From assembly GCA_016788825.1 (NCBI GenBank), contig JAEUSD010000005.1:1-57731 (forward strand): a stretch of 57,731 nucleotides of DNA. The letters run 5' to 3'. Position 1 is the first letter of the stretch. Every line of letters starts with the position of its first letter. Below the pieces are notes generated by a model. The model was given only the letters and a program-made list of their open reading frames with translations. It did not search any database and had not been told where the DNA came from. Position numbers and translations under genes: made by a program. Source of the stretch: Candidatus Doudnabacteria bacterium (GTDB lineage Bacteria; Patescibacteriota; Dojkabacteria; J137; JAEUSD01). Below, one piece after another: positions 1 to 57,731 of this stretch.

Positions 1-1227
1 TTCCGCAAAAGTTAAAGCTGTATTGGTGTATATTTTTGAGTATACCCATCCGGTCCCAGCCTCACCTCTTTTGATACGTGATATCCAATGGTGTGCAATC
101 TTACTTACACCAATACGTGGGTTTTCGTCATGGATTAGAGGAATATCATTTGAAAATCCGTATTTTTTACAAGCTATTGCAGATGGATGGATTAGGTTGA
201 TGCTATGCGGACCGTAAGCATTTTCTTGTGTATAGGCGTGTGCAATGTGGTCCCTTATATTTTCAAACTGTTCGAATTGACTACGGTCAATGGGGAGATA
301 GCAAGCGGGCTCTAAGGGTCTTCCTGTTGGACTAAACTTACTCTTTATGAAGATAAAATTACATTTATTGTTTTCATCTATTATCAAATCCAGGCTAGAC
401 ATTCCATCTATATCTTCCTCTTCTAGCCAGCCCTGTAAAATAAGGCCATCTCCGATTTTGTATTCCTTGGGCAGTAGTTGATCAAGTCCATTTTTAGGCA
501 TCGCTGCAGCTTCAGAAAGATCTATAATACGGTGCCCTTCACCCCCTGTGGAATACTTAACTTTAAAGACTGCTTTTTTGTAATTCAACCCTTTCAGATA
601 TCCGATGGCACTAAAAATATCATCCTTACTGTAAATTGTTAATGCATGTATGGCGGGTAAGTTATGTTTATCCAAAAACTCTTGAAGTCCAAGTTTTGAC
701 CCTGCCCAACGAGCAAAGTTTAAATTGTTTAAATAGCTAATACCAAGTGTTTGTGCGATGCTCCTCATATATTCTGTTTGGTGGTAACCAAAAAGGATTC
801 GCTGTTTGTCAGTTGGGGATTGCTTAGAGAGGAGTTCTTGTAAAAGAGTTAAAGTACTTTCTGAACCGGCAACGGCTTTATCTAGTGGAGTTACCTGCTC
901 ACCTTCGGGTATAGACTTGTACCTTTCGGGTGATGTCATTGATACCCATTGTGGTCTATTTGCGAATAGTTGATCCCTATACTGTTGCTCAGCCTCAGGT
1001 AAGGGTAGGTAATTTAGAAAAATATTAGAAGCGCTTCCAATAGAAATTGATTCCGCCATTTGCAGGAAGAGCATCCTTTCAACTTTATCCCGTGCAATAG
1101 CGCTTCCATCCAGTCCTTCGGAGGGAACATTGACTATTCTATATCTATCTAAAAAGTAGGGATCGAAATAACTTATCCTATCGAGATCAACGCTACTGTA
1201 ATTATTTGGCAAGTACTTACGACTCAT
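1..1227 (-). CDS. ATP-grasp-like protein, C-terminus cut by window edge
   Basis: Read on the minus strand, an open frame of 409 codons starts with ATG at 1227 and runs off the left edge without a stop. The product begins MSRKYLPNNYSSVDLDRISYF. About residues 220-235 hold a lysine-rich strand followed by a glycine-rich turn (VFKVKYSTGGEGHRI), which resembles the ATP-grasp phosphate-binding loop. Near the cut end is HDENPRIGVSKIAHHW, which resembles the acidic E-N-R metal and phosphate site of ATP-grasp ligases. The layout is closest to the pre-ATP-grasp/PGM1-type carboxylate-amine ligases, which join amino acids or peptides; that assignment is inferred from motifs only. A weak GAGG lies about 10 nt before the ATG, and a TATAAT reads toward it at 1275-1270. 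The substrate cannot be told. Confidence 0.7.
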   Translation of the reverse strand, partial: MSRKYLPNNYSSVDLDRISYFDPYFLDRYRIVNVPSEGLDGSAIARDKVERMLFLQMAESISIGSASNIFLNYLPLPEAEQQYRDQLFANRPQWVSMTSPERYKSIPEGEQVTPLDKAVAGSESTLTLLQELLSKQSPTDKQRILFGYHQTEYMRSIAQTLGISYLNNLNFARWAGSKLGLQEFLDKHNLPAIHALTIYSKDDIFSAIGYLKGLNYKKAVFKVKYSTGGEGHRIIDLSEAAAMPKNGLDQLLPKEYKIGDGLILQGWLEEEDIDGMSSLDLIIDENNKCNFIFIKSKFSPTGRPLEPACYLPIDRSQFEQFENIRDHIAHAYTQENAYGPHSINLIHPSAIACKKYGFSNDIPLIHDENPRIGVSKIAHHWISRIKRGEAGTGWVYSKIYTNTALTFAE

Positions 1228-1299
1228 TTTGTTATATCCTCAACATATTATTTCCGATTCAGGGATAATATTATAGCTTAATTTACTACAAATCAAATT

Positions 1300-1328
1300 T
1301 TGCCCTTTTCCCTCCTTTCCAGTACACT
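1300..1328 (+). promoter_or_regulatory. Promoter of the FtsA-like gene
   Basis: TTGCCC (1300-1305), a 17-nt spacer and TACACT (1323-1328) form a sigma70-type promoter. The predicted transcription start (about 1335) lies only a few bases before the ATG at 1338, so the mRNA would be nearly leaderless. No Shine-Dalgarno sequence is present. Confidence 0.5.
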
Positions 1329-1337
1329 ATTATTGCT

Positions 1338-2558
1338 ATGTTTTCATTCCGCAAAGCTGCCAAAGAGCAGGGACAAAAGACTTATTTAGCCCTAGATATC
1401 GGGACTGAATTTATCAAGACAGTTCTCTTTCGTATAACTGACCAACGTAAGATCCAGGTGGTAGGTTACGACCGCACGCCTCAAAAACACAACGCAATGC
1501 GCGGTGCCCTGATTATCAACCTTCAAAACGTGATCGATGTCGTAGATATCAGTATCGGTAATGCAGTACAAATGGCTGAGGGTGTGTTGAATACGAAGGT
1601 GGCATTGCCCCGCGAAGCCATCATGGGGATCGCTGGAGAACTGGTGAAGGGCGTAGTAATTGTGGTAAATGTAGAACGTGAGCAGCCGGGTGCCAAGATA
1701 ACCGAAAAAGAGGTAGCTGGAATATTAGCTAAGATAAAGAAACAAGCTTTCGCTGGTGCGAAAGAAGAAATCGCAACAGATACCGGAATAAAAACAGATC
1801 AAATTGTAGAAATCGATACCGTAGTAAACAGCGTGTACATTGATGGTGTAAAAGTAGACTCTCCCATCGGTTTTACAGGAAGAGACCTTCAGTACAGAGT
1901 ATTCTCCACATTTGCACCCAAAATCCACGTAGAATCTATCAAAGAAGTGGCAGATAGCTTGAACCTTAAAGTAGGGAAAGTAGTAGTAGAGCCTTATGCC
2001 TTGGCAATGGGCATTGAACATGCCCGTGAAGAGCGCTTCAGCGGAATATTTATCGATGTCGGAGGTGGAACTACAGACATCGCTTTGATCGAGAACGGAG
2101 CGATTGCAGGCACAAAGATGTTTGCTTTTGGAGGACGCGTATTTACAAAAAGAGTAGAGACAGAGTTGAAGTTGGATTACTTGGCGGCAGAGAATATGAA
2201 GTTAGAATACAGTGACCAAAAACTATCTGCCGCCGATACAGCAAAAGTAGCCAAGGTCTTGGCTAAAGACATCCCTGTGTGGCTGGATGGTGTAGAGCTA
2301 GGACTTGAAGAATTCAATGAAATCAAACAGTTCCCATCAAATATTTACCTATGCGGTGGAGGTGTGTTGTTGCCTGAAATATACAACGGGTTATTAGCTT
2401 ATCCTTGGTTACAAGTACTGCCTTTCGGAAAATTCCCCAAAGTAAACTATCTACTTCCCAATCAAATTGCGGATGTAGAGGACTTAACCCGAAAGGCAAC
2501 AAGCTCTTTGGATGTCACCCCTCTGGCTTTGGCTAGGATGGCGTTAGATGTGTTTTAG
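1338..2558 (+). CDS. FtsA/PilM-like actin-fold ATPase
   Basis: This 406-residue protein has the actin/Hsp70-type ATPase signatures of FtsA and PilM. They are the phosphate-1 loop LALDIGTEFIKTVLF near residue 18, the phosphate-2 loop IDVGGGTTDIALI near residue 240, and the adenosine motif YLCGGGVLLPEI near residue 340. An SHS2 (1C)-like segment lies between the first two. FtsA tethers FtsZ to the membrane, while PilM nucleates the inner-membrane platform of type IV pili. I do not see a clear C-terminal amphipathic anchor, so either role is possible. The next gene, 37 nt downstream on the same strand, encodes a single-pass membrane protein that could be its partner. Length is close to FtsA (about 420). 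Confidence 0.8.
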   Translation: MFSFRKAAKEQGQKTYLALDIGTEFIKTVLFRITDQRKIQVVGYDRTPQKHNAMRGALIINLQNVIDVVDISIGNAVQMAEGVLNTKVALPREAIMGIAGELVKGVVIVVNVEREQPGAKITEKEVAGILAKIKKQAFAGAKEEIATDTGIKTDQIVEIDTVVNSVYIDGVKVDSPIGFTGRDLQYRVFSTFAPKIHVESIKEVADSLNLKVGKVVVEPYALAMGIEHAREERFSGIFIDVGGGTTDIALIENGAIAGTKMFAFGGRVFTKRVETELKLDYLAAENMKLEYSDQKLSAADTAKVAKVLAKDIPVWLDGVELGLEEFNEIKQFPSNIYLCGGGVLLPEIYNGLLAYPWLQVLPFGKFPKVNYLLPNQIADVEDLTRKATSSLDVTPLALARMALDVF

Positions 2559-2595
2559 TTAATTTTGATAGAATAGGTTCTGAACAGATTAAATC

Positions 2596-4647
2596 ATGGC
2601 AATAACCACAGCGGATAAAATTTTTGTCGGTGTAGATGATGAAATCAATTTTGTAGTGGAGAAAATTTTAGCTGCAGAGAAAGAAAGAGTAATAATCGTT
2701 ATCCCACAGAACGCATTGGTAGTAAGTAGTTTGGTAAGTATGCGGATCTTGGCTAAACAGATTGTGAAGTCCAAAAAGCTGGTAGTTGTGGTTACTGAAG
2801 ACGAATTTGGTCAAAAGTTAGCTAAAAGTGCGGGGATTATCTCGGCAGCTAAGGTAAGTAATGTAACTCCCGAAATGTGGGAGTCAGTTCAAATTGCAAA
2901 AGAAAAAGCAAAAGATGCTGCCAAACAACGCAAGGAAGAGCTGCTGTCAGAAAGAGGGATCGCGGTGGCAGCAGAAACAGCTCCAGAAGTAGTTGAATCG
3001 GACACCGAAGAACAGCCTGAACTGGATAGTGAGGTCGCTCCGGGTGATACGGAACCAGAAGAGGTGCCGGCAGAAGAAGTAGTAGTTGATCAGCCCGAAG
3101 ATGAGATCGTGGAGGAAGAGGAGAAAAGCCCTGCTGTTGAAGCTGAAACCGCCTCGGAGGAAAAAGATGCTAAAATCGTAGGCCCAATACAAAGAAAACG
3201 CCGCCAACCTAAATTGGTAGATGTTGGAGGGATTAAGATTTATGCTGGTGGAGATATTGGACAACTTATGCCAGAGAATACCGCAATCGAAAATGATCCT
3301 CAGCCTATTCCGGAACGTGTAATTCGGAATGCCTCATTGGGGAATAAAGAAGGTTTTACAGGCCGTGACTGGACAAATTATACCGGTGATTCGAAGCGTA
3401 AATTTTCGTTTACTATGCCGAAGCTGTTTGCGTTCAAACGCGGCGGCGGCGAGGTCGACGAAAAAGAACAGCAACGCCGCCGCCGCCTGATCATAATTGG
3501 CATCGCGATTGTCGCATTTTGTGTTTTTGGGGCGACTTACGTATTGGCATTCCAGACATCCAGTGTGGATGTAAAGATCAAACTTAAGACTGCTGAGGTA
3601 CCGGTAGAGCAACAAATTGTGGCTGATGTCGATGCCAAAGCGCTTGTAGAAGAGCCGCTCACAATTCCCGCAGAACTTGTGACCGAAGAGGGGTTAAGTA
3701 TTTCTGCTTCGGATAAATCTACGGGTGAAGGAGCTTCCGGAAACATTGCTGCAGGTGTGATAGATATTTGGAATAAGACTTCTCAAGAGGTGAGTATCCC
3801 AGCGGGGACTGTGTTGGAAAATACCACTACCAATTTGAAATATGTATTGAAGCAAGATGTAGTTGTACCTGCTGGTAACTCATCTGGCGCGGTACAGGGG
3901 ATCGGGCGCAAGGAAGATGTGAGTATTGAGGCGGAAAAATTCGGTGAGGAATACAACATTACTGAAAGCGGAACAAAGATTGATTTCAAGGTGGGAAGCT
4001 ATGCAACTGCTGATGTAATAGGTAAACGGTTCCGCGCTATTGAAGGTGGAACTACCGAAACATTCAAAGCACCATCTACCGAAGATGTTGAAAAAGTGAA
4101 GGCTGCATTGCTGACAAATATTACCAAACAAGGGGTGAGCAAGATTAAGAACCTAATTCCAGAGGGGTATCGACTACTCGAGGGATCAGAGAAGTTTGAA
4201 GAAACAGCTGTCCGTTCTACACCCGAGGTTGGCAAAAAAGGTGACACTTTCAGTGTCACCTTGGAAGGTAAGATGACTGCGGTGATAGTGGCCAACGACA
4301 ATTTGGAAGAGGCGATCACTCTGATGATAGATAACACAAGCACTCAATCAGAAGAGGGTACTGAGTTTGAAGTTAAGACTCTGGGGGATGCTGTATTATC
4401 TGAGATAGTAAGGGAAGCAAATAAGGTGACTTTCAAAGTGGTCTCAAAAGGTAGTTTGACCAGCAAGATAACGGAAGAATCTATCAAACAGAATATTGCT
4501 GGTAAAACAATTTCTGAGGCGGAGGAATATCTCATCAAGCTTACTGAAATCGAAACAAGCAGTATCACTTTCAATCCTACCTTTATTCCAAGCTTCCTCC
4601 GCCGTGTCCCCACAGACTGGGGTAGGGTGAAAATTGTTTTACAGTAA
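2596..4647 (+). CDS. Single-pass membrane protein with baseplate-J-like exterior domain
   Basis: The 683-residue product has four parts. Residues 1-115 form an alpha/beta-looking N-terminal domain. Residues 120-200 are very acidic and probably disordered. A single membrane segment (RLIIIGIAIVAFCVFGATYV) lies near 300-325 after a basic stretch. The long exterior region contains sequences such as VSIPAGTVLENTTTNLKYVL and VVVPAGNSSGAVQGIG, which resemble the phage baseplate J/gp47 family (valine-proline-alanine-glycine turns). In CPR genomes such proteins are often annotated baseplate J-like; whether they relate to an injection machine is unproven. It follows the FtsA/PilM-like ATPase by 37 nt and is likely co-transcribed with it. 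A perfect hairpin occurs inside the gene at 4238-4262. Confidence 0.65.
   Translation: MAITTADKIFVGVDDEINFVVEKILAAEKERVIIVIPQNALVVSSLVSMRILAKQIVKSKKLVVVVTEDEFGQKLAKSAGIISAAKVSNVTPEMWESVQIAKEKAKDAAKQRKEELLSERGIAVAAETAPEVVESDTEEQPELDSEVAPGDTEPEEVPAEEVVVDQPEDEIVEEEEKSPAVEAETASEEKDAKIVGPIQRKRRQPKLVDVGGIKIYAGGDIGQLMPENTAIENDPQPIPERVIRNASLGNKEGFTGRDWTNYTGDSKRKFSFTMPKLFAFKRGGGEVDEKEQQRRRRLIIIGIAIVAFCVFGATYVLAFQTSSVDVKIKLKTAEVPVEQQIVADVDAKALVEEPLTIPAELVTEEGLSISASDKSTGEGASGNIAAGVIDIWNKTSQEVSIPAGTVLENTTTNLKYVLKQDVVVPAGNSSGAVQGIGRKEDVSIEAEKFGEEYNITESGTKIDFKVGSYATADVIGKRFRAIEGGTTETFKAPSTEDVEKVKAALLTNITKQGVSKIKNLIPEGYRLLEGSEKFEETAVRSTPEVGKKGDTFSVTLEGKMTAVIVANDNLEEAITLMIDNTSTQSEEGTEFEVKTLGDAVLSEIVREANKVTFKVVSKGSLTSKITEESIKQNIAGKTISEAEEYLIKLTEIETSSITFNPTFIPSFLRRVPTDWGRVKIVLQ
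4238..4262. repeat. Perfect 11-bp intragenic hairpin
   Basis: AAGGTGACACT (4238-4248), loop TTC, then the exact complement AGTGTCACCTT (4252-4262). It lies in frame inside the baseplate-J-like gene. There is no T-run after it, so it is not an ordinary terminator. Confidence 0.8.
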
Positions 4648-4665
4648 GACTTCTAGGCCACTCCG

Positions 4666-4695
4666 TAGACAGAAACAAGTATCAGGTCCTATACT
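4666..4695 (+). promoter_or_regulatory. Possible promoter of the 4729 gene
   Basis: TAGACA (4666-4671), an 18-nt spacer and TATACT (4690-4695) give a plausible promoter. It would leave a leader of about 27 nt before the ATG at 4729. No Shine-Dalgarno sequence is evident. Confidence 0.35.
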
Positions 4696-4728
4696 GACCA
4701 AGCTCCCAGTTTACTAGTTCTTACAGTC

Positions 4729-6228
4729 ATGCAAGATCTTTTTGATCCGCGATATACCCAAATAAACGTCGAAGTCCGGCAAGATCCGTATGCGCAATTT
4801 TTTGAAAGACTCGGCATTTACCAGGGAATTACCAGTAGCTGTATTGCTTTGTTGCTGGATGAATTCCCTGAGTTAATTAGAACAGTAGATACACCTGAAT
4901 TCCGCCTTGGCTTGGAAGAAAAAATAGATCCACGGTTAACAGGATATAGGGTTAACAATCGGCTTTTCCAGCAAAATGGTACAAGTAGTTTACTTACTTT
5001 CAGTGGGAACCACGAACAGGTTTCTCTAAGAGCAAAGGTTTTCTTGGGGTTGATAAACGAATGGGAGTGGGCACTTATTAAGCAGGTGTGTGCCCTCCTG
5101 TCCCCTCAGAGTAAGGAGGAATCTAAAACTTTTACATCGCAACTTATATTGTTGGCTCATGCAGATAATCTGCCTTTGGGTTTGAATCCGCATCATGTAG
5201 CTGCATTTCTAAATATCCATTGGCGTGCAAGAGGGGGGCTAACAGCCGCTGACTTGTCTGCTCAAAGCAATTCTAAGCAAATGGAAAGACTTATTCGAGA
5301 AAGGGAAAAGGGGACACGAGGTTTGAATAAAAGAGAACGTGCAGTTTCTGCTGTAATAGGAAAAACGGTTCACAAGTTTTTGAGATATTGGCATGAGGTA
5401 AGGCTGAAAGATGAACAACGAAAAGAACCTGTGAGGATGCTTCTAAGTAGGTACAGAGCTGCCAGAATAGAGTTGGAAAATTTCTTGGCGATGTATGATG
5501 GTGCCTGGCAAGACAAAGAATTCATTGCAAGTCTGATTAGGCCTGAGAACAAATCTATTTATTACGCCTACAATTTGACATTGAGTATAATTACGGCTGC
5601 TTTTATCGATAGAATGGGTTTGCGACATGCAGTTAATGGCTATCGGAAACTATCTTTGCCAAGCAACGCCTATAAGCTTCTTGAGGAGCGCTTAGGCATA
5701 TCTTTCGATGTGCTTATCAAAAGTTTACCTGAAGAGCAGGTTAAGGGGCTAAGGGACAATATCGATCGAGATAATCTTAAAAATAAAAAGTTAGTTAATA
5801 AGATCTCTGGTTTTATAGAGCTTACTTCTGGAGATTTGATAATTAGGCTGTTGGCTTGTTTTATCTCTTTACAGGGGTTGGTTGAAGATTGGCCGCTTGA
5901 AGGGTTTTCGGGCAGATTTTTTTTTGAAGTTCCTGTTACAGGTGAATCTGGGGGGATGGAGGGAAGCAGAAGGGCAGATATACTTATTGTGGAGACACAA
6001 GAAGATGATTTGGCTGCAGTACTAAACGTCAAAGAGCCCAAAGATGTCTTGTTATTTGAGGTAAAAACGGTAATTGGAGGAGATTTAGTTAGAGCGCATT
6101 TATCTCAGCTAATGGATATGAAAGCTAGGCTAGAAATGAAGAATTGGATTATAAGGGTGATCCCGTACTTATTATATGTAGGCCCTTTCGGTGTAAAGAA
6201 GATTCAGGTAGATGGACAGGAGGCTTGA
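4729..6228 (+). CDS. Unknown protein with C-terminal PD-(D/E)XK-like nuclease core
   Basis: I do not recognise the family of this 499-residue protein. Residues 1-400 are mostly helical by eye, with a basic stretch near 185-205. The last 85 residues carry a pattern typical of PD-(D/E)XK nucleases: RRADILIVE (D417), LLFEVKTV (E444 and K446) and a following helix LSQLMDMKARL (Q460). Together they match D-x(n)-E-x-K-x(n)-Q of RecB/restriction-like folds. If real, it would be a metal-dependent DNA endonuclease, but a structural look-alike without activity is possible. It stands alone between the FtsA-like pair and groES. Its stop codon overlaps the groESL -35 box. Confidence 0.55.
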   Translation: MQDLFDPRYTQINVEVRQDPYAQFFERLGIYQGITSSCIALLLDEFPELIRTVDTPEFRLGLEEKIDPRLTGYRVNNRLFQQNGTSSLLTFSGNHEQVSLRAKVFLGLINEWEWALIKQVCALLSPQSKEESKTFTSQLILLAHADNLPLGLNPHHVAAFLNIHWRARGGLTAADLSAQSNSKQMERLIREREKGTRGLNKRERAVSAVIGKTVHKFLRYWHEVRLKDEQRKEPVRMLLSRYRAARIELENFLAMYDGAWQDKEFIASLIRPENKSIYYAYNLTLSIITAAFIDRMGLRHAVNGYRKLSLPSNAYKLLEERLGISFDVLIKSLPEEQVKGLRDNIDRDNLKNKKLVNKISGFIELTSGDLIIRLLACFISLQGLVEDWPLEGFSGRFFFEVPVTGESGGMEGSRRADILIVETQEDDLAAVLNVKEPKDVLLFEVKTVIGGDLVRAHLSQLMDMKARLEMKNWIIRVIPYLLYVGPFGVKKIQVDGQEA

Positions 6229-6252
6229 CTGACTTTGTGTACACTTGATAAT
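6225..6252 (+). promoter_or_regulatory. groESL promoter
   Basis: TTGACT (6225-6230), a 16-nt spacer and GATAAT (6247-6252) form a good sigma70-type promoter. The predicted start is at about 6259, immediately before the CIRCE-like operator, which is the usual arrangement for HrcA-controlled groESL operons. Confidence 0.6.
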
Positions 6253-6261
6253 ATCTTACCG

Positions 6262-6288
6262 TTAGCACTTGGTATTCTAATCTGCCAA
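6262..6288 (+). promoter_or_regulatory. Degenerate CIRCE-like operator (HrcA site)
   Basis: The left half TTAGCACTT (6262-6270) matches 8 of 9 bases of the CIRCE half-site TTAGCACTC. After exactly 9 nt comes ATCTGCCAA (6280-6288), which matches GAGTGCTAA at 5 of 9. The spacing and the position next to the predicted start fit an HrcA operator controlling heat-shock expression. No hrcA gene is in the window, so the regulator is inferred. Confidence 0.5.
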
Positions 6289-6328
6289 TTTAAATCTTTT
6301 CACTTAGTTAATTGTTAAATAAAAAAAT

Positions 6329-6631
6329 ATGGCAAGCAAAGCCCCAATTCAGCCTATCGGCAACTATATTTTAGTTAAACCGAAGGAACAGGAGACGACA
6401 ACCCCTTCAGGGCTTGTGATATCTGCTAGCACAAGCAAAGAGAAGCCCCAGATCGGAGAGGTAATCGCCTTGGGAACAGGCAAGATAGACAAAGACGGCA
6501 AGAAAGTAGAGTGGAATGTTAAGGTCGGAGACGAAGTGCTCTTCCGCAAGTATTCTCCAGATGAATTCGAATGGGAAGGCACTACCTATTTGGTGATGAA
6601 AGAAGAAGACGTGATGGCAGTAATTAAATAA
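6329..6631 (+). CDS. groES: Co-chaperonin GroES
   Basis: This 100-residue protein has the GroES beta-barrel pattern. It starts with IQPIGNYILVKPKEQETTTPSG and includes the mobile-loop region, GEVIALGTGKID, VGDEVLFRKYSPDEFEWEG and a C-terminal EDVMAVIK. GroES caps the GroEL cavity during ATP-driven folding in the cytoplasm. It is followed 33 nt later by groEL, forming the classic bicistron behind a promoter with a CIRCE-like site. No Shine-Dalgarno motif precedes the ATG; the leader is an A-rich run (aaataaaaaaat). Confidence 0.97.
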   Translation: MASKAPIQPIGNYILVKPKEQETTTPSGLVISASTSKEKPQIGEVIALGTGKIDKDGKKVEWNVKVGDEVLFRKYSPDEFEWEGTTYLVMKEEDVMAVIK

Positions 6632-6646
6632 TTCAAAGTAACTTAA

Positions 6647-8278
<1,632 letters not shown>

Positions 8279-8293
8279 TTTGAATGTTTTTGG

Positions 8294-8342
8294 GCGGGCC
8301 CCGGGGAGCTGCGACGCAGCTTTCCCTCGGGGCCCGCTTTTT
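8294..8342 (+). terminator. Rho-independent terminator of groESL
   Basis: A G+C-rich stem pairs gcgggccccg (8294-8303) with cggggcccgc (8328-8337) and encloses a second small hairpin (gagctgcgacgcagct). Five T residues follow. It ends the groESL unit and separates it from the next gene. Confidence 0.9.
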
Positions 8343-8388
8343 CGTACTATCTCTCGCAAACTACAGCGCTAGCCGCTATACTGAATCT

Positions 8389-8715
8389 ATGCGCGAATAT
8401 GTGTTTAACTTTTGGTTCTGGTGGTATGCAGTGCAGATCCCTTTGTGGGGACGAAGCTTACTGACAAGGACTAGCTTCTTTCTGAATTACACCAATACAT
8501 TGCCAATGGCAAAGAATCTATTGGTGCCACTATTTCAAGATAACTCGGGCATTGGAAAAGTGATCAGCTTGCCGATCAGATTGGTTTGGGTGTGGTGGGG
8601 AGGGATGTTGTCTATGCTGCTGGTACTGCCTTATTTGTTGGCCTGGGTGGTGGCTGGCATATTACCTGTTCTCACGATCATTGTTCTGATATCTGGATTG
8701 GGAAGGGTACTCTGA
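8389..8715 (+). CDS. Small membrane protein at head of the Clp/pilin gene chain
   Basis: This 108-residue protein is not recognised. An upstream in-frame ATG at 8284 lies before the groESL terminator, so the start MREYVFNFWFWWYAVQ at 8389 is preferred. The N-terminus is rich in aromatic residues. The C-terminal 45 residues (VWVWWGGMLSMLLVLPYLLA and following) look like two tightly packed membrane helices. The gene is the first in a run of same-strand genes and lies 25 nt before the membrane-anchored Clp ATPase, which also begins with two membrane helices. A partner role for that ATPase is an inference from position. Confidence 0.6.
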   Translation: MREYVFNFWFWWYAVQIPLWGRSLLTRTSFFLNYTNTLPMAKNLLVPLFQDNSGIGKVISLPIRLVWVWWGGMLSMLLVLPYLLAWVVAGILPVLTIIVLISGLGRVL

Positions 8716-8740
8716 TTAAATAATTTCATCAATTCTTTGT

Positions 8741-11326
8741 ATGCGGATACATGTGGGAAAAGAAAAATTAGCTACTTGGGACAAGTTGACCCTCATGGTT
8801 GACTGGCAAGATTTCACCCACTACGAAGGAAATCTGACTAGCCAGATGCAACTGGAACGCTCCATGGGCTTATTTCTGAGGGGGCTAGCTATGGCGTTGG
8901 TGGCTTTCTTCTTTATTCTGGTGGTTCTGGGTGGTAATTGGGGACGGCTAAACCTATTTAGCCCTTCTACTGCAGTGGAGTTAATGCCTTGGTTGGGGAT
9001 AGCGGTTGGAATGTATAGCTTGTTTTTGGGGCGTGATCGCAATAGGTTTTCTTTTAATTCTGAGCCCAAGAGGTTACCTGATGTATTGTCCGCAGCTCAA
9101 AGTACGAAGGGGTCTGAGTATCTGGTGGAGATCGATGATTTGCTAGATATCCGAATGTTGCAATTATTTGATCATCTTTATCATCATCGGGGGGATACAT
9201 TTATGGAGGAGTTGGTGCGGTATTTGCTTAAGCCTGAAGTGTGTGGTCAGTTGTGGGAGCGGCTGGGAGTTGACGTGCGTACTCAAACGGAGAGGATTGT
9301 GACTTTGGTCAACTCCCAGCCGCTCAAGTTTGATGACAACTACACGTGGCTATTTCCTGCGCTTGTAGAGCAGGCAATGAATATTGAAGCTGAACGAGTA
9401 GATCACCGCGCTTTGTTTTTTGCCTTATTCATGGATCATTACACTCAGTTGATGTTGGATTTGAACGTGCAGGCTGCTGAGTTGCAAGCTTTGCGCGTGT
9501 GGGTGCGTAACCAACAGCGTAAGGTGAATTATTACAAGAAGTGGGAGTTAATGGCGGTGCTGAAACCAAAGGGGGTGGTGAATAGGTCCTACACTTCAAG
9601 GTATGCTGCCACTTTGGAAGAGTATGGGGAGGATTTGACAAGAAAGGCTGCGATGGGTGATTTCACAATTACAATTGGGCGTGAACAGGTTATGGTGGAT
9701 GTGTTCAAGGTGTTGCAAAAGGATCAGAACGCGGCGTGTATTTTGATCGGAGATCCTGGTGTGGGCAAGACTCAATTTTTGAAGCATATGGCGGTTAGGA
9801 TGGTGGTTGAAGATGTCCCGAGTGTTTTGCAGGATAAACGGCTGGTCTTGTTTAATTTCAATAAAGCCTTTACTGAGAATCAAACTTTGGAACAATTTAA
9901 GATAACTTTGGAAAATCTGATCACTGAGGTGGCAAAGGCAAGAAATGTGGTGATGGTGCTCGATGATATCGATCAATTGTTTAATGTGCGTGCCGATCTG
10001 CAGGCGGAGATTATTAACTTGTTGGTAAGTGGGGTGGGTAAGTACAATTTGAAAATGATCGCAACTGCGAGCTCGGATGGGTACCATCGGTTCATTAAGC
10101 CGATCCGTCCGTTGTCTGCTTTGTTCCAGGCGGTTACGATCGCTGAGCCAGAACCATTGATCTCTTTACAGATACTTATCGATGAGGCAGCTGCGCGCGA
10201 AGCGCGCAGCGGTGTCAAAGTACAGGTCGACGCTTTGAGGCAGATTGTATCGCTTGCTCCGCAGTACGCTTATGAGCGAGTGATGCCTGATAAGGCGATT
10301 GATTTGCTGGAAGAGGGGATATTGGAAGCAAAGGACAGGGGATTGCGTTTCTTGACTGCAGATGTGGTGAGCAGGGTTGTTTCACGCAAGGTTGGGGTAA
10401 GTGTGGGGGACATTACGAAGTCTGAGTCAGAAAAGCTTGTGAAACTTGAAGAGAATATGCACAAGAGAGTGGTGGGGCAAAATGTCGCGATCTCTGCTAT
10501 CGCTTCGGCTTTGCGCCGCTCTCGAGCTGGGTTGTCTTCTGGGAAGCGGCCAATCTCCTCTTTCCTTTTCTTTGGTCCGACGGGAGTGGGGAAGACGGAG
10601 GTGGCCAAGACTTTGGCTCAGACCTATTATGGGGATGAGAAAATGATGATTCGGATTGATATGTCCGAGTATCATGAAGAGCAGAATTTGCAGAGGTTGA
10701 TTGGTTACACTGAAGGTGCAAAATTTATCAATGGTTTCTTGACTCAAGCTGTGCGTGCTCGTCCATTTTCTTTGGTGTTGCTGGATGAGATTGAGAAAGC
10801 AAATCCTAAGGTTTTGGATTTGTTTCTGCAGGTGCTTGATGAGGGGCATTTGACTGATGGGGCGGGACAGAAGGTTGATTTTACAAATACGATTATCATT
10901 GCAACTTCGAATGCTGGGTCGCGAGAGATTGCGGAATTGATAGGGGAGGGGATGAAATATGATGCTGTGTATGAGCGGGTATTGCCGAACTTGCGTCAGG
11001 TATTTCGAGTAGAGTTCCTAAACAGGTTCGATAAGATTATAATGTTTAAACCTTTGCTTCCTGGGGAGGTGGCGGAGATTGCAGTGCGGGAGTTAGCTAA
11101 GTTAGGAGATAATTTGCTGGGTAAGGGAATTGCAATGGTGTATGGTCGCCAACTGCTGGAGGATCTTGTGAGGTTGGGCTATGACCCAGTCTATGGGGCT
11201 AGGCAAGTGAAGCGAGTGATTCAGGAGAAGGTTGAAGATGCGGTGGCTGAAAAAATCGTGCGGGGTGAGTTGCTGAGTGGAAAGACAATTAAGTTTAATT
11301 CTGTCCAAAACTATGAAGTTACCTAG
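8741..11326 (+). CDS. Membrane-anchored double-AAA+ Clp ATPase
   Basis: The 861-residue protein begins with two membrane helices (about 43-65 and 80-97) and a short Clp-N-like helical region. AAA-1 follows, with Walker A GDPGVGKTQ near 338 and Walker B VMVLDDID near 404. AAA-2 has Walker A FGPTGVGKTEVAK near 611, Walker B LVLLDEIEKANP near 678, sensor TIIIATSNAGS and a C-terminal D2-small domain (YDPVYGARQVKRVI). The linker between the AAA modules is short, so the long ClpB coiled-coil M-domain is absent. I also see no IGF/IGL loop for docking on ClpP. It is therefore probably a membrane-bound unfoldase or remodeller. It overlaps the next gene by 14 nt and heads the pilin-like cluster, which suggests it acts on that machine. 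An 18-bp inverted repeat lies inside at 9257-9325. Confidence 0.85.
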   Translation: MRIHVGKEKLATWDKLTLMVDWQDFTHYEGNLTSQMQLERSMGLFLRGLAMALVAFFFILVVLGGNWGRLNLFSPSTAVELMPWLGIAVGMYSLFLGRDRNRFSFNSEPKRLPDVLSAAQSTKGSEYLVEIDDLLDIRMLQLFDHLYHHRGDTFMEELVRYLLKPEVCGQLWERLGVDVRTQTERIVTLVNSQPLKFDDNYTWLFPALVEQAMNIEAERVDHRALFFALFMDHYTQLMLDLNVQAAELQALRVWVRNQQRKVNYYKKWELMAVLKPKGVVNRSYTSRYAATLEEYGEDLTRKAAMGDFTITIGREQVMVDVFKVLQKDQNAACILIGDPGVGKTQFLKHMAVRMVVEDVPSVLQDKRLVLFNFNKAFTENQTLEQFKITLENLITEVAKARNVVMVLDDIDQLFNVRADLQAEIINLLVSGVGKYNLKMIATASSDGYHRFIKPIRPLSALFQAVTIAEPEPLISLQILIDEAAAREARSGVKVQVDALRQIVSLAPQYAYERVMPDKAIDLLEEGILEAKDRGLRFLTADVVSRVVSRKVGVSVGDITKSESEKLVKLEENMHKRVVGQNVAISAIASALRRSRAGLSSGKRPISSFLFFGPTGVGKTEVAKTLAQTYYGDEKMMIRIDMSEYHEEQNLQRLIGYTEGAKFINGFLTQAVRARPFSLVLLDEIEKANPKVLDLFLQVLDEGHLTDGAGQKVDFTNTIIIATSNAGSREIAELIGEGMKYDAVYERVLPNLRQVFRVEFLNRFDKIIMFKPLLPGEVAEIAVRELAKLGDNLLGKGIAMVYGRQLLEDLVRLGYDPVYGARQVKRVIQEKVEDAVAEKIVRGELLSGKTIKFNSVQNYEVT
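9257..9325. repeat. Perfect 18-bp inverted repeat inside the Clp gene
   Basis: The arm at 9257-9274 (gagcggctgggagttgac) is exactly complementary to 9308-9325, with a 33-nt loop. Both arms lie in the reading frame. No T-run follows it. Confidence 0.9.
10190..10210. repeat. Perfect 9-bp GC hairpin inside the Clp gene
   Basis: gctgcgcgc (10190-10198), loop gaa, gcgcgcagc (10202-10210). It is another in-frame perfect hairpin with a GAA loop. Confidence 0.8.
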
Positions 11327-13073
11327 CTTTGTAAAATTAAAAGTTGTGCTGAGTGCGTTGGTGTTTATGGCTTTTGGGATATTATTAGTTCCTAGTTTTT
11401 ATGAAAGTGCTAGGGTGTATGCTGCTTGTGGGAACGTTACCTTTCAAGACCAAAACAGGCAGGCCCTGCCTAATGGGCCAGTAATATACAAGCAGATGCA
11501 TGTTCAGCTGAGTGGTTGCTTGGGTTCTGATCTGGATAACACGTTTTTGCGGATCACTGTTCCTGCTGATGTAAACATACAGCCTATAGAGGTAAATTTA
11601 AGTGGTGGCTCGACATTAACTAGTGACCAAACTTTCTCTATACCTGTCCCACAAGGGTTTGAATTCGTATATGAAGTACGCTCGAGTGGAAATCCTAATA
11701 ACATTATTCATACAGGTACTACTGTTTTGGTAGAGAACACAGATACGGGTAAGCTTCCTAGCTCAGCATCTACGGGTTGCTGCAGTAATGACAGTCAGTG
11801 TAAGGGTTACTTTGGCCAGTCTAGTAGTTGTACTGGTGATTACAATGGAGACTGTCAATCGGGCAGGCTGTGTGCAGGTGGGGCACAGCTTGCTGAGAAT
11901 GCGGCCTGTGATCAAGCTGAAACATTAGGTGTGTGTGTGTCAGGGACAATGTGTCGACAAACAAAGACAGGTGCTTTCTGTTTGAAACCTTGTAATTTGT
12001 TGCCAATCGCTCAGCAGTACCAGTGTTTGACTTCACGTTACGATTTCGATTTCGGGGGGACGCAGTGTACAGATCAGGACCCAGATTGTAATTGCACACA
12101 AGGGAATTTTCTGTCTGGTTTTGAAGATGGATTTGTTAACGGAGGGGACAACTCTGCAAGCTATTGTGCTATCCAGTCAAGCGATTTTAGGAGTACTTTG
12201 TTTTTTGGTGAACCCAGCACGGCATGTGGGGTGAATGATAATGACTGTGCGGGAATAGTTCCCGGCCCCTTAACAGCGAATGGGCCGGTGAGTGCATCAG
12301 TTCAGGTAGGATGTATGGATCCCGGACAGTATAGGCTGGAAGTGGGACGGTCAGATGGTGTAAGTATAGAGAGGGTTTACAAAACAGAAAATTTTGAAGT
12401 AGTTGCTGGGGTACAAGCTACAAGTGTAAATATGGGGACAATTGAGTTTGAGCAGGGGACTATATCCTTTCGGGTTTTAGATGGCCAAAATAATTCTTTG
12501 TGTCAATACAATGTCGTCGGAGGTATCCCTGGTACCAACCCTGTGACACCGAATCCTCCTCCACCAGATTCATCTACAGATTTCGGGTCGCGGAATTGCC
12601 CTTATGCCATTTCGTGTGATTCACCATTAGCATTAGAGCAGTACCCCACGCTTAAGGGGATTCTGACTTTGATTTGTGCTCAGGACCCAACGGCAGGAGT
12701 CTTCTTTCCAGATACAAGTAATAGTGCAAAGCCCCGTGACGAACAAAATGCCGAATTTGTCGCATGTTCCCAGTGTATAAAAGATAGAGGCACTTGGACA
12801 GAAGCATTTGGTTGCATTATTACCACCCCTGAGGGTATCTTCACGGCCTTGATTCGTGTGGTGTTGGGAATAATGGGTGGGGTAGCTCTGGTAAGAATAA
12901 CTTACTTGGGAATCATTACAGCTCAGAGCAATGACGACGGTAAGATTGCCGAGGCGCGTAAAGGGGTGATTGCAACCTTGGCTGCCGTAGCTGTAATTGT
13001 GTTTGCAGTACTAATCTTGAGAGTTATCGGGGTGAATGTTTTGGATGTGGTGCCAAGTGGGTTCTTTGGATAG
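11313..13073 (+). CDS. Large Cys-rich surface domain fused to a VirB2/TrbC-like pilin domain
   Basis: The preferred start is the ATG at 11313 (586 residues), because it begins a clean signal peptide (MKLPSFVKLKVVLSALVFMA, with cleavage near VYAACG). An in-frame ATG at 11277 lies deep in the Clp gene. Residues 30-170 look like beta-rich exterior sequence. Residues 155-290 hold many cysteines, probably disulfide-linked. The last 80 residues contain two hydrophobic helices separated by a polar hinge (AQSNDDGKIAEARKGV), the pattern shared by the five small pilin-like proteins that follow. The arrangement suggests a pilus-tip or surface adhesin that uses the pilin domain for insertion; this is an inference. 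The gene overlaps the Clp stop by 14 nt, implying coupled translation. Confidence 0.7.
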   Translation: MKLPSFVKLKVVLSALVFMAFGILLVPSFYESARVYAACGNVTFQDQNRQALPNGPVIYKQMHVQLSGCLGSDLDNTFLRITVPADVNIQPIEVNLSGGSTLTSDQTFSIPVPQGFEFVYEVRSSGNPNNIIHTGTTVLVENTDTGKLPSSASTGCCSNDSQCKGYFGQSSSCTGDYNGDCQSGRLCAGGAQLAENAACDQAETLGVCVSGTMCRQTKTGAFCLKPCNLLPIAQQYQCLTSRYDFDFGGTQCTDQDPDCNCTQGNFLSGFEDGFVNGGDNSASYCAIQSSDFRSTLFFGEPSTACGVNDNDCAGIVPGPLTANGPVSASVQVGCMDPGQYRLEVGRSDGVSIERVYKTENFEVVAGVQATSVNMGTIEFEQGTISFRVLDGQNNSLCQYNVVGGIPGTNPVTPNPPPPDSSTDFGSRNCPYAISCDSPLALEQYPTLKGILTLICAQDPTAGVFFPDTSNSAKPRDEQNAEFVACSQCIKDRGTWTEAFGCIITTPEGIFTALIRVVLGIMGGVALVRITYLGIITAQSNDDGKIAEARKGVIATLAAVAVIVFAVLILRVIGVNVLDVVPSGFFG

Positions 13074-13116
13074 CACTCTTGTCAGAAGGCAGCGAAAAAA
13101 GTATGCTTGATAGTAT

Positions 13117-13506
13117 ATGAAGAAACTCGCTAAATACTTATATTTTCTTCCAACGTTTTCCATTGTGTTCTTTGGGATGGCTGTGCTTTTGAGTACATCC
13201 GTCGGAGCAGGTGGGATGCTAGGGATCCCAAACATTAGTCAGTATGAACGGCTGGAAGATGTGATAAACGCCTTCTTGAGTATCTTGCGCACGGTTGTAA
13301 TCCTACTACTGATAATCGCTTTGATGATCGGGGGATATACCAGACTGACTTCTCAAGGGGATGCCGACAAGATTGCGCAGAGCCAAAAAATTATCGTGTC
13401 GGCGTTGATAGGGTTTGCAATTATTGTGTTGGCGCCGGTGATTGTACAGTTCTTTGGGACCGTTCTCGGCGCCCAAGGAAACCTATTTGAGTTTAGCGCT
13501 CCGTAG
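13117..13506 (+). CDS. VirB2/TrbC-like pilin protein 2
   Basis: A 129-residue protein with a signal peptide (cleavage near SVGAGG) and two membrane helices. The helices are joined by the polar hinge TSQGDADKIAQSQKIIVSAL, the family pattern of conjugative pilins and of the CPR T4SS-pilin family. In conjugation systems such subunits are extracted from the inner membrane and polymerised with lipid. It is the shortest of the six related genes here and lacks a Cys-rich extension, so it is the most likely bulk subunit. The stop is followed one base later by the next ATG. Confidence 0.75.
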   Translation: MKKLAKYLYFLPTFSIVFFGMAVLLSTSVGAGGMLGIPNISQYERLEDVINAFLSILRTVVILLLIIALMIGGYTRLTSQGDADKIAQSQKIIVSALIGFAIIVLAPVIVQFFGTVLGAQGNLFEFSAP

Positions 13507-13507
13507 C

Positions 13508-14071
13508 ATGATAAGACAGGTTTCGATTACATTGATGACAGTTCTAGTAGCGGTGGGGATGTTGGGAGTTTTTTCCCCGGTCCAAGCAAGTAGAGATACA
13601 GCGTGTACGGAAACATGTGGTGATGGTAAGGCTGCACAAGTTAATTTTACTTGTCAGCGGGCTAGGTTGTTTGAGCCGGATTCTAGCTTCGCCCGTACAT
13701 GCGAGTTATGTTACTGCGGCGGTTCTGTTCCCGGAACTGATCCCACTGGCGAGATATTGAACCTAAACATTTTTGGCATCACTTTGAAACTTAATTCCGC
13801 GTTTGCACTTAGCCAAGTAATTTACCTCGGTTTCACGTTCTTCTTTGGGGTGATCGCCTTGGCAGCTGTGGGGTTGGGTATCTATGGTGCTGTGAAACGT
13901 GCTCAAGCAGAAGGAGAAGATGACATTGCTACAGCACAGAAGATTATTACAAATGCGATTATTGGGTTGGTGATGGTGGTGGTAAGTATTTTGATTGCCC
14001 AGCTCTTGGCAGCATTGCTAGGTGTGGGGACTTTAAATGAGATTGTAGATTTCTCGCCGTTATTCAGTTAA
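13508..14071 (+). CDS. VirB2/TrbC-like pilin protein 3 with Cys-rich N-terminal extension
   Basis: The start chosen is the ATG at 13508 (187 residues), directly after the preceding stop and giving the signal peptide MIRQVSITLMTVLVAVGMLG. An upstream in-frame ATG at 13442 would overlap the preceding gene. The mature part starts with a small cysteine cluster (CTETCGDGKA, CQRA, CELCYCGG). Two membrane helices follow, joined by the hinge AEGEDDIATAQKIITNAIIG. It belongs to the same family as its neighbours. The cysteines probably form disulfides outside the membrane. Confidence 0.75.
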   Translation: MIRQVSITLMTVLVAVGMLGVFSPVQASRDTACTETCGDGKAAQVNFTCQRARLFEPDSSFARTCELCYCGGSVPGTDPTGEILNLNIFGITLKLNSAFALSQVIYLGFTFFFGVIALAAVGLGIYGAVKRAQAEGEDDIATAQKIITNAIIGLVMVVVSILIAQLLAALLGVGTLNEIVDFSPLFS

Positions 14072-14075
14072 GCAT

Positions 14076-14633
14076 ATGCAAAAAGTTAGCTATAAAAACA
14101 AATTATTGATGATACTGGTTACTGTGCTTAGTGCTGTAGCAGGGTTACTTATGGCGCCGACTGCCGTCGGCGCCAATGGCATCACCGTTCCCGATCCTGG
14201 GATTGGGCTTCAACCGATCAATATCCCTACATTTCTTTCTTTAGACCAGATACAAAACTTTAGTTTGCTGTCCTATTTTTCTTTGATATTTGCACTGGTG
14301 TTCTTGGGAGTAGGGATGTTGTGGGTGATTCTGGTTATCCGTGGAGCTTTGGAATACTTGCGCAGCGAAGGGGATGAGGGAATGATCGAAAGTGGGATGA
14401 AAAAGATCAGGAATGTTTTGATTTCGATCTCCATGCTGTTTGTGTTTCTGGTGGCGATAGTTTTTGTGGCTTCATTCTTCGGCATTGGAAATTTCTGGGA
14501 ATGGCCAAGGTCTTTCAGTCTTTGCAATGGCAATTTATCTAAGGATCCGGGGGCGTACTATTTCAGATATTATCTACAAAGAGCATCGGAGGGAGCATCT
14601 ACGGATCAAATAGACAGAGAATGCTTTAATTAA
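14076..14633 (+). CDS. VirB2/TrbC-like pilin protein 4
   Basis: This 185-residue protein has a signal peptide (cleavage near AVGANG), a short exterior linker and two membrane helices. The polar hinge between them is RSEGDEGMIESGMKKIRNVL. A C-terminal tail of about 35 residues includes two cysteines. It is a member of the tandem six-gene pilin-like family. The gene starts 4 nt after the preceding stop. A perfect 9-bp hairpin (14153-14174) lies in the signal-peptide coding region. Confidence 0.75.
   Translation: MQKVSYKNKLLMILVTVLSAVAGLLMAPTAVGANGITVPDPGIGLQPINIPTFLSLDQIQNFSLLSYFSLIFALVFLGVGMLWVILVIRGALEYLRSEGDEGMIESGMKKIRNVLISISMLFVFLVAIVFVASFFGIGNFWEWPRSFSLCNGNLSKDPGAYYFRYYLQRASEGASTDQIDRECFN
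14153..14174. repeat. Perfect 9-bp hairpin in a pilin-like gene
   Basis: ggcgccgac (14153-14161), loop tgcc, gtcggcgcc (14166-14174). It lies in frame in the signal-peptide region. Confidence 0.8.
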
Positions 14634-14694
14634 AAAACTTGTAATCACGAATCAAATCGTGTAGATTTAAGTTATATTTTAGCCCAATTATCAA

Positions 14695-15255
14695 ATGAAG
14701 AAATTTCTTTTAGCTACAATACTTACGGTAATCGGTTTCGGAGGCTTGTTGTTTACTTCTGCTCAGCCAGTAGCTGCACAGATCCAAGCAGGTCAGCAAG
14801 TGACTGTTTGTTCGTTTATTGGGCCGATCTGTGACGCGTTGGGAATAAAAAATAACTTGGGTGGAGCAGGGCAAACAGCAGCTGGTTTAGTGCGTACTTG
14901 GGTGAATCTGGGAATAACCTTACTATTCATCGGAATTATCTTGATTGCCGTTTATATTATTGTGAAGGCTGCTATCACGTATATCCAGAGTCAGGGAGAT
15001 GAGGGGAAAATTGCCGAAGCACAGAAAGCCATCAAAAGTGTATTTATCGGAATAGCGTTACTATTTGTAGGTATCATTGGAATTATTTTGGTCCTGGCCT
15101 TCTTTGGCGCCACAGGGCTTTTGGGTGGTGGTGATGCCGGAACTTGTGAACAATGCGTACTCACATGTACGCTTGAAGGAACAAGTGTGACTGCGTGTAG
15201 AACCAGATGTAACTGTGATACAGGTGGCGGCGCGATTCAACCAACTGCAAACTAA
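14695..15255 (+). CDS. VirB2/TrbC-like pilin protein 5 with Cys-rich C-terminus
   Basis: This 186-residue protein has a signal peptide (cleavage near PVAAQ) and two membrane helices with the clearest hinge of the family (QSQGDEGKIAEAQKAIKSVF). Its C-terminus carries eight cysteines in CEQCVLTC, CRTRCNC and neighbours. The 61-nt gap before it is the largest inside the pilin group and may hold an internal promoter. The C-terminal cysteine pattern (CxxCxxxC) recurs in protein 6, suggesting matched exterior knobs. Confidence 0.75.
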   Translation: MKKFLLATILTVIGFGGLLFTSAQPVAAQIQAGQQVTVCSFIGPICDALGIKNNLGGAGQTAAGLVRTWVNLGITLLFIGIILIAVYIIVKAAITYIQSQGDEGKIAEAQKAIKSVFIGIALLFVGIIGIILVLAFFGATGLLGGGDAGTCEQCVLTCTLEGTSVTACRTRCNCDTGGGAIQPTAN

Positions 15256-15266
15256 ATATTCAAGTC

Positions 15267-15893
15267 ATGGCCAAAAAGCTTTTGTTGGGTATAATTATAG
15301 TTCTGGTGTCTGGCGTGTCTATCTTTCTACCCGCTGAAGTTTCTGCGACTGGATTCTCTGGGTCAAATATCCAAAATTATTACTGTCTCACTCGAAATGG
15401 AGTTACTCCAGGGGTAGTGGAAACTGTCGAAGGCGACTATATGTGTGACTACGACGGTGACGGATTTTTTGACGCACGAGCTGTTCCCAAACCACCTTCT
15501 TCCCGACAACTGCAATTTTGGTTTGTCCGCGTTTTGTACGTAATGTGGGCTGTGGCAGGGATTGTGTTCACGTTGGTATTGATGGGAATAGGGTTTAATT
15601 ACATGACTTCTTTCAATAACGAAGTGGTACTAGCGGATGTGATCAAAAAATTCCGCAAGTGGATAATTGGACTAGCTCTTGTGATCTTAGCTTACCCCAT
15701 GCTGAACACTTTCTTTGGAGTGCTAGGATTGCGTGAATCAGAGTGTTTATCGGATATTCAGCTTCCTGGCTTTCAATTCTTCTTTCCACAAGCATGTGTG
15801 ATTGAACCACAGACATATCAGCAATGTGTGGCTAATTGTGTGCGAGACGGGGGAGATGCCAGTAACTGTGGTAGAGCCTGCAGCGCGCAGTAA
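15267..15893 (+). CDS. VirB2/TrbC-like pilin protein 6, divergent
   Basis: A 208-residue protein with a signal peptide (cleavage near VSATG), an N-terminal exterior segment with an Asp-rich turn (CDYDGDGFFDA), two membrane helices and a diverged hinge (TSFNNEVVLADVIKKFRKWI). The C-terminus is Cys-rich (CVANCVRDGG, CGRACSAQ). The Asp-rich turn resembles a calcium-binding loop, which is a guess. It closes the six-gene pilin-like array 11 nt after protein 5. Confidence 0.7.
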   Translation: MAKKLLLGIIIVLVSGVSIFLPAEVSATGFSGSNIQNYYCLTRNGVTPGVVETVEGDYMCDYDGDGFFDARAVPKPPSSRQLQFWFVRVLYVMWAVAGIVFTLVLMGIGFNYMTSFNNEVVLADVIKKFRKWIIGLALVILAYPMLNTFFGVLGLRESECLSDIQLPGFQFFFPQACVIEPQTYQQCVANCVRDGGDASNCGRACSAQ

Positions 15894-15936
15894 TGCCACT
15901 GGCGCTCATTTCACAACAGCAGTAGAATGTTAGACA

Positions 15937-17604
15937 ATGCCCATTAAGTACACATCTTACAAAATCACTCCTGTCGGATCGTCAGAAATCTTCACCGATT
16001 TTGCTCATGAATTGAAGATTCCTCGCAAAATATTACCTCTCGTGTTGGGTGACCTATATAAGCTAGGTACTGACAAGAGGGAAGTGTTCTCCGAACTTGT
16101 GTTTGACTGGCAAGGACAGCAGATTAAATTGGTGCGGGGCACGGAGCCAAGTTTCTTTCCGCCATTGGCAGGGGACATGGTGCAAGAAGTAAACAAATGG
16201 CGGAATACTTTTGTGTTGGTACCCCCGCACTCCAATCCTGGCGATAAGGAACAGCTTAAGTACCTCGTTGAGGCAAGGCTCACTGCTGCCGCAAACCCTG
16301 AACTGGAAGAATTGGCAAAGAAAATCGAGTCACAGGGGGAACAAGGAAAGAAAATCCTAGAGCTGAATCGTAAAACTGAGACCATAGAAATGGAATTATC
16401 TGCCCAGAAACAACGAGATGAGGCAGTAATGACTTTGGGAGATCTAGAAGCGGCATTTGCTCAGACGGAAGAAAAAATTAAGTCTGTACAAGATTTGGTC
16501 GCCAAACAAGGGCAGATAAGTCAGACTCTGGGCCGCTACGGAGAGTTGCTAAATCATGATTTGGATGCCAAAGCGGCCCAACTCAGACAGCAACTCGCGC
16601 AGCTGAGACATCAAGAGCTATTAGAAAGCATAAAATCTACCAAGTTTATCGATCCTGTCAAAGCAAGTAAGAACACGGACAGCGAACTGGTAGATAAGCC
16701 ATTGGTTTCCAGATTTTTGCTTGCGCTGTCCGGTATTTTGGTTCTGGCAGGAATAGGAGGTTTTCTTTTGACTGGGGTAGAGGTTCTGGTCGTGGTGAGT
16801 AGCTTGCTGGGAATACTAGAGTTGATCTTGTTCGCTGCCATAAACTATTTCCCGCCAACAGTGGATCTGGAGAACGTAAAAGTCTTGCGTAAAGAGCCAG
16901 AACCGTTGGGCGGAAAAACTGCCAGTCCAGACAAACCTCAAGTTGGTGTACTATCCAGTATTGAGAGGTTTTTTGTAGATAAAGCATGGATCGGGGCGCT
17001 GCGTAATGAGTTGGAGCATATTAGTCTTAATGTACAGACTCGACTAGAAGGGCGAGATGTGTCCGAATTGCAGAACGAATACAATAACTTGAAGCAGAAT
17101 ATTGAAAATCTCAAGATAAAAATAGAAAAGTACAAAAAAATGGAGATAGAACCACAAGAGTATTTATCAAAGCGCAGAGAGCTAGATACGTTGAGTTTGG
17201 ATCGTGCCCGATTGGAGCGCGAACTCCGTACCGCAGCTCCTGATTTGCTAGAAACTGTGGCAAAGTATGACGAATTGAGGGCTGCAGCGGGGGGGCGTTC
17301 ATGGCAGCTGCCTGCAGAATTATCCGCTGCAGTCGGGATTGTGGCTTTTGTAGCTTCGGATACAGGGTTGGTGGTGAAAACAGTAGGGGGTGGTGAAGTG
17401 AGTTTTGATACTTTGGCTCCGGATGTGGTTTATGGATTGTTAGTATTGCTGAAGCTAGAAGAGTGGGAGGCGAGTCAGCATGATCCTGTAGTTATTGTGG
17501 ACCACTTGACGTCTGTGGCTGAGCCTATTAAAGTTATATTGATGCAAAGATTATCTGCACTAAATGCACTGGGGCAGATAGTTTTGATCAGCACTTTGCC
17601 TTAA
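15937..17604 (+). CDS. Coiled-coil membrane protein with SMC/Rad50-like C-terminal block
   Basis: The 555-residue product has long heptad-rich coiled coils (about 125-235 and 345-440). They flank a hydrophobic hairpin of two membrane helices (FLLALSGILVLAGIGGFLLT and VLVVVSSLLGILELILFAAI, near 255-305). The last 45 residues (PVVIVDHLTSVAEPIKVILM and LGQIVLIST) resemble the Walker B/D-loop strand and last strand of SMC/Rad50/AAA_27 heads. A possible signature helix (FDTLAPDVVYGLLVLLK) precedes them. I find no Walker A motif near the N-terminus. It may therefore be a non-hydrolysing relative or only a look-alike. Its position between pilin-like genes and a SpoIID enzyme suggests an envelope scaffold role. 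Confidence 0.5.
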   Translation: MPIKYTSYKITPVGSSEIFTDFAHELKIPRKILPLVLGDLYKLGTDKREVFSELVFDWQGQQIKLVRGTEPSFFPPLAGDMVQEVNKWRNTFVLVPPHSNPGDKEQLKYLVEARLTAAANPELEELAKKIESQGEQGKKILELNRKTETIEMELSAQKQRDEAVMTLGDLEAAFAQTEEKIKSVQDLVAKQGQISQTLGRYGELLNHDLDAKAAQLRQQLAQLRHQELLESIKSTKFIDPVKASKNTDSELVDKPLVSRFLLALSGILVLAGIGGFLLTGVEVLVVVSSLLGILELILFAAINYFPPTVDLENVKVLRKEPEPLGGKTASPDKPQVGVLSSIERFFVDKAWIGALRNELEHISLNVQTRLEGRDVSELQNEYNNLKQNIENLKIKIEKYKKMEIEPQEYLSKRRELDTLSLDRARLERELRTAAPDLLETVAKYDELRAAAGGRSWQLPAELSAAVGIVAFVASDTGLVVKTVGGGEVSFDTLAPDVVYGLLVLLKLEEWEASQHDPVVIVDHLTSVAEPIKVILMQRLSALNALGQIVLISTLP

Positions 17605-17615
17605 CTAGTCTGATT

Positions 17616-19430
17616 ATGCCTTTTAAACTAACTTCGAGGTTACAGCGGTGGTCTGCAGTTCTCCTGCTTGTTGCTTGTTTGGTGTTGCCAGTCAACTCTG
17701 TGTCTGCACGTAGTCTTGACGATATTCAAGAAGAAATCGATCAGCAGAACGAAAATCTCAATGGCGTAAAAAGTGAGTTGAGTAATGCGGAAGCAGCATT
17801 ACGTAATGCAGAAGCAGCTTTGTCCAATACACAGGGCGAGATTCCTCGGTTAGAAGCAGAAATTAAACAGATCCAAGCGCAGATAGAGGTGAATAGATTG
17901 CAGATTAGTGAAGCAACAGAGACTCAAAAGTTGAAGGAACTTGAGCAAGAAGAAAGGGAGGCTAGGCAAGTGAGGGCGATAAAGAGTGCGTATCAAGATT
18001 GGCGTACTCGTGAGGTCTCCAATCCGGTGAAAAGCGTTGAAGAAGGCGTGAAACACCAGGTTTATCAGGCGGAAGTATCTGGTAGGGAGTTGATGGGGTT
18101 GGAACAGTTGGCTTTGGAGCTATCTGATTTGCAGCTCGAGTTGCAAACTCTTGATGAGTCTACGAAGAAACTAGAAACTCAGACAGTGGAATTGGCAGAT
18201 AAAAAGGCGGCGATTCTGGCCAGAATCGCCGCGTTAAGAAGTACCGTCAATGCTCAGGCTGGAGCAGTCGCAGGTCTACGCACACAGGCAAATATCATTC
18301 AATCCAGCATTACCCAGTTGTCTCAAGAACAAAAAGCGTTGCAGCAATACGAGGCTTGGTTGCTGGGACAGAGTGGTAATGGTGGGACAAATCCACTGAC
18401 CGCCGGACAGATATATTTCACTGGCCGTGCACGTGAATACTACACCGGGCATGGGGTCGGGATGTCTCAGTATGGCGCGTATGGGTTGGCGTTGAACGGC
18501 TGGGGTGCCGAAAGTATCTTAAAACATTACTATACTGGCGTAGAGGTGATTCAATACTCAGCTAGTGACCAAATTACGATTAAGTACTGCCAGGGAGAGC
18601 CTGTGCATGCTGCGTTCCAAGAAGGTTGTAACGGCAACAAATGGACCTCTGGAGGGTGGGTGTACGGTTACTGGGGGCCAGTTGTCGAGGAAAGAATCTC
18701 TCTGGACCAATACTTGGCCGGGTTGGGCGAAATGTACGACAGCTGGCCCCTAGAGGCCCGCAAAGCACAAATGATTGCTGCGCGTACATATGCCTTGCGT
18801 TACACAAATAATGGAAACCCTGCCAATCCGATCTGTCTGACCACCTACTGTCAGGTAAGTTATGTGAAAAGCGGTGATCAGAATGAGATGGATGCTGTCT
18901 TGCAGACAAAGAATTTGGTAATTACTTATGGAGGCGCATTGATCGAAGCACTTTACTCGGCAGATAATAATAACGGCTGGGGAACGGCAAATAATGATAC
19001 AGTATTCAGTAGCATCGATGGCAATGGTACACCTTACGGGTACTTACGAGCTGTTCAAGAAAACCAGGGGGCGGTGGTAAAGTACCCTACATATGGAGCT
19101 GATTGGGGGTGGAGGACAAATAGTTACACCCTAGGACATATCGATTCAATGTTGGCTTTTGCCCAGAATGACGGCTACCTGTATGCCAGCTCAAGAAACT
19201 ACATCGCTGCTATCCGAGCCACAATAGGACAAGTAACAGCGATAACTTTCGAGAGAGACCCTTCGGATAGGGTAAAAAAGGTTATTTTGACAGGATCAAC
19301 TGGAGCCTCTATGCCTATGGCTGGTTGGTTCTTTAAGACGGTATGGAACTCTTGGGTAGATCAAGCGCAACCAACTGGGCAAAAAGACTTCATCTATAGC
19401 TTGACGTTCTTCCTTTTGACTGCTGGGTAG
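17616..19430 (+). CDS. Secreted coiled-coil protein with SpoIID/LytB lytic domain
   Basis: This 604-residue protein starts with a signal peptide (cleavage near VSARS). A long coiled coil follows (about 35-240), as in cell-wall hydrolases such as PcsB and in EnvC. After a Gly-rich linker comes a SpoIID domain with GHGVGMSQYGAYGLALNGW and the core LAGLGEMYDSWPLEARKAQM, then IAARTYALRY. The Glu of GEM (about residue 372) matches the catalytic acid of SpoIID, which cleaves glycan strands of peptidoglycan. CPR bacteria do not sporulate, so wall opening for an envelope machine or for division is more likely. It follows the coiled-coil membrane gene by 11 nt. A 26-nt perfect palindrome lies in its coiled-coil region. 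Confidence 0.85.
   Translation: MPFKLTSRLQRWSAVLLLVACLVLPVNSVSARSLDDIQEEIDQQNENLNGVKSELSNAEAALRNAEAALSNTQGEIPRLEAEIKQIQAQIEVNRLQISEATETQKLKELEQEEREARQVRAIKSAYQDWRTREVSNPVKSVEEGVKHQVYQAEVSGRELMGLEQLALELSDLQLELQTLDESTKKLETQTVELADKKAAILARIAALRSTVNAQAGAVAGLRTQANIIQSSITQLSQEQKALQQYEAWLLGQSGNGGTNPLTAGQIYFTGRAREYYTGHGVGMSQYGAYGLALNGWGAESILKHYYTGVEVIQYSASDQITIKYCQGEPVHAAFQEGCNGNKWTSGGWVYGYWGPVVEERISLDQYLAGLGEMYDSWPLEARKAQMIAARTYALRYTNNGNPANPICLTTYCQVSYVKSGDQNEMDAVLQTKNLVITYGGALIEALYSADNNNGWGTANNDTVFSSIDGNGTPYGYLRAVQENQGAVVKYPTYGADWGWRTNSYTLGHIDSMLAFAQNDGYLYASSRNYIAAIRATIGQVTAITFERDPSDRVKKVILTGSTGASMPMAGWFFKTVWNSWVDQAQPTGQKDFIYSLTFFLLTAG
18207..18232. repeat. Perfect 26-nt palindrome inside the SpoIID gene
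   Basis: gcggcgattctgg (18207-18219) is followed without a spacer by its exact reverse complement (18220-18232). It lies in frame within the coiled-coil coding region. Confidence 0.9.
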
Positions 19431-19432
19431 GA

Positions 19433-19438
19433 TAGAAT
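19433..19438 (+). promoter_or_regulatory. -10 box immediately before the PH-domain gene
   Basis: TAGAAT lies 5 nt before the ATG at 19444. The element 17 nt upstream is a weak TTCCTT. The spacing predicts a leaderless transcript. Confidence 0.35.
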
Positions 19439-19443
19439 ATTTT

Positions 19444-20124
19444 ATGGCAGTAGCATCTCCTGTACCACAAGTGCCTCGTCCTGAAGGGCAGTCAGAATGG
19501 ACAGATATTGTAAGTAAACAGTATCTGGATAAGCTCTTGCCTGCCCACGAACGCAGTATATTGGGTGGTTTGGAACTGCGGCCGAAGAATATTCGTTTTG
19601 CTACGCAAAATAAGGGAGAGAAGGTATATATTTTGTTGCGGCGGCATTGGTTTACAAACTTGGGGTGGATTTCGAACGCCGCATTCTTTGCTGTATTGCC
19701 TTTGGTGGTTGTGTTTCTGCTGCAAATATTTAGGGTGCAACTCCCAGATTTATTGAGTACAAAGGTCTGGTTGATTTTGATCTTGAGTTATTATGGGTTG
19801 GTGGTGACTTTTATTCTGAGAAACCTTATTGACTGGTTTTTTAATCTTTTCATTGTTACAAACGAACGGATAATTGATTACAACGTAAACTTAACGACTA
19901 CTCAACTAGGGGCGGGTGAAATGGCTTTGGAGAATATTGAAGAGGTGAAACAAAATTCTGTCGGAATTATTGCGTCTTTCCTAAATTTCGGTGATGTTTT
20001 GATCAAAAGTGCCGCTGATCGGAGTGTAATCAAGTTTGAGAAGGTGCCTCGACCGACTTTTGTTCGCGATATTATTTCTGATTTAACGAAAGTAGTGAAG
20101 TCTTTCAACCGCAATGAATCTTGA
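19444..20124 (+). CDS. PH-domain membrane protein (bPH2/YdbS-like)
   Basis: This 226-residue protein has a soluble N-terminus and two membrane helices (about 80-100 and 105-130). A C-terminal bacterial PH-like domain contains FIVTNERIIDYNVNLTT, ALENIEEVKQNSVGIIASFL and NFGDVLIKSA. Those phrases are characteristic of the bPH2 (YdbS/YdbT) family, whose function is poorly known but membrane-linked. It overlaps the next small gene by 11 nt, so translation is probably coupled. The context is the envelope gene chain. Confidence 0.8.
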   Translation: MAVASPVPQVPRPEGQSEWTDIVSKQYLDKLLPAHERSILGGLELRPKNIRFATQNKGEKVYILLRRHWFTNLGWISNAAFFAVLPLVVVFLLQIFRVQLPDLLSTKVWLILILSYYGLVVTFILRNLIDWFFNLFIVTNERIIDYNVNLTTTQLGAGEMALENIEEVKQNSVGIIASFLNFGDVLIKSAADRSVIKFEKVPRPTFVRDIISDLTKVVKSFNRNES

Positions 20125-20338
20125 TTTTCTAACCAACAACCAAGGTTTTGTAGAGGCGATCAGGTTGTTTGCCTTAGTGATTACATTGCTGCATCTGTTG
20201 TGGGGGTTGGTGATCTTTCGTCAATTCTTGTCTGCGAGTAGAATGATTACTACTAGAATGGTAGGGACACTAAAATTGCTGATTTTTGTGCATATTTTGT
20301 TTCTTGCCGTTATACTGTTATTGGTAGTGTTTTATTAA
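20114..20338 (+). CDS. Small two-helix membrane protein
   Basis: A 74-residue protein with two membrane helices (about 14-34 and 48-73) joined by a basic loop (SASRMITTRM). I do not recognise it with certainty; short two-helix proteins of this shape are common hypotheticals in CPR genomes. The 11-nt overlap with the upstream PH-domain gene and 6-nt gap to the next gene support it being real and co-expressed. Confidence 0.6.
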   Translation: MNLDFLTNNQGFVEAIRLFALVITLLHLLWGLVIFRQFLSASRMITTRMVGTLKLLIFVHILFLAVILLLVVFY

Positions 20339-20344
20339 TAGCAT

Positions 20345-22732
20345 ATGGATACTTATACAAATTTTGCTGTAAGCAAGCCAACAAAGCATAACTGGTCTAG
20401 CGTTTATGGGTATAGACCAGAAACGGCTGAGAAAATTAAGTCTCTGGGAGAGATGTTTGCTGTGATTTCGCTGACTTCTGAGATTGATTTCGATCTTGCT
20501 CCGGTGGGCGGGTTGCTTCTTGATGAGTTGCAGTCAGCTTATTACGGCGATGAGTCCAAGCCAGGCGGTTTCGACAGGTTTGAACAGTCTTTGCTTAAAG
20601 TAAAAGGTCGTGTAGAGATGATCTTGGAGCGCGAGCCTGAGCTGGCAAAGAGTGGGGTGGATCTAGAGTTGGGATTAGTAGTAATTCGCGATAAGCACAT
20701 GTATGGTGCAATGGTGGGCGAGAGTCGCTTGTTTATCTCCCGTGACGGGCATACAGCTGAGGTGGGTAAGTCGTTTATGGATCCTGAGGCTGATGGATTT
20801 TTGCGCAGTGGAAGTTTGGTATTAGAAGCAAATGATGGAATTCTTTTGACTACCAGCGACTATGCTGCGCAGCTGAAACCGGCGGAGTCGGATTTGATGG
20901 CCAAGTTGAAACTGCCACAAGATCTAAAGAAAACTGGAGCAGCGGTTGTGATAGGGTATGAACTGTCTGAACTACCTGTGGATGAACCAGAGACTGTGGA
21001 GGATGTTGAGCCAGTGTCTGTTGAAAATGCTGTGGTTCCTAGTGTGGAGGTGGTAGACGATTCGGACCTAGAAGTTGAAACAAAAGTGGAGGAGAATTTG
21101 CTTGCAGATGAAGCGGGTTTTGATGCTCCGGGGCAACTGCAAGATGAGGATGGTGATGACAAGCTGGCGATTCGTGAGCAAGACGATGATTCCGAGTATG
21201 AGGATGAAGATGATGAGGAGGTTGAGGAGGGCCGTTTTGCCACTATTTTCCAAAGTTTGAAGACAAATGCTACAGGTTTGGGTCAGAGAATATCTACCCA
21301 TGGCTCAGGCCTAATCTCTGGTCTGCAGCAGAGGGTTAACAAGCGTAAAGAAGTTACGTTGCCGAATGTTTCACAGTATGAAGAGGATGAGGTGCCTGTA
21401 AGTAGAGTGCCAATGGCGCGTGGAACAATGCAGGGACGCGCTCAAGACCTACTGGGGAAGGCTCAAGAGTTAGGTAAACAGGCTGCAGATCAAGTTAGCT
21501 ATATTTTGAAAGGGCGCCCGGGTAGTCGAGATATGTATGTGCGCGGCGCTCGAAGTTCAAATAGATGGAAGACTATCGTTGTGGTAGTGGCTATTTTGGC
21601 TGTGGTGCTTTTCTTGGTGTTCCGCCGCCGCGCAGAAGAGGCAGAGATTGCACGTCAGATTCAGGCAGTTGAGCAACAAGTTGCTCAACTAGATTCCCAA
21701 TGGCAATCTCTCAAGGCTGAGGTGGTTACGGCTGCCGTAGGCAGCCCGACAGCAGAGCAAAAACAGGGCTTTGTGGCCGAGATAGACGCGGTGGTAGCAG
21801 ATGCCCAGGAATTACTCCCCAAAAACATTTCCAAGGACAAATTAGAGAAAATCTTGGACGAGACAGAGCGTTCGAGAAATGAGTTGTTAAATATTCGTAC
21901 ATTCAGCGAGCCACAACTGGTTACTGATCTTGCGGTGAACTTTGAAGGGGCAACTCCCACATCTATTGTGTACTCTGGGGGTAACTTATATGTTCTAGAT
22001 AAGGCTAAAAACCAGATTTATCGCATGGGAACGAGTATTCGTAGCGAGGCTGCCACATTTGTGACCGGGTTAGTTTCTCCGTATCTGATGACCCCAAACA
22101 AGGATGGCGATCTAGTAGTTGTGGATAACAATGAGGATTCTGTGTTGGCCACTGTGACTGTTGCAAATGGGCAAGTGAAGCGTTCACCTGGTGTTTCGCG
22201 CTCTCGAGTCGGCACTTTAAGTGCCCTAGATGTCTATGACAACAACTTAGCACTGTATTCTATCAATGCTGCGAAATCTGCCATATTCAAACAAGAGAAT
22301 GTAGCCGGGAGCTATCAGATTCCCAATGACGCATTGCCTTGGAGGAGTGATAGCATATTGGCAAACGGGGTAGACATTGCCGTAGATTTCTCGATATTTA
22401 CCTTGGTTAAAGGGAGTGGAATGAAGAGGTTTATTGGGGGAGAGCCTGCTACTTACAATGCAGCGGGCTTCCTGCCTGCTGATGCAACAGCTTTGGGAGG
22501 AGCGACTGCCTTCGAGTTAACTCCAACGAAGCTGTATATTGCCGACCCTGCAAACAGACGGGTTATTGTCGCTGATCGCACGGATGAAAATACGTTTACC
22601 TTTGCTGAGCAGATTGTTTACGATGGAGACGACGAGAAGGTGTTTACCCAAATTACTGACATTTCTGTGAATGAAGCGGCACGTAACATCTTTGTTCTGG
22701 ATGGAACGCGGGTGATAAGGTTGGATATGTAG
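20345..22732 (+). CDS. Degenerate PP2C-like domain, membrane helix and beta-propeller
   Basis: The 795-residue product starts with about 200 residues that resemble a PP2C phosphatase fold (LELGLVVIRDKHMYGAMVGE, SRLFISRDG, GILLTTSDYAAQ). The metal-binding DG motifs of active enzymes are missing. A very acidic linker (about 215-300) and a basic segment follow. One membrane helix (TIVVVVAILAVVLFLVF, near 415-435) leads to a coiled coil. The C-terminal 270 residues contain repeated NHL/SMP-30-like propeller blades (NLYVLDKAKNQIYRM, LYIADPANRRVIVADR). The likely topology is a cytosolic pseudo-phosphatase with an exterior propeller. That suggests a sensor or scaffold rather than a catalyst. Confidence 0.65.
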   Translation: MDTYTNFAVSKPTKHNWSSVYGYRPETAEKIKSLGEMFAVISLTSEIDFDLAPVGGLLLDELQSAYYGDESKPGGFDRFEQSLLKVKGRVEMILEREPELAKSGVDLELGLVVIRDKHMYGAMVGESRLFISRDGHTAEVGKSFMDPEADGFLRSGSLVLEANDGILLTTSDYAAQLKPAESDLMAKLKLPQDLKKTGAAVVIGYELSELPVDEPETVEDVEPVSVENAVVPSVEVVDDSDLEVETKVEENLLADEAGFDAPGQLQDEDGDDKLAIREQDDDSEYEDEDDEEVEEGRFATIFQSLKTNATGLGQRISTHGSGLISGLQQRVNKRKEVTLPNVSQYEEDEVPVSRVPMARGTMQGRAQDLLGKAQELGKQAADQVSYILKGRPGSRDMYVRGARSSNRWKTIVVVVAILAVVLFLVFRRRAEEAEIARQIQAVEQQVAQLDSQWQSLKAEVVTAAVGSPTAEQKQGFVAEIDAVVADAQELLPKNISKDKLEKILDETERSRNELLNIRTFSEPQLVTDLAVNFEGATPTSIVYSGGNLYVLDKAKNQIYRMGTSIRSEAATFVTGLVSPYLMTPNKDGDLVVVDNNEDSVLATVTVANGQVKRSPGVSRSRVGTLSALDVYDNNLALYSINAAKSAIFKQENVAGSYQIPNDALPWRSDSILANGVDIAVDFSIFTLVKGSGMKRFIGGEPATYNAAGFLPADATALGGATAFELTPTKLYIADPANRRVIVADRTDENTFTFAEQIVYDGDDEKVFTQITDISVNEAARNIFVLDGTRVIRLDM
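21730..21746. repeat. Perfect 7-bp hairpin inside the PP2C-like gene
   Basis: ggctgcc (21730-21736), loop gta, ggcagcc (21740-21746), in frame. It is one of several perfect intragenic hairpins in this window. Confidence 0.6.
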
Positions 22733-22750
22733 TGCTCCTCCTGCTAATAT
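22721..22750 (+). promoter_or_regulatory. smpB promoter
   Basis: TTGGAT (22721-22726), an 18-nt spacer and an extended -10, TGC TAATAT (22745-22750). It lies 6 nt before the smpB ATG, so the transcript would be leaderless. Confidence 0.5.
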
Positions 22751-22756
22751 CTCTGC

Positions 22757-23215
22757 ATGCAATATTTGTTTCAAAACAAAGCGGTAACGGTTCACTATAC
22801 GATTGACGATAAGTTGGAAGTGGGAATGAAGTTGTTTGGCTGGGAAGTGAAATCGCTCAAACATCGTCGATTTAACCTCACAAATGCTTATATTGAGTCT
22901 TCTGTTGAGGGGGAGCTATGGCTAAAGAACGCCAATATTTCGATCTGGCCAGGTGCTTTGGGTCTAGAGGCAAACCAGACTTTACGCCCGCGCAAGCTGT
23001 TAGCACATCGCAAAGAAGCTGCTAGAATAGGGGGTGCAGCAAAACGTCCAGGCTACACTTTGGTTCCATTGAGTATGTACGTAAATGATAAAGGGCTGGT
23101 TAAACTAGAGATTGCTTTGGTAAGAGGTAAGAAGAAATACCAAAAGAAAGAGGCAATTAAACGCAAAGATCTTCGAAGGCAATTAGAGCAAGAGATGAAA
23201 TCTCTCCGCTATTAA
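22757..23215 (+). CDS. smpB: SsrA-binding protein SmpB
   Basis: The 152-residue protein matches SmpB throughout. Signatures are HYTIDDKLEVGMKLFGWEVK (family form: YEAGIVLTGTEVKSL), NLTNAYIESSVEGELWLKNA and ISIWPGALGLEANQTLRPRK. The C-terminal tail is KKYQKKEAIKRKDLRRQLEQ. SmpB binds tmRNA and rescues stalled ribosomes in trans-translation. It begins within 24 nt of the preceding stop but has its own promoter-like element. I do not find a recognisable tmRNA gene in the window. Confidence 0.95.
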   Translation: MQYLFQNKAVTVHYTIDDKLEVGMKLFGWEVKSLKHRRFNLTNAYIESSVEGELWLKNANISIWPGALGLEANQTLRPRKLLAHRKEAARIGGAAKRPGYTLVPLSMYVNDKGLVKLEIALVRGKKKYQKKEAIKRKDLRRQLEQEMKSLRY

Positions 23216-23232
23216 TGCTATAATAAGTATAT

Positions 23233-23799
23233 ATGAATAATCAAACTGCCAATTCCAACCCAGTTCCTGCCAATCTTGCGGCGCTGCTACAAAGCAGTGG
23301 TTTGCCATTGCCTAATGGAACTGATGAGAACGGAAATCCTTTCTGGTCAATAAATGGACAAACGATAAACTGGGCGCAGATGCAGCAACATCTATGGCTG
23401 CGCCAGCAACAAATGTCCCAATCTGCGCCCAAGTCTGGTGGGGTTGAGGCTATACCGCAGATGCCTACAATGGCTACCCCAGATACCATGCCAGACGTGA
23501 AAATGGAGAATAAGGTTGAGGTTGCTGGGGAAAAGGCGCCTGAAAAAGCAAACAACACTCAACCAGCAACCTCAAATGTGGCTTCTGGCCAACAAACTGC
23601 TCAAGGTGCCAAACCTGCGAAGGCGAAGAAGCCTTCATATCTAGGGGATGGACCTCAGCTTACAACTGTCGATACCTCTGATCCAGTATCGATGCTGAGC
23701 TATGTACAAGCGAATGAGAAGCAGCCCCCAACTTCGAGCAAACGATTTATTGCGGTGATGTTGAATCGGATTTTATCCTCGTTATCCTTGGGTAACTAA
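23233..23799 (+). CDS. Unknown Gln/Pro-rich low-complexity protein
   Basis: This 188-residue protein is not recognised. Residues 1-60 contain an aromatic, Asn/Gln-rich segment (NPFWSINGQTINWAQMQQHL). Residues 60-145 look disordered and are rich in Ala, Pro, Gln and Lys. The C-terminus (SKRFIAVMLNRILSSLSLGN) looks like a short amphipathic helix. TATAAT lies 8 nt before the ATG. The last codons and the stop overlap the 5' strand of the structured RNA candidate at 23788, so the 3' end may be constrained by that RNA. Confidence 0.6.
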   Translation: MNNQTANSNPVPANLAALLQSSGLPLPNGTDENGNPFWSINGQTINWAQMQQHLWLRQQQMSQSAPKSGGVEAIPQMPTMATPDTMPDVKMENKVEVAGEKAPEKANNTQPATSNVASGQQTAQGAKPAKAKKPSYLGDGPQLTTVDTSDPVSMLSYVQANEKQPPTSSKRFIAVMLNRILSSLSLGN

Positions 23800-24019
23800 G
23801 CCCCGAGGAGCTGCTTCTGGATCGATAAGACGCCTTCCTTCAAAGCGAATCTCAGTGAAGGGCACTTATGAAACCTATCCGAATGGAGCGTAAAAGATTT
23901 CTGGCTTCGCCAAAATCTAGCGAAATGAGCATCAAGGTTTCAAAGTGGCCGAGCTTGTGAGCGTGGGGGAGGGTATTTATCTTTCGGTGGGCTACACCAG
24001 CTAACAGCCGATTACCCAA
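23788..24019 (+). ncRNA. Highly structured putative non-coding RNA (about 232 nt)
   Basis: There is no reading frame between 23800 and 24036, but the sequence folds strongly by eye. A closing stem pairs TTGGGTAA (23788-23795) with TTACCCAA (24012-24019). A long internal arm pairs GGGCACTT (23860-23867) with AAGTGGCC (23943-23950, one mismatch) and GAAACCT (23870-23876) with AGGTTTC (23935-23941). Inside it AGATTT/AAATCT (23895-23900, 23913-23918) and TGGC/GCCA form a hairpin. GGTG/CACC (23986-23989, 23995-23998) forms another hairpin, and GGCT/AGCC (23990-23993, 24006-24009) could pair instead or as a pseudoknot. Signatures of RNase P RNA, SRP RNA and a tmRNA tRNA-like end are absent. Its class is not known to me; a raiA-motif-like RNA is one candidate to test by covariance search. 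Confidence 0.65.
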
Positions 24020-24021
24020 CA

Positions 24022-24030
24022 TGCTAAACT
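24022..24030 (+). promoter_or_regulatory. Extended -10 box of the VirD4-like gene
   Basis: TGC TAAACT (24022-24030) lies 6 nt before the GTG start at 24037, directly after the closing stem of the RNA candidate. No clear -35 is present, as is common with TGn extended -10 promoters. Confidence 0.35.
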
Positions 24031-24036
24031 ACTAAC

Positions 24037-26481
24037 GTGACAAACTTAGGGAGACTTCCAGCCATACAATTTGATTTCCGAATTCTGATTTGGATAGGTG
24101 TTGGAGCAGCTTTACTTGCTGTTCTGGGGGTGTTGGGCTATTGGTTAGTTAAATATATTCTCAAAGAAGTGAAAGAAACTACTGCAGAAATGAAGGCTTT
24201 GCGTGTCACTTGTTTCGAAGTTAAGGTCCCAGAAGATAACGAGACAGAGATAAAGGCCGCTGACCAAATGTTTTCCGGATTATTGGGTATTGGGGAAAAA
24301 CTGGAGGGTATGCAAAAGTATGTCGGGGCGAGGACTTTCGTAAGTTTTGAGATTGTGGCTTTTAAGGACATGATCAAATTCTATGTGGTGTGTCCGAATC
24401 GGATTGCTACTCTAGTGGATCGCCAAATAAATGGTGCATATCCGACAGCCCAGATAGATATTGTGAAGGAGTATAACCTGTTTCCGGACGATGCTCAGGT
24501 AGCGCATACGGCTTTGAAACTGGATAAGGATTCGATGATCCCGGTGCGTACGTATGAGGAGTTGGCGACAGATACACTGTCCACTTTGACCGATGCTCTG
24601 AGCAAGTTGGCAGAGGGTGAATCGGCTGCTTTCCAGTTGGTGATTTCTCCGGCAGGGTCTGATTGGCGAAATAAAGCTAAGAAGTATGTTGAAGACATGC
24701 GAAAACCTGCAGAGGAAGGCAAAACAAAACCAAAAAAGATTGATGAAGACACTTTATCCTCAATCGACCGCAAGGCCGAAAAGAGCGGATTTTACGCAGA
24801 TATTCGTTTGCTTGCCGTTTCTCCAAGTATGAGTGCCGCAAAAGAGCACTTGACCAACATGCTGAGCGCATTTGACCAGTACACCAAAGAGGGAGGAAAC
24901 CGGTTTGCTAAGAGTTCACCGAAGACTTTTGTGCGTGATTTCATTTATCGTATCCCACGAGAGACCATGACTCTAAATACTTCTGAATTGGCAACGGTGT
25001 TTCACTTCCCGAATAGGAATATCAAGACACCGCACATTCAGTGGTTACTGGCCAAAGACGCTCCAGCGGCAGATTTTGTGACAAATACTTATCAGCCTGG
25101 GTATATGTGGCTGGGTCAGAATAGGTATCGTGGTCAGGCGAAAGATATTTTTATCAAGCCAGAAGATCGTGTGCGTCATATGTACGTTATTGGACAAACA
25201 GGATCTGGTAAGACTAAATTTATTGCGGGTCAAGCTATCCGCGATATCAAGGCGGGGAGGGGTGTGTGCTTTATTGACCCGCATGGAAGTGATACCGAAT
25301 TGATTTTGGAGCAAGTACCTCCTGAGCGCGTGGAAGATGTGATCTACTTTAACCCCGGGGATACAGAGCGCCCAGTGGGTCTAAACATGTTGGAGTTTAT
25401 TACACCCGAACAAAAGACTTTCGTGATTAACGAGATGTTGAACATCTTCGATAAGCTGTATGACTTGCGGCAAACTGGGGGACCGATCTTCGAACAGTAC
25501 ATGCGAAATTCGATTCTTTTGTTGATGGAGGATGTGGAATCTGGGAATACGTTGATGGAAATTTCTAGGGTACTTGCAGATGAAGGGTATCGTAAATACA
25601 AGCTGTCAAAAGCAACAAATATTGAGGTTGTGCAGTTCTGGACAAAGCAGGCGGAAAAGGCTGGGGGAGACGCGGCGTTGCAAAACGTGGTGCCATATAT
25701 CACTTCGAAGTTAACTTCGTTTGTGTCCAACGATATCATGCGTCCAATTATTGCGCAGCAGAAATCGACAATTGACTTCCGCTGGGCGATGGATAATCAA
25801 AAGATTGTGTTGATTAATTTATCCAAAGGTCGCATTGGGGACTTGAACGCCTACCTGCTGGGTATGGTTATTGTGGGTAAGATTTTGGCAGCTACGCTGA
25901 GTAGAGAAGACATTCGCGATGAAAAAGATCGTGTGCCGTTCTACCTGTACATTGACGAGTTCCAGAACTTCTTGACGGATAGTATTGTGACTATTCTGTC
26001 CGAGGCTCGTAAATATGGGCTTTCGCTGAATATTGCTCACCAGTTTTTGGGGCAGCTGAATCGTAAAGGAGGGGACACGATGATCAAAGATGCTATCTTT
26101 GGTAACGTAGGTACAAAAGTGGTAATGCGTGTGGGTATTGAGGATGCTCAGGTATTTGAAAAGGATTTTGCGCCATTGTTCTCGGCTTCGGATATTACAA
26201 AGCAGCCAAACCAGCATGCATACATCAAGCTTCTTGTGGATGGTAAATATCCCCCACCGTTCTCGTTGACGACAACCTACAATTTGTCTCCGTTTGCTCA
26301 AATGGGAACACCAAACAAAGAGATCGCGCAGATGATCAAGCAGATCTCTAGGTTGCGTTATGGGCGCGATCGTGAGGTTGTGGAGGCGGAGATTAAGAGT
26401 CGCACGAACTTCTTTGTGGAAGTTAAGGAAGAGAAGAAAGGTGGTTTGGGTGGTCTGTTTGGCGGCGCTTCACCGTTTTAA
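24037..26481 (+). CDS. VirD4/TraG-like type IV secretion ATPase
   Basis: The 814-residue protein (GTG start) has one N-terminal membrane helix (about 10-45) and a 330-residue middle region. A RecA-like motor follows, with Walker A VIGQTGSGKTKFIAG near 384-393, then DPHGSDTELILEQVPPERV and VIYFNPGDTERPVGLNMLE. Walker B with its acidic residue is FYLYIDEFQNF near 635, followed by ARKYGLSLNIAHQFLGQL. This matches the coupling protein/TraM-recognition class that feeds DNA or protein substrates into type IV secretion channels. It is the only obvious secretion motor here; no VirB4 or VirB6 is visible. It lies at the end of the chain that contains six pilin-like genes. Its stop overlaps the convergent zincin gene by 4 nt. 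Confidence 0.85.
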   Translation: MTNLGRLPAIQFDFRILIWIGVGAALLAVLGVLGYWLVKYILKEVKETTAEMKALRVTCFEVKVPEDNETEIKAADQMFSGLLGIGEKLEGMQKYVGARTFVSFEIVAFKDMIKFYVVCPNRIATLVDRQINGAYPTAQIDIVKEYNLFPDDAQVAHTALKLDKDSMIPVRTYEELATDTLSTLTDALSKLAEGESAAFQLVISPAGSDWRNKAKKYVEDMRKPAEEGKTKPKKIDEDTLSSIDRKAEKSGFYADIRLLAVSPSMSAAKEHLTNMLSAFDQYTKEGGNRFAKSSPKTFVRDFIYRIPRETMTLNTSELATVFHFPNRNIKTPHIQWLLAKDAPAADFVTNTYQPGYMWLGQNRYRGQAKDIFIKPEDRVRHMYVIGQTGSGKTKFIAGQAIRDIKAGRGVCFIDPHGSDTELILEQVPPERVEDVIYFNPGDTERPVGLNMLEFITPEQKTFVINEMLNIFDKLYDLRQTGGPIFEQYMRNSILLLMEDVESGNTLMEISRVLADEGYRKYKLSKATNIEVVQFWTKQAEKAGGDAALQNVVPYITSKLTSFVSNDIMRPIIAQQKSTIDFRWAMDNQKIVLINLSKGRIGDLNAYLLGMVIVGKILAATLSREDIRDEKDRVPFYLYIDEFQNFLTDSIVTILSEARKYGLSLNIAHQFLGQLNRKGGDTMIKDAIFGNVGTKVVMRVGIEDAQVFEKDFAPLFSASDITKQPNQHAYIKLLVDGKYPPPFSLTTTYNLSPFAQMGTPNKEIAQMIKQISRLRYGRDREVVEAEIKSRTNFFVEVKEEKKGGLGGLFGGASPF

Positions 26482-27248
26482 CTTTCTACTTCGCCTAACC
26501 GCGCCGCCAGGTTTAACGTTAGCTGTTGGGCTAAGAAAATTGCTGCTTCTGGGCTGTAAGGCACACCTTCATTGAATTCGCCGTACCCAAACACTTCATG
26601 CATCAAGCGTGGAAGTAACCTGTTTAGTAAGTCCCATTTGCTTTGGATGATCGCACTGATTTCTCCGTAACGGTTCAAATTATCAGGGATTTTAGCTAAC
26701 TTCTGTTCATCTAATAACAGTGCCGATGTGAGGTTGACTAAAGTGCTAGCGGGGTTGTCAGCTACTATTAAGTTAGCTAACTCTGATGCTTTGTAGATTT
26801 CTATCTGGTCCGAAAACTCACCCACGAGTTGCTCGTACCCTGTTTGTATTTGTGATTCACCTGCATCTCTGCGCTTCAGTACAGTGAGGTAGTCGACGAC
26901 GGATTCGTCCATCAACCCTGCGTAATGATAAGTTTCATGTTGGATCACGTGGGCTACCACGTCGGCGGGAGCTGTGAGAGCGATAATCGGGTTGATAAAG
27001 ATACAGTCTGGCTTGTCTGGGTCGAAATACCCTCCGACATTGGTCCCCGCCAAGCCGGGATCTACCAATATCCGCGGAGCTGGTTTCTCAGGCTGTAACC
27101 GGTCCAAAGAGTTAACGATATTCTGAATATCCCTAGCTCTCTGTTCACCCAGCTCCGGCACAGTACCCAGAGTCTCTATGAATGTCTCGATGTCTGGGTA
27201 GTTTGGAAAGGCATGAGCAGTGACAGTTTCGTTTGGAAAGTGTGTCAT
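26478..27248 (-). CDS. Predicted zincin metallopeptidase-like protein
   Basis: The preferred start is ATG at 27248 (256 residues, MTHFPNETV). The frame extends to a TTG at 27314, but no ribosome-binding site supports either. The signature is HVIQHETYHYAGLMDESVVD (H104, E105 and H108 from the ATG), a zinc-binding HExxH followed by acidic residues. There is no signal peptide, so it is probably cytosolic. The family is unknown and the substrate cannot be told. It lies on the minus strand, tail to tail with the VirD4-like gene (4-nt overlap). Confidence 0.6.
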   Translation of the reverse strand: MTHFPNETVTAHAFPNYPDIETFIETLGTVPELGEQRARDIQNIVNSLDRLQPEKPAPRILVDPGLAGTNVGGYFDPDKPDCIFINPIIALTAPADVVAHVIQHETYHYAGLMDESVVDYLTVLKRRDAGESQIQTGYEQLVGEFSDQIEIYKASELANLIVADNPASTLVNLTSALLLDEQKLAKIPDNLNRYGEISAIIQSKWDLLNRLLPRLMHEVFGYGEFNEGVPYSPEAAIFLAQQLTLNLAARLGEVES

Positions 27249-27335
27249 CACTATGTATAACGTGTGTTGTGAGGGATTATCACGGGGATTCTTCGAGACA
27301 AACTTCCTATTCAAGCGGTATAATGCTGCCTAGTT

Positions 27336-27409
27336 GCTCCAGTAGCTCAGGTGGTTAGAGCACGGTTCTTATAAAGCCGGGGTCCCTGGTTCAAGTCCAG
27401 GCTGGAGTA
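27336..27409 (+). tRNA. tRNA-Ile (anticodon UAU)
   Basis: A full cloverleaf: acceptor GCTCCAG/CTGGAGT, D-arm GCTC/GAGC, anticodon arm CGGTT/AGCCG with loop CTTATAA, T-arm CCTGG/CCAGG with TTCAAGT, and A73. The anticodon TAT (27370-27372) reads AUA. The first pair is a G1-U72 wobble. The 3' CCA is not encoded. Most bacteria read AUA with a lysidine-modified CAU tRNA instead. Confidence 0.9.
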
Positions 27410-27415
27410 AACTTC

Positions 27416-28276
27416 TTAAAGTTCCACAATCTGGTTATTCCCGCTTGCTTTGTAAGGCTTCTCTAGTAGGGTGAGGTATTTGTTTGTGGTCACGCGACTG
27501 CGGTGGCCCACCACGTCAGCGATGAGGTCGATCGGGACTCCGGCGGATAGCTGGGCCACGATGAACGTATTGCGCAGGTCATTTACGCAGGCATTTTTGA
27601 TGCCACATTTCTGCATAGCGCGATCTATTGAGCTGCGGATATTTCGGATAATAATTGCTTTGCCTTCACGTGTAGGGAAGAGAGGGGTTTTGGGGCCAAA
27701 TCTCTCAGGCAAAGTATCCATATATTCTTTCAATTCTGAAGCCAATTTCGTGTTGATAGGAACATGGCGTTCTGGGTTCGTGGAGTATTTAGAAATGAAT
27801 ATGCTTGGTTTGTCACCCCATTTCACATCTTCGATTTGTAGTCTAGACAGCTCACCGATGCGAATTCCGGTCTGCAACATTAGTTCAATCATTGTATACA
27901 ATCTTTTGTTGTTATTTGTTATCTGAAGCAAGGCGAGGTACTCCATTTGGGACAATACCCGTGGCTGTTTGGGGATAAATCTCGGGTGCTCGATCAGCTC
28001 TGCTGGGTTGTGAGTCACCTTTCCAAGCTCCATCAAGAACTTGTAAAACATTCTGAAGCTATTTAGCTTGCGCGACAAAGTTTTTGGGGTAAACCCAAAA
28101 TCTGTAGTCAACTTGTTTATGACCTTTTGAAGCTGATCTTTGTCGAGATCATGAACTGCAATCTGAGAATAGGCGATCAATTGATCAAGGTCCTTTGTAT
28201 ATGCAATTATGGTCGAGTCTGAACGCTTTGCTTGTCTTAGGTATGCAGCAAATTCAATGATTAATTCTTTACTCAT
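27416..28276 (-). CDS. Tyrosine recombinase, Xer-like
   Basis: The 286-residue protein has a SAM-like core-binding N-terminal half and a catalytic half. Arg-I is in TGIRIGELSRL (R139), a lysine is in ISKYSTNPE (K163), and box II NDLRNTF carries R235. GHRSRVTTNKYLTL supplies H258 and the nucleophile Y267. The first position of the usual HxxR is Asn (N232), a non-standard but sometimes tolerated change. Length fits XerC/XerD, which resolve chromosome dimers at dif. The stop lies 6 nt from the 3' end of tRNA-Ile(UAU), an arrangement also seen with integrases. No other mobile-element genes are near, so Xer is the simpler reading. Confidence 0.85.
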   Translation of the reverse strand: MSKELIIEFAAYLRQAKRSDSTIIAYTKDLDQLIAYSQIAVHDLDKDQLQKVINKLTTDFGFTPKTLSRKLNSFRMFYKFLMELGKVTHNPAELIEHPRFIPKQPRVLSQMEYLALLQITNNNKRLYTMIELMLQTGIRIGELSRLQIEDVKWGDKPSIFISKYSTNPERHVPINTKLASELKEYMDTLPERFGPKTPLFPTREGKAIIIRNIRSSIDRAMQKCGIKNACVNDLRNTFIVAQLSAGVPIDLIADVVGHRSRVTTNKYLTLLEKPYKASGNNQIVEL

Positions 28277-28374
28277 CTTGGGTATTCACATGTATAATGA
28301 AAAGGTACTGGCAAGTGTTTAGCAGTGCAGAGATCATAGCATGTGCTTAAAATTGCCGTCAAACTACAGGATAT

Positions 28375-28764
28375 ATGGCTAAATTACAGATTTACCTTAA
28401 AAAATGGCTGAATACGGACAATTTGACTCGTGCCCTGATTGTTCCAGGGCTGATTTTGATTGTGGTGTTGAATTTAGTCCGTACAATAAGTGATGCTCAA
28501 CGTAATTATCAGGTTTATTTGGCAGAGCAGGAATTGCTCGGATACATGCAGCAGGAAAACGCCGATCTGAAACAAGAATTAGCGTACTATCAGTCCTACG
28601 AGTACAAAAAACTGTATGCTAGGGATAACTTACGCCTGGCGGAGCCAGGCGAGCGACTATATCGCATCGAAGGGGCGCCTCAGCTTTATCAACCAAGAGA
28701 GAAGACATATGACCCGTTTCGTGCAGAGGTAAGTTGGCAGTGGTGGGAAGCTTTGGTGCTTTAG
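28375..28764 (+). CDS. FtsB/DivIC-like septum protein
   Basis: This 129-residue protein has a short cytosolic N-terminus, one membrane helix (LIVPGLILIVVLNLVRTI, about 22-40) and a coiled coil (about 45-80). The typical conserved end is YKKLYARDNLRLAEPGERLY. This is the layout of FtsB/DivIC, which form a trimeric regulator of septal peptidoglycan synthesis with FtsL and FtsQ. A perfect 8-bp hairpin (28633-28651, loop GGA) lies in the coding sequence for the conserved end. It is followed by the initiator tRNA. Confidence 0.85.
   Translation: MAKLQIYLKKWLNTDNLTRALIVPGLILIVVLNLVRTISDAQRNYQVYLAEQELLGYMQQENADLKQELAYYQSYEYKKLYARDNLRLAEPGERLYRIEGAPQLYQPREKTYDPFRAEVSWQWWEALVL
28633..28651. repeat. 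Perfect 8-bp hairpin inside the FtsB-like gene
   Basis: cgcctggc (28633-28640), loop gga, gccaggcg (28644-28651), in frame. Confidence 0.7.
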
Positions 28765-28823
28765 ATCGCCTGAAAAGATGTTTCAGATAGCCAGATATGT
28801 TATCATATAAGGCCTAAGTACTA

Positions 28824-28916
28824 GGCGGCTTGGTCGCGGGGTAGAGCAGAGGCAGCTCGTCAGGCTCATAACCTGAAGGTCGCACGTTCGAGTCGTGCCC
28901 CCGCAACCAAGCCGCC
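28824..28916. repeat. Perfect 11-bp inverted repeat enclosing the initiator tRNA
   Basis: GGCGGCTTGGT (28824-28834) ends exactly at the base before tRNA position 1. Its exact complement ACCAAGCCGCC (28906-28916) begins with A73-CCA of the tRNA. In a precursor RNA the acceptor stem would extend by 11 bp past the C1-A72 mismatch. A second small palindrome (GCCTA/TAGGC, 28812-28826) overlaps the left arm and could compete with it. Confidence 0.9.
28835..28909 (+). tRNA. Initiator tRNA-fMet (CAU), CCA encoded
   Basis: Acceptor CGCGGGG/CCCCGCA has the C1-A72 mismatch that marks bacterial initiators. The anticodon loop is CTCATAA on the stem TCAGG/CCTGA, and the T-arm is GCACG/CGTGC with TTCGAGT. 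A73 and CCA follow. The anticodon stem has A29-U41 in place of one of the three usual G-C pairs (29-31). Confidence 0.92.
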
Positions 28917-28947
28917 CGAGTCAGCAAATTTCTGCTACAGTTAAGTT

Positions 28948-29379
28948 ATGAAAAAGTATCGGTTCCAAATAGTTCTTTTTTCTTCATTTTTTGTAAACCT
29001 CCTTGCAGGTATTTTGGCAGCACGCTCAACTGAAGTAGATCTGAATAGCACAATGTTTGTACGTTCTTTCGACTTCTCTTCGTTGGCTCATCCTGATGGT
29101 AGTACAATTGCAACTATTCTTTTGGTGTTTCTGATTGTTATCCTAACTGCCAAACATAAACTATGGGCGAGTGTTTTGTACTGCGTTCTATTATTTGTAT
29201 ACTCTTTACCTTTTGTAACTTTTGGAGCATTTTCTATTATTGGGCTGGCGGCAAGAAACATGGATGTTTCTGATTTCGTAGTTGCATTGGTTATTGGGTC
29301 ATTGGGATTGTTTAGTATGGGGGCTGCCGTCTATCTCTACGAGAAAACTAAGAAGATTTTAGGTATAAAGACGAACTAA
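28948..29379 (+). CDS. Small membrane protein, unknown
   Basis: The 143-residue protein is not recognised. It has four likely membrane helices (about 7-24, 48-64, 69-90 and 105-128) and a basic C-terminus. An extended -10 (TGC TACAGT, 28933-28941) lies 6 nt before the ATG, predicting a leaderless mRNA, and no Shine-Dalgarno sequence is seen. It lies between the initiator tRNA and a glycosyltransferase-like gene. Confidence 0.5.
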   Translation: MKKYRFQIVLFSSFFVNLLAGILAARSTEVDLNSTMFVRSFDFSSLAHPDGSTIATILLVFLIVILTAKHKLWASVLYCVLLFVYSLPFVTFGAFSIIGLAARNMDVSDFVVALVIGSLGLFSMGAAVYLYEKTKKILGIKTN

Positions 29380-29400
29380 ATTTTGTGCTAAATTGCGGAG

Positions 29401-30672
29401 GTGAGAAGGATTTTTTCCCGAGTTAAAAAGTTTTCGATTCTCCACTGGGAGTGGATTTTTGTGGCGTTGGCTGTAGTGGTGCGCGTGGTGATGGTGTTAG
29501 CGTTTACGGCCTATGATGATTACTTGGTGTCGGATATGGGCGGGTATCACGAGCGCGCCACCTTATTCGCTCAAGGGCTTGAGATCAACTTTGCTGTGTA
29601 CTGGCCGCCAGCGTTTCATACACTACTTGGTGGACTCTACTGGCTGGCGGCACAATTGGGTTTGTGGGACTTGAGGGTAGAGCTGTTCATTGTTTCTTCG
29701 GCCCTCCTGTGGGGCATAGCTGGTTGGTGCATGGCACAGTTGGTTAAATTATTCACAACGTCCAAATCTGCATACTACATAACTTTTGCCCTTATCCAAC
29801 TCTGGTTTCCACTATGGTACTTAAATATCTTTGTCCTGAGTGAGAACTGGTCTGTCCCCTTACTGTTTATTGGTTTATATGCGTCTTTGTTACGAGCAAA
29901 TTCAACCAGGTGGCTGGCCGTGGGAGCAGCATGTCTAGCGGTTGCAGTTGCCATCCGGCCAGCTTTCATCTTTTTGCTCGTCCCACTCGCTCTATGGGCC
30001 GTTGTGAAATATCCTAAGTTTAAGTTAGCTATATTTTTTCTAGTACAACTTACCGTATTACTTGTTGCTGGGCTGAATACTTATATTCAAAGTAAATCTC
30101 AGACTTGGGGTTTGGGCGCAAATGGTGGAGCGGTATTCGCCTTGGTGTGGTGTGATGTGAAACAACTATTTTACTTTGGGAATGGAGAAAGCTTTAGTTT
30201 CGCGCCGCCTGCAGTAATCGAGTACCCAGCCTACAAGGTAATGTCTTTTTCTACCCCATTTACAGATCAAAACTTCTACTACAAACTCGGGGCAGAGTGC
30301 CTGGCGAACTCGAACCCTACACAGATATTAGCTAAGAATATTCAGCGCCTTTTTGATAGTAAAGTGTTTCCGCGGTTCTATGACATTTGGGTTACATTAG
30401 ACATACTGCACGTTTATAAAGTGTGGACGTTGGTAAATCTGGGCTTGTCTGCGTTGGTGTGGCTTCTGCCACGTAAATATCTGCCAAGCCCAGCTATAAC
30501 CGTTCTATTTTTAGGTCTATTCTTAGCCTCAGTGTTGGCAGTTGTGCAGGGGGTGGGTGAGGAACGCTATTTATGGCCGGTTCAACCATTGATATTTCTA
30601 ATGGCGATTCCGGCTTATGTATGGTGTGGAGACAATTTGCGGAAAGTAATCAACCGGTTGAGGTTGAATTGA
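29401..30672 (+). CDS. GT-C-type membrane glycosyltransferase-like protein
   Basis: This 423-residue protein has about ten membrane helices. An acidic motif in the first exterior loop (YLVSDMGGYHERATLFAQG) is followed by WPPAFHTLLGGLYW and NIFVLSENW. These are features of GT-C/ArnT-PMT-like transferases that use polyprenyl-phosphate sugars. The donor and acceptor are unknown. The GTG at 29401 lies inside a perfect Shine-Dalgarno octamer (GGAGGTGA, 29397-29404), so the true start may be a downstream non-standard codon such as ATT at 29410. The 3' end overlaps the convergent GtrA gene by 58 nt. Confidence 0.65.
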   Translation: MRRIFSRVKKFSILHWEWIFVALAVVVRVVMVLAFTAYDDYLVSDMGGYHERATLFAQGLEINFAVYWPPAFHTLLGGLYWLAAQLGLWDLRVELFIVSSALLWGIAGWCMAQLVKLFTTSKSAYYITFALIQLWFPLWYLNIFVLSENWSVPLLFIGLYASLLRANSTRWLAVGAACLAVAVAIRPAFIFLLVPLALWAVVKYPKFKLAIFFLVQLTVLLVAGLNTYIQSKSQTWGLGANGGAVFALVWCDVKQLFYFGNGESFSFAPPAVIEYPAYKVMSFSTPFTDQNFYYKLGAECLANSNPTQILAKNIQRLFDSKVFPRFYDIWVTLDILHVYKVWTLVNLGLSALVWLLPRKYLPSPAITVLFLGLFLASVLAVVQGVGEERYLWPVQPLIFLMAIPAYVWCGDNLRKVINRLRLN

Positions 30673-31025
30673 GTCACGGTAACAATCACAATACTAAACA
30701 GCTTTACAGGAACCACTTCAAGGTGCAGTAAATCTACCCCGATAACCAAGACTGTAGAGCTAATGGCTAGGCCAACCAAAGAAACTGCGTAGTAAGTCAC
30801 ATACCTCAACCAAAAGTTCCCCTTGCTATGGAAATTGAAGTGGTAGTTAAGCAGGAAGTTGTGTGAAACAGATGTGATCATGCTGGCGACATTGGCCACC
30901 AATTTGTCCTGTTGGAGAATATCTAGCACAACCAAGAAAGTGACCATCTCAACCACGATCCCATTTAAGCCAATGATGCAGTAGAGTATAAATAGGCGGT
31001 GTTCGCGGAATATCTTTTTCAACAT
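30615..31025 (-). CDS. GtrA-family membrane protein
   Basis: The 136-residue protein has four membrane helices and GtrA-like phrases (FILYCIIGLNGIVVEMVTFL, SHNFLLNYHFNFHSKGNF, TQFNLNRLITFRK). GtrA proteins are thought to help flip or transfer lipid-linked sugars for surface polysaccharides. Its neighbour, convergent with a 58-nt overlap, is the GT-C-like transferase, which suits a shared pathway. It is followed on the opposite-strand map by the XRE gene, 3 nt from its start, so the XRE gene and GtrA probably form one minus-strand unit. Confidence 0.8.
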   Translation of the reverse strand: MLKKIFREHRLFILYCIIGLNGIVVEMVTFLVVLDILQQDKLVANVASMITSVSHNFLLNYHFNFHSKGNFWLRYVTYYAVSLVGLAISSTVLVIGVDLLHLEVVPVKLFSIVIVTVTQFNLNRLITFRKLSPHHT

Positions 31026-31028
31026 CCC

Positions 31029-31244
31029 TTATCTTACGCCAGAGAAGGTGAGTTCGCCAAATAGAAGGGTGAGAGGGATATCCAAAACTTGGCTAAGTTT
31101 CTCGATCAGGGTTAGGCTTGGTTTCTTCACTTCATTTTCGATCAATGATAGGTAGGTAGGAGTAATCCCAACCTTAGCTGCCAAGTGCTTTTGACTGAGG
31201 TTTTTGCTAACTCTGATTGTTTTGATGTTGCGACCAATATTCAT
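31029..31244 (-). CDS. XRE-family helix-turn-helix regulator
   Basis: A 71-residue protein consisting almost only of a Cro/CI-type helix-turn-helix: IGRNIKTIRVSKNLSQKHLA, KVGITPTYLSLIENEVKKPS and LTLIEKLSQVLDIPL. It lies 3 nt upstream of the GtrA gene on the minus strand, so it may regulate that unit or itself. Nothing points to a phage context. Confidence 0.85.
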   Translation of the reverse strand: MNIGRNIKTIRVSKNLSQKHLAAKVGITPTYLSLIENEVKKPSLTLIEKLSQVLDIPLTLLFGELTFSGVR

Positions 31245-31351
31245 ACGTATATTCTAACAAAATTCAGCAAAATTATTAACTGTTAGTTAAAGATGTGTAA
31301 CTGGTATTTGGGCTTAATACCAAAGGGTATTCTATGCTATTATGCTGTAGT

Positions 31352-31425
31352 GCCAGGGTAGCTCAGTAGGTTAGAGCACAGGATTCATAAACCTGAGGTG
31401 GAGGGTTCGATTCCCTCCCCTGGTA
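31352..31425 (+). tRNA. tRNA-Met (CAU), elongator type
   Basis: Acceptor GCCAGGG/CCCTGGT with G1-U72, D-arm GCTC/GAGC, anticodon loop TTCATAA, T-arm GAGGG/CCCTC with TTCGATT, and A73. CCA is not encoded. The innermost anticodon-stem pair is A31-A39. The initiator mismatch is absent. Because a separate tRNA-Ile(UAU) exists, this CAU gene is more likely methionine than lysidine-modified isoleucine. Confidence 0.88.
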
Positions 31426-31454
31426 ATTCAAACTTATACCAAGACAAAAAAATC

Positions 31455-33761
31455 ATGGCCGAAACAAAACAGAAGTCCTCCCCAGATAAAGGTACAAGCA
31501 ATATGCCAAAGGTAAGAGTAGTTAGATTAAATATTCACCCTTTGTTATTGATTGCTTCAGTCATTGTAATTTTCTTTTTGCTCGCTAGTTTGTTCAACCC
31601 TGGATCTTCTGTGACGAAGGTGAGCGTTGACGAGTTTATCCGTGGTATAAAGCAAAATACGTACTCGGCGGTTCAGATTCAAGACACAGGGGAGATCCTT
31701 GCACAGGAGAAGTTTTTGTTGGTCTCGGAGGAGATTGAGCCGGGGGTACAGTTAACCATTCCCAACACAACAAAAGGAGTGTCTCTGGACACAAATCTCA
31801 AAGAAATCTCTCTGACAGAATTGATCAAGAAAGTTACTCCTTTGGGTACGTTGGAACAGCTGAAGAATGCGCTGAACCAGTCAAATGCCGTGCAAGTAAT
31901 TGAACTTATCCAGGGGGAAGACTTTGTGATCGCGCGAACTTTTAGCAAACAGACGGACGACTTTATCGTTCGAGGTGTAAGTGAGGAGGAGCTAAAACTA
32001 GCTGCTCGAGATGCTGGAGTAACTTTGCCACAGGTTGTTTACACTAGGAGTGCATCTCAAACTGTTGCCCGTGCCACTATCGAGCAAAGAGCGATGGCGG
32101 GCGATTTTGTGGTTGTCTACAGAGTGGGAGAGCAAACTATCGCCCGCATCAAAGATAGCTCCATTACAACTTACGCCGTGGATTGGGACGGGGGGATCAC
32201 TTCATTTGCAGCGACTTTGCAGCGTGAGAATATTAGCTTAGGTAGCGACAACATTCAGATAGGGTCTGTAATAGTGGCGAGTGTGAATTGGAGCGACATA
32301 ATTTCGCTGGTGACTTTGGTAGGGTTTGTAGTGTTGGGCTTTATTCTGTTCAGGGGTATTCAAGGTTCTGGTAATAGTTTGATGAGATTTGGACAATCCA
32401 AGGCTAGAATGTTCTGGGGTGTAAAGCCTGATGTGACTTTCAAAGATGTGGCGGGGATTGATGAAGCTAAAGAAGAATTGGCTGAGATCGTGCAATTCTT
32501 GAAGACTCCTCAAAAGTTTGTAGACTTAGGTGCCAGAATTCCTAAGGGCGTACTCATGGTTGGTTCTCCGGGAACGGGTAAAACATTACTCGCTCGTGCG
32601 ATTGCTGGTGAAGCTGGTGTGCCATTCTTCCATACCTCAGGATCTGAATTTGAAGAGATGCTTGTAGGAGCAGGTGCCTCTCGTGTGCGGGATCTGTTTG
32701 AGAAGGCAAAGAAAGCCTCTCCATCCCTTATCTTTATCGATGAGATCGATGCTGTGGCCCGCAAACGTGGAACTACTGTGCAGTCTTCAACTACAGAGCA
32801 AACGTTAAACCAGATTTTGGTGGAGATGGATGGTTTTGAGCAGGGGACGAATGTGATCGTGATTGCTGCTACAAATAGGCCAGATGTACTTGACCCGGCG
32901 ATCTTGCGCCCAGGGCGCTTCGATCGCCGCGTGGTGCTCGATCTTCCAGATATCGAAGGACGTAAGCAGATCTTGGGTATCCATGCCCGCAACAAGCCGT
33001 TGGCTAAAGATGTCGACCTAGAAAAGGTGGCAAAGAGAACTACTGGTTTTTCTGGTGCTGAGCTAGAGAATACGTTGAATGAGGCGGCCATTATCGCCGC
33101 AAAGCATGATCGCAAAGAGATCATGGCTGTGGATATAGAAGAGGCCGCCACCAAAGTAACTATGGGGCCAGCCAAGCAGAATCGTAAACGTACCGAAGAT
33201 GAATTGAATCTTGTAGCTGTGCATGAGGCTGGTCACGCAGTTGTATCTAAATTTGTGGAGAAAGCAGATCCAGTACATCGTGTATCGATAGTTTCGCGGG
33301 GAATGGCTGGTGGTGTGACGCAGTTTCTTCCCCAGGATGACAGTCGCATTATCAGTAGGCAGCGCTTACTTTCTCAGGTTGCTGTGGCACTTGGAGGCCG
33401 CGCTGCCGAAGAGGTCGTCCTCCAAGATGTGTCTACTGGTGCTTCCAGTGATATCAATATGGCTACAAGTATTGTGCGCAATATGGTCCAGAAATACGGT
33501 ATGAGTGAAAAACTAGGCTTGATCAAGTATGGTGAGTCGAACGAACTTCAGTATTTGGGTTATGGCTACGGTGAACAACGTGACTATTCGGACGAAACTG
33601 CTAAGTTGATAGACGAAGAAGTTCGATCGATTATGCAGAGTGCATATGAAAAAGCTAAAGACATTATTGTGAATAACCGCACTAAATTCGATAAGCTTGT
33701 GAAACTCTTGCGAGAGAAAGAGGTTGTCGAGGGTGAGGAATTCGACAAATTGTTTGTGTAA
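31455..33761 (+). CDS. ftsH: Membrane protease FtsH
   Basis: The chosen start is ATG 31455 (768 residues), because an in-frame ATG at 31398 lies inside tRNA-Met. A membrane helix (about 35-55) is followed by an unusually long exterior region and a second helix near 275-297. The AAA+ module has Walker [21 protein letters not shown] near 368, [13 protein letters not shown] and the second region of homology ([20 protein letters not shown]). The zinc protease motif is HEAGH near 590. FtsH extracts and degrades membrane and some cytosolic proteins. The exterior part is about 120 residues longer than in E. coli FtsH. The leader is A-rich and lacks a Shine-Dalgarno sequence. Confidence 0.96.
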
Positions 33762-33816
33762 ATAAACGGAAGAAGGGGAGGGGCGGATATCAGTTGTGAC
33801 ATTAAGTGAAGCTTAG

Positions 33817-35277
33817 TTAAGGGCAGTTTTGGAAGAATGCCCTTGCCAGTAGGCTGAAATCTTCAAGATCCACAAGACCACTTTTATCAATATCTGAACG
33901 AGGATTTGTAGGGTTGGACTCGAAGTAGTCATTAGAGAGTATATTGTAGTCAGCTAAGTCCATGAACCGGTCGTTATTTAGGTCTGTCGCGCATGTTGTT
34001 GGAGTAGTGGTGGTAGATGTCGAAGTACTCGAACTGCTGGAAGATGAGGTACTTGTACTTGGCTCGCAGTTTTGTGTGCCTGTACGGATGTCTTCCCAAC
34101 AAGTTTGTCCATAAGCTTTGATCGTAGAAACTAGATTCTGTATGTAATACAGATCACCAACCTTTGCTAAAGGAACATCTAATCGCTGCCTTAGAAAGTT
34201 GGCGTCCTTGCGTAGAATCATAGAATGGGCCTGGAAGAGAGGGTGTCCGGTGAGAGGTGTAATATAATTTACTTCCCCACCCACGAACCCAGGGCTGAGG
34301 GTCACGTACCAAGTTGGGATGTTCTGTACTTGTTTATTTATGCTTGCTTCTGCAGCTGATTTGACATACTGGCCGATAAAGCGGCCAACTTCGGGGACCA
34401 GATTCATAAAAGTATAGCTATACATCAGGTTTGCAGTAGGGTCACCATCGTCACCACCATCAATTTTGAAATAAGAGTTCTCAACCAATGCAGTTTCTTC
34501 GAATTGAGTGAAGTTTAAGCCGTTGTTGTAACCTTGGGTGGCGCGGCTGGCTGCGTCATCCCTCACCGAGGCATTATTTACTAGGTGCGCCAGCCGCGCC
34601 ATCCCAACACAGCCAGAAATATCTCCATACTTGGCAATGCAACCACCCTTGTCTTTCCAGTCTGTGGTATCACGGCTGCGAAGCGTATTGTACAAGGAAT
34701 TTATGCGATCCCAGTTATTTATTATCAATTGTTTGTCTCCGGTTGCGTCAGCGTAGCTCCAGATATGGTAGAAAGTTTGTACTACAGGAAGTGTCTGGTT
34801 ATCTGTGTAGTAGAACAGGTTTTCACTAGGGTTGAGAGGGTAGTATTCACGTCTTGTTCCTTGAGAAGGATTTAGCCAAGGTGCGCGGTTGAACACCATT
34901 GTCCCAACATACGGAGGATAGTTAGTGATTTCTGACTTTAAGTAGTTCGTCAATGCAGTTTTGGTAGCTGTATCATTGGCGGGTAGATACTTCAGAGCTT
35001 CGGATAGCGCATAAATAGGGTCGCCGGCATGAAACCAAAGATAAATGATGCGACCCTCGTTGGCTACTATGCGCAAGGGGGCCAGGTGCCCGGCAGCAAT
35101 CATTTTATTTACCTGTTTGCTTAACTCCGCACGCAAATCATCGGCTGCGGGAGAGATATTTTTTACTACTTGCTTTTGCCAAATGTAAGGTTCAACTTCC
35201 TGAGAAGTAAGCGCTTCAACCTTTAAAGGCAAAGCCAGGAATGAAATTATAGCTAAGATTATGATGAGTTTCTTCAT
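33817..35277 (-). CDS. Secreted protein with C-terminal dockerin-like repeat
   Basis: This 486-residue protein has a signal peptide (cleavage near VEALT) and a large helical domain (about 25-400) with Trp/Tyr-rich stretches that resemble alpha/alpha-barrel carbohydrate-active enzymes. A Ser/Thr-rich linker follows. The C-terminus has two dockerin-type calcium loops (DLNNDRFMDLADYNILSNDY and DIDKSGLVDLEDFSLLARAF). Dockerins bind cohesins; no cohesin is seen here. The catalytic class is not recognised. It overlaps the upstream propeller gene by 4 nt (ATGA), so the two are translationally coupled. A 13-bp inverted repeat lies at 34539-34601. Confidence 0.7.
   Translation of the reverse strand: MKKLIIILAIISFLALPLKVEALTSQEVEPYIWQKQVVKNISPAADDLRAELSKQVNKMIAAGHLAPLRIVANEGRIIYLWFHAGDPIYALSEALKYLPANDTATKTALTNYLKSEITNYPPYVGTMVFNRAPWLNPSQGTRREYYPLNPSENLFYYTDNQTLPVVQTFYHIWSYADATGDKQLIINNWDRINSLYNTLRSRDTTDWKDKGGCIAKYGDISGCVGMARLAHLVNNASVRDDAASRATQGYNNGLNFTQFEETALVENSYFKIDGGDDGDPTANLMYSYTFMNLVPEVGRFIGQYVKSAAEASINKQVQNIPTWYVTLSPGFVGGEVNYITPLTGHPLFQAHSMILRKDANFLRQRLDVPLAKVGDLYYIQNLVSTIKAYGQTCWEDIRTGTQNCEPSTSTSSSSSSSTSTSTTTTPTTCATDLNNDRFMDLADYNILSNDYFESNPTNPRSDIDKSGLVDLEDFSLLARAFFQNCP
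34539..34601. repeat. 13-bp perfect inverted repeat inside the dockerin gene
   Basis: tggcgcggctggc (34539-34551) is exactly complementary to gccagccgcgcca (34589-34601), with a 37-nt loop. The outer flanks (ttggg and cccaa) continue the pairing after a one-base bulge. Confidence 0.85.
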
Positions 35278-36836
35278 TTACGTGTACCTGTAAGAGCAAA
35301 GACAGCCCCACCTCGGAAAACCATAAACACAGTGTTGTTGGAAATGCTGGCCCCCATCATTCCTTCCCCGCGGTTATTGTAGCCTGCGATGTCGGGATAA
35401 ATATTTGTTCCCAATTGCCTTACAAAAAATGAAGGGAAATTCTGAGCATCAGAGCAATGGCTCAAACGCATCTCGTTTACAATCTGTCCAACCATGAAGT
35501 CGTTTTTTGCTTGCATATCAACTCCTACTAGGCATCTCCCATTGTGAATACCATAGACCAACCCAGGTGCCGATGTGAGGGCGATATTATCGTCCATATC
35601 TGTACTCATCTTGGCGCTGTACTGTTGGGTGGTGCCGATGGGGGTAATCTTTCCGGAGGTAGGGTTGAGTAGTCCAATATCTAAATTGTATTTACTGCCA
35701 TACGAACTCCCCTGAAAAGATGAATCTTTCCCACGATAAACTAGTAATAAGTTTCCGTTATCTCCAACCACCGGAGGGCTGAAGGCATCCTGGTGGGCAC
35801 CTATATGTGAGCTGGCTGTGTTGGCGGCCTTTTTGCCTGTTGTGGCGTCCAAAACGAATAGTGTTTGATAAAAAGGCCGCGTTTGGTAGTATTCGATTAG
35901 TCTCGGTTCCACAGCTGTCGACCAATTGTTACCGCTAACTCCGTCCATTATTCCTTCTACAGCAGGGAATATCTCATTTGTAGGTGCGATAGGCATAGTG
36001 CTGAAAGTTACTTTATCACCCACAAAGACCGGCCAATAGTGGATTAGGTTCTGCCCAGGTATCTTATCTGGCGTCCAACCCGCGCATACCTGCCCATTAG
36101 GGTTTGTACTTGTCGCATCCAAACAATAAGGTTGCATGTTTTCTGCACCGAAATATATCTTGCTTCCGGTCGAATTTGCTGCAGCTGAGTAATATATAGG
36201 AGCCCCTGCGTCATACTTAAAAATAAGGTTGCCATTAAATCCAAAACAATAGAAGAAGTTGGTTTTAGATCCGATGCAGACCTTGTCTGATAATACCAAA
36301 GGGGCAGAGTAGATGCTTCCGGTGTTGTACTTCCATGCCAAGCTGCCATCCGCAGTGTTTATGGCATAGAAGTTTCCGTCACTAGAGCCTGTGAATACCT
36401 TTGTCTGCGCATATCCTGCCGTATGCAGGAGCGGGCCTCCGGTCGTGAAAGACCAGGCTGTATTTCCGGTGTCGAGATTGATGGCATAAAGTTTGCCGTT
36501 ATAGCTTCCTACGTAAACCTTGTTGTCTCCCACAATTGGCTGAGCCAAAACAGGGATCTCGACCCCTTTGAAGTCAGCAGGGGAGCTTGTGTCGGGCCAT
36601 TTGTTTCCCCCTAGCCAGCGCCATTTGACCGTAAATGGCCCGACAAGTCCGTAGTTTGACCTGCCCGACCGCTGGGCATCATGCTGTAATTGGGGCCAAT
36701 CTGTCGTCCCGGTCTCGGCTACGCCGATATCAAGTGAAGGGTTATTGAGCAGTGCTGCGAGGGTGATGGCTCCTGTAACGATTATTAATCCGAGTCCGAG
36801 CCAAACTTTTGTGGATCTTGTTGTGTTTAGGTGCAT
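35274..36836 (-). CDS. Secreted PQQ-type beta-propeller protein (BamB/PQQ-like)
   Basis: The 520-residue protein has an N-terminal membrane or signal helix (about 12-30) and repeated propeller blades with the PQQ-like signature. Examples are KVYVGSYNGKLYAINLDTGN, TKVFTGSSDGNFYAINTADG and SLAWKYNTGSIYSAPL. Such propellers serve as scaffolds or as quinoprotein folds, and no PQQ-catalytic residues can be assigned by eye. It starts a two-gene minus-strand operon with the dockerin protein (ATGA overlap), suggesting that both act at the cell surface on the same substrate or complex. Confidence 0.8.
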   Translation of the reverse strand: MHLNTTRSTKVWLGLGLIIVTGAITLAALLNNPSLDIGVAETGTTDWPQLQHDAQRSGRSNYGLVGPFTVKWRWLGGNKWPDTSSPADFKGVEIPVLAQPIVGDNKVYVGSYNGKLYAINLDTGNTAWSFTTGGPLLHTAGYAQTKVFTGSSDGNFYAINTADGSLAWKYNTGSIYSAPLVLSDKVCIGSKTNFFYCFGFNGNLIFKYDAGAPIYYSAAANSTGSKIYFGAENMQPYCLDATSTNPNGQVCAGWTPDKIPGQNLIHYWPVFVGDKVTFSTMPIAPTNEIFPAVEGIMDGVSGNNWSTAVEPRLIEYYQTRPFYQTLFVLDATTGKKAANTASSHIGAHQDAFSPPVVGDNGNLLLVYRGKDSSFQGSSYGSKYNLDIGLLNPTSGKITPIGTTQQYSAKMSTDMDDNIALTSAPGLVYGIHNGRCLVGVDMQAKNDFMVGQIVNEMRLSHCSDAQNFPSFFVRQLGTNIYPDIAGYNNRGEGMMGASISNNTVFMVFRGGAVFALTGTRK

Positions 36837-36843
36837 CTAGACA

Positions 36844-36872
36844 AATATACTCTTTTTTATTTTGGATGCCAA
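36844..36872 (-). promoter_or_regulatory. Promoter of the propeller-dockerin operon
   Basis: On the minus strand TTGGCA (36872-36867), a 17-nt spacer and TATATT (36849-36844). The -10 lies 7 nt before the ATG at 36836, so the transcript would be leaderless. Confidence 0.6.
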
Positions 36873-36891
36873 TTCCTGCACTTTAATAATG

Positions 36892-36897
36892 TATAAT
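36892..36897 (+). promoter_or_regulatory. -10 box of the Tat-signal zincin gene
   Basis: A consensus TATAAT lies 5 nt before the ATG at 36903, with no clear -35. It is divergent from the propeller-operon promoter in the same 66-nt gap and again predicts a leaderless mRNA. Confidence 0.5.
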
Positions 36898-36902
36898 CTT
36901 GC

Positions 36903-39344
36903 ATGGATTTAAGTCGACGCAATTTTCTTAAACTAAGTGTTGTTGCGGGAGCTCAGCCATTTCTTTCCCCCCTCTTAATAGCGTTGGCAGAAGGTGTAAA
37001 GTCGCCAGATATACAGCAACAACAAGAGGCAGAGAGAAGGTTGAACTTGATAAATGCTGGGATAATGTACGGGCAAAATCAGGAGTTTGATGTTGAAGTA
37101 AATAACGCTTTTGGTCAAAGCAAGAAGTTATTTGAGACACTGGTCGGCTATGTTACGAAGCTAGATCATTCGTTCTTGGACTCTGGAGGGGAATTTGAAG
37201 GTATGCTTACCAGGGAGGATGTAGGCCTACTTTTCAAAGGGTTTATGGTGGGTATGTGGGGGATGTCTGAGAAGCAGGCCGAGGAATTCTTAAAAGACAG
37301 TCTGAACTTCGTCTCCAGAGATGAAATAGTGGATACATGTGGCTCTGCTGCTGGGGCATGTGCTACTGGTGCCGAGGGTGAGTACCTTGATAAGGATAAT
37401 TGGCTACAAAGTACCTTCCATGAATTGGCGCATCGTTTCATGGATAATGCCATGTCGGAATTGAACGGCTTCCCAATGGGCGGGTGCAGAAGGGTTTTTA
37501 AAGAAGGGGAATTCTTTACGCTTGCTAATAGGGCTTCACTGATAGTAGGGGAAAAAGAAGAGGGGAAGGGTGTTGGGGTTTATGTTTACTCCTTAATAAT
37601 TATGCTTGAGGCGCGGGCAGAGCTTATCAATAATTTGAGTCTAGGTGTATTCACCAAAAGTAAATATAAATTCCCCTGGATAGCGTATATAGGGGAGGAC
37701 TGGAATATAGGGCGTCATTTGAGATTGCTCCATAGTTTATCCGAAACGGGTAAAGTGGATGCCAGGAAGGAGCTATTTCGGGCCTGGGGGGAAGGGGACT
37801 ATTTAGCTGTAGCTCAGATTATTGGTGAAAACCTGAATCTCGATTATCTTGAAGTTACAAATTCTCCTACAAATCTTTCAAATAAAGCGACTGTTCTAGC
37901 AGGAAATGAACCACTTCAAGAGGGACTTGATCCTGAATTCCCAAGCTTTTTTACCGCAGAGCAAAGGGTTGGAATGGCATTCTTAATGCAGATTTCCGCT
38001 CAGGCCAGAAAGGTCAGGGCAGGTATGGCTCTCCGGGAGAGTCAGCAATGGGTATTACCATCTGACGGTATTTATGCCAGTCGTCCAGTGCTTGATAATC
38101 CAGGTGGTGTTGATTTAGACAGTATTATTTCTGGTAGAGATAGTGGACAAAGTTTAGATATTAAGTACGTTCCGTTTTATGGGAATCGCTCGGGGGGCAA
38201 AGACACTTGGGAGACGACTAAGGGGTATTTAGTGTCAGGTAAGGAAGGTATACGGGACCTCGCAGCGCCAGCTTTTGCGGCCATTGAAAGTGGAGATTAT
38301 TCCGAAGTGAATGCTGACCCATACAAGTATGCTGCCCTGTTCTTATTTGCAATGTTGGGGTCGACTGTTGGGACAGTGGACGTAGATGTGATGACTACTT
38401 ATTATCCTAAGCTTGAGTCTTTCTTAAGGCAGATGACTGCAGATACATCTTTTTTGGGAAAGGATACGCTGATGGGGTTCCCCCTTGCAGGTATGAATTA
38501 CAATATAGATACGTCTAAGCCATGGCTACTTAATCTGCTAGAGTCGTTCATAAGGTATAGTGTGGAGCAGCCTGCACGTAAGAATGAACTAGCTAGCTTA
38601 ACTTGGGCAAATGATGATGCAAGACCAGGGTACCAGATCTTCCCCGGGAGTTTTAGTCTCGATTCTGCTGAAGAGAACACTATTTATCGCAGGGATTTTG
38701 TAATAGAGCTTGCCATTAGTAGTGACCGGCAAAGTTGTGAGACTAAATCTATTAAAACTTCAAGTTTTGGTGATAGTGCTCCCAGGTTACTAAGCCGTTT
38801 GATGTTGTACATTTATTTAAAGGGTATTCGAGGCCGTGTAGTAGACTTTACCGAAATAGATGTACGTGATGATAAGTTGGCACAACCTAATAATGGGCAG
38901 GTTGATTGGAATAAAATAGCGGAGTACTTAAGTGTTCCTCCATTTTATACTTCGGATGCTTTTGCGCTACCAAGCATGTTATTCGAATCTTGTGTGAACT
39001 ATGATCCCGCAGGTTTCTATTACCGTATTGCTGAAATCTTTCAACAAGCCGCTGATCCAGATGGGTTTCAAGGTGCTGTGGGTAGGAATCTGGAAGGTCA
39101 GTCACTGTTTGATTACGTCAGGTGCTTTGCTGACTTCTTGAATAGCTTTTTTTATAAAGCCGACAACTTTAACGCTGATTTATTAATAGATGGTAAGCTT
39201 ATTTACCAGATACTTTCTGAGAGGCAGGGCGACGACTTGGTGTCCTATCTTAGTGAGATTGCTGAAGAATTAGATGATTTATATATTTATGGACTAGATA
39301 CACCAACAACCAGAAGATTTACTTTAAGTGTAGGCGCGGGGTAA
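36903..39344 (+). CDS. Tat-signal protein with HExxH zincin motif
   Basis: The 813-residue protein begins with a twin-arginine signal (MDLSRRNFLKLSVVAGAQP). Residues 171-181 are TFHELAHRFMD, giving the zinc-binding pair H173 and H177 with E174. An acidic helix (IIMLEARAELINN, about 235-250) could supply a third ligand as in gluzincins. A small cysteine pair (DTCGSAAGACATG) lies just before. The remainder is not recognised. The likely place of action is outside the membrane after folded export. It ends 4 nt before polA. Confidence 0.6.
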   Translation: MDLSRRNFLKLSVVAGAQPFLSPLLIALAEGVKSPDIQQQQEAERRLNLINAGIMYGQNQEFDVEVNNAFGQSKKLFETLVGYVTKLDHSFLDSGGEFEGMLTREDVGLLFKGFMVGMWGMSEKQAEEFLKDSLNFVSRDEIVDTCGSAAGACATGAEGEYLDKDNWLQSTFHELAHRFMDNAMSELNGFPMGGCRRVFKEGEFFTLANRASLIVGEKEEGKGVGVYVYSLIIMLEARAELINNLSLGVFTKSKYKFPWIAYIGEDWNIGRHLRLLHSLSETGKVDARKELFRAWGEGDYLAVAQIIGENLNLDYLEVTNSPTNLSNKATVLAGNEPLQEGLDPEFPSFFTAEQRVGMAFLMQISAQARKVRAGMALRESQQWVLPSDGIYASRPVLDNPGGVDLDSIISGRDSGQSLDIKYVPFYGNRSGGKDTWETTKGYLVSGKEGIRDLAAPAFAAIESGDYSEVNADPYKYAALFLFAMLGSTVGTVDVDVMTTYYPKLESFLRQMTADTSFLGKDTLMGFPLAGMNYNIDTSKPWLLNLLESFIRYSVEQPARKNELASLTWANDDARPGYQIFPGSFSLDSAEENTIYRRDFVIELAISSDRQSCETKSIKTSSFGDSAPRLLSRLMLYIYLKGIRGRVVDFTEIDVRDDKLAQPNNGQVDWNKIAEYLSVPPFYTSDAFALPSMLFESCVNYDPAGFYYRIAEIFQQAADPDGFQGAVGRNLEGQSLFDYVRCFADFLNSFFYKADNFNADLLIDGKLIYQILSERQGDDLVSYLSEIAEELDDLYIYGLDTPTTRRFTLSVGAG

Positions 39345-39348
39345 GAAT

Positions 39349-41994
39349 ATGAAAAAAGACAAAACACTTCTTCTAATCGATTCCCATGCGTTGATCCATC
39401 GCGCATATCATGCATTCCCACCTGATCTGCGCACCCGCGACGGAGAAGTGGTAAACGCTGTTTATGGGTTTGCTCGCTTATTATTAGAGGTATTGGCAAA
39501 ATTCAAACCTTCTCATGTCGTTGCCTTGTTTGACAGTCCGGGTAAGACGATACGGCACGATCAGTTTGTTGGTTATAAAGCAAACAGAACTTCTCCAGAT
39601 GATGAGCTGATACAGCAGATCCCAAGAGTGGAGGAGTTGTTAGCTAACTTATGCATACCTTGTTTGCGGGTAGATGGCTATGAGGCAGATGACTTAATAG
39701 GGACTATCGATGCGCGTCACTCGGGGTCATGGGCACAAACTGTGATTGTCACTGGTGATCGAGACTTATTTCAGCTTGTTGACGAAGACACTTTTGTCTA
39801 TCTGGCCGGGAGTCAGTTCTCAAAGTCCCAACTATTTGATGCAGACGGAGTGAAGGCAAAGATGGGGGTCGCCCCGGAGTTTATAGTTGATTTGAAAGGC
39901 CTGCACGGCGACCCCTCAGATAACATCCCAGGGGTTTATGGTATCGGAGAGAAGGGTGCCGTCAGTTTGATTTCGGAATTCGGACATATCGAAGAAATGT
40001 TCAAACAAGTTGACCGAATTCCGCCTAAATACAAAACCAAGCTTACTGAAAATTTTGACCAAGCCGAGCTGTCGAAGAAGCTTGCCACAATTATTAGGGA
40101 TGTTCCGATCAGTTTCGATTTCGAAAAAGAGGCCGCATTTGGTAAATTCCCGATAAATGAGGCAAAGGCTTTTTTCCGTGAACTACAATTTACCTCCATC
40201 TTGAACTCGTTGGATAAGCTAATTGCAGACTATTCAGCGCTTAATGGGATCAGCGATGCGGGAGAAGCTCACGTGGCAATGACGCTCGAGCTTCCCTTAT
40301 CTCCGGAGACTAAGGAGTGGGATGCAAAGTTCAACTTCGAAACTTCTACGTTATTCTTTGAAGGCAAATTACAAAAGACCGGGGATCCGTTGACTTGGAG
40401 ATTGGACGAGTTCTATGTGCTTTACGAAGAACAATTGGTGCGCGTCCCAGTTGATAGCCTGGCAAACTTTTTTGCCACATTGAAGGGCAAGAGGTTGGTT
40501 GGTTTTGGGGTGAAATCTTACCTGCATGCTTTGCAAAACATGGGTGTGGACTATGCTGGGGTTGAGTTTTATGATCTAGCAATCAGTACTTATCTTGTAA
40601 GTGCCGGGGAAGTGAAGCAGGAGCCTGAGTCAGTCTGTGCCTACTACAAGCTGGCTTTGCCTGCAGATATGTCTGTTTGTGCATGTTGGAAAGAAATATA
40701 TACCCAACAGATTGAGCAGTTCCTAAAGCTTACGGATGCGGCGAAGGTAAACACTTTGGAGCAAGAGTTGGTAAATGTTGTGGCCACAATGGAGAGAAAT
40801 GGAATTATATTGAATGTTGAGAAGTTAGCTAAGTTTGCCCAAAAAATAGAAGCTGCGATCAAAGAAATTGAGGCTGCGGTATACAAAAATGTAGGCCATG
40901 AATTTAATATTAGTTCGCCGAAGCAAGTGGGGGAGGTTTTGTTTGTTGAGAAAGGTTTGCCTTCGGGTAAGAAAACAAAGACGGGTGGTTTTTCTACAGA
41001 TGAGCGCACTTTGCGTGATTTGTTGGGTGTGGATCCTGTAATTCAGTTGATTCTGGACTATCGCGAGTTGTCGAAGCTTTTGGGTACGTATTTGAGTCCG
41101 CTTCCTGATTCCGTAAATAAACAGACCCACCGTATTCATGCTACATTTCACCAGTTGGGGGCGGTTACTGGGCGTTTTTCTTCCCAGTACCCTAACTTAC
41201 AAAATATTCCCCTAGGGGAGGTGGCGGGGGTGAATGTGAGAGAAGCTTTTGAATCGGCACCGGGGACAATATTTGTAGCTTTTGACTATTCGCAACAGGA
41301 GTTGCGGCTATTGGCTGAACTTTCGGGTGATGAGGTGATGTCGGAAGCGTTCCGAAATAATGAGGACATTCATCGTCGTACGGCGGCGGAGATATTTGAT
41401 GTGTCGATCAAAGATGTAACTGCAGAGCAGCGAAAGGTGGGGAAGACAGTGAATTTTGGAATAGTTTATGGAATGTCTGGATTTGGACTCGCGGATCGAT
41501 TGAAAATCGATCCGCGCAAAGCCAATGAATTTGTAAAAGTTTACTTCCAACGTTATCCGAAAGTTAAGAACTACTACGACAGGCTAATAGTTGATGCGCG
41601 CAATGCCGGTTATGTGTCCACCATTTTGGGGCGTCGACGAAGTACTTATGGCCTCTCGGCTAGCAACTTCCAGCTCCGCCAAGCTACAGAGCGAGAGGTG
41701 ATGAATTATCCGCTTCAGGGTAGTGCGGCAGACATTATAAAGATGGGGATGTTGCAGACGCGGGAGTTGGTGGATAAGTATCCGGCGAAGCTAATTTTGC
41801 AAATTCATGATGAGTTGGTGTTTGAGTATTCTACGGAACTTTCCAAAGATAAGTTGGCCCAAGATCCTACTTTCGTAGGTTTTGTAGAAGAGGTGAAACG
41901 GGCATTGTTGGATGTTATTGTACTAAAAGTCCCTTTGAAGGTCGGGGTAGAGGTTGGTTCAAATTTGGGCCAGATGGAGGATTTTGTGGCTTGA
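39349..41994 (+). CDS. polA: DNA polymerase I
   Basis: The 881-residue protein has a 5'-3' exonuclease domain (LLLIDSHALIHRAYHAFPPD, VDGYEADDLIGTI, GLHGDPSDNIPGVYGIGEKG), a central region and a family-A polymerase domain. The polymerase motifs are motif A VAFDYSQQELRLLAELSGDE near 642, motif B RKVGKTVNFGIVYGMSGFG and motif C QIHDELVFE near 818. The central region lacks the DEDD residues of a working 3'-5' exonuclease, so proofreading is probably absent. It removes RNA primers and fills gaps. A perfect 12-bp hairpin at 41490-41516 lies in the fingers region. Confidence 0.96.
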   Translation: MKKDKTLLLIDSHALIHRAYHAFPPDLRTRDGEVVNAVYGFARLLLEVLAKFKPSHVVALFDSPGKTIRHDQFVGYKANRTSPDDELIQQIPRVEELLANLCIPCLRVDGYEADDLIGTIDARHSGSWAQTVIVTGDRDLFQLVDEDTFVYLAGSQFSKSQLFDADGVKAKMGVAPEFIVDLKGLHGDPSDNIPGVYGIGEKGAVSLISEFGHIEEMFKQVDRIPPKYKTKLTENFDQAELSKKLATIIRDVPISFDFEKEAAFGKFPINEAKAFFRELQFTSILNSLDKLIADYSALNGISDAGEAHVAMTLELPLSPETKEWDAKFNFETSTLFFEGKLQKTGDPLTWRLDEFYVLYEEQLVRVPVDSLANFFATLKGKRLVGFGVKSYLHALQNMGVDYAGVEFYDLAISTYLVSAGEVKQEPESVCAYYKLALPADMSVCACWKEIYTQQIEQFLKLTDAAKVNTLEQELVNVVATMERNGIILNVEKLAKFAQKIEAAIKEIEAAVYKNVGHEFNISSPKQVGEVLFVEKGLPSGKKTKTGGFSTDERTLRDLLGVDPVIQLILDYRELSKLLGTYLSPLPDSVNKQTHRIHATFHQLGAVTGRFSSQYPNLQNIPLGEVAGVNVREAFESAPGTIFVAFDYSQQELRLLAELSGDEVMSEAFRNNEDIHRRTAAEIFDVSIKDVTAEQRKVGKTVNFGIVYGMSGFGLADRLKIDPRKANEFVKVYFQRYPKVKNYYDRLIVDARNAGYVSTILGRRRSTYGLSASNFQLRQATEREVMNYPLQGSAADIIKMGMLQTRELVDKYPAKLILQIHDELVFEYSTELSKDKLAQDPTFVGFVEEVKRALLDVIVLKVPLKVGVEVGSNLGQMEDFVA
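41490..41516. repeat. Perfect 12-bp hairpin inside polA
   Basis: cgcggatcgatt (41490-41501), loop gaa, aatcgatccgcg (41505-41516), in frame. Confidence 0.85.
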
Positions 41995-42043
41995 TTTTGT
42001 CCGAAAAATCAGCGAAACTGGTAAGACATCTGGAATATTTCCT

Positions 42044-42487
42044 ATGCGCAAATTTTTAGGGTTCTTCTTTACAATTGCTTCCGCCTTACTAGTGGTCTAT
42101 TATGTCTACAAGAAACTCCGTCCATATATGGAGCGGATACGTTCTGCAGTTGAAGAGGCTCAGCCTGTGATTGATTCTGTTCAGAATTGGGCTAAGGAAG
42201 ATACTCTGTCAAATAAGATGGGAGTTGTGAAGTCTGTGTCCGCTTTGACGCGAAAACCAGCAACTTCGAAACCTAGAAACGCTATTTTTGACTTGAACGA
42301 TAGACAAAAAGAGATATATGATATTGTGAAAAGAGAGGTCGAAGTCGGGATGCATAATTTGTTGGCTAAGTTGGGCGGAGGGGTGACTGATAGAACTCTA
42401 CGCAGAGATATGACTAAGCTGGAGAGATTGGGGTTGATTAAACAAGTAGGAAAAACAAAAGGATCATTTTATAAATTGCGTGATTAA
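42044..42487 (+). CDS. Membrane-tethered winged-helix protein
   Basis: The start chosen is ATG 42044 (147 residues, MRKFLGFFFTIASALLVVYY), because an upstream in-frame ATG at 41954 lies inside polA. One membrane helix (about 3-22) and a linker precede a DeoR/FaeA-like winged helix (LNDRQKEIYDIVKREVEVGM, VTDRTLRRDMTKLERLGLIK). Transcription factors of this sort are normally soluble. A membrane tether suggests release by proteolysis or control of DNA near the membrane. It is followed 12 nt later by a surface-protein gene that it might regulate. Confidence 0.6.
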   Translation: MRKFLGFFFTIASALLVVYYVYKKLRPYMERIRSAVEEAQPVIDSVQNWAKEDTLSNKMGVVKSVSALTRKPATSKPRNAIFDLNDRQKEIYDIVKREVEVGMHNLLAKLGGGVTDRTLRRDMTKLERLGLIKQVGKTKGSFYKLRD

Positions 42488-42499
42488 CGTCCGGTAAGA

Positions 42500-44785
42500 A
42501 TGGAGCTCAAGGTCCAAAGAAAAAAACTTATAATTGGAGTACTATTATTTATAGTACTCTTGTTGCTTGCTGTTGGGGCTTTTTTGATCATTCGTTTGGG
42601 GCAACCAGAGGACTTTGGTGTAGATGAGACCCTAAACGCAAGAAACCGCGATGGGCAATGTGTGATCGGTTGGACAAATGCAAACGCTCTGGTTACTACA
42701 ACCCAAAATGGATATGTTCCGTACCAATTCTTAGCTGCGGCAAGGCCTCCAGGTTCTACCCTAAAACGGTTTGATTTGGACTCACCTGTCTCCGCTTCAA
42801 ATCTTGCGATGACAGATGCAAATTTGGCTGATGTGGATATCTTGTTTGTGGCAGATGGTTTTGATAATTGGACACGCAGCAATAACTACCCAATTTCTGT
42901 AACCCAGGTAGCTGCGTTAGAGAACAACCTCAGGGCAGGTATGAACGTGATAGTTGCTTCGGACAGTGCTCAGTATGCTGCGGATGTTGATTTTTCGGCA
43001 AACTGGTCGATGGCTTTGATGCAGAAAGGTAACTATATAAAGAACTTCGTAAATCATGAGGACCGGTATGTTGTCGCACCTCAACTAGAAACTGTCACTT
43101 CAAGTACAAACCCTGCCTTCAACGGTTTGCGTGTCAAAACGAATAATGTGTCACTTCGTAGTCCGGGGATATCAAATGTCTTGGGGCCGACACAATGTAT
43201 TTATGAACTATCTGGAACATTCACGAATTACGGTGGTGCGCGGGTGCAAGATACAAGTTGTCTATTCTCATATACTCCCCCACAGGCAGCAGAGGAAGGG
43301 TTCATCATTTATTCTGTAAACGCTGGTCAGCAAATGGTAACTATGTTGCCAAAGCGTGAGTTCTGGCAGATGGTTCCAGACTGCGCCTTCGCACCTATCT
43401 GTGGAAACGGGGTAATAGAAACTGGGGAAGCTTGTGATGATGGGAATACGGCAAATGGAGATTCTTGTTCTGCTACATGTCGCAGAGAGTGTTATACCTG
43501 CACAGATGACTTATCTGATGGTAATGCATGTGAATTATTGTTAAGTGATCAAAGTAGTTGTCCTGCGGGTACGTCTAGCGAGCCGAGTGGTTGTGCTGCG
43601 GTTGCTACAGGTGGTGCTTGTCCTGTTGCTCCAGATATTCCGATGACAATTACCAAATCGGGTACAACTGCTAGCATAAATTCTGCACAAGCAGTTATAA
43701 ACTATTCTATTGTAGTTACGAACCCTGCCCAAATAGACGTGGACGATGCGATAGTGGTCGATCAGTTGCCAAGTTTTGTGGCGGCTGGGGATGTGACCAA
43801 TATCAGCGATGGGGGGACCTTTGACCCAGCCGCAAGGACGATAACTTGGATTAACCTATTAGTTCCAGGTGGGGGGACTAAGGAAGTCACCTACACTTTG
43901 ACAGTTCAGGCTGCAAATTTTGGAGAGGTTAGAAATGTGGCCACGGTATTTGATGACGCTGACGCCGACGATATCCCGGACACTACGGAGGAAGAGGATG
44001 ACGCAGAGGAGATAATTGTGCTTGATCCTGACAACCAGATCGCTTTAACCAAAACTGCTAACCCGACATTTGTAGAGAGTCCTGCGACTGTAACGTATAC
44101 AATTGCTGTTCAGAATACAGGGACTACGGATGTGGTTGACCTGGAGGTAAGAGATACGCTTCCTTCTGGATACCAATCCTCATGGGTAACAAATATATCC
44201 AATAGTGGTGTGCTACAGGGACTGCAGATTACTTGGACGGGGATAGACTTGGCCGCAGGGCAGATTCTTAACCTTACTTACCAGGTGAACATCCCAGCTG
44301 GTGTGGAAGGAATTTTCAACAACGTTGTTGCAGCGATTATAAACGATACTGAAGTGATAAATGATGATTCTGAGGTGACCGCTACCACTCCGAGTACAAC
44401 TACAACCACCACAACAACTACGACAACAACTACTACAACTACAACCAGCACCACTACAACAACCACTACGACGACGACGACCACTACAACAAGCACGCCG
44501 TCAACCACCACCACGACATCCACTTCAACTTTGGGGGCATCGACAAGTACCACCCCAACACCTCCGTTGCCAGATACCGCAATATTTGATGAGCCGCTGA
44601 CAATTTTGATCGTTGGATTTACCTTAATACTGGGTGGTCTGATGGTATATAGGTTCCAGTGGGGTACTGAGTCAGTAGCTGTATTCTGGGATGAGATGTT
44701 TGGCGATGTAAGTGGTTCCTTTGAGGGGGGGACAGAGAAGCATATAGGCAGAAAAGCACGTAGAAGAAGTCGTAGAATAAAATAG
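42500..44785 (+). CDS. Surface protein with Cys-rich DUF4215-like and DUF11-like repeats
   Basis: The 761-residue protein starts with a membrane helix (about 10-30), then a 260-residue exterior domain. A Cys-rich repeat follows (CGNGVIETGEACDDGNTANG, CSATCRREC) of the DUF4215 kind. Two DUF11-like beta domains come next (ITKSGTTASINSAQAVINYS, TKTANPTFVESPATVTYTIA). After them lie a Thr-rich stalk and a C-terminal membrane helix (LTILIVGFTLILGGLMVY) with a basic tail. This is the plan of a wall- or membrane-anchored adhesin. The membrane-tethered winged-helix gene lies just upstream. Confidence 0.75.
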   Translation: MELKVQRKKLIIGVLLFIVLLLLAVGAFLIIRLGQPEDFGVDETLNARNRDGQCVIGWTNANALVTTTQNGYVPYQFLAAARPPGSTLKRFDLDSPVSASNLAMTDANLADVDILFVADGFDNWTRSNNYPISVTQVAALENNLRAGMNVIVASDSAQYAADVDFSANWSMALMQKGNYIKNFVNHEDRYVVAPQLETVTSSTNPAFNGLRVKTNNVSLRSPGISNVLGPTQCIYELSGTFTNYGGARVQDTSCLFSYTPPQAAEEGFIIYSVNAGQQMVTMLPKREFWQMVPDCAFAPICGNGVIETGEACDDGNTANGDSCSATCRRECYTCTDDLSDGNACELLLSDQSSCPAGTSSEPSGCAAVATGGACPVAPDIPMTITKSGTTASINSAQAVINYSIVVTNPAQIDVDDAIVVDQLPSFVAAGDVTNISDGGTFDPAARTITWINLLVPGGGTKEVTYTLTVQAANFGEVRNVATVFDDADADDIPDTTEEEDDAEEIIVLDPDNQIALTKTANPTFVESPATVTYTIAVQNTGTTDVVDLEVRDTLPSGYQSSWVTNISNSGVLQGLQITWTGIDLAAGQILNLTYQVNIPAGVEGIFNNVVAAIINDTEVINDDSEVTATTPSTTTTTTTTTTTTTTTTTSTTTTTTTTTTTTTTSTPSTTTTTSTSTLGASTSTTPTPPLPDTAIFDEPLTILIVGFTLILGGLMVYRFQWGTESVAVFWDEMFGDVSGSFEGGTEKHIGRKARRRSRRIK
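44386..44545 (+). repeat. Thr-codon low-complexity tract
   Basis: An ACN-rich run encodes a stalk of almost uninterrupted threonine. All four Thr codons are used, so it is maintained at the protein level more than by simple slippage. It is probably extended and glycosylated. Confidence 0.85.
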
Positions 44786-44795
44786 CTCTAGGCTA

Positions 44796-44825
44796 TTGGA
44801 TTGTGGCAGATTTCTATGCTACAAT
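44796..44825 (+). promoter_or_regulatory. rRNA operon promoter
   Basis: TTGGAT (44796-44801), an 18-nt spacer and an extended -10, TGC TACAAT (44820-44825). It lies about 330 nt before the 16S gene, and the rest of that stretch holds leader RNA only. A boxA-like element (gatctttgaaatt, 44933-44945) sits in the leader. Confidence 0.6.
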
Positions 44826-44934
44826 CGCATCACCTTGAAAAAAGGTCTTCCCAACTAACCTTACTCTGGTGAACGCACCAGAAAGCGAAGTTATAAGTGG
44901 CCAATTTGTATTGCCCAAAAATACAAGTCGGCGA

Positions 44935-44960
44935 TCTTTGAAATTCGAAAAGTGATAGGG
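44935..44960 (+). other. Left arm of the 16S rRNA processing stem
   Basis: This 26-nt stretch pairs with 46747-46772 downstream of the 16S gene (25 of 26 positions paired if one G-T wobble is counted). It is the expected RNase III substrate that loops out pre-16S RNA. Confidence 0.85.
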
Positions 44961-45156
44961 TCACGGAGTAAGTGCTTTGCATTTATTTCGTGAACTCGTT
45001 AATTCAAATTAATGATTAATGTTAGGACAAAATCACCAAGATTATTGACTTTGTACTTTGTACAAGGTTTTGAAATTCTATCGTAAGATAGAGCAAAGCC
45101 CTTGTTTCCAAATGTCATAGGAAATAAGGCACAGTTTCTAGTTTCGACTAGAGCTG

Positions 45157-46647
<1,491 letters not shown>

Positions 46648-46746
46648 AAGGAGCATTCAGTTTTTCATATTCTTGAAAAAACTACTGAACGTTTTGGATG
46701 CAAAGAGACAACTTTTAAGTTGTTCTCGCAACCTTGTCCCAACATT

Positions 46747-46772
46747 CCCTATCACTTTCCGGATTTCAAAGA
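46747..46772 (+). other. Right arm of the 16S rRNA processing stem
   Basis: Pairs with 44935-44960. A second boxA-like element (gctctttgaataaa) follows at about 46774. The remaining spacer between 16S and tRNA-Ile (46648-46941) holds a small hairpin (cagtttttca/tgaaaaaactactg region) and nothing else recognised. Confidence 0.8.
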
Positions 46773-46941
46773 AGCTCTTTGAATAAAACAAATATTAAAT
46801 ATTCGGACATTGTCCGAATAGCTGGTGCTAAGCTATAGTATGCTTACAGCAACACAGTTGCCCAGCTGTCGTTGACCGAATAAGCGATTTTCGCCAGGGC
46901 TGAAGTAGCCTTTGGTTGAATTCGTGATTAAGAAAACACGA

Positions 46942-47018
46942 AGGCGATTAGCTCAGCTGGCTAGAGCGCAGTCCTGATAAGACTGAGGTCCCAAGTTCGA
47001 GTCTTGGATCGCCTACCA
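46942..47018 (+). tRNA. tRNA-Ile (GAU), CCA encoded
   Basis: Acceptor AGGCGAT/ATCGCCT, anticodon arm CAGTC/GACTG with loop CTGATAA (anticodon GAT), T-arm CCAAG/CTTGG, A73 and CCA. It occupies the standard 16S-23S spacer position and abuts tRNA-Ala without a gap. Confidence 0.97.
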
Positions 47019-47091
47019 GGGGCCTTAGCTTAGCTGGTAGAGCGCCTCATTTGCAATGAGGAGGTCGCGAGTTCGAATCTCGCAGGCTCCA
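47019..47091 (+). tRNA. tRNA-Ala (UGC)
   Basis: Acceptor GGGGCCT/AGGCTCC includes the G3-U70 alanine identity pair. The anticodon loop is TTTGCAA on the stem CCTCA/TGAGG, the T-arm is GCGAG/CTCGC, and A73 follows. CCA is not encoded. Confidence 0.97.
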
Positions 47092-47121
47092 AAAGATTTT
47101 AAACGTAAGGAAATGTGACTT

Positions 47122-47145
47122 TCTAAATCTTAGCTAAGATTTAGA
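47122..47145. repeat. 24-nt perfect palindrome in the tRNA-Ala/23S spacer
   Basis: tctaaatcttag (47122-47133) followed by its exact reverse complement, centred on TTAGCTAA. An 18-nt part (ttctaaatcttagctaag) recurs exactly at 55433-55450 in an unrelated intergenic gap. Confidence 0.9.
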
Positions 47146-47192
47146 TGCTCAAATTTCTTTATGGAAACGTAAAGAAAATATTTGTTCTTTGA

Positions 47193-47208
47193 AAACTGAA
47201 TAGAAGTG
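47193..47208 (+). other. Left arm of the 23S rRNA processing stem
   Basis: aaactgaatagaagtg pairs perfectly with 50409-50424 downstream of the 23S gene. It follows a boxA-like ttgttctttgaaaac. Confidence 0.85.
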
Positions 47209-47251
47209 ATAACGGGTATAAAATTCATTGTTTTAAAAGTAATAATCAAAG

Positions 47252-50200
47252 AGAAAGCGCGTAAGAGCGTATGGTGGATGCCTTGACACAAGAAGCCGAA
47301 GAAGGACGTGATAGTCTGCGATAAGCTACGGTGAGCTGACAATAAGCATTATCAGCCGTAGATGTCCGAATGGGAGAACCCAGTCCGATTTATCGGATTA
47401 CCTCTTGCTGAACACATAGGCAAGATGGCGGCCAGCCAGTGAACTGAAACATCTAAGTAACTGGAGGAAAAAAGACAAAGTTTGTAATTCCCTTAGTAGT
47501 GGCGAGCGAACGGGGAAAAGCCTAAACCTAAGTTAGGGGAAACTGTCATGATTTTTTGATTCGTCAAGAATGATTGGCTTTTTCGCTGTATTGGCAGTAG
47601 TCCTGATCTAGGTGTTATAGGAGCTGTTGTTTCGTTACCAATGTGACGAGAGACAAGTTATCAATCTGGTAGATAATAGAACTCAGCTGGAAAGCTGGAC
47701 CGTAGTGCGTAATAGTCGCGTATATGAAGTCTAATCAGACTTGTCAAACAGATTTCCTGAGTACTACCGAATAGGTGAAAGACGGTAGGAATTAACCTGA
47801 ACCACCAGGTAAGGCTAAATACTTCTTGTGATCGATAGCGAATTAGTACCGCGAGGGAAAGGTGAAAAGAACCCCGGGAGGGGAGTGAAATAGATCCTAA
47901 AACCATATGCTTACAAGCAGTCGGAGTACCGATTTATCGGTATGACGGCGTGCCTATTGAAGAATGAGTCTGCGAGTTATCCTGTACGGTTGCTTAAGCT
48001 GTTCTGCAGTGGAGGCTAAGCGAAAGCGAGTCTGAAAGGGCGACAATAATCGTATAGGATAGACCCGAAACCGTGTGATCTATCCATGGGCAGGTTGAAC
48101 TCCGTAGAAATACGGAGGGAGGACCGAACCGGTAAGCGCTGAAAAGCTTTCGGATGACCTGTGGTTAGGGGTGACACGTCAATCGAACACGGAAATAGCT
48201 GGTTCTCCCCGAAATAGCTTTTGGGCTAGCCTCGGTATTTATATCTACACGGAGGTAGAGCACTGATTGGGTCGAGGGTTCCTTCGGGAATACCTCACTC
48301 TCTCAAACTCCGAATGCCGTGTAGTTTTAGCCGGGAGTCAGACCGTGAGGGATAAGCTTCACTGGTCAAGAGGGAAACAGCCCAGAATATCGGATAAGGT
48401 CCCTAAATCTATACTAAGTGGAAAAGGAGGTGGAATTTCTATGACAGCTAGGAGGTTTGCTTGGAGGCAGCCATCCTTTAAAGAAAGCGTAATAGCTCAC
48501 TAGTCGAGAGATTCTGCGCCCATAATGATCGGGGCTCAAGTATAGTACCGAAGCCATATCGTCACGTACTCTTCGGAGTGCGTGCATGGGTAGGGGAGTG
48601 TTGTATGCTGCAGTGAAGTTGCACTGTGAGGTGTGATGGAGTGCATACAAGTAAGGATGCAGACATGAGTAGCGCAATCTCGATGAAAAATCGGGACACC
48701 GAATGTTCAAGGTTTCCTCTGCTACGGTTTTCGTCAGAGGGTTAGTCGGTCCTAAGCCGAGGCTGAAAGGCGTAGGTGATGGACAACAGGTTAATATTCC
48801 TGTACTGTTAATGTTTCGTTATCAACTAAGGAGGGACAGAGGGGGAGAAGCTGATGAGCTCACAGGTGAGCTTCCAAGCAATAAGGTAGAGTGGTTAGGT
48901 AAATCCGGCCATTCGTTCCCCGACTTGTCGGGGTGGATCCAAGTTGTGATGGGGAGTTTTTACTTTCGGGTAAAGGCAAGTTCAGCAATTCCACTTACTG
49001 GAAAATCTTCTAAGTGAGAAACATTATCAACCGTACCGCAAACCGACACAGGTGAACTGGTAGAAAATACCAAGGTGTACGAGTTATGCCTTGCTAAGGA
49101 ATTCGGCAAATTACTACCGTAACTTCGGGAGAAGGTAGCCCCGCCTATGGCGGGGGGCACAAAATAGACTCCATCGACTGTTTAACAAAAACACAGGTCC
49201 GTGCTAACACGTAAGTGGATGTATACGGGCTGACGCCTGCCCAATGCCAGAATATTACCGGAGAGGGTGATAGTTCGATTTATCGGACAGGAGCCTTCGA
49301 CTTAAGTACTGGTGAATGGCGGCTGTAACCATGACGGTCCTAAGGTAGCGAAGTTCCTCGGCGCTTAATAGGCGTCCCGCACGAATGGCGTAACGAGTGG
49401 AGTGCTGTCTTAGCAGGTTGCTCGGCGAACAATGAAATGGCTGTGAAGATGCGGCCTACCCGCACCAGGACAAAAAGACCCCGGGATCTTTACTACAGTT
49501 TGGCATTGGAACAAGATTTTTGCTGTAGAGCGTAGGAAGGAGACTTTGAAGCCTCATCGTCAGATGGGGTGGAGTCGTCAATGTAACACTTCCCTGTAAT
49601 TGTTTTGTTTCTAATAGAATCCGTAATCCGGACATCTAAACATTGCCAGATGGGTAGTTTAATTGGGGCGATTTCTTACTAAAAGGTAACGTAAGATTCC
49701 AAAGGTAACCTCAGGTTGGATGGAAATCAACCGAAGAGTATAAAGGCATAAGGTTGCTTTACTGCAAGACTGACAGGTCGAGCAGTCACGAAAGTGGGGC
49801 TTAGTGACCTTCTGATGGCGCGTGGAAGCGTCATTGTTCAAAGGATAAAAGTTACCCCGGGGATAACAGGCTAGTCTTGCCCGAGCGTCCAAAGCGACGG
49901 CAAGGTTCGGCACCTCGATGTCGGCTCGTCATATCCTGGAGCTGAATAAGGTTCCAAGGGTTGGGCTGTTCGCCCATTAAAATGGCACGTGAGCTGGGTT
50001 CAAACCGACGTGAGTCAGGTTGGTCTCTATCCGGTGTGGGCGTTCGAATTCTGAGAGGATTGGCCCTTAGTACGCGAGGACCAGGGTCAGGTAACCTCTA
50101 GTGCACCAGTTGTTCCACCAGGAGCATAGCTGGGTAGCTACGTTGCTATCTTGATAACCACTGAAAGCATCTAAGTGGGAAGCAGGCCTCAAGATGAGAA

Positions 50201-50302
50201 TTCGTTGAAGACTCCTAGTAGACTACTAGGTTGATAGGTACCAGGTGTACGTACAGTAATGTATTTAGCCGAGGTATACTAATAAGTCGAAATGCTTTCA
50301 AA
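47252..50302 (+). rRNA. rrl: 23S ribosomal RNA
   Basis: The gene begins near aagcgcgtaagagcgtatgg and ends near aataagtcgaaatgctttc, about 3050 nt, with all domains recognisable and no intron seen. Landmarks include aaagaaagcgtaatagctcac, the peptidyl-transferase segments aaaaagacccc, ggataacaggct and ggtgagtcagg-like, and the sarcin-ricin loop. Notable bases are A2057-U2611 and a C at the position of A2660 (50075). Three variable helices end in the same CCGATTTATCGG-type cap. Both ends are approximate. Confidence 0.96.
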
Positions 50303-50408
50303 ATATACGATTATTACCGCAATGATTATTCATTCCGGGTAGCCGTATATAAACTGGATCACCTGCTGGTCTTTGACTTTGTAGGGGATATAGTTGTATA
50401 CGGTTAAA

Positions 50409-50424
50409 CACTTCTATTCAGTTT
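50409..50424 (+). other. Right arm of the 23S rRNA processing stem
   Basis: cacttctattcagttt is the exact complement of 47193-47208. The rest of the spacer before 5S (50303-50499) shows nothing else recognisable. Confidence 0.85.
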
Positions 50425-50499
50425 CGAGAGAACAAATTGTTCTTTTAAAACTTAATTCAACAGACAACGGAATATAGGACTTAAATACTTGAGTCTTGT

Positions 50500-50619
50500 A
50501 TCCTGGTGTCTGTAGCGACGCGGAACCACCTCTTCCCATTCCGAACAGAGAAGTGAAACGCATCAGCGCCGAAGATACTTGGACCGCAGGGTCCTGGGAA
50601 AATAGGTCGACGCTAGGAC
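50500..50619 (+). rRNA. rrf: 5S ribosomal RNA
   Basis: Helix I pairs tcctggtgtc (50501-50510) with gacgctagga (50609-50618), with two wobble pairs. Internal landmarks are ccattccgaacagagaagtgaaac and gcgccgaagatac. It is the last gene of the rRNA operon. Confidence 0.95.
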
Positions 50620-50721
50620 AAAGAGACCGAACAATATGTTCGGTTTTTTTGTGTCTTGCCGTCTCCCTTTGACTAGTTGAACTTGGAATCTATTTGATAT
50701 TGTCCTAGCGTCGACCTATTT
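50600..50721. repeat. 22-nt perfect inverted copy of the 5S 3' end
   Basis: aaatagg...gacaa at 50600-50621, covering the 5S 3' end, is repeated exactly in inverse orientation at 50700-50721. The second copy contains the stop codon of the Nudix gene. Confidence 0.95.
50627..50650 (+). terminator. Rho-independent terminator of the rRNA operon
   Basis: ccgaaca (50627-50633), loop ata, tgttcgg (50637-50643) and seven T residues. Confidence 0.92.
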
Positions 50722-51306
50722 AAATTGAAAGCGTTCTGGGTGTGGTGTTATCTGTTCAGGTTTTGCTATGTACTTAAATTCTGAATTTCCATCTATTGAT
50801 GTAACTAGAAAATCATTGTCAAAGCCATGCCATTCAGATCTTAGTTCAGGATTTTGTGATAATAAAAGGAAGGTTGCTACATCTGCATGCAGTGGCAAGA
50901 TGTAGCGGATAGGGGATTGCTCATCCTTCAGTTCACGTTTAAAGCCAAGTTCCATAAGCTGTTCAAGGTTCACTAGTTGCCAGTGAATGTGCTCGCAACC
51001 GAGATTTATCTGGTCCAATTGCTCAGGGGATAGTTGGGCACGGTAGAAAAATATCCTGCCTCCGAAATTTCCCACCAGCTCAAGTTCTTCTGGTTGAAGC
51101 TGTAAACCAGTTTCTTCGCCTGTTTCTCTTATTGCTGTTTCCAGCATTGATTCATCAGTGAGGTGATCGAATGTACCTCCAGGCAGATCAAGCAATCCGA
51201 CTGGGAAATATGTGCCTTTTGGTAAGGTCATACTATCTGCCCGGCCTAAAAACAAGATTTCATTATTTGGCGTGGTGAGTATTGTATATGCTGATTTTGG
51301 TTTCAT
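50716..51306 (-). CDS. Nudix hydrolase
   Basis: The 196-residue protein has a Nudix box DLPGGTFDHLTDESMLETAI followed by RETGEETGL. It keeps E-x7-RE-x2-EE-x-G but has two extra residues between the first Gly and the first Glu. Nudix enzymes cleave nucleoside diphosphates linked to another group; the substrate is not predictable here. It lies 23 nt after the nucleotidyltransferase gene on the same strand, suggesting co-transcription and perhaps related nucleotide-sugar metabolism. Its stop codon lies in a copy of the 5S 3' end. Confidence 0.88.
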   Translation of the reverse strand: MKPKSAYTILTTPNNEILFLGRADSMTLPKGTYFPVGLLDLPGGTFDHLTDESMLETAIRETGEETGLQLQPEELELVGNFGGRIFFYRAQLSPEQLDQINLGCEHIHWQLVNLEQLMELGFKRELKDEQSPIRYILPLHADVATFLLLSQNPELRSEWHGFDNDFLVTSIDGNSEFKYIAKPEQITPHPERFQFK

Positions 51307-51329
51307 GGATTTGCTAGTGTAGTGGGAAA

Positions 51330-52085
51330 TTAAATGTCTAAGCTTCTACTGTTTAGGCGTTCTAGGTCTTGAAGGTTTGTGAGCTCGTAGCGTTTGAGTT
51401 TTTTGAGCGGGACGCCTACTACTGTACCTTTACTGTTAAGCAACCTTTCGATCAAATCGTCTTCTCCATAGAATCCCATGAACCCTTCTTCTGGGGAGAT
51501 TAAGTCTAAGCACGAAGTGGTAAGGATGTGGATACCTGCGTTATCGAAGCTGAGCTTTTTGGTCAGTTTCCCGTCGCGGAATTGGCGATCCTTTATAGCT
51601 AACAAGTTGTAGTCGCGATCGAAGAATAGGGGCGGGTTCTGGGTTTTAAAGACTCCGACACCGAGACGGTTTTCTGTTTTCAATTTCCCAAATTCTGCCA
51701 ATTCTTGATAGAAAGCTTGACGGTCGAATCTAATTATAGTGTCTGCGTTTAGGGTCAGTATGTATTTGGTAGTAATCAAATTCTTTGCGAAGCGCAGCCC
51801 GCCAGCGTGTCCTAGCGGTTCAGATTCTTCTTCAGATAGTATGACTTCAAGCTTTCCTTTGTATATCCCCGCGTACTTATGGAATTGCTCTTTGAGGTAC
51901 GAGGTATTTATGATCACCTTTCTGATTCCCAGGTCTAGCATTAGGTCTAAGCTGTATTCCAGGATTGGTCTGCCACCTATTTCAACCAGCGACTTGGGGG
52001 TGGTCTCGGTCAATGGCCGTAGCCTGGTGCCAAGCCCAGCAGCGAAGATAAATCCGGTTGTGTTGTCGAGTATTGTGTTCGTCAT
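51330..52085 (-). CDS. Sugar-phosphate nucleotidyltransferase (MurU/RmlA-like)
   Basis: The 251-residue protein has the NTP-transferase signature FIFAAGLGTRLRPLTETTPK, then SLVEIGGRPILEYSLDLMLD and the catalytic-site strand ILTLNADTIIRFD. Enzymes of this group make NDP-sugars for wall or surface polymers. The short length without a C-terminal beta-helix points to MurU/RmlA-like or mannose-1-phosphate guanylyltransferase-like types. It is the first gene of a minus-strand pair with the Nudix hydrolase. Confidence 0.9.
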   Translation of the reverse strand: MTNTILDNTTGFIFAAGLGTRLRPLTETTPKSLVEIGGRPILEYSLDLMLDLGIRKVIINTSYLKEQFHKYAGIYKGKLEVILSEEESEPLGHAGGLRFAKNLITTKYILTLNADTIIRFDRQAFYQELAEFGKLKTENRLGVGVFKTQNPPLFFDRDYNLLAIKDRQFRDGKLTKKLSFDNAGIHILTTSCLDLISPEEGFMGFYGEDDLIERLLNSKGTVVGVPLKKLKRYELTNLQDLERLNSRSLDI

Positions 52086-52171
52086 TCTTGTATGATCTAG
52101 GTATATAACGGACAGATGGGAGAGATATCACAGAGAGTTGGAAGGCAATCCTGGAGCTGTTAAGATTACAT

Positions 52172-53488
52172 ATGAACGCATTTACTAAGTTTTTAAAAAG
52201 AAGATGGAACCTAAAAGGAGACGAAAAAAAAGAAGTAACCACTGAAGAAGTAGAAGAAATAAAAATAGGTGAAGTTATGTCAGAGGCTGTGGCGGTAGCA
52301 AAACGTCTGAATGATAGAGCGATATATCCCTACGATCATTTGGCTGTCTTAGAGAGAATGTCTGGTGCTGATGCAGATAGTTATTGTGAACAACTTTTGA
52401 CTGATATGCGAGCGTTTGCTGATCTATACACGCTTTTCTACAGATATGACGAGAAAAATCCTAATGAAAAAGTCGAATTACGTTTTTTTACTGAGCTCGC
52501 AGAAGAAATTCCTGATTTGAAGGAGTATATAATACCTATTCTTAGTGATGCCCAATATAGTGGAAGTAAAGAAGCGCTGCTTAAAATAGTTTGTTTTAAG
52601 CACATTCGGTATGCCCTTGAGACCTATGCTTTGCGATATTACTGGAATGGTGGGGTTGAGAGGTGGCAGCCCCAGAAATTTATGGCTACATTTCTCAAGA
52701 AGTTTTATGGGGGTTATAGAAGAGAACCTAGTGAATTTGGTAAAAGGGTACGTGACGTTCTAGATGAGATTTTGACGGAGGATGAAGTAGATACTAAGGA
52801 AGGAGTGTTTTTGTTAAAGGCATCTCGTTTCCTTAAAGTTCTCGTTATCTCTCATAACGATACTGTTTTGGAGTACGCGTTTAATGGGATCGGCACAGCT
52901 AATGATATCTTTACACTCATGATCTATCTTGGCCTAGAGAAGCTTTCTCGGGAGCAGGGAGTGAGTATAGAAAATGTTACGGATAAAGATATTATAGAAT
53001 TATGCTTGAGTAAAGATTTCGCGCATAAGATTTTTAAACTAGCTTCAATAAATCAAGGTGATGTTTCAGTTTTATCGAGTTTTTTTGATAAAGTTCCGCC
53101 TACAGCCAAAGCACAAGAAGAGAATAGGCTAATCCGGGAGGAAGGGATTCAGGTTATGAGAGCAGTGATACTGCAAAACCAAACAATTGATGATTCAGTT
53201 GACTTGATGAGGGATAACTTACTCAAAAAAGGGTACCATGGGGATTCGAAGTTCTCCCTTGGAGACACCTTCGGGTGCCTTGCTATGACGCCGCTGTTTC
53301 GTAAACAGGAAATCCCCTTGGCAGATCTAGGGGTTAGTGTTCCTGAGTATCCTAGGCAAACTGAGTCATTTATAACGATTTATCTGAAGCTTTTTCTATA
53401 TCTAGGTACTTTGCCGCTTGACCAAGAAAGGAAAGGTAGCTACTTTGACTATGTTCGAATGCAAGCGGCTGTGAGAGCTTGGGGTTAA
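52172..53488 (+). CDS. Unknown helical cytosolic protein
   Basis: I do not recognise this 438-residue protein. It lacks a signal peptide and membrane helices. An N-terminal basic segment (FTKFLKRRWNLKGDEKK) and an acidic stretch are followed by a mainly helical body. No catalytic motif stands out. It ends end-to-end with the convergent membrane gene: the stop TAA (53486-53488) is followed at once by the complementary stop, sharing a TTAATTAA palindrome. Confidence 0.55.
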   Translation: MNAFTKFLKRRWNLKGDEKKEVTTEEVEEIKIGEVMSEAVAVAKRLNDRAIYPYDHLAVLERMSGADADSYCEQLLTDMRAFADLYTLFYRYDEKNPNEKVELRFFTELAEEIPDLKEYIIPILSDAQYSGSKEALLKIVCFKHIRYALETYALRYYWNGGVERWQPQKFMATFLKKFYGGYRREPSEFGKRVRDVLDEILTEDEVDTKEGVFLLKASRFLKVLVISHNDTVLEYAFNGIGTANDIFTLMIYLGLEKLSREQGVSIENVTDKDIIELCLSKDFAHKIFKLASINQGDVSVLSSFFDKVPPTAKAQEENRLIREEGIQVMRAVILQNQTIDDSVDLMRDNLLKKGYHGDSKFSLGDTFGCLAMTPLFRKQEIPLADLGVSVPEYPRQTESFITIYLKLFLYLGTLPLDQERKGSYFDYVRMQAAVRAWG

Positions 53489-54085
53489 TTAACCTCCAGA
53501 ACAACCGGTGTCTGTTCTCGGCACCAGGATCCCTTGGTATACGTCGCCTGTGCAGCCGCACATGTCACTTATAGAAACTCTGAAAACATTCCCGAATAGG
53601 AAGAAGAGTGCAATCAAAGTTAGGCTTATGGAACTTATTACTGCAAGTAATCTGGCATATCTAGTTGCTAGGGGGTTTAGTTTCTTGAGGCAAAGGTAAA
53701 CTGCGAGGATGCTGCTTGGAAGGGCCATTACTACAGGAATTGCGAAGATGGTTTGGTAGGTACAAATTTCCCCTTTGAACTGTTCAACAATGTATACGAA
53801 CTGTCCTAAAAGTATGATTGATTGGATGAGTGAGAAATTCTTAGAGATTTTATCTTTCCATATCCCCCAGATGAACAAAACATTTATGCCAATTGCCATT
53901 AAAAGTAGGGAGATCACGAAAAAGTCCCCGCTGAAAGGGGAGTCTGAAAGAGGGGACTCCCCATATTTACTAAGTCTCTTTGTCGTCTCGACATAAGAAA
54001 CAACTGAAAGGGCCAAAGCAGTTGACGTCAGAAAGATATTTAGAATACTGGGTAATGCTTTGACCATCTTCTTTACAATATTCAT
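53489..54085 (-). CDS. Unknown multi-pass membrane protein
   Basis: The 198-residue protein has about five membrane helices (11-31, 55-76, 85-103, 112-131 and 145-168). A short exterior C-terminus has three cysteines (DMCGCTGD, DTGCSGG). The function is unknown. It is convergent with the 52172 gene and divergent from the 54232 gene. Confidence 0.55.
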   Translation of the reverse strand: MNIVKKMVKALPSILNIFLTSTALALSVVSYVETTKRLSKYGESPLSDSPFSGDFFVISLLLMAIGINVLFIWGIWKDKISKNFSLIQSIILLGQFVYIVEQFKGEICTYQTIFAIPVVMALPSSILAVYLCLKKLNPLATRYARLLAVISSISLTLIALFFLFGNVFRVSISDMCGCTGDVYQGILVPRTDTGCSGG

Positions 54086-54219
54086 ATGATTAATTGATTG
54101 AAAAGTATATTTGTATTAGTAGAGATCAGTATACAAAAAGACGCTGTATACCATCTACGACTAATACTTATGTTAATATTTCGCTATTATTACTTACTAC
54201 GGAAAGACTTCTTAAATTT

Positions 54220-54225
54220 TAGAAT
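54220..54225 (+). promoter_or_regulatory. -10 box of the 54232 gene
   Basis: TAGAAT lies 6 nt before the ATG with no clear -35. The layout fits a leaderless transcript. Confidence 0.35.
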
Positions 54226-54231
54226 ACAAAG

Positions 54232-55431
54232 ATGTCAGAAATGCCAAAAACTTTGGATCAAAAGCTTATAGGGGCTTTTAGTTCTTTTGTAGAGGATGTT
54301 GAGAGGGAGTTAGGATTGCCCAGTGCAAACATTCATATTCGTGTGGCTCGTGCTGGGGCAAATCTTGTGGAAGCAGAGAGTTTACCTGATCGAATCTATA
54401 TGGCCAGTAGCATAAAGCCTCACTATGCTAAGGTTTGGGTGGAGGAGTGTCTAGGAGGTTTGGATATGAATGTTCCGTTGAAGTGTATAGATAGAGAAAT
54501 AGCGATGTTTATAGTTTGGGATATCATTGGCGGCAACGAGGATGCGATGGCGGTGGATGTTGTGAGAAAAGCTTATGGACAGCCCCTTGAGGAAGTGAGG
54601 GGTATATATGATTTAACTGCAGAAAAGGTTGTTGACCCGGAGTTTCAGTCAACACTAGAGGTACTGCTGAGCAGGTTGCAAGGACAGCAATATACCCCAG
54701 CTGAGCTAATCCATCTTACATTAGGACCAAGCAGTAACGATAGTTTGGTTGCAATAAGAAATATGCTTGCTGCAAGCATGGACTCTGAATTCCCAGAGTT
54801 GCCCCTCAGTGCAGAAAAGGGGGATGAGATCGGACAGAGGGACTTGGTTAAGCGAGATGAAATCCTTCGGCAGACTGCAGATCTTGTAGGTTTAATTGCT
54901 AATGAGGCGGTTGGTCCAGATGCTACGATAGCCGTAAGAAGATCTACCTTAGCGGCTAACTTGGGAGATCCGAATAGTGCAGTATTCAAAGATTTGAGTA
55001 CTTTAAATACGGTAGTTTTCGATTGGGTTGCAAGTGGTGAACCTGGATACAGTAAAGTATTTTGGGATGCTCTCACACAAACTGTGGATAATCCTCGAGC
55101 AGTAAATAGGCAGCACGAGATTAAGCATATTCTGAAAGGGCTGGGTTATAAAGGGGAGGTGATAGAAAAATCTGGTTACTGGCTAGATTCTGATGCTACT
55201 AAGGGCGAAGGAAAGATGAAATTAAACTCCTTTGCGAGGGTCTTTCTCCCAGACTCTAAAGAATATATTGACGTGCATTATGCTGTGGAAGTACCTTTTA
55301 CAGTTGAAGTTGGAGAAGGCGAAGCTGAAACTGAAAGTAGAATTGCAGAACAGGCAAAGGTATTAAGCGATAAAGTTGCGGAAATTTTAAGAGGAAAGCT
55401 GGCAGATGTTCTGGGGTTAGATGTTAGCTAA
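54232..55431 (+). CDS. Unknown cytosolic protein
   Basis: This 399-residue protein is not recognised. It has no membrane helix or signal peptide. An N-terminal alpha/beta-looking segment (LGLPSANIHIRVARAG) and a middle helical part are followed by a C-terminal third with KLNSFARVFLPDSKEYIDVH, then an acidic helical end. No known active-site motif is visible. Its stop codon lies in a TTAGCTAA palindrome. Confidence 0.55.
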   Translation: MSEMPKTLDQKLIGAFSSFVEDVERELGLPSANIHIRVARAGANLVEAESLPDRIYMASSIKPHYAKVWVEECLGGLDMNVPLKCIDREIAMFIVWDIIGGNEDAMAVDVVRKAYGQPLEEVRGIYDLTAEKVVDPEFQSTLEVLLSRLQGQQYTPAELIHLTLGPSSNDSLVAIRNMLAASMDSEFPELPLSAEKGDEIGQRDLVKRDEILRQTADLVGLIANEAVGPDATIAVRRSTLAANLGDPNSAVFKDLSTLNTVVFDWVASGEPGYSKVFWDALTQTVDNPRAVNRQHEIKHILKGLGYKGEVIEKSGYWLDSDATKGEGKMKLNSFARVFLPDSKEYIDVHYAVEVPFTVEVGEGEAETESRIAEQAKVLSDKVAEILRGKLADVLGLDVS

Positions 55432-55451
55432 CTTCTAAATCTTAGCTAAGT

Positions 55452-55480
55452 TTGAAGTTTCTGAGTTTTAGGCATAGAAT
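55452..55480 (+). promoter_or_regulatory. Promoter of the GH-A-like gene
   Basis: TTGAAG (55452-55457), a 17-nt spacer and TAGAAT (55475-55480), with the ATG only 5 nt further at 55486. This is the cleanest leaderless-type promoter in the window. Confidence 0.65.
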
Positions 55481-55485
55481 CTGGT

Positions 55486-56538
55486 ATGCACACTTGGCTA
55501 CGCGAACACAAATGGGCTTGGGCGGTAATGTTACTGGTGTTGGTGTTGTTTGTGGCTGCGATGTGGAGGCGGGAGCCTATGCAGGAGACTCGTGAAGAGC
55601 AGCCACCGGAGCCGCAGATATCTTTCGGCATTGCCGGTTACTCCCCAGCAGGCTTTCCAAATTCTTCCATTGAGCAAGCCGAAGCATACTGGGCGGATGT
55701 GAACGAATATTCTTCTCAACTTGGGGTGCATGTGGATTGGCAGGACTTGAATTTCTTGGAGGTAGCGGCACAGAAGTACAAAGGAGATATTGTGCTTGTT
55801 TTGGGTTTACAGCGGCCTACGGAGTGGTTGCAGTCTGAGCAACAGGTGTTGGCAAAGATATTTGAACTGCTCGGTAAATATCCGCAGATTAAATACTTGG
55901 GGATTGGCAACGAGGTCAATTTGCTGGCGGAGCAGTACGAAGCGGAATTCCCGCAATTTCTAGAGGCTTACAGGCTCTTGTACTGGGAGACAAAACGAGA
56001 TTTCCCCCAAGTGAAGATTTTTACTACTTTTCAATATGAAGCTTTGAAAGGGGAAGGGTACTTAATGGGAAATGCAGATGTGCGGGAGCCGCAATGGGAG
56101 CTGTTGGAGGAGATTGCCGGGTACTATGATATGGTCGGCTTAACGGTTTACCCTTACTTCGACCTCGCGGCTCCCGCACAGATCCCAACTAATTACTTTG
56201 AGCCATTGCTTACAAAGGTCACCAAGCCGATAATTGTTACGGAGACCGCTTGGATCTCGCAACCAAGTTTCCCAGGTGAGCTAGTTGCACTCTCAGACAA
56301 AGGACTTACGGGTAGTGAAGAGGAGCAGGTCGAGTATCTGGGTTACCTTCAAACACTTCCGGTAGAGAAGTTTCCAGTGGTGAATTGGCTGTTGTTACAT
56401 GATCCCAAGGATTGGAGTTCACGCATGACCAGTTTGAAACCTTCGGACTTCACCTTTGCTTCTGCTGCGCTAAAAAACTATGATGATAGCGAAAAGCAAA
56501 TCTGGGAAAAATGGAAAAGCCTTTTCGCTACAAGGTGA
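55486..56538 (+). CDS. Membrane-anchored GH-A clan glycosidase-like protein
   Basis: The 350-residue protein has an N-terminal membrane helix (WAWAVMLLVLVLFVAAMW, about 10-27) and then a TIM-barrel-like domain. The strand-4 motif YLGIGNEVNLLAE has E143 as probable acid/base, and the strand-7 motif PIIVTETAWIS has E253 as probable nucleophile. That pair is typical of retaining clan-A glycoside hydrolases. The subfamily and substrate are not clear. The protein would be held outside the membrane, where it could trim a host or self polysaccharide. Confidence 0.7.
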   Translation: MHTWLREHKWAWAVMLLVLVLFVAAMWRREPMQETREEQPPEPQISFGIAGYSPAGFPNSSIEQAEAYWADVNEYSSQLGVHVDWQDLNFLEVAAQKYKGDIVLVLGLQRPTEWLQSEQQVLAKIFELLGKYPQIKYLGIGNEVNLLAEQYEAEFPQFLEAYRLLYWETKRDFPQVKIFTTFQYEALKGEGYLMGNADVREPQWELLEEIAGYYDMVGLTVYPYFDLAAPAQIPTNYFEPLLTKVTKPIIVTETAWISQPSFPGELVALSDKGLTGSEEEQVEYLGYLQTLPVEKFPVVNWLLLHDPKDWSSRMTSLKPSDFTFASAALKNYDDSEKQIWEKWKSLFATR

Positions 56539-56547
56539 AAAGGGTAT

Positions 56548-56979
56548 CTAGGCCGAAGGTTGTAGTTTAGGCTTTACTGTGTACTCGAATTGCCTCCTAA
56601 GAGTATCAGCTCGCCTTAGCAGCTCTTCATTAGCTTCTCTTTCCTCTGGGGTCATGTTTGTAACATCCAGATTTGGCTCTACAATGTTAATGTTTCCAGT
56701 AAAATAGTTAGCCAATATTCCTTGCCATTCAAACCATGTCGGTTGGCTTGCTCCGGTTCCAACACTTTTAATCAAAGAGAGCATCAGTTTTTCAGTTTCC
56801 GGATCGTTTGTCTGAGGGACAGAGATGGGGTTTCCTCTGCTTTCTCCAGAGTTCTCGTCTAGGGTCTCTAACCAATTACTTAGTTCAGGGTTTACATCAA
56901 CTGCCTCTGCTAGTGCCGATGCCATGACTAGCTTTGCATTAAGTTTTTTTGCAGTTCCTGCAGGTGGTTTTTCTGGCAT
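56548..56979 (-). CDS. Unknown small protein
   Basis: A 143-residue protein without membrane helices; no motif recognised. Acidic and helical toward the C-terminus (TPEEREANEELLRRADTLRR). It lies convergent with the glycosidase gene, 9 nt from its stop. Confidence 0.45.
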   Translation of the reverse strand: MPEKPPAGTAKKLNAKLVMASALAEAVDVNPELSNWLETLDENSGESRGNPISVPQTNDPETEKLMLSLIKSVGTGASQPTWFEWQGILANYFTGNINIVEPNLDVTNMTPEEREANEELLRRADTLRRQFEYTVKPKLQPSA

Positions 56980-57046
56980 GAGTAAACTTTAATAATTAAT
57001 CAAGTAATTATATGCTTTATTTGTGCAAATATGAAGTAGTGGGTGT

Positions 57047-57319
57047 TTAGCTCGGTTCATGGGTAGGGTAGTGATATCCCCATCCTAATTTGAGGTGAAT
57101 AGCTCCTAAGATTCCCGTTAGGCCTTCAACTATCTCAGCAGGAACTTCTTCAAGTTGATTATTTAGGTATGCTTGGATATCTTCTGCTAATTCGAACATA
57201 TCCTCTGGTTTGGCGTCCTTTATTATTTCCTCGGTGATGGTGGCAGCGCTTTTTAGCCCTGCTATAAACAGAGGGTCGTCCAGGTTGGCGGTGACGATTT
57301 GAGAAATAGCGGGTTTCAT
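57047..57319 (-). CDS. Unknown small acidic protein
   Basis: A 90-residue protein, mostly helical and acidic (DAKPEDMFELAEDIQAYL-like centre). No family recognised. TATAAT lies about 10 nt before its ATG on the minus strand, so it probably has its own promoter. Confidence 0.45.
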   Translation of the reverse strand: MKPAISQIVTANLDDPLFIAGLKSAATITEEIIKDAKPEDMFELAEDIQAYLNNQLEEVPAEIVEGLTGILGAIHLKLGWGYHYPTHEPS

Positions 57320-57403
57320 AATTGTCCTAATTATATACTAATTATATCATGGATACTCTTTCTCGAGCTACTATGTGCATTTATTTTCTCAATTGCCCGC
57401 TTA

Positions 57404-57412
57404 TGATATAAT
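57404..57412 (+). promoter_or_regulatory. rpsA promoter (extended -10)
   Basis: TGA TATAAT (57404-57412) is an extended -10 without a good -35. Unlike most genes here, it leaves a leader of about 140 nt before rpsA. Confidence 0.5.
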
Positions 57413-57502
57413 CTTCCCCAGAAAGGCTAGTTTGGCTGTTCCGACAAATCGGGATAAATCTCTTCCAGATTAGAATATTCTACAAACCAAAGATTTCCAG
57501 TT

Positions 57503-57517
57503 CGGGCCGCAGGCCCG
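57503..57517 (+). promoter_or_regulatory. Hairpin in the rpsA leader
   Basis: cgggcc, loop gca, ggcccg. There is no T-run, so it is not a simple terminator. In many bacteria S1 represses its own mRNA through leader structure, and this hairpin could take part. Confidence 0.4.
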
Positions 57518-57558
57518 CTTAGTTACGTAATTATTTATTTTTAATTTACTTTATTATC

Positions 57559-57731
57559 ATGGCAAAAAAAGTTGTCAAAACCGCCCAAAACGACGTTCAA
57601 ACAGAACTCGCAACATATTTAGAAAACCTGGCAAACCCTCCACGTTCATTTAAGCGCGGTCAAATTGTAAAAGGGACTGTCATTGCTTCAACTGACTCAG
57701 AAATGATCGTAGACATCGGTGGCCGCACAGA
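57559..57731 (+). CDS. rpsA: Ribosomal protein S1, 5' part (cut by window edge)
   Basis: ATG at 57559 opens a frame that runs off the right edge after 57 codons. The product begins MAKKVVKTAQNDVQTELATY and continues with SFKRGQIVKGTVIASTDSEM, then IVDIGGRT. That is the first S1 OB-fold repeat of bacterial S1 (typical text: G.IV.GTV..I..D.V.VDIG.KSEG). S1 binds mRNA at the 30S subunit and helps to start translation on leaders without strong Shine-Dalgarno sequences. Confidence 0.85.
   Translation, partial: MAKKVVKTAQNDVQTELATYLENLANPPRSFKRGQIVKGTVIASTDSEMIVDIGGRT

Follow-up and report, generated by a model that had tools for sequence, protein, structure and literature searches.

The window, the whole 57,731-nt stretch of a Candidatus Doudnabacteria contig analyzed here, carries a structured segment in the gap between a low-complexity ORF and the gene for a coupling ATPase. 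The genes and structural features of this locus, in window positions, are the following:

23233..23799 (+): low-complexity ORF of 188 aa upstream of the rod, without a Pfam match
Between 23799 (end of the upstream ORF) and 24037 (start of the ATPase ORF): the rod-bearing gap
24037..26481 (+): TraG/TraD-type coupling ATPase of 814 aa (Pfam PF12696, 6e-08; PF10412, 2.6e-06)
23788..23795 (+): 5' arm, TTGGGTAA, of the closing stem proposed in the initial annotation; overlaps the end of the upstream ORF and lies outside the shared element
24012..24019 (+): 3' arm, TTACCCAA, of the same proposed stem; outside the shared element
23824..23981 (+): rod-shaped imperfect hairpin, the architecture common to three copies (from the minimum free energy fold of the window, the folds of the copies and covariation)
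23824..23863 (+): outer arm on the 5' side of the rod; sequence varies by copy, pairing largely kept (two-sided changes in helices 1-3)
23947..23981 (+): outer arm on the 3' side; likewise variable in sequence by copy with pairing largely kept (two-sided changes in helices 1-3)
23864..23946 (+): apical core, the most conserved part, covered over its full length by matches of the covariance model R1 (below)
23870..23875 (+): 5' arm of the core-closing stem, GAAACC, pairing with 23936-23941 in three copies
23936..23941 (+): 3' arm of the core-closing stem, GGTTTC, pairing with 23870-23875 in three copies
23881..23891 (+): 5' strand of a non-canonical internal loop, GAATGGAGCGT, conserved in three copies
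23919..23928 (+): opposite (3') strand of the same loop, AGCGAAATGA, conserved in three copies
23895..23918 (+): apical hairpin AGATTT...AAATCT, paired in three copies, with a loop that varies in length and sequence

The initial annotation had located the gap and its borders correctly. On the upstream side, smpB lies at 22757-23215, 0.6 kb from the structured stretch; a tyrosine recombinase-like ORF of 286 aa (27416-28276, minus strand), ~3.4 kb from the rod, is probably the host Xer enzyme.

The structured stretch has a minimum free energy of -78.2 kcal/mol (z = -2.5), equalled by 2 of 200 shuffled sequences, and when segments are ranked by how far their energy falls below that of shuffles, the one holding the rod comes 11th among 632 tiled 164-nt segments of the same contig. 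The fold is stable, not extreme, and because the rod ranks only 11th, energy alone would not carry the claim; so modest a value for the window copy is also compatible with chance folding of an ordinary intergenic spacer. What makes the fold real is the comparison with other copies. The strongest fold of the contig in the tiled scan is a perfect 18-bp inverted repeat (9257-9274/9308-9325) inside the gene for a ClpA/B-like ATPase (8741-11326).

Rfam gives no match in 23788-24019 at the gathering score, and permissive settings return chance matches only; in the loci of relatives there is none at E 0.05. The scan suggested in the initial annotation, with raiA, OLE, 6S and tmRNA among the models, thus matched no family, and the reported lack of RNase P, SRP or tmRNA signatures is borne out by the absence of any such match at or near the stretch. 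A tmRNA beside smpB was considered and rejected, since ARAGORN detects none in the window and RF00023 matches neither the stretch nor, above its cut-off, anything else in the genome. It should be noted that smpB is present, yet no tmRNA exceeds the Rfam cut-off in this 94%-complete assembly; some of the weak RF00023 matches fall on tRNA genes in the window.

Comparing the stretch with its own genome by blastn revealed a second copy on contig C18 (81% identity over 100 nt), and a covariance model (R1) built from the cores of the window and C18 copies located a third on contig C33 at 61.9 bits, compared with 111.8 bits for the window copy and 110.7 bits for copy 2. According to a search with a longer covariance model of all three copies (R2), the 1.09-Mb genome contains exactly three; the exact pattern has 3 matches there versus 0 for a reversed-pattern control. 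The shared rod is ~144-158 nt long. Its neighbors differ from copy to copy: a Peptidase_C39-like/Big_5 protein and an AI-2E permease flank copy 2, RNase J and a PPDK_N protein flank copy 3. The folding strand is the purine-rich one (plus in the window), on which z is -2.5, -4.8 and -3.8 for the window copy, copy 2 and copy 3, versus -1.1, -4.1 and -2.0 on the reverse strand; fold energies in this genome favor the plus strand. No target duplication or shared termini are recognized among the three copies; the rod termini pair, yet their sequence differs between copies.

All three rods occupy a gap between co-oriented genes, just past a stop codon and sense to both neighbors, an arrangement with a chance of one in eight if placement is random. 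This would suit an mRNA element placed between cistrons or within the upstream gene's 3' UTR, where it would protect or process the transcript, comparable to the effect of ERIC on the stability of Yersinia mRNAs (PMC2229807). In copy 3, the rod is followed by a strong promoter-like site (TTGACA-17-CATAAT), which would place that rod at the end of the upstream unit. However, sense placement in three copies is weak evidence and could be a by-product, and the rod has no U-tract: no plus-strand terminator-like site (GC stem and U-tract) is found in 23600-24200, whereas a strong canonical terminator-like hairpin with a T-tract directly follows groEL elsewhere in the window (8284-8345), from which it follows that the organism uses ordinary intrinsic terminators. 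Scans for promoters and terminators uncovered no site shared by the three copies and, in particular, no common upstream promoter.

In the alignment of the three copies, 93.5% of cells are paired, compared with 87.4% after shuffling, and 10 of 48 rod pairs have changed on both sides while still pairing, compared with 4.4 expected from shuffles; these values were reached by none of 500 shuffles, but as there are only three sequences, and the same alignment supplied the structure, the test is strong rather than unbiased. In control versions in which the rod structure was slid, paired cells drop to 22-45%. The covariation named as support in the initial annotation is found, above all 500 shuffles, in the long arm as represented by the three copies of this genome. 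The closed multi-helix fold described there is kept in part: the long two-part arm (~23824-23981) is common to the copies, but the 5' and 3' side hairpins are not, and the 8-bp closing stem, although present in the sequence (23788-23795 with 24012-24019, 216 nt apart), is without a counterpart in copies 2 and 3. The same is true of the stretch over the upstream stop codon.

The rod core is a tandem G.A internal loop in which GAAUGNARCGU faces AGCGNAAUGA, flanked by the GAAACC/GGUUUC stem on one side and the apical stem AGAUUU/AAAUCU on the other. Aligned antiparallel, the two strands give G.A, A.G, A-U, U-A, G.A, N.N and A.G, followed in two of the three copies by G-C and C-G; to judge from the sequence, these would be sheared-type purine pairs alternating with short Watson-Crick steps. 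The letters of the core motif turn up in the literature only in primers and unrelated text.

Relatives yielded no comparable element: blastn over 380 phylum genomes produced only short chance matches (18-26 nt), the core sequence pattern is without a match in the other 379 of these 380, R1 gave nothing convincing in 86 class genomes and R2 nothing convincing in 18 relatives. In phage and plasmid collections, blastn of the window element found no match, and three further patterns found nothing in viral contigs. When the core pattern was run over public genomes, a locus in a Geobacter MAG (L016) was obtained in which a hairpin carries the core amid quite different, perfectly pairing stems; as L016 was chosen with a pattern from the window element, its agreement in the core is selected and not an independent discovery, but the surrounding pairing and the variable positions shared by its repeats are not products of that selection. 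Other pattern matches (L015, L017-L020, L022-L024, L029, L031-L034 and L041-L043) were dismissed as chance or coding because the flanking pairing is absent or, where R1 or R3 (a model described below) was run, there is no match. One of these loci, on a viral contig, carries a type II hammerhead ribozyme (L020:1154-1221, minus strand, 73 bits).

The L016 element is a 148-nt repeat present in 9 of 13 genomes of the family, with up to 18 copies per genome and with most of the better matches running end to end. Forty-two aligned copies form a rod with 54 pairs, in which 95.8% of cells are paired and 38 pairs show two-sided changes; the terminal stem is free in sequence and keeps its complementarity, and the loop columns are mostly 80-100% conserved. 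The two internal-loop strands of the window element (23881..23891 and 23919..23928) are also conserved, among other stems, in these repeats and in viral contigs, and the variable positions (the N of GNA) are the same in the Geobacter repeats as in the window family. G.U pairs occupy 175 cells in the Geobacter repeats and A.C pairs 9, as would be expected if a single strand folds on its own, whether RNA or single-stranded DNA, but not if the duplex alone matters. The repeat loci (L051-L055, L057, L060 and L066-L098, in genomes G431, G572, G575 and G579-G582) hold intergenic, covarying palindromes of ~150-200 nt without an Rfam match, and the 5' end of the repeat, CGGCAG-TTGGAAG-CTGCCG, can fold separately into a small hairpin.

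Among Geobacter copies with both flanking genes, 13 are sense, 16 antisense and 12 mixed, so there is no orientation bias, a fact that a read-through mRNA element fails to explain; we consider an mRNA role as the primary explanation rather unlikely. Flanks outside the rod are not conserved in Geobacter, and hence no common promoter is visible there. This bears on the possibility of a small RNA specific to the lineage, acting in trans and represented by three paralogues: conservation of a strand-specific fold and of an unpaired-looking core in three copies would be expected of such an RNA, but the want of an Rfam match, the missing upstream promoter common to the copies, the unconserved Geobacter flanks and the free divergence of the outer parts make it improbable. 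The initial annotation was right that the element is structured, unassigned and covarying; its reading as a discrete non-coding RNA tied to this gene neighborhood is unsupported, given three dispersed copies beside unrelated genes, their absence from the relatives searched, the unconserved closing stem, and related Geobacter repeats that occur in either orientation with no conserved flank for a promoter. The fold is real, and a dispersed hairpin repeat is quite probably a better description of the element than a discrete RNA gene.

The two families recognize each other through covariance models. R2, trained on the window genome only, has 13 matches in 127.6 kb around Geobacter copies, all of them on elements and all on the right strand. 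In the opposite direction, a model from Geobacter copies only (R3) was run against 83.8 kb of the window genome and, with E allowed up to 10, matches just copy 2 on C18 (31.9 bits, E 4e-05) and the window copy (19.8 bits, E 0.04), these E-values being rough; it misses copy 3. On viral contigs, R3 also recognizes L021 (40.5 bits), L030 and L035, and it matches a rod on a plasmid of Aureibacter tunicatorum at 33 bits; it matches none of the chance pattern loci searched with it, nor L036 despite the core pattern there. Cross-recognition by the Geobacter-trained model, together with two more copies carrying compensatory changes, refutes chance folding, to which we assign next to no probability. 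Three of the loci matched by R3 are described as follows:

L030:3866-3931 (-): rod of the same class on a viral contig, between apparent structural genes and sense to its neighbors
L035:9237-9302 (+): rod of the same class on a viral contig, between apparent structural genes and sense to its neighbors
L102, record 164821-179064: Aureibacter tunicatorum plasmid pAT2, an ~8-kb unit twice in tandem

The contigs of L030 and L035 are related to each other, and the sense placement of both phage copies is a further point in favor of an mRNA element. In pAT2, each ~8-kb unit comprises an HTH regulator, a CHC2 zinc-finger protein, the rod hairpin and two tyrosine recombinases, with the rod between the CHC2 protein and the recombinases. 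We take this CHC2/tyrosine recombinase context as a lead on the mobilizer and nothing further; the small hypothetical protein annotated over the pAT2 rod is probably not a gene.

Several known systems resemble the element in part. Reviewed MITE-like palindromic repeats, i.e., ERIC/IRU, NEMIS/Correia, RUP and YPAL, share with it a length of 100-200 bp, several intergenic copies, no gene of their own and a long stem-loop with A-G and other mispairs (PMC2229807). Three dispersed intergenic copies are found here and up to 18 in the Geobacter relatives, and one long stem-loop is formed by the window-genome copies and the Geobacter repeats alike. Unlike MITE-like repeats, our element has no recognized terminal 5'-TA or target duplication, the sequences of its terminal stems are entirely different from copy to copy, and its core loop is conserved across phyla, with no sequence match known. 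Multicopy intergenic nucleotide sequences, some of them palindromic, have been described in Geobacter, with neither mechanism nor fold given in the accessible portions of those reports (PMC2996986, PMC2700814); the Geobacter-relative repeats described above are multicopy intergenic palindromes of the same general sort.

REPIN and REP elements, associated with RAYT transposases (PMC3116915, PMC8266576), are also dispersed, intergenic, non-autonomous hairpins that fold on one DNA strand, and a REPIN proper, mobilized by a RAYT (Y1) transposase, would account for a long hairpin of inverted arms with these properties. However, no Y1 transposase (PF01797) is detected at E 0.001 in the genome (assembly ~94% complete), and a RAYT-like HUH motif is absent from every locus examined. 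Nor is a REP unit (a 5' GTAG-type tetranucleotide with inverted doublets) recognized when the three copies are read by eye, and the element is a much longer single rod with several tandem G.A modules. With both transposase and REP unit lacking, membership of the REPIN/RAYT family fails, and we regard it as very improbable. The attC sites of integrons are recombinogenic hairpins recognized by structure on one strand, with stems that vary in sequence. Variable stems and one-strand folding are shared by our element, but its conserved features lie mid-rod and not at terminal boxes, and no cassette array is apparent; by-eye reading of the rod noticed no R or L boxes (GTTRRRY/RYYYAAC). The element works like MITE/ERIC or REPIN elements, but REPIN membership fails, and MITE termini and target duplication went unrecognized in the three copies.

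Taken as a whole, the structured stretch is likely one copy of a dispersed, non-autonomous palindromic repeat of ~160 nt; that it is a dispersed hairpin repeat folding on one strand we hold with good confidence. The purine-rich strand (plus here) folds as a rod in which fixed tandem G.A-type internal loops alternate with variable Watson-Crick stems, and this fold would be kept as the form in which the element is recognized and moved. The recognized form would most likely be single-stranded DNA exposed at replication, a step to which, taken by itself, we give somewhat short of even chances, and the mover would be an enzyme provided in trans, either a recombinase or a transposase, as happens with REPINs or MITEs. 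A copy inside a transcript, as may be the case for all three, would become a stable 3'-UTR or intercistronic mRNA hairpin, as for ERIC. A mobile hairpin recognized on one DNA strand would explain jointly the dispersal, the restriction to few lineages and the strand-specific folding, as well as the indifference to gene orientation in Geobacter, the stems that are free and still pair, and the fixed non-canonical core. Local copying between palindrome arms could also create paired changes, but would repair the G.A positions rather than preserve them. Against the mobile-repeat reading count the failure to find a Y1 enzyme or a target duplication, the small size of the three-copy family and its all-sense placement, which fits an mRNA role too.

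More tentatively, the rods may represent a class of mobile hairpins extending across Patescibacteria-type bacteria, Desulfobacterota, Bacteroidota plasmids and phages, in which the stems are free and the tandem G.A and GNA/GNA loops would be a common code for a single-strand DNA-binding recombinase; this is conceivable rather than likely, and convergence on a stable G.A motif is a possible source of the shared core. Dispersed palindromes are usually described lineage by lineage and from primary sequence. In the present case, repeats from distant phyla with almost no stem sequence in common are tied together by a non-canonical structural core; this would offer a way to many more such elements and makes the protein that reads the fold a testable question. 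A further caution follows: what looks like an unassigned, covarying structured RNA in a small genome can be a mobile DNA hairpin.

What the first reader, a model, noticed from the sequence alone, without database searches (positions are those of the whole stretch)
28824..28916. Initiator tRNA locked inside a perfect 11-bp inverted repeat that includes its CCA
The 11 nt before tRNA-fMet are an exact complement of A73-CCA plus the next 7 nt. In the precursor the acceptor stem would continue for 11 bp past the C1-A72 mismatch and sequester the CCA that RNase P normally reads. None of the other four tRNAs here has this. It may control maturation of the initiator tRNA, or serve as a hairpin substrate for another nuclease.
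Basis: seen in the sequence. Interest (0 to 1): 0.66.

Follow-up and report, generated by a model that had tools for sequence, protein, structure and literature searches.

The report
Initiator tRNA precursor with extended stem
The start-codon tRNA gene in this small bacterial genome is flanked by perfectly matching sequences that would lengthen its end stem by 11 base pairs before trimming, and the same arrangement turns up now and then on many other tRNAs in related bacteria, so it is real and recurrent but not a special switch for the initiator.

Summary
The inverted repeat is real: 28824-28834 pairs perfectly with 28906-28916, adding 11 bp beyond the C1-A72 mismatch of tRNA-fMet (chance about 4e-7 per gene). 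It is not initiator-specific. In the same genome tRNA-Asp has 9 bp and tRNA-Cys an interrupted 5+7 bp. In two congeneric genomes 6 of 39 and 4 of 31 tRNAs have 8 bp or more, against about 0.1% when leaders and trailers are swapped. Around fMet it is rare: 4 of 52 genomes fetched, 0 of 9 in the same order, and the three cases on the tree need three changes. For tRNA-Asp it is phylogenetically clustered, and helices shared by sister species are kept by two-sided changes. The genome's RNase P RNA lacks the CCA-reading GGU in its P15 loop, so 'sequestering the CCA that RNase P reads' is unlikely here. Best reading: a leader-trailer helix in the tRNA precursor, a longer form of the leader-RCCA pairing known from E. 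coli, probably created by local inverted copying and, where it persists, kept as a processing stem. No transcript data exist. Many such loci elsewhere also carry broken partial tRNA copies; this one does not.

The parts
28824..28834 (+). leader arm GGCGGCTTGGT, 5' half of the acceptor-stem extension
   Evidence: exact reverse complement of 28906-28916
28835..28909 (+). tRNA-fMet (CAT), C1-A72 mismatch, encoded CCA; the only initiator gene seen in this genome
   Evidence: ARAGORN and Rfam; own-genome tRNA list of 42
28906..28916 (+). trailer arm: A73-CCA plus AGCCGCC, 3' half of the extension
   Evidence: occurs nowhere else exactly in the genome
28801..28806 (+). TATCAT, possible -10 box, 28 nt before the tRNA; implies a leader of about 22 nt (inferred)
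   Evidence: 5 of 6 match; the sigma-70 two-hexamer scan found no promoter
28812..28826 (+). possible competing leader hairpin GCCTA-AGTAC-TAGGC, overlapping the outer 3 bp of the extension
   Evidence: leader folded alone: -6.5 kcal/mol; role is inference

Best explanation
The repeat is the leader-trailer helix of the tRNA-fMet precursor. The transcript starts about 22 nt upstream (inferred), and leader and trailer close an 11-bp stem that continues the acceptor stem past C1-A72. It is one case of a recurrent feature of this bacterial class: some tRNA genes carry a perfect or near-perfect 8-18 bp extension. It most likely arose in one step, by inverted copying of one flank during replication (template switching on the tRNA hairpin), and is then tolerated or kept as a processing stem: it holds both ends together, shields the 3' end, and must be opened or trimmed (by RNase III or another endonuclease) before RNase P and CCA repair finish the ends. 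Shown: the repeat, its recurrence, clustering and two-sided changes for some tRNAs, the RNase III gene, the missing GGU of RNase P RNA. Inferred: transcript ends, origin, order of cleavage. Not claimed: control of initiation.
For: Perfect 11 bp. Excess over swapped flanks: 8 bp or more in 2 of 42 (own), 6 of 39 (G031), 4 of 31 (G042) tRNAs against at most 0.14% expected. Two-state distribution: fMet, 4 of 52 genomes at 11-18 bp and 48 of 52 at 4 or fewer; Asp, 12 of 49 at 9-14 and 37 at 4 or fewer. Helices persisting between congeners (Asp in three genera, Asn in one): 51 positions, 40 identical, 3 kept with a one-sided change, 5 kept with two-sided changes, 3 broken; fMet of G027 and G052: 9 identical, 1 one-sided, 2 two-sided, 1 broken. 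Asp extension is clustered on an FtsH tree: 4 changes against 8.0 shuffled, 2 of 500 shuffles as low. Own extended tRNAs have their best -10 match 26, 28 and 32 nt upstream, others a median of 12.5. RNase III present; no GGU in P15. Turnover: G031 and G042 differ in the extension of Thr, Leu, Val-TAC and Gln. A second perfect inverted copy of an RNA end lies in this window at the 5S gene. Template switching as a maker of RNA hairpins is in print (PMC8794818, passages read).
Against: No transcript or enzyme data. No genome of the same genus or family was among the relatives searched, so conservation of the window's own helix cannot be tested. fMet extension needs 3 changes for 3 rows on the tree: no sign that it is kept for fMet. 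Some long-leader tRNAs of the same genome have no extension. In E. coli two leader-RCCA pairs already slow RNase P about 13-fold (PMC9433436), so 11 pairs should be a burden. Two-sided changes can themselves come from template switching (PMC8794818), so they do not prove selection. The covariation sets were chosen for pairing and are circular as evidence of selection.
Confidence: 0.5

Rival explanations
1. Purely neutral: a template-switch accident that copied one flank as the complement of the other, without function, soon to be lost.
For: Scattered over tRNA types and species with unrelated sequences; gained or lost within one genus; three separate fMet changes on the tree; mechanism in print (PMC8794818); another perfect inverted RNA end in the window.
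Against: Asp extension is clustered and spans deep branches and arms drift with pairing kept in congeners; a long helix over the RNase P site should be selected against if it were only a burden.
Confidence: 0.3
2. Control of initiator tRNA supply by hiding the CCA and cleavage site from RNase P.
For: Freeing -5 to -1 and ACCA would cost about 12 kcal/mol; an alternative leader hairpin exists; pairing of leader with RCCA slows E. coli RNase P (PMC9433436).
Against: Other tRNAs of the genome have it; 0 of 9 same-order fMet genes have it; RNase P RNA lacks the CCA-reading loop; the other three extended fMet genes encode no CCA.
Confidence: 0.06
3. The extended tRNA hairpin ends transcription (intrinsic terminator).
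For: 7 of 9 same-order relatives have a terminator-like hairpin right after fMet (by eye), the window does not; in G052 seven T follow the helix directly.
Against: No T-tract follows the window helix, and the scan finds no terminator; only 7 of 42 extended genes are followed by at least 5 T in 8; own tRNA-Asp has a separate terminator-like hairpin downstream.
Confidence: 0.05
4. Footprint of a mobile element that inserts in tRNA genes (GIY-YIG nuclease or palindromic insert), the arms being its ends.
For: Partial tRNA copies flank 18 of 28 extended genes against 42 of 191 others (Fisher 1e-5); a GIY-YIG frame runs into or ends just before 5 of 41 extended genes against 6 of 236 with under 4 bp; in G031 tRNA-Thr the extension came with such an insert.
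Against: The window fMet, own Asp and the other three extended fMet genes have no partial copies; no GIY-YIG hit in the window; the arm is unique in the genome.
Confidence: 0.08

Closest known systems
E. coli pre-tRNAs with leader-RCCA pairing that extends the acceptor stem (PMC9433436, abstract and two results sections read; PMC10731613, passages read)
   Same: Leader nucleotides -1, -2 pair with A73 and C74 and lengthen the acceptor stem over the RNase P site; 18 of 87 E. coli precursors have G(-2)U(-1), as here.
   Different: There 2-3 pairs, met by an RNase P whose L15 binds RCCA; here 11 perfect pairs (8-18 in relatives) and an RNase P RNA without GGU.
rRNA leader-trailer helices cut by RNase III (PMC10250234 seen in the search listing only; the RNase III part is recalled)
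   Same: 5' and 3' flanks of a stable RNA pair into a stem that holds the ends of the precursor together.
   Different: Much shorter, around a tRNA, not conserved for fMet, and RNase III cleavage is untested.
RNA hairpins made by template-switch mutations (PMC8794818, passages read)
   Same: Perfect inverted copy next to an existing hairpin, sudden gain, paired changes.
   Different: Described there for microRNA and rRNA in the passages read; direction and donor of the copy cannot be shown here for lack of close relatives.

Membership tests
Pre-tRNA with extended acceptor stem (leader-RCCA pairing) | N-1 and N-2 of the leader pair with N73 and C74 | tested here: met
   T-1:A73, G-2:C74 and nine more pairs
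Pre-tRNA with extended acceptor stem (leader-RCCA pairing) | pairing slows the organism's RNase P | not testable with these tools
   needs enzyme assay
Pre-tRNA with extended acceptor stem (leader-RCCA pairing) | RNase P RNA with GGU in L15 that binds RCCA, as in E. coli | tested here: not met
   P15 loop CCCG-TAAGA-CGGG; such loss in 23 of 35 CPR genomes is reported in PMC8172020. So: works like the E. coli pairing, but not the same enzyme-substrate system
RNase III-processed leader-trailer stem | long complementary flanks of a stable RNA | tested here: met
   11 bp, continuous with the acceptor stem but for C1-A72
RNase III-processed leader-trailer stem | RNase III in the genome | tested here: met
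   TIGR02191 261 bits at G000:C44
RNase III-processed leader-trailer stem | stem conserved among orthologous genes | tested here: not met
   for fMet 4 of 52 genomes; for Asp 12 of 49, clustered
RNase III-processed leader-trailer stem | cleavage in the stem | not testable with these tools
   no transcript ends available
Intrinsic terminator | U-tract after the stem | tested here: not met
   CGAGTCAGCAAA follows
tRNA-associated mobile element | partial tRNA copies or GIY-YIG gene beside the tRNA | tested here: not met
   none at the window fMet

The most novel reading that the evidence does not exclude
In this branch of small-genome bacteria, whose RNase P RNA (as seen in this genome) has lost the CCA-reading loop, a subset of tRNAs is matured through an obligatory long leader-trailer stem: a double-strand nuclease cuts first, RNase P or the end-trimming enzymes second. 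The stems are seeded by template switching on the tRNA hairpin and then kept by compensating changes, so tRNA genes here gain rRNA-like processing stalks.
Probability: 0.25. Interest if true: 0.7.

Novelty: new variant of a known kind. Interest (0 to 1): 0.42.

Why it matters
RNase P studies treat two leader-RCCA pairs as an obstacle; these genomes carry 8-18 pairs on tRNAs that are often the only gene of their kind. Either their tRNA maturation works in another order or their RNase P tolerates far more than E. coli's. The set also gives natural before-and-after cases for how perfect RNA stems arise, since congeneric genomes differ in having them.

Tried and rejected
Rejected as main readings: initiator-only device (Asp, Cys and many other tRNAs have it); dispersed repeat (arm unique); terminator (7 of 42); mobile-element footprint for this gene. 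A search for close relatives in genome contigs with the neighbouring recombinase frame found none; a second with the 814-aa ATPase frame gave 6 distant loci, 29-36% identity, five titled Candidatus Gracilibacteria (one of them 'uncultured') and one Candidatus Altimarinus, so the organism is placed only loosely, and 'Patescibacteria/CPR' is my inference. An E. coli whole-genome control could not be run; the control is swapped leaders and trailers within each genome, plus relatives lacking the feature.

Limits of counts. One search recognised 45 of 52 fMet genes by an anticodon-arm string; the seven dropped (G010, G017, G028, G033, G043, G046, G047) have 0-4 bp. Asp was scored in 49 of 50 genomes fetched, out of 78 with a match. 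In the class search (85 genomes) fMet genes not fetched are judged by bit score only: four at 112-116 bits, the rest at 91 or less. Loci found with models R1 and R2 are selected for pairing, so the 42 of 317 is not a frequency. In one search one of the 42 non-extended genes with a copy is from the E. coli metZWV cluster, and some 12-base matches are chance; the 40 loci had only about 150 nt of flank, so GIY-YIG is undercounted.

No paper was found on long leader-trailer helices of tRNAs in these bacteria or on such tRNA-nested inserts (61, 75); the library holds only openly licensed PMC papers.

Full report
What is there. tRNA-fMet lies at 28835-28909 in a 57.7-kb contig of a 1.09-Mb genome in 56 contigs. 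The 11 bases before it are the exact reverse complement of A73-CCA and the next seven. In a precursor the stem would run on for 11 bp past C1-A72; the fold of 28800-28940 shows this as minimum-energy and centroid structure, the helix is worth about 25 kcal/mol, and freeing -5 to -1 plus ACCA costs about 12. Chance is about 3.5e-7 per gene. The arm is found nowhere else exactly in the genome.

Not an initiator feature. Of the 42 tRNA genes of the genome, fMet has 11 bp, Asp-GTC 9 (8 Watson-Crick), Cys-GCA 5 bp and after a 2-nt bulge 7 more by eye; the other 39 have 2 or fewer. In two genomes of one genus of the same class, 6 of 39 (G031) and 4 of 31 (G042) tRNAs have 8 bp or more; leaders paired with trailers of other tRNAs in the same genome reach 8 bp in 0.12%, 0.14% and 0% of combinations in the three genomes. 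A covariance model trained on extended fMet genes also picked out extended Pro and Asn tRNAs elsewhere in the phylum, and a second model found Asn, Asp, Thr, Val, Pro, Arg, Gly, Ile, Ala and others in the class. These were selected for pairing and show spread, not frequency.

Around fMet it is rare. 52 of 57 genomes, own included, matched; of their 52 genes 4 have 11-18 bp (own, G035, G052, G027) and 48 have 4 or fewer. In the nine same-order relatives it is 0-1 bp; seven of them have a terminator-like hairpin straight after the CCA, G006 one about 16 nt on, G002 one further on (by eye). In all 85 genomes of the class the same four stand out by score. On an FtsH tree of 30 genomes the three fMet cases present need three changes.

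Signs of upkeep. For tRNA-Asp 12 of 49 genomes have 9-14 bp and 37 have 4 or fewer. The state is clustered: 4 changes against 8.0 in shuffles, 2 of 500 as low (23 of the 30 rows scored). In congeneric pairs where the helix persists (Asp G031/G042, G004/G009, G018/G024; Asn G031/G042) 51 positions give 40 identical pairs, 3 kept with a one-sided change, 5 kept with two-sided changes, 3 broken. In G004 and G009 a nuclease frame overlaps the leader, and the two-sided change lies there. fMet of G027 and G052 (one family) give 9 identical, 1 one-sided, 2 two-sided, 1 broken. Against upkeep: between G031 and G042 the extension of Thr, Leu-GAG, Val-TAC and Gln-TTG is present in only one or much longer in one.

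Enzymes. The genome's RNase P RNA is class A, 154.7 bits; its P15 loop reads CCCG-TAAGA-CGGG, without the GGU that binds CCA in E. coli. Loss of this motif in 23 of 35 such genomes is reported in PMC8172020 (passages read). Only 6 of 42 tRNAs encode CCA. RNase III is present. In E. coli leader-RCCA pairing of two pairs slows RNase P about 13-fold in kcat/Km, and 18 of 87 precursors have G(-2)U(-1) (PMC9433436, sections read). An 11-bp helix would be a far stronger obstacle, so prior cutting or unwinding is likely, but this is inference.

Origin. Sudden, perfect, patchy and mostly sequence-unrelated extensions fit inverted copying by template switching, described for RNA genes in PMC8794818 (passages read). 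In tRNA-Thr of G031 against G042 one change of the locus can be read by eye: the old promoter and 5' piece lie upstream, palindromic inserts and a complete tRNA with 10-bp extension follow, and a 3' piece with the old trailer lies downstream. Such partial copies flank 18 of 28 extended and 42 of 191 other genes. The window fMet has none, so this route is not shown for it.

Verdict. A confirmed, non-random leader-trailer helix of a tRNA precursor; a longer variant of a known pairing, recurrent in this class, not initiator-specific. Origin by inverted copying and a role as processing stem are the best guess at 0.5; neutrality is the main rival at 0.3.

Noticed in passing
window 50600-50621 and 50700-50721: The 3' end of the 5S rRNA gene has a perfect 22-nt inverted copy 78 nt downstream, with a terminator-like hairpin and T-run between.
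   Followed up: partly
L144, L145, L148, L150, L153, L185, L189, L211, L217, L221, L222 and others: Many tRNA genes in related genomes lie between a broken 5' tRNA piece upstream and broken 3' pieces downstream, or have one of the two, often with palindromic inserts (some TCCCG...CGGGA) in the D-loop, anticodon arm or T-loop of the broken copy; in L144 a unit of about 71 nt of 3' end, trailer and hairpin is repeated in tandem.
   Followed up: partly
L185, L189, L201, L204 (tRNA-Asp), also L162: A GIY-YIG nuclease frame of about 85 aa runs into the tRNA; its last codons form the leader and its stop is a UAG inside the tRNA (positions 8-10 in L201, the D-loop GGTTAG in L185 and L204).
   Followed up: partly
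own genome: L056 (tRNA-Gly-TCC) and L037 (tRNA-Arg-TCT): The window's own genome has two tRNAs with a 5' tRNA fragment and a promoter-like box upstream; the Gly insert holds a stretch complementary to the fragment, and the Arg insert holds the 3' part of a GIY-YIG frame.
   Followed up: no
own genome, tRNA genes: Many tRNAs have their best -10 match only 6-13 nt before the gene (18 of 30 scored non-extended genes), so their leaders would be nearly absent; the extended ones have 26-32 nt.
   Followed up: partly
window 9257-9274 and 9308-9325: Perfect 18-nt inverted repeat with a 33-nt spacer, not examined.
   Followed up: no
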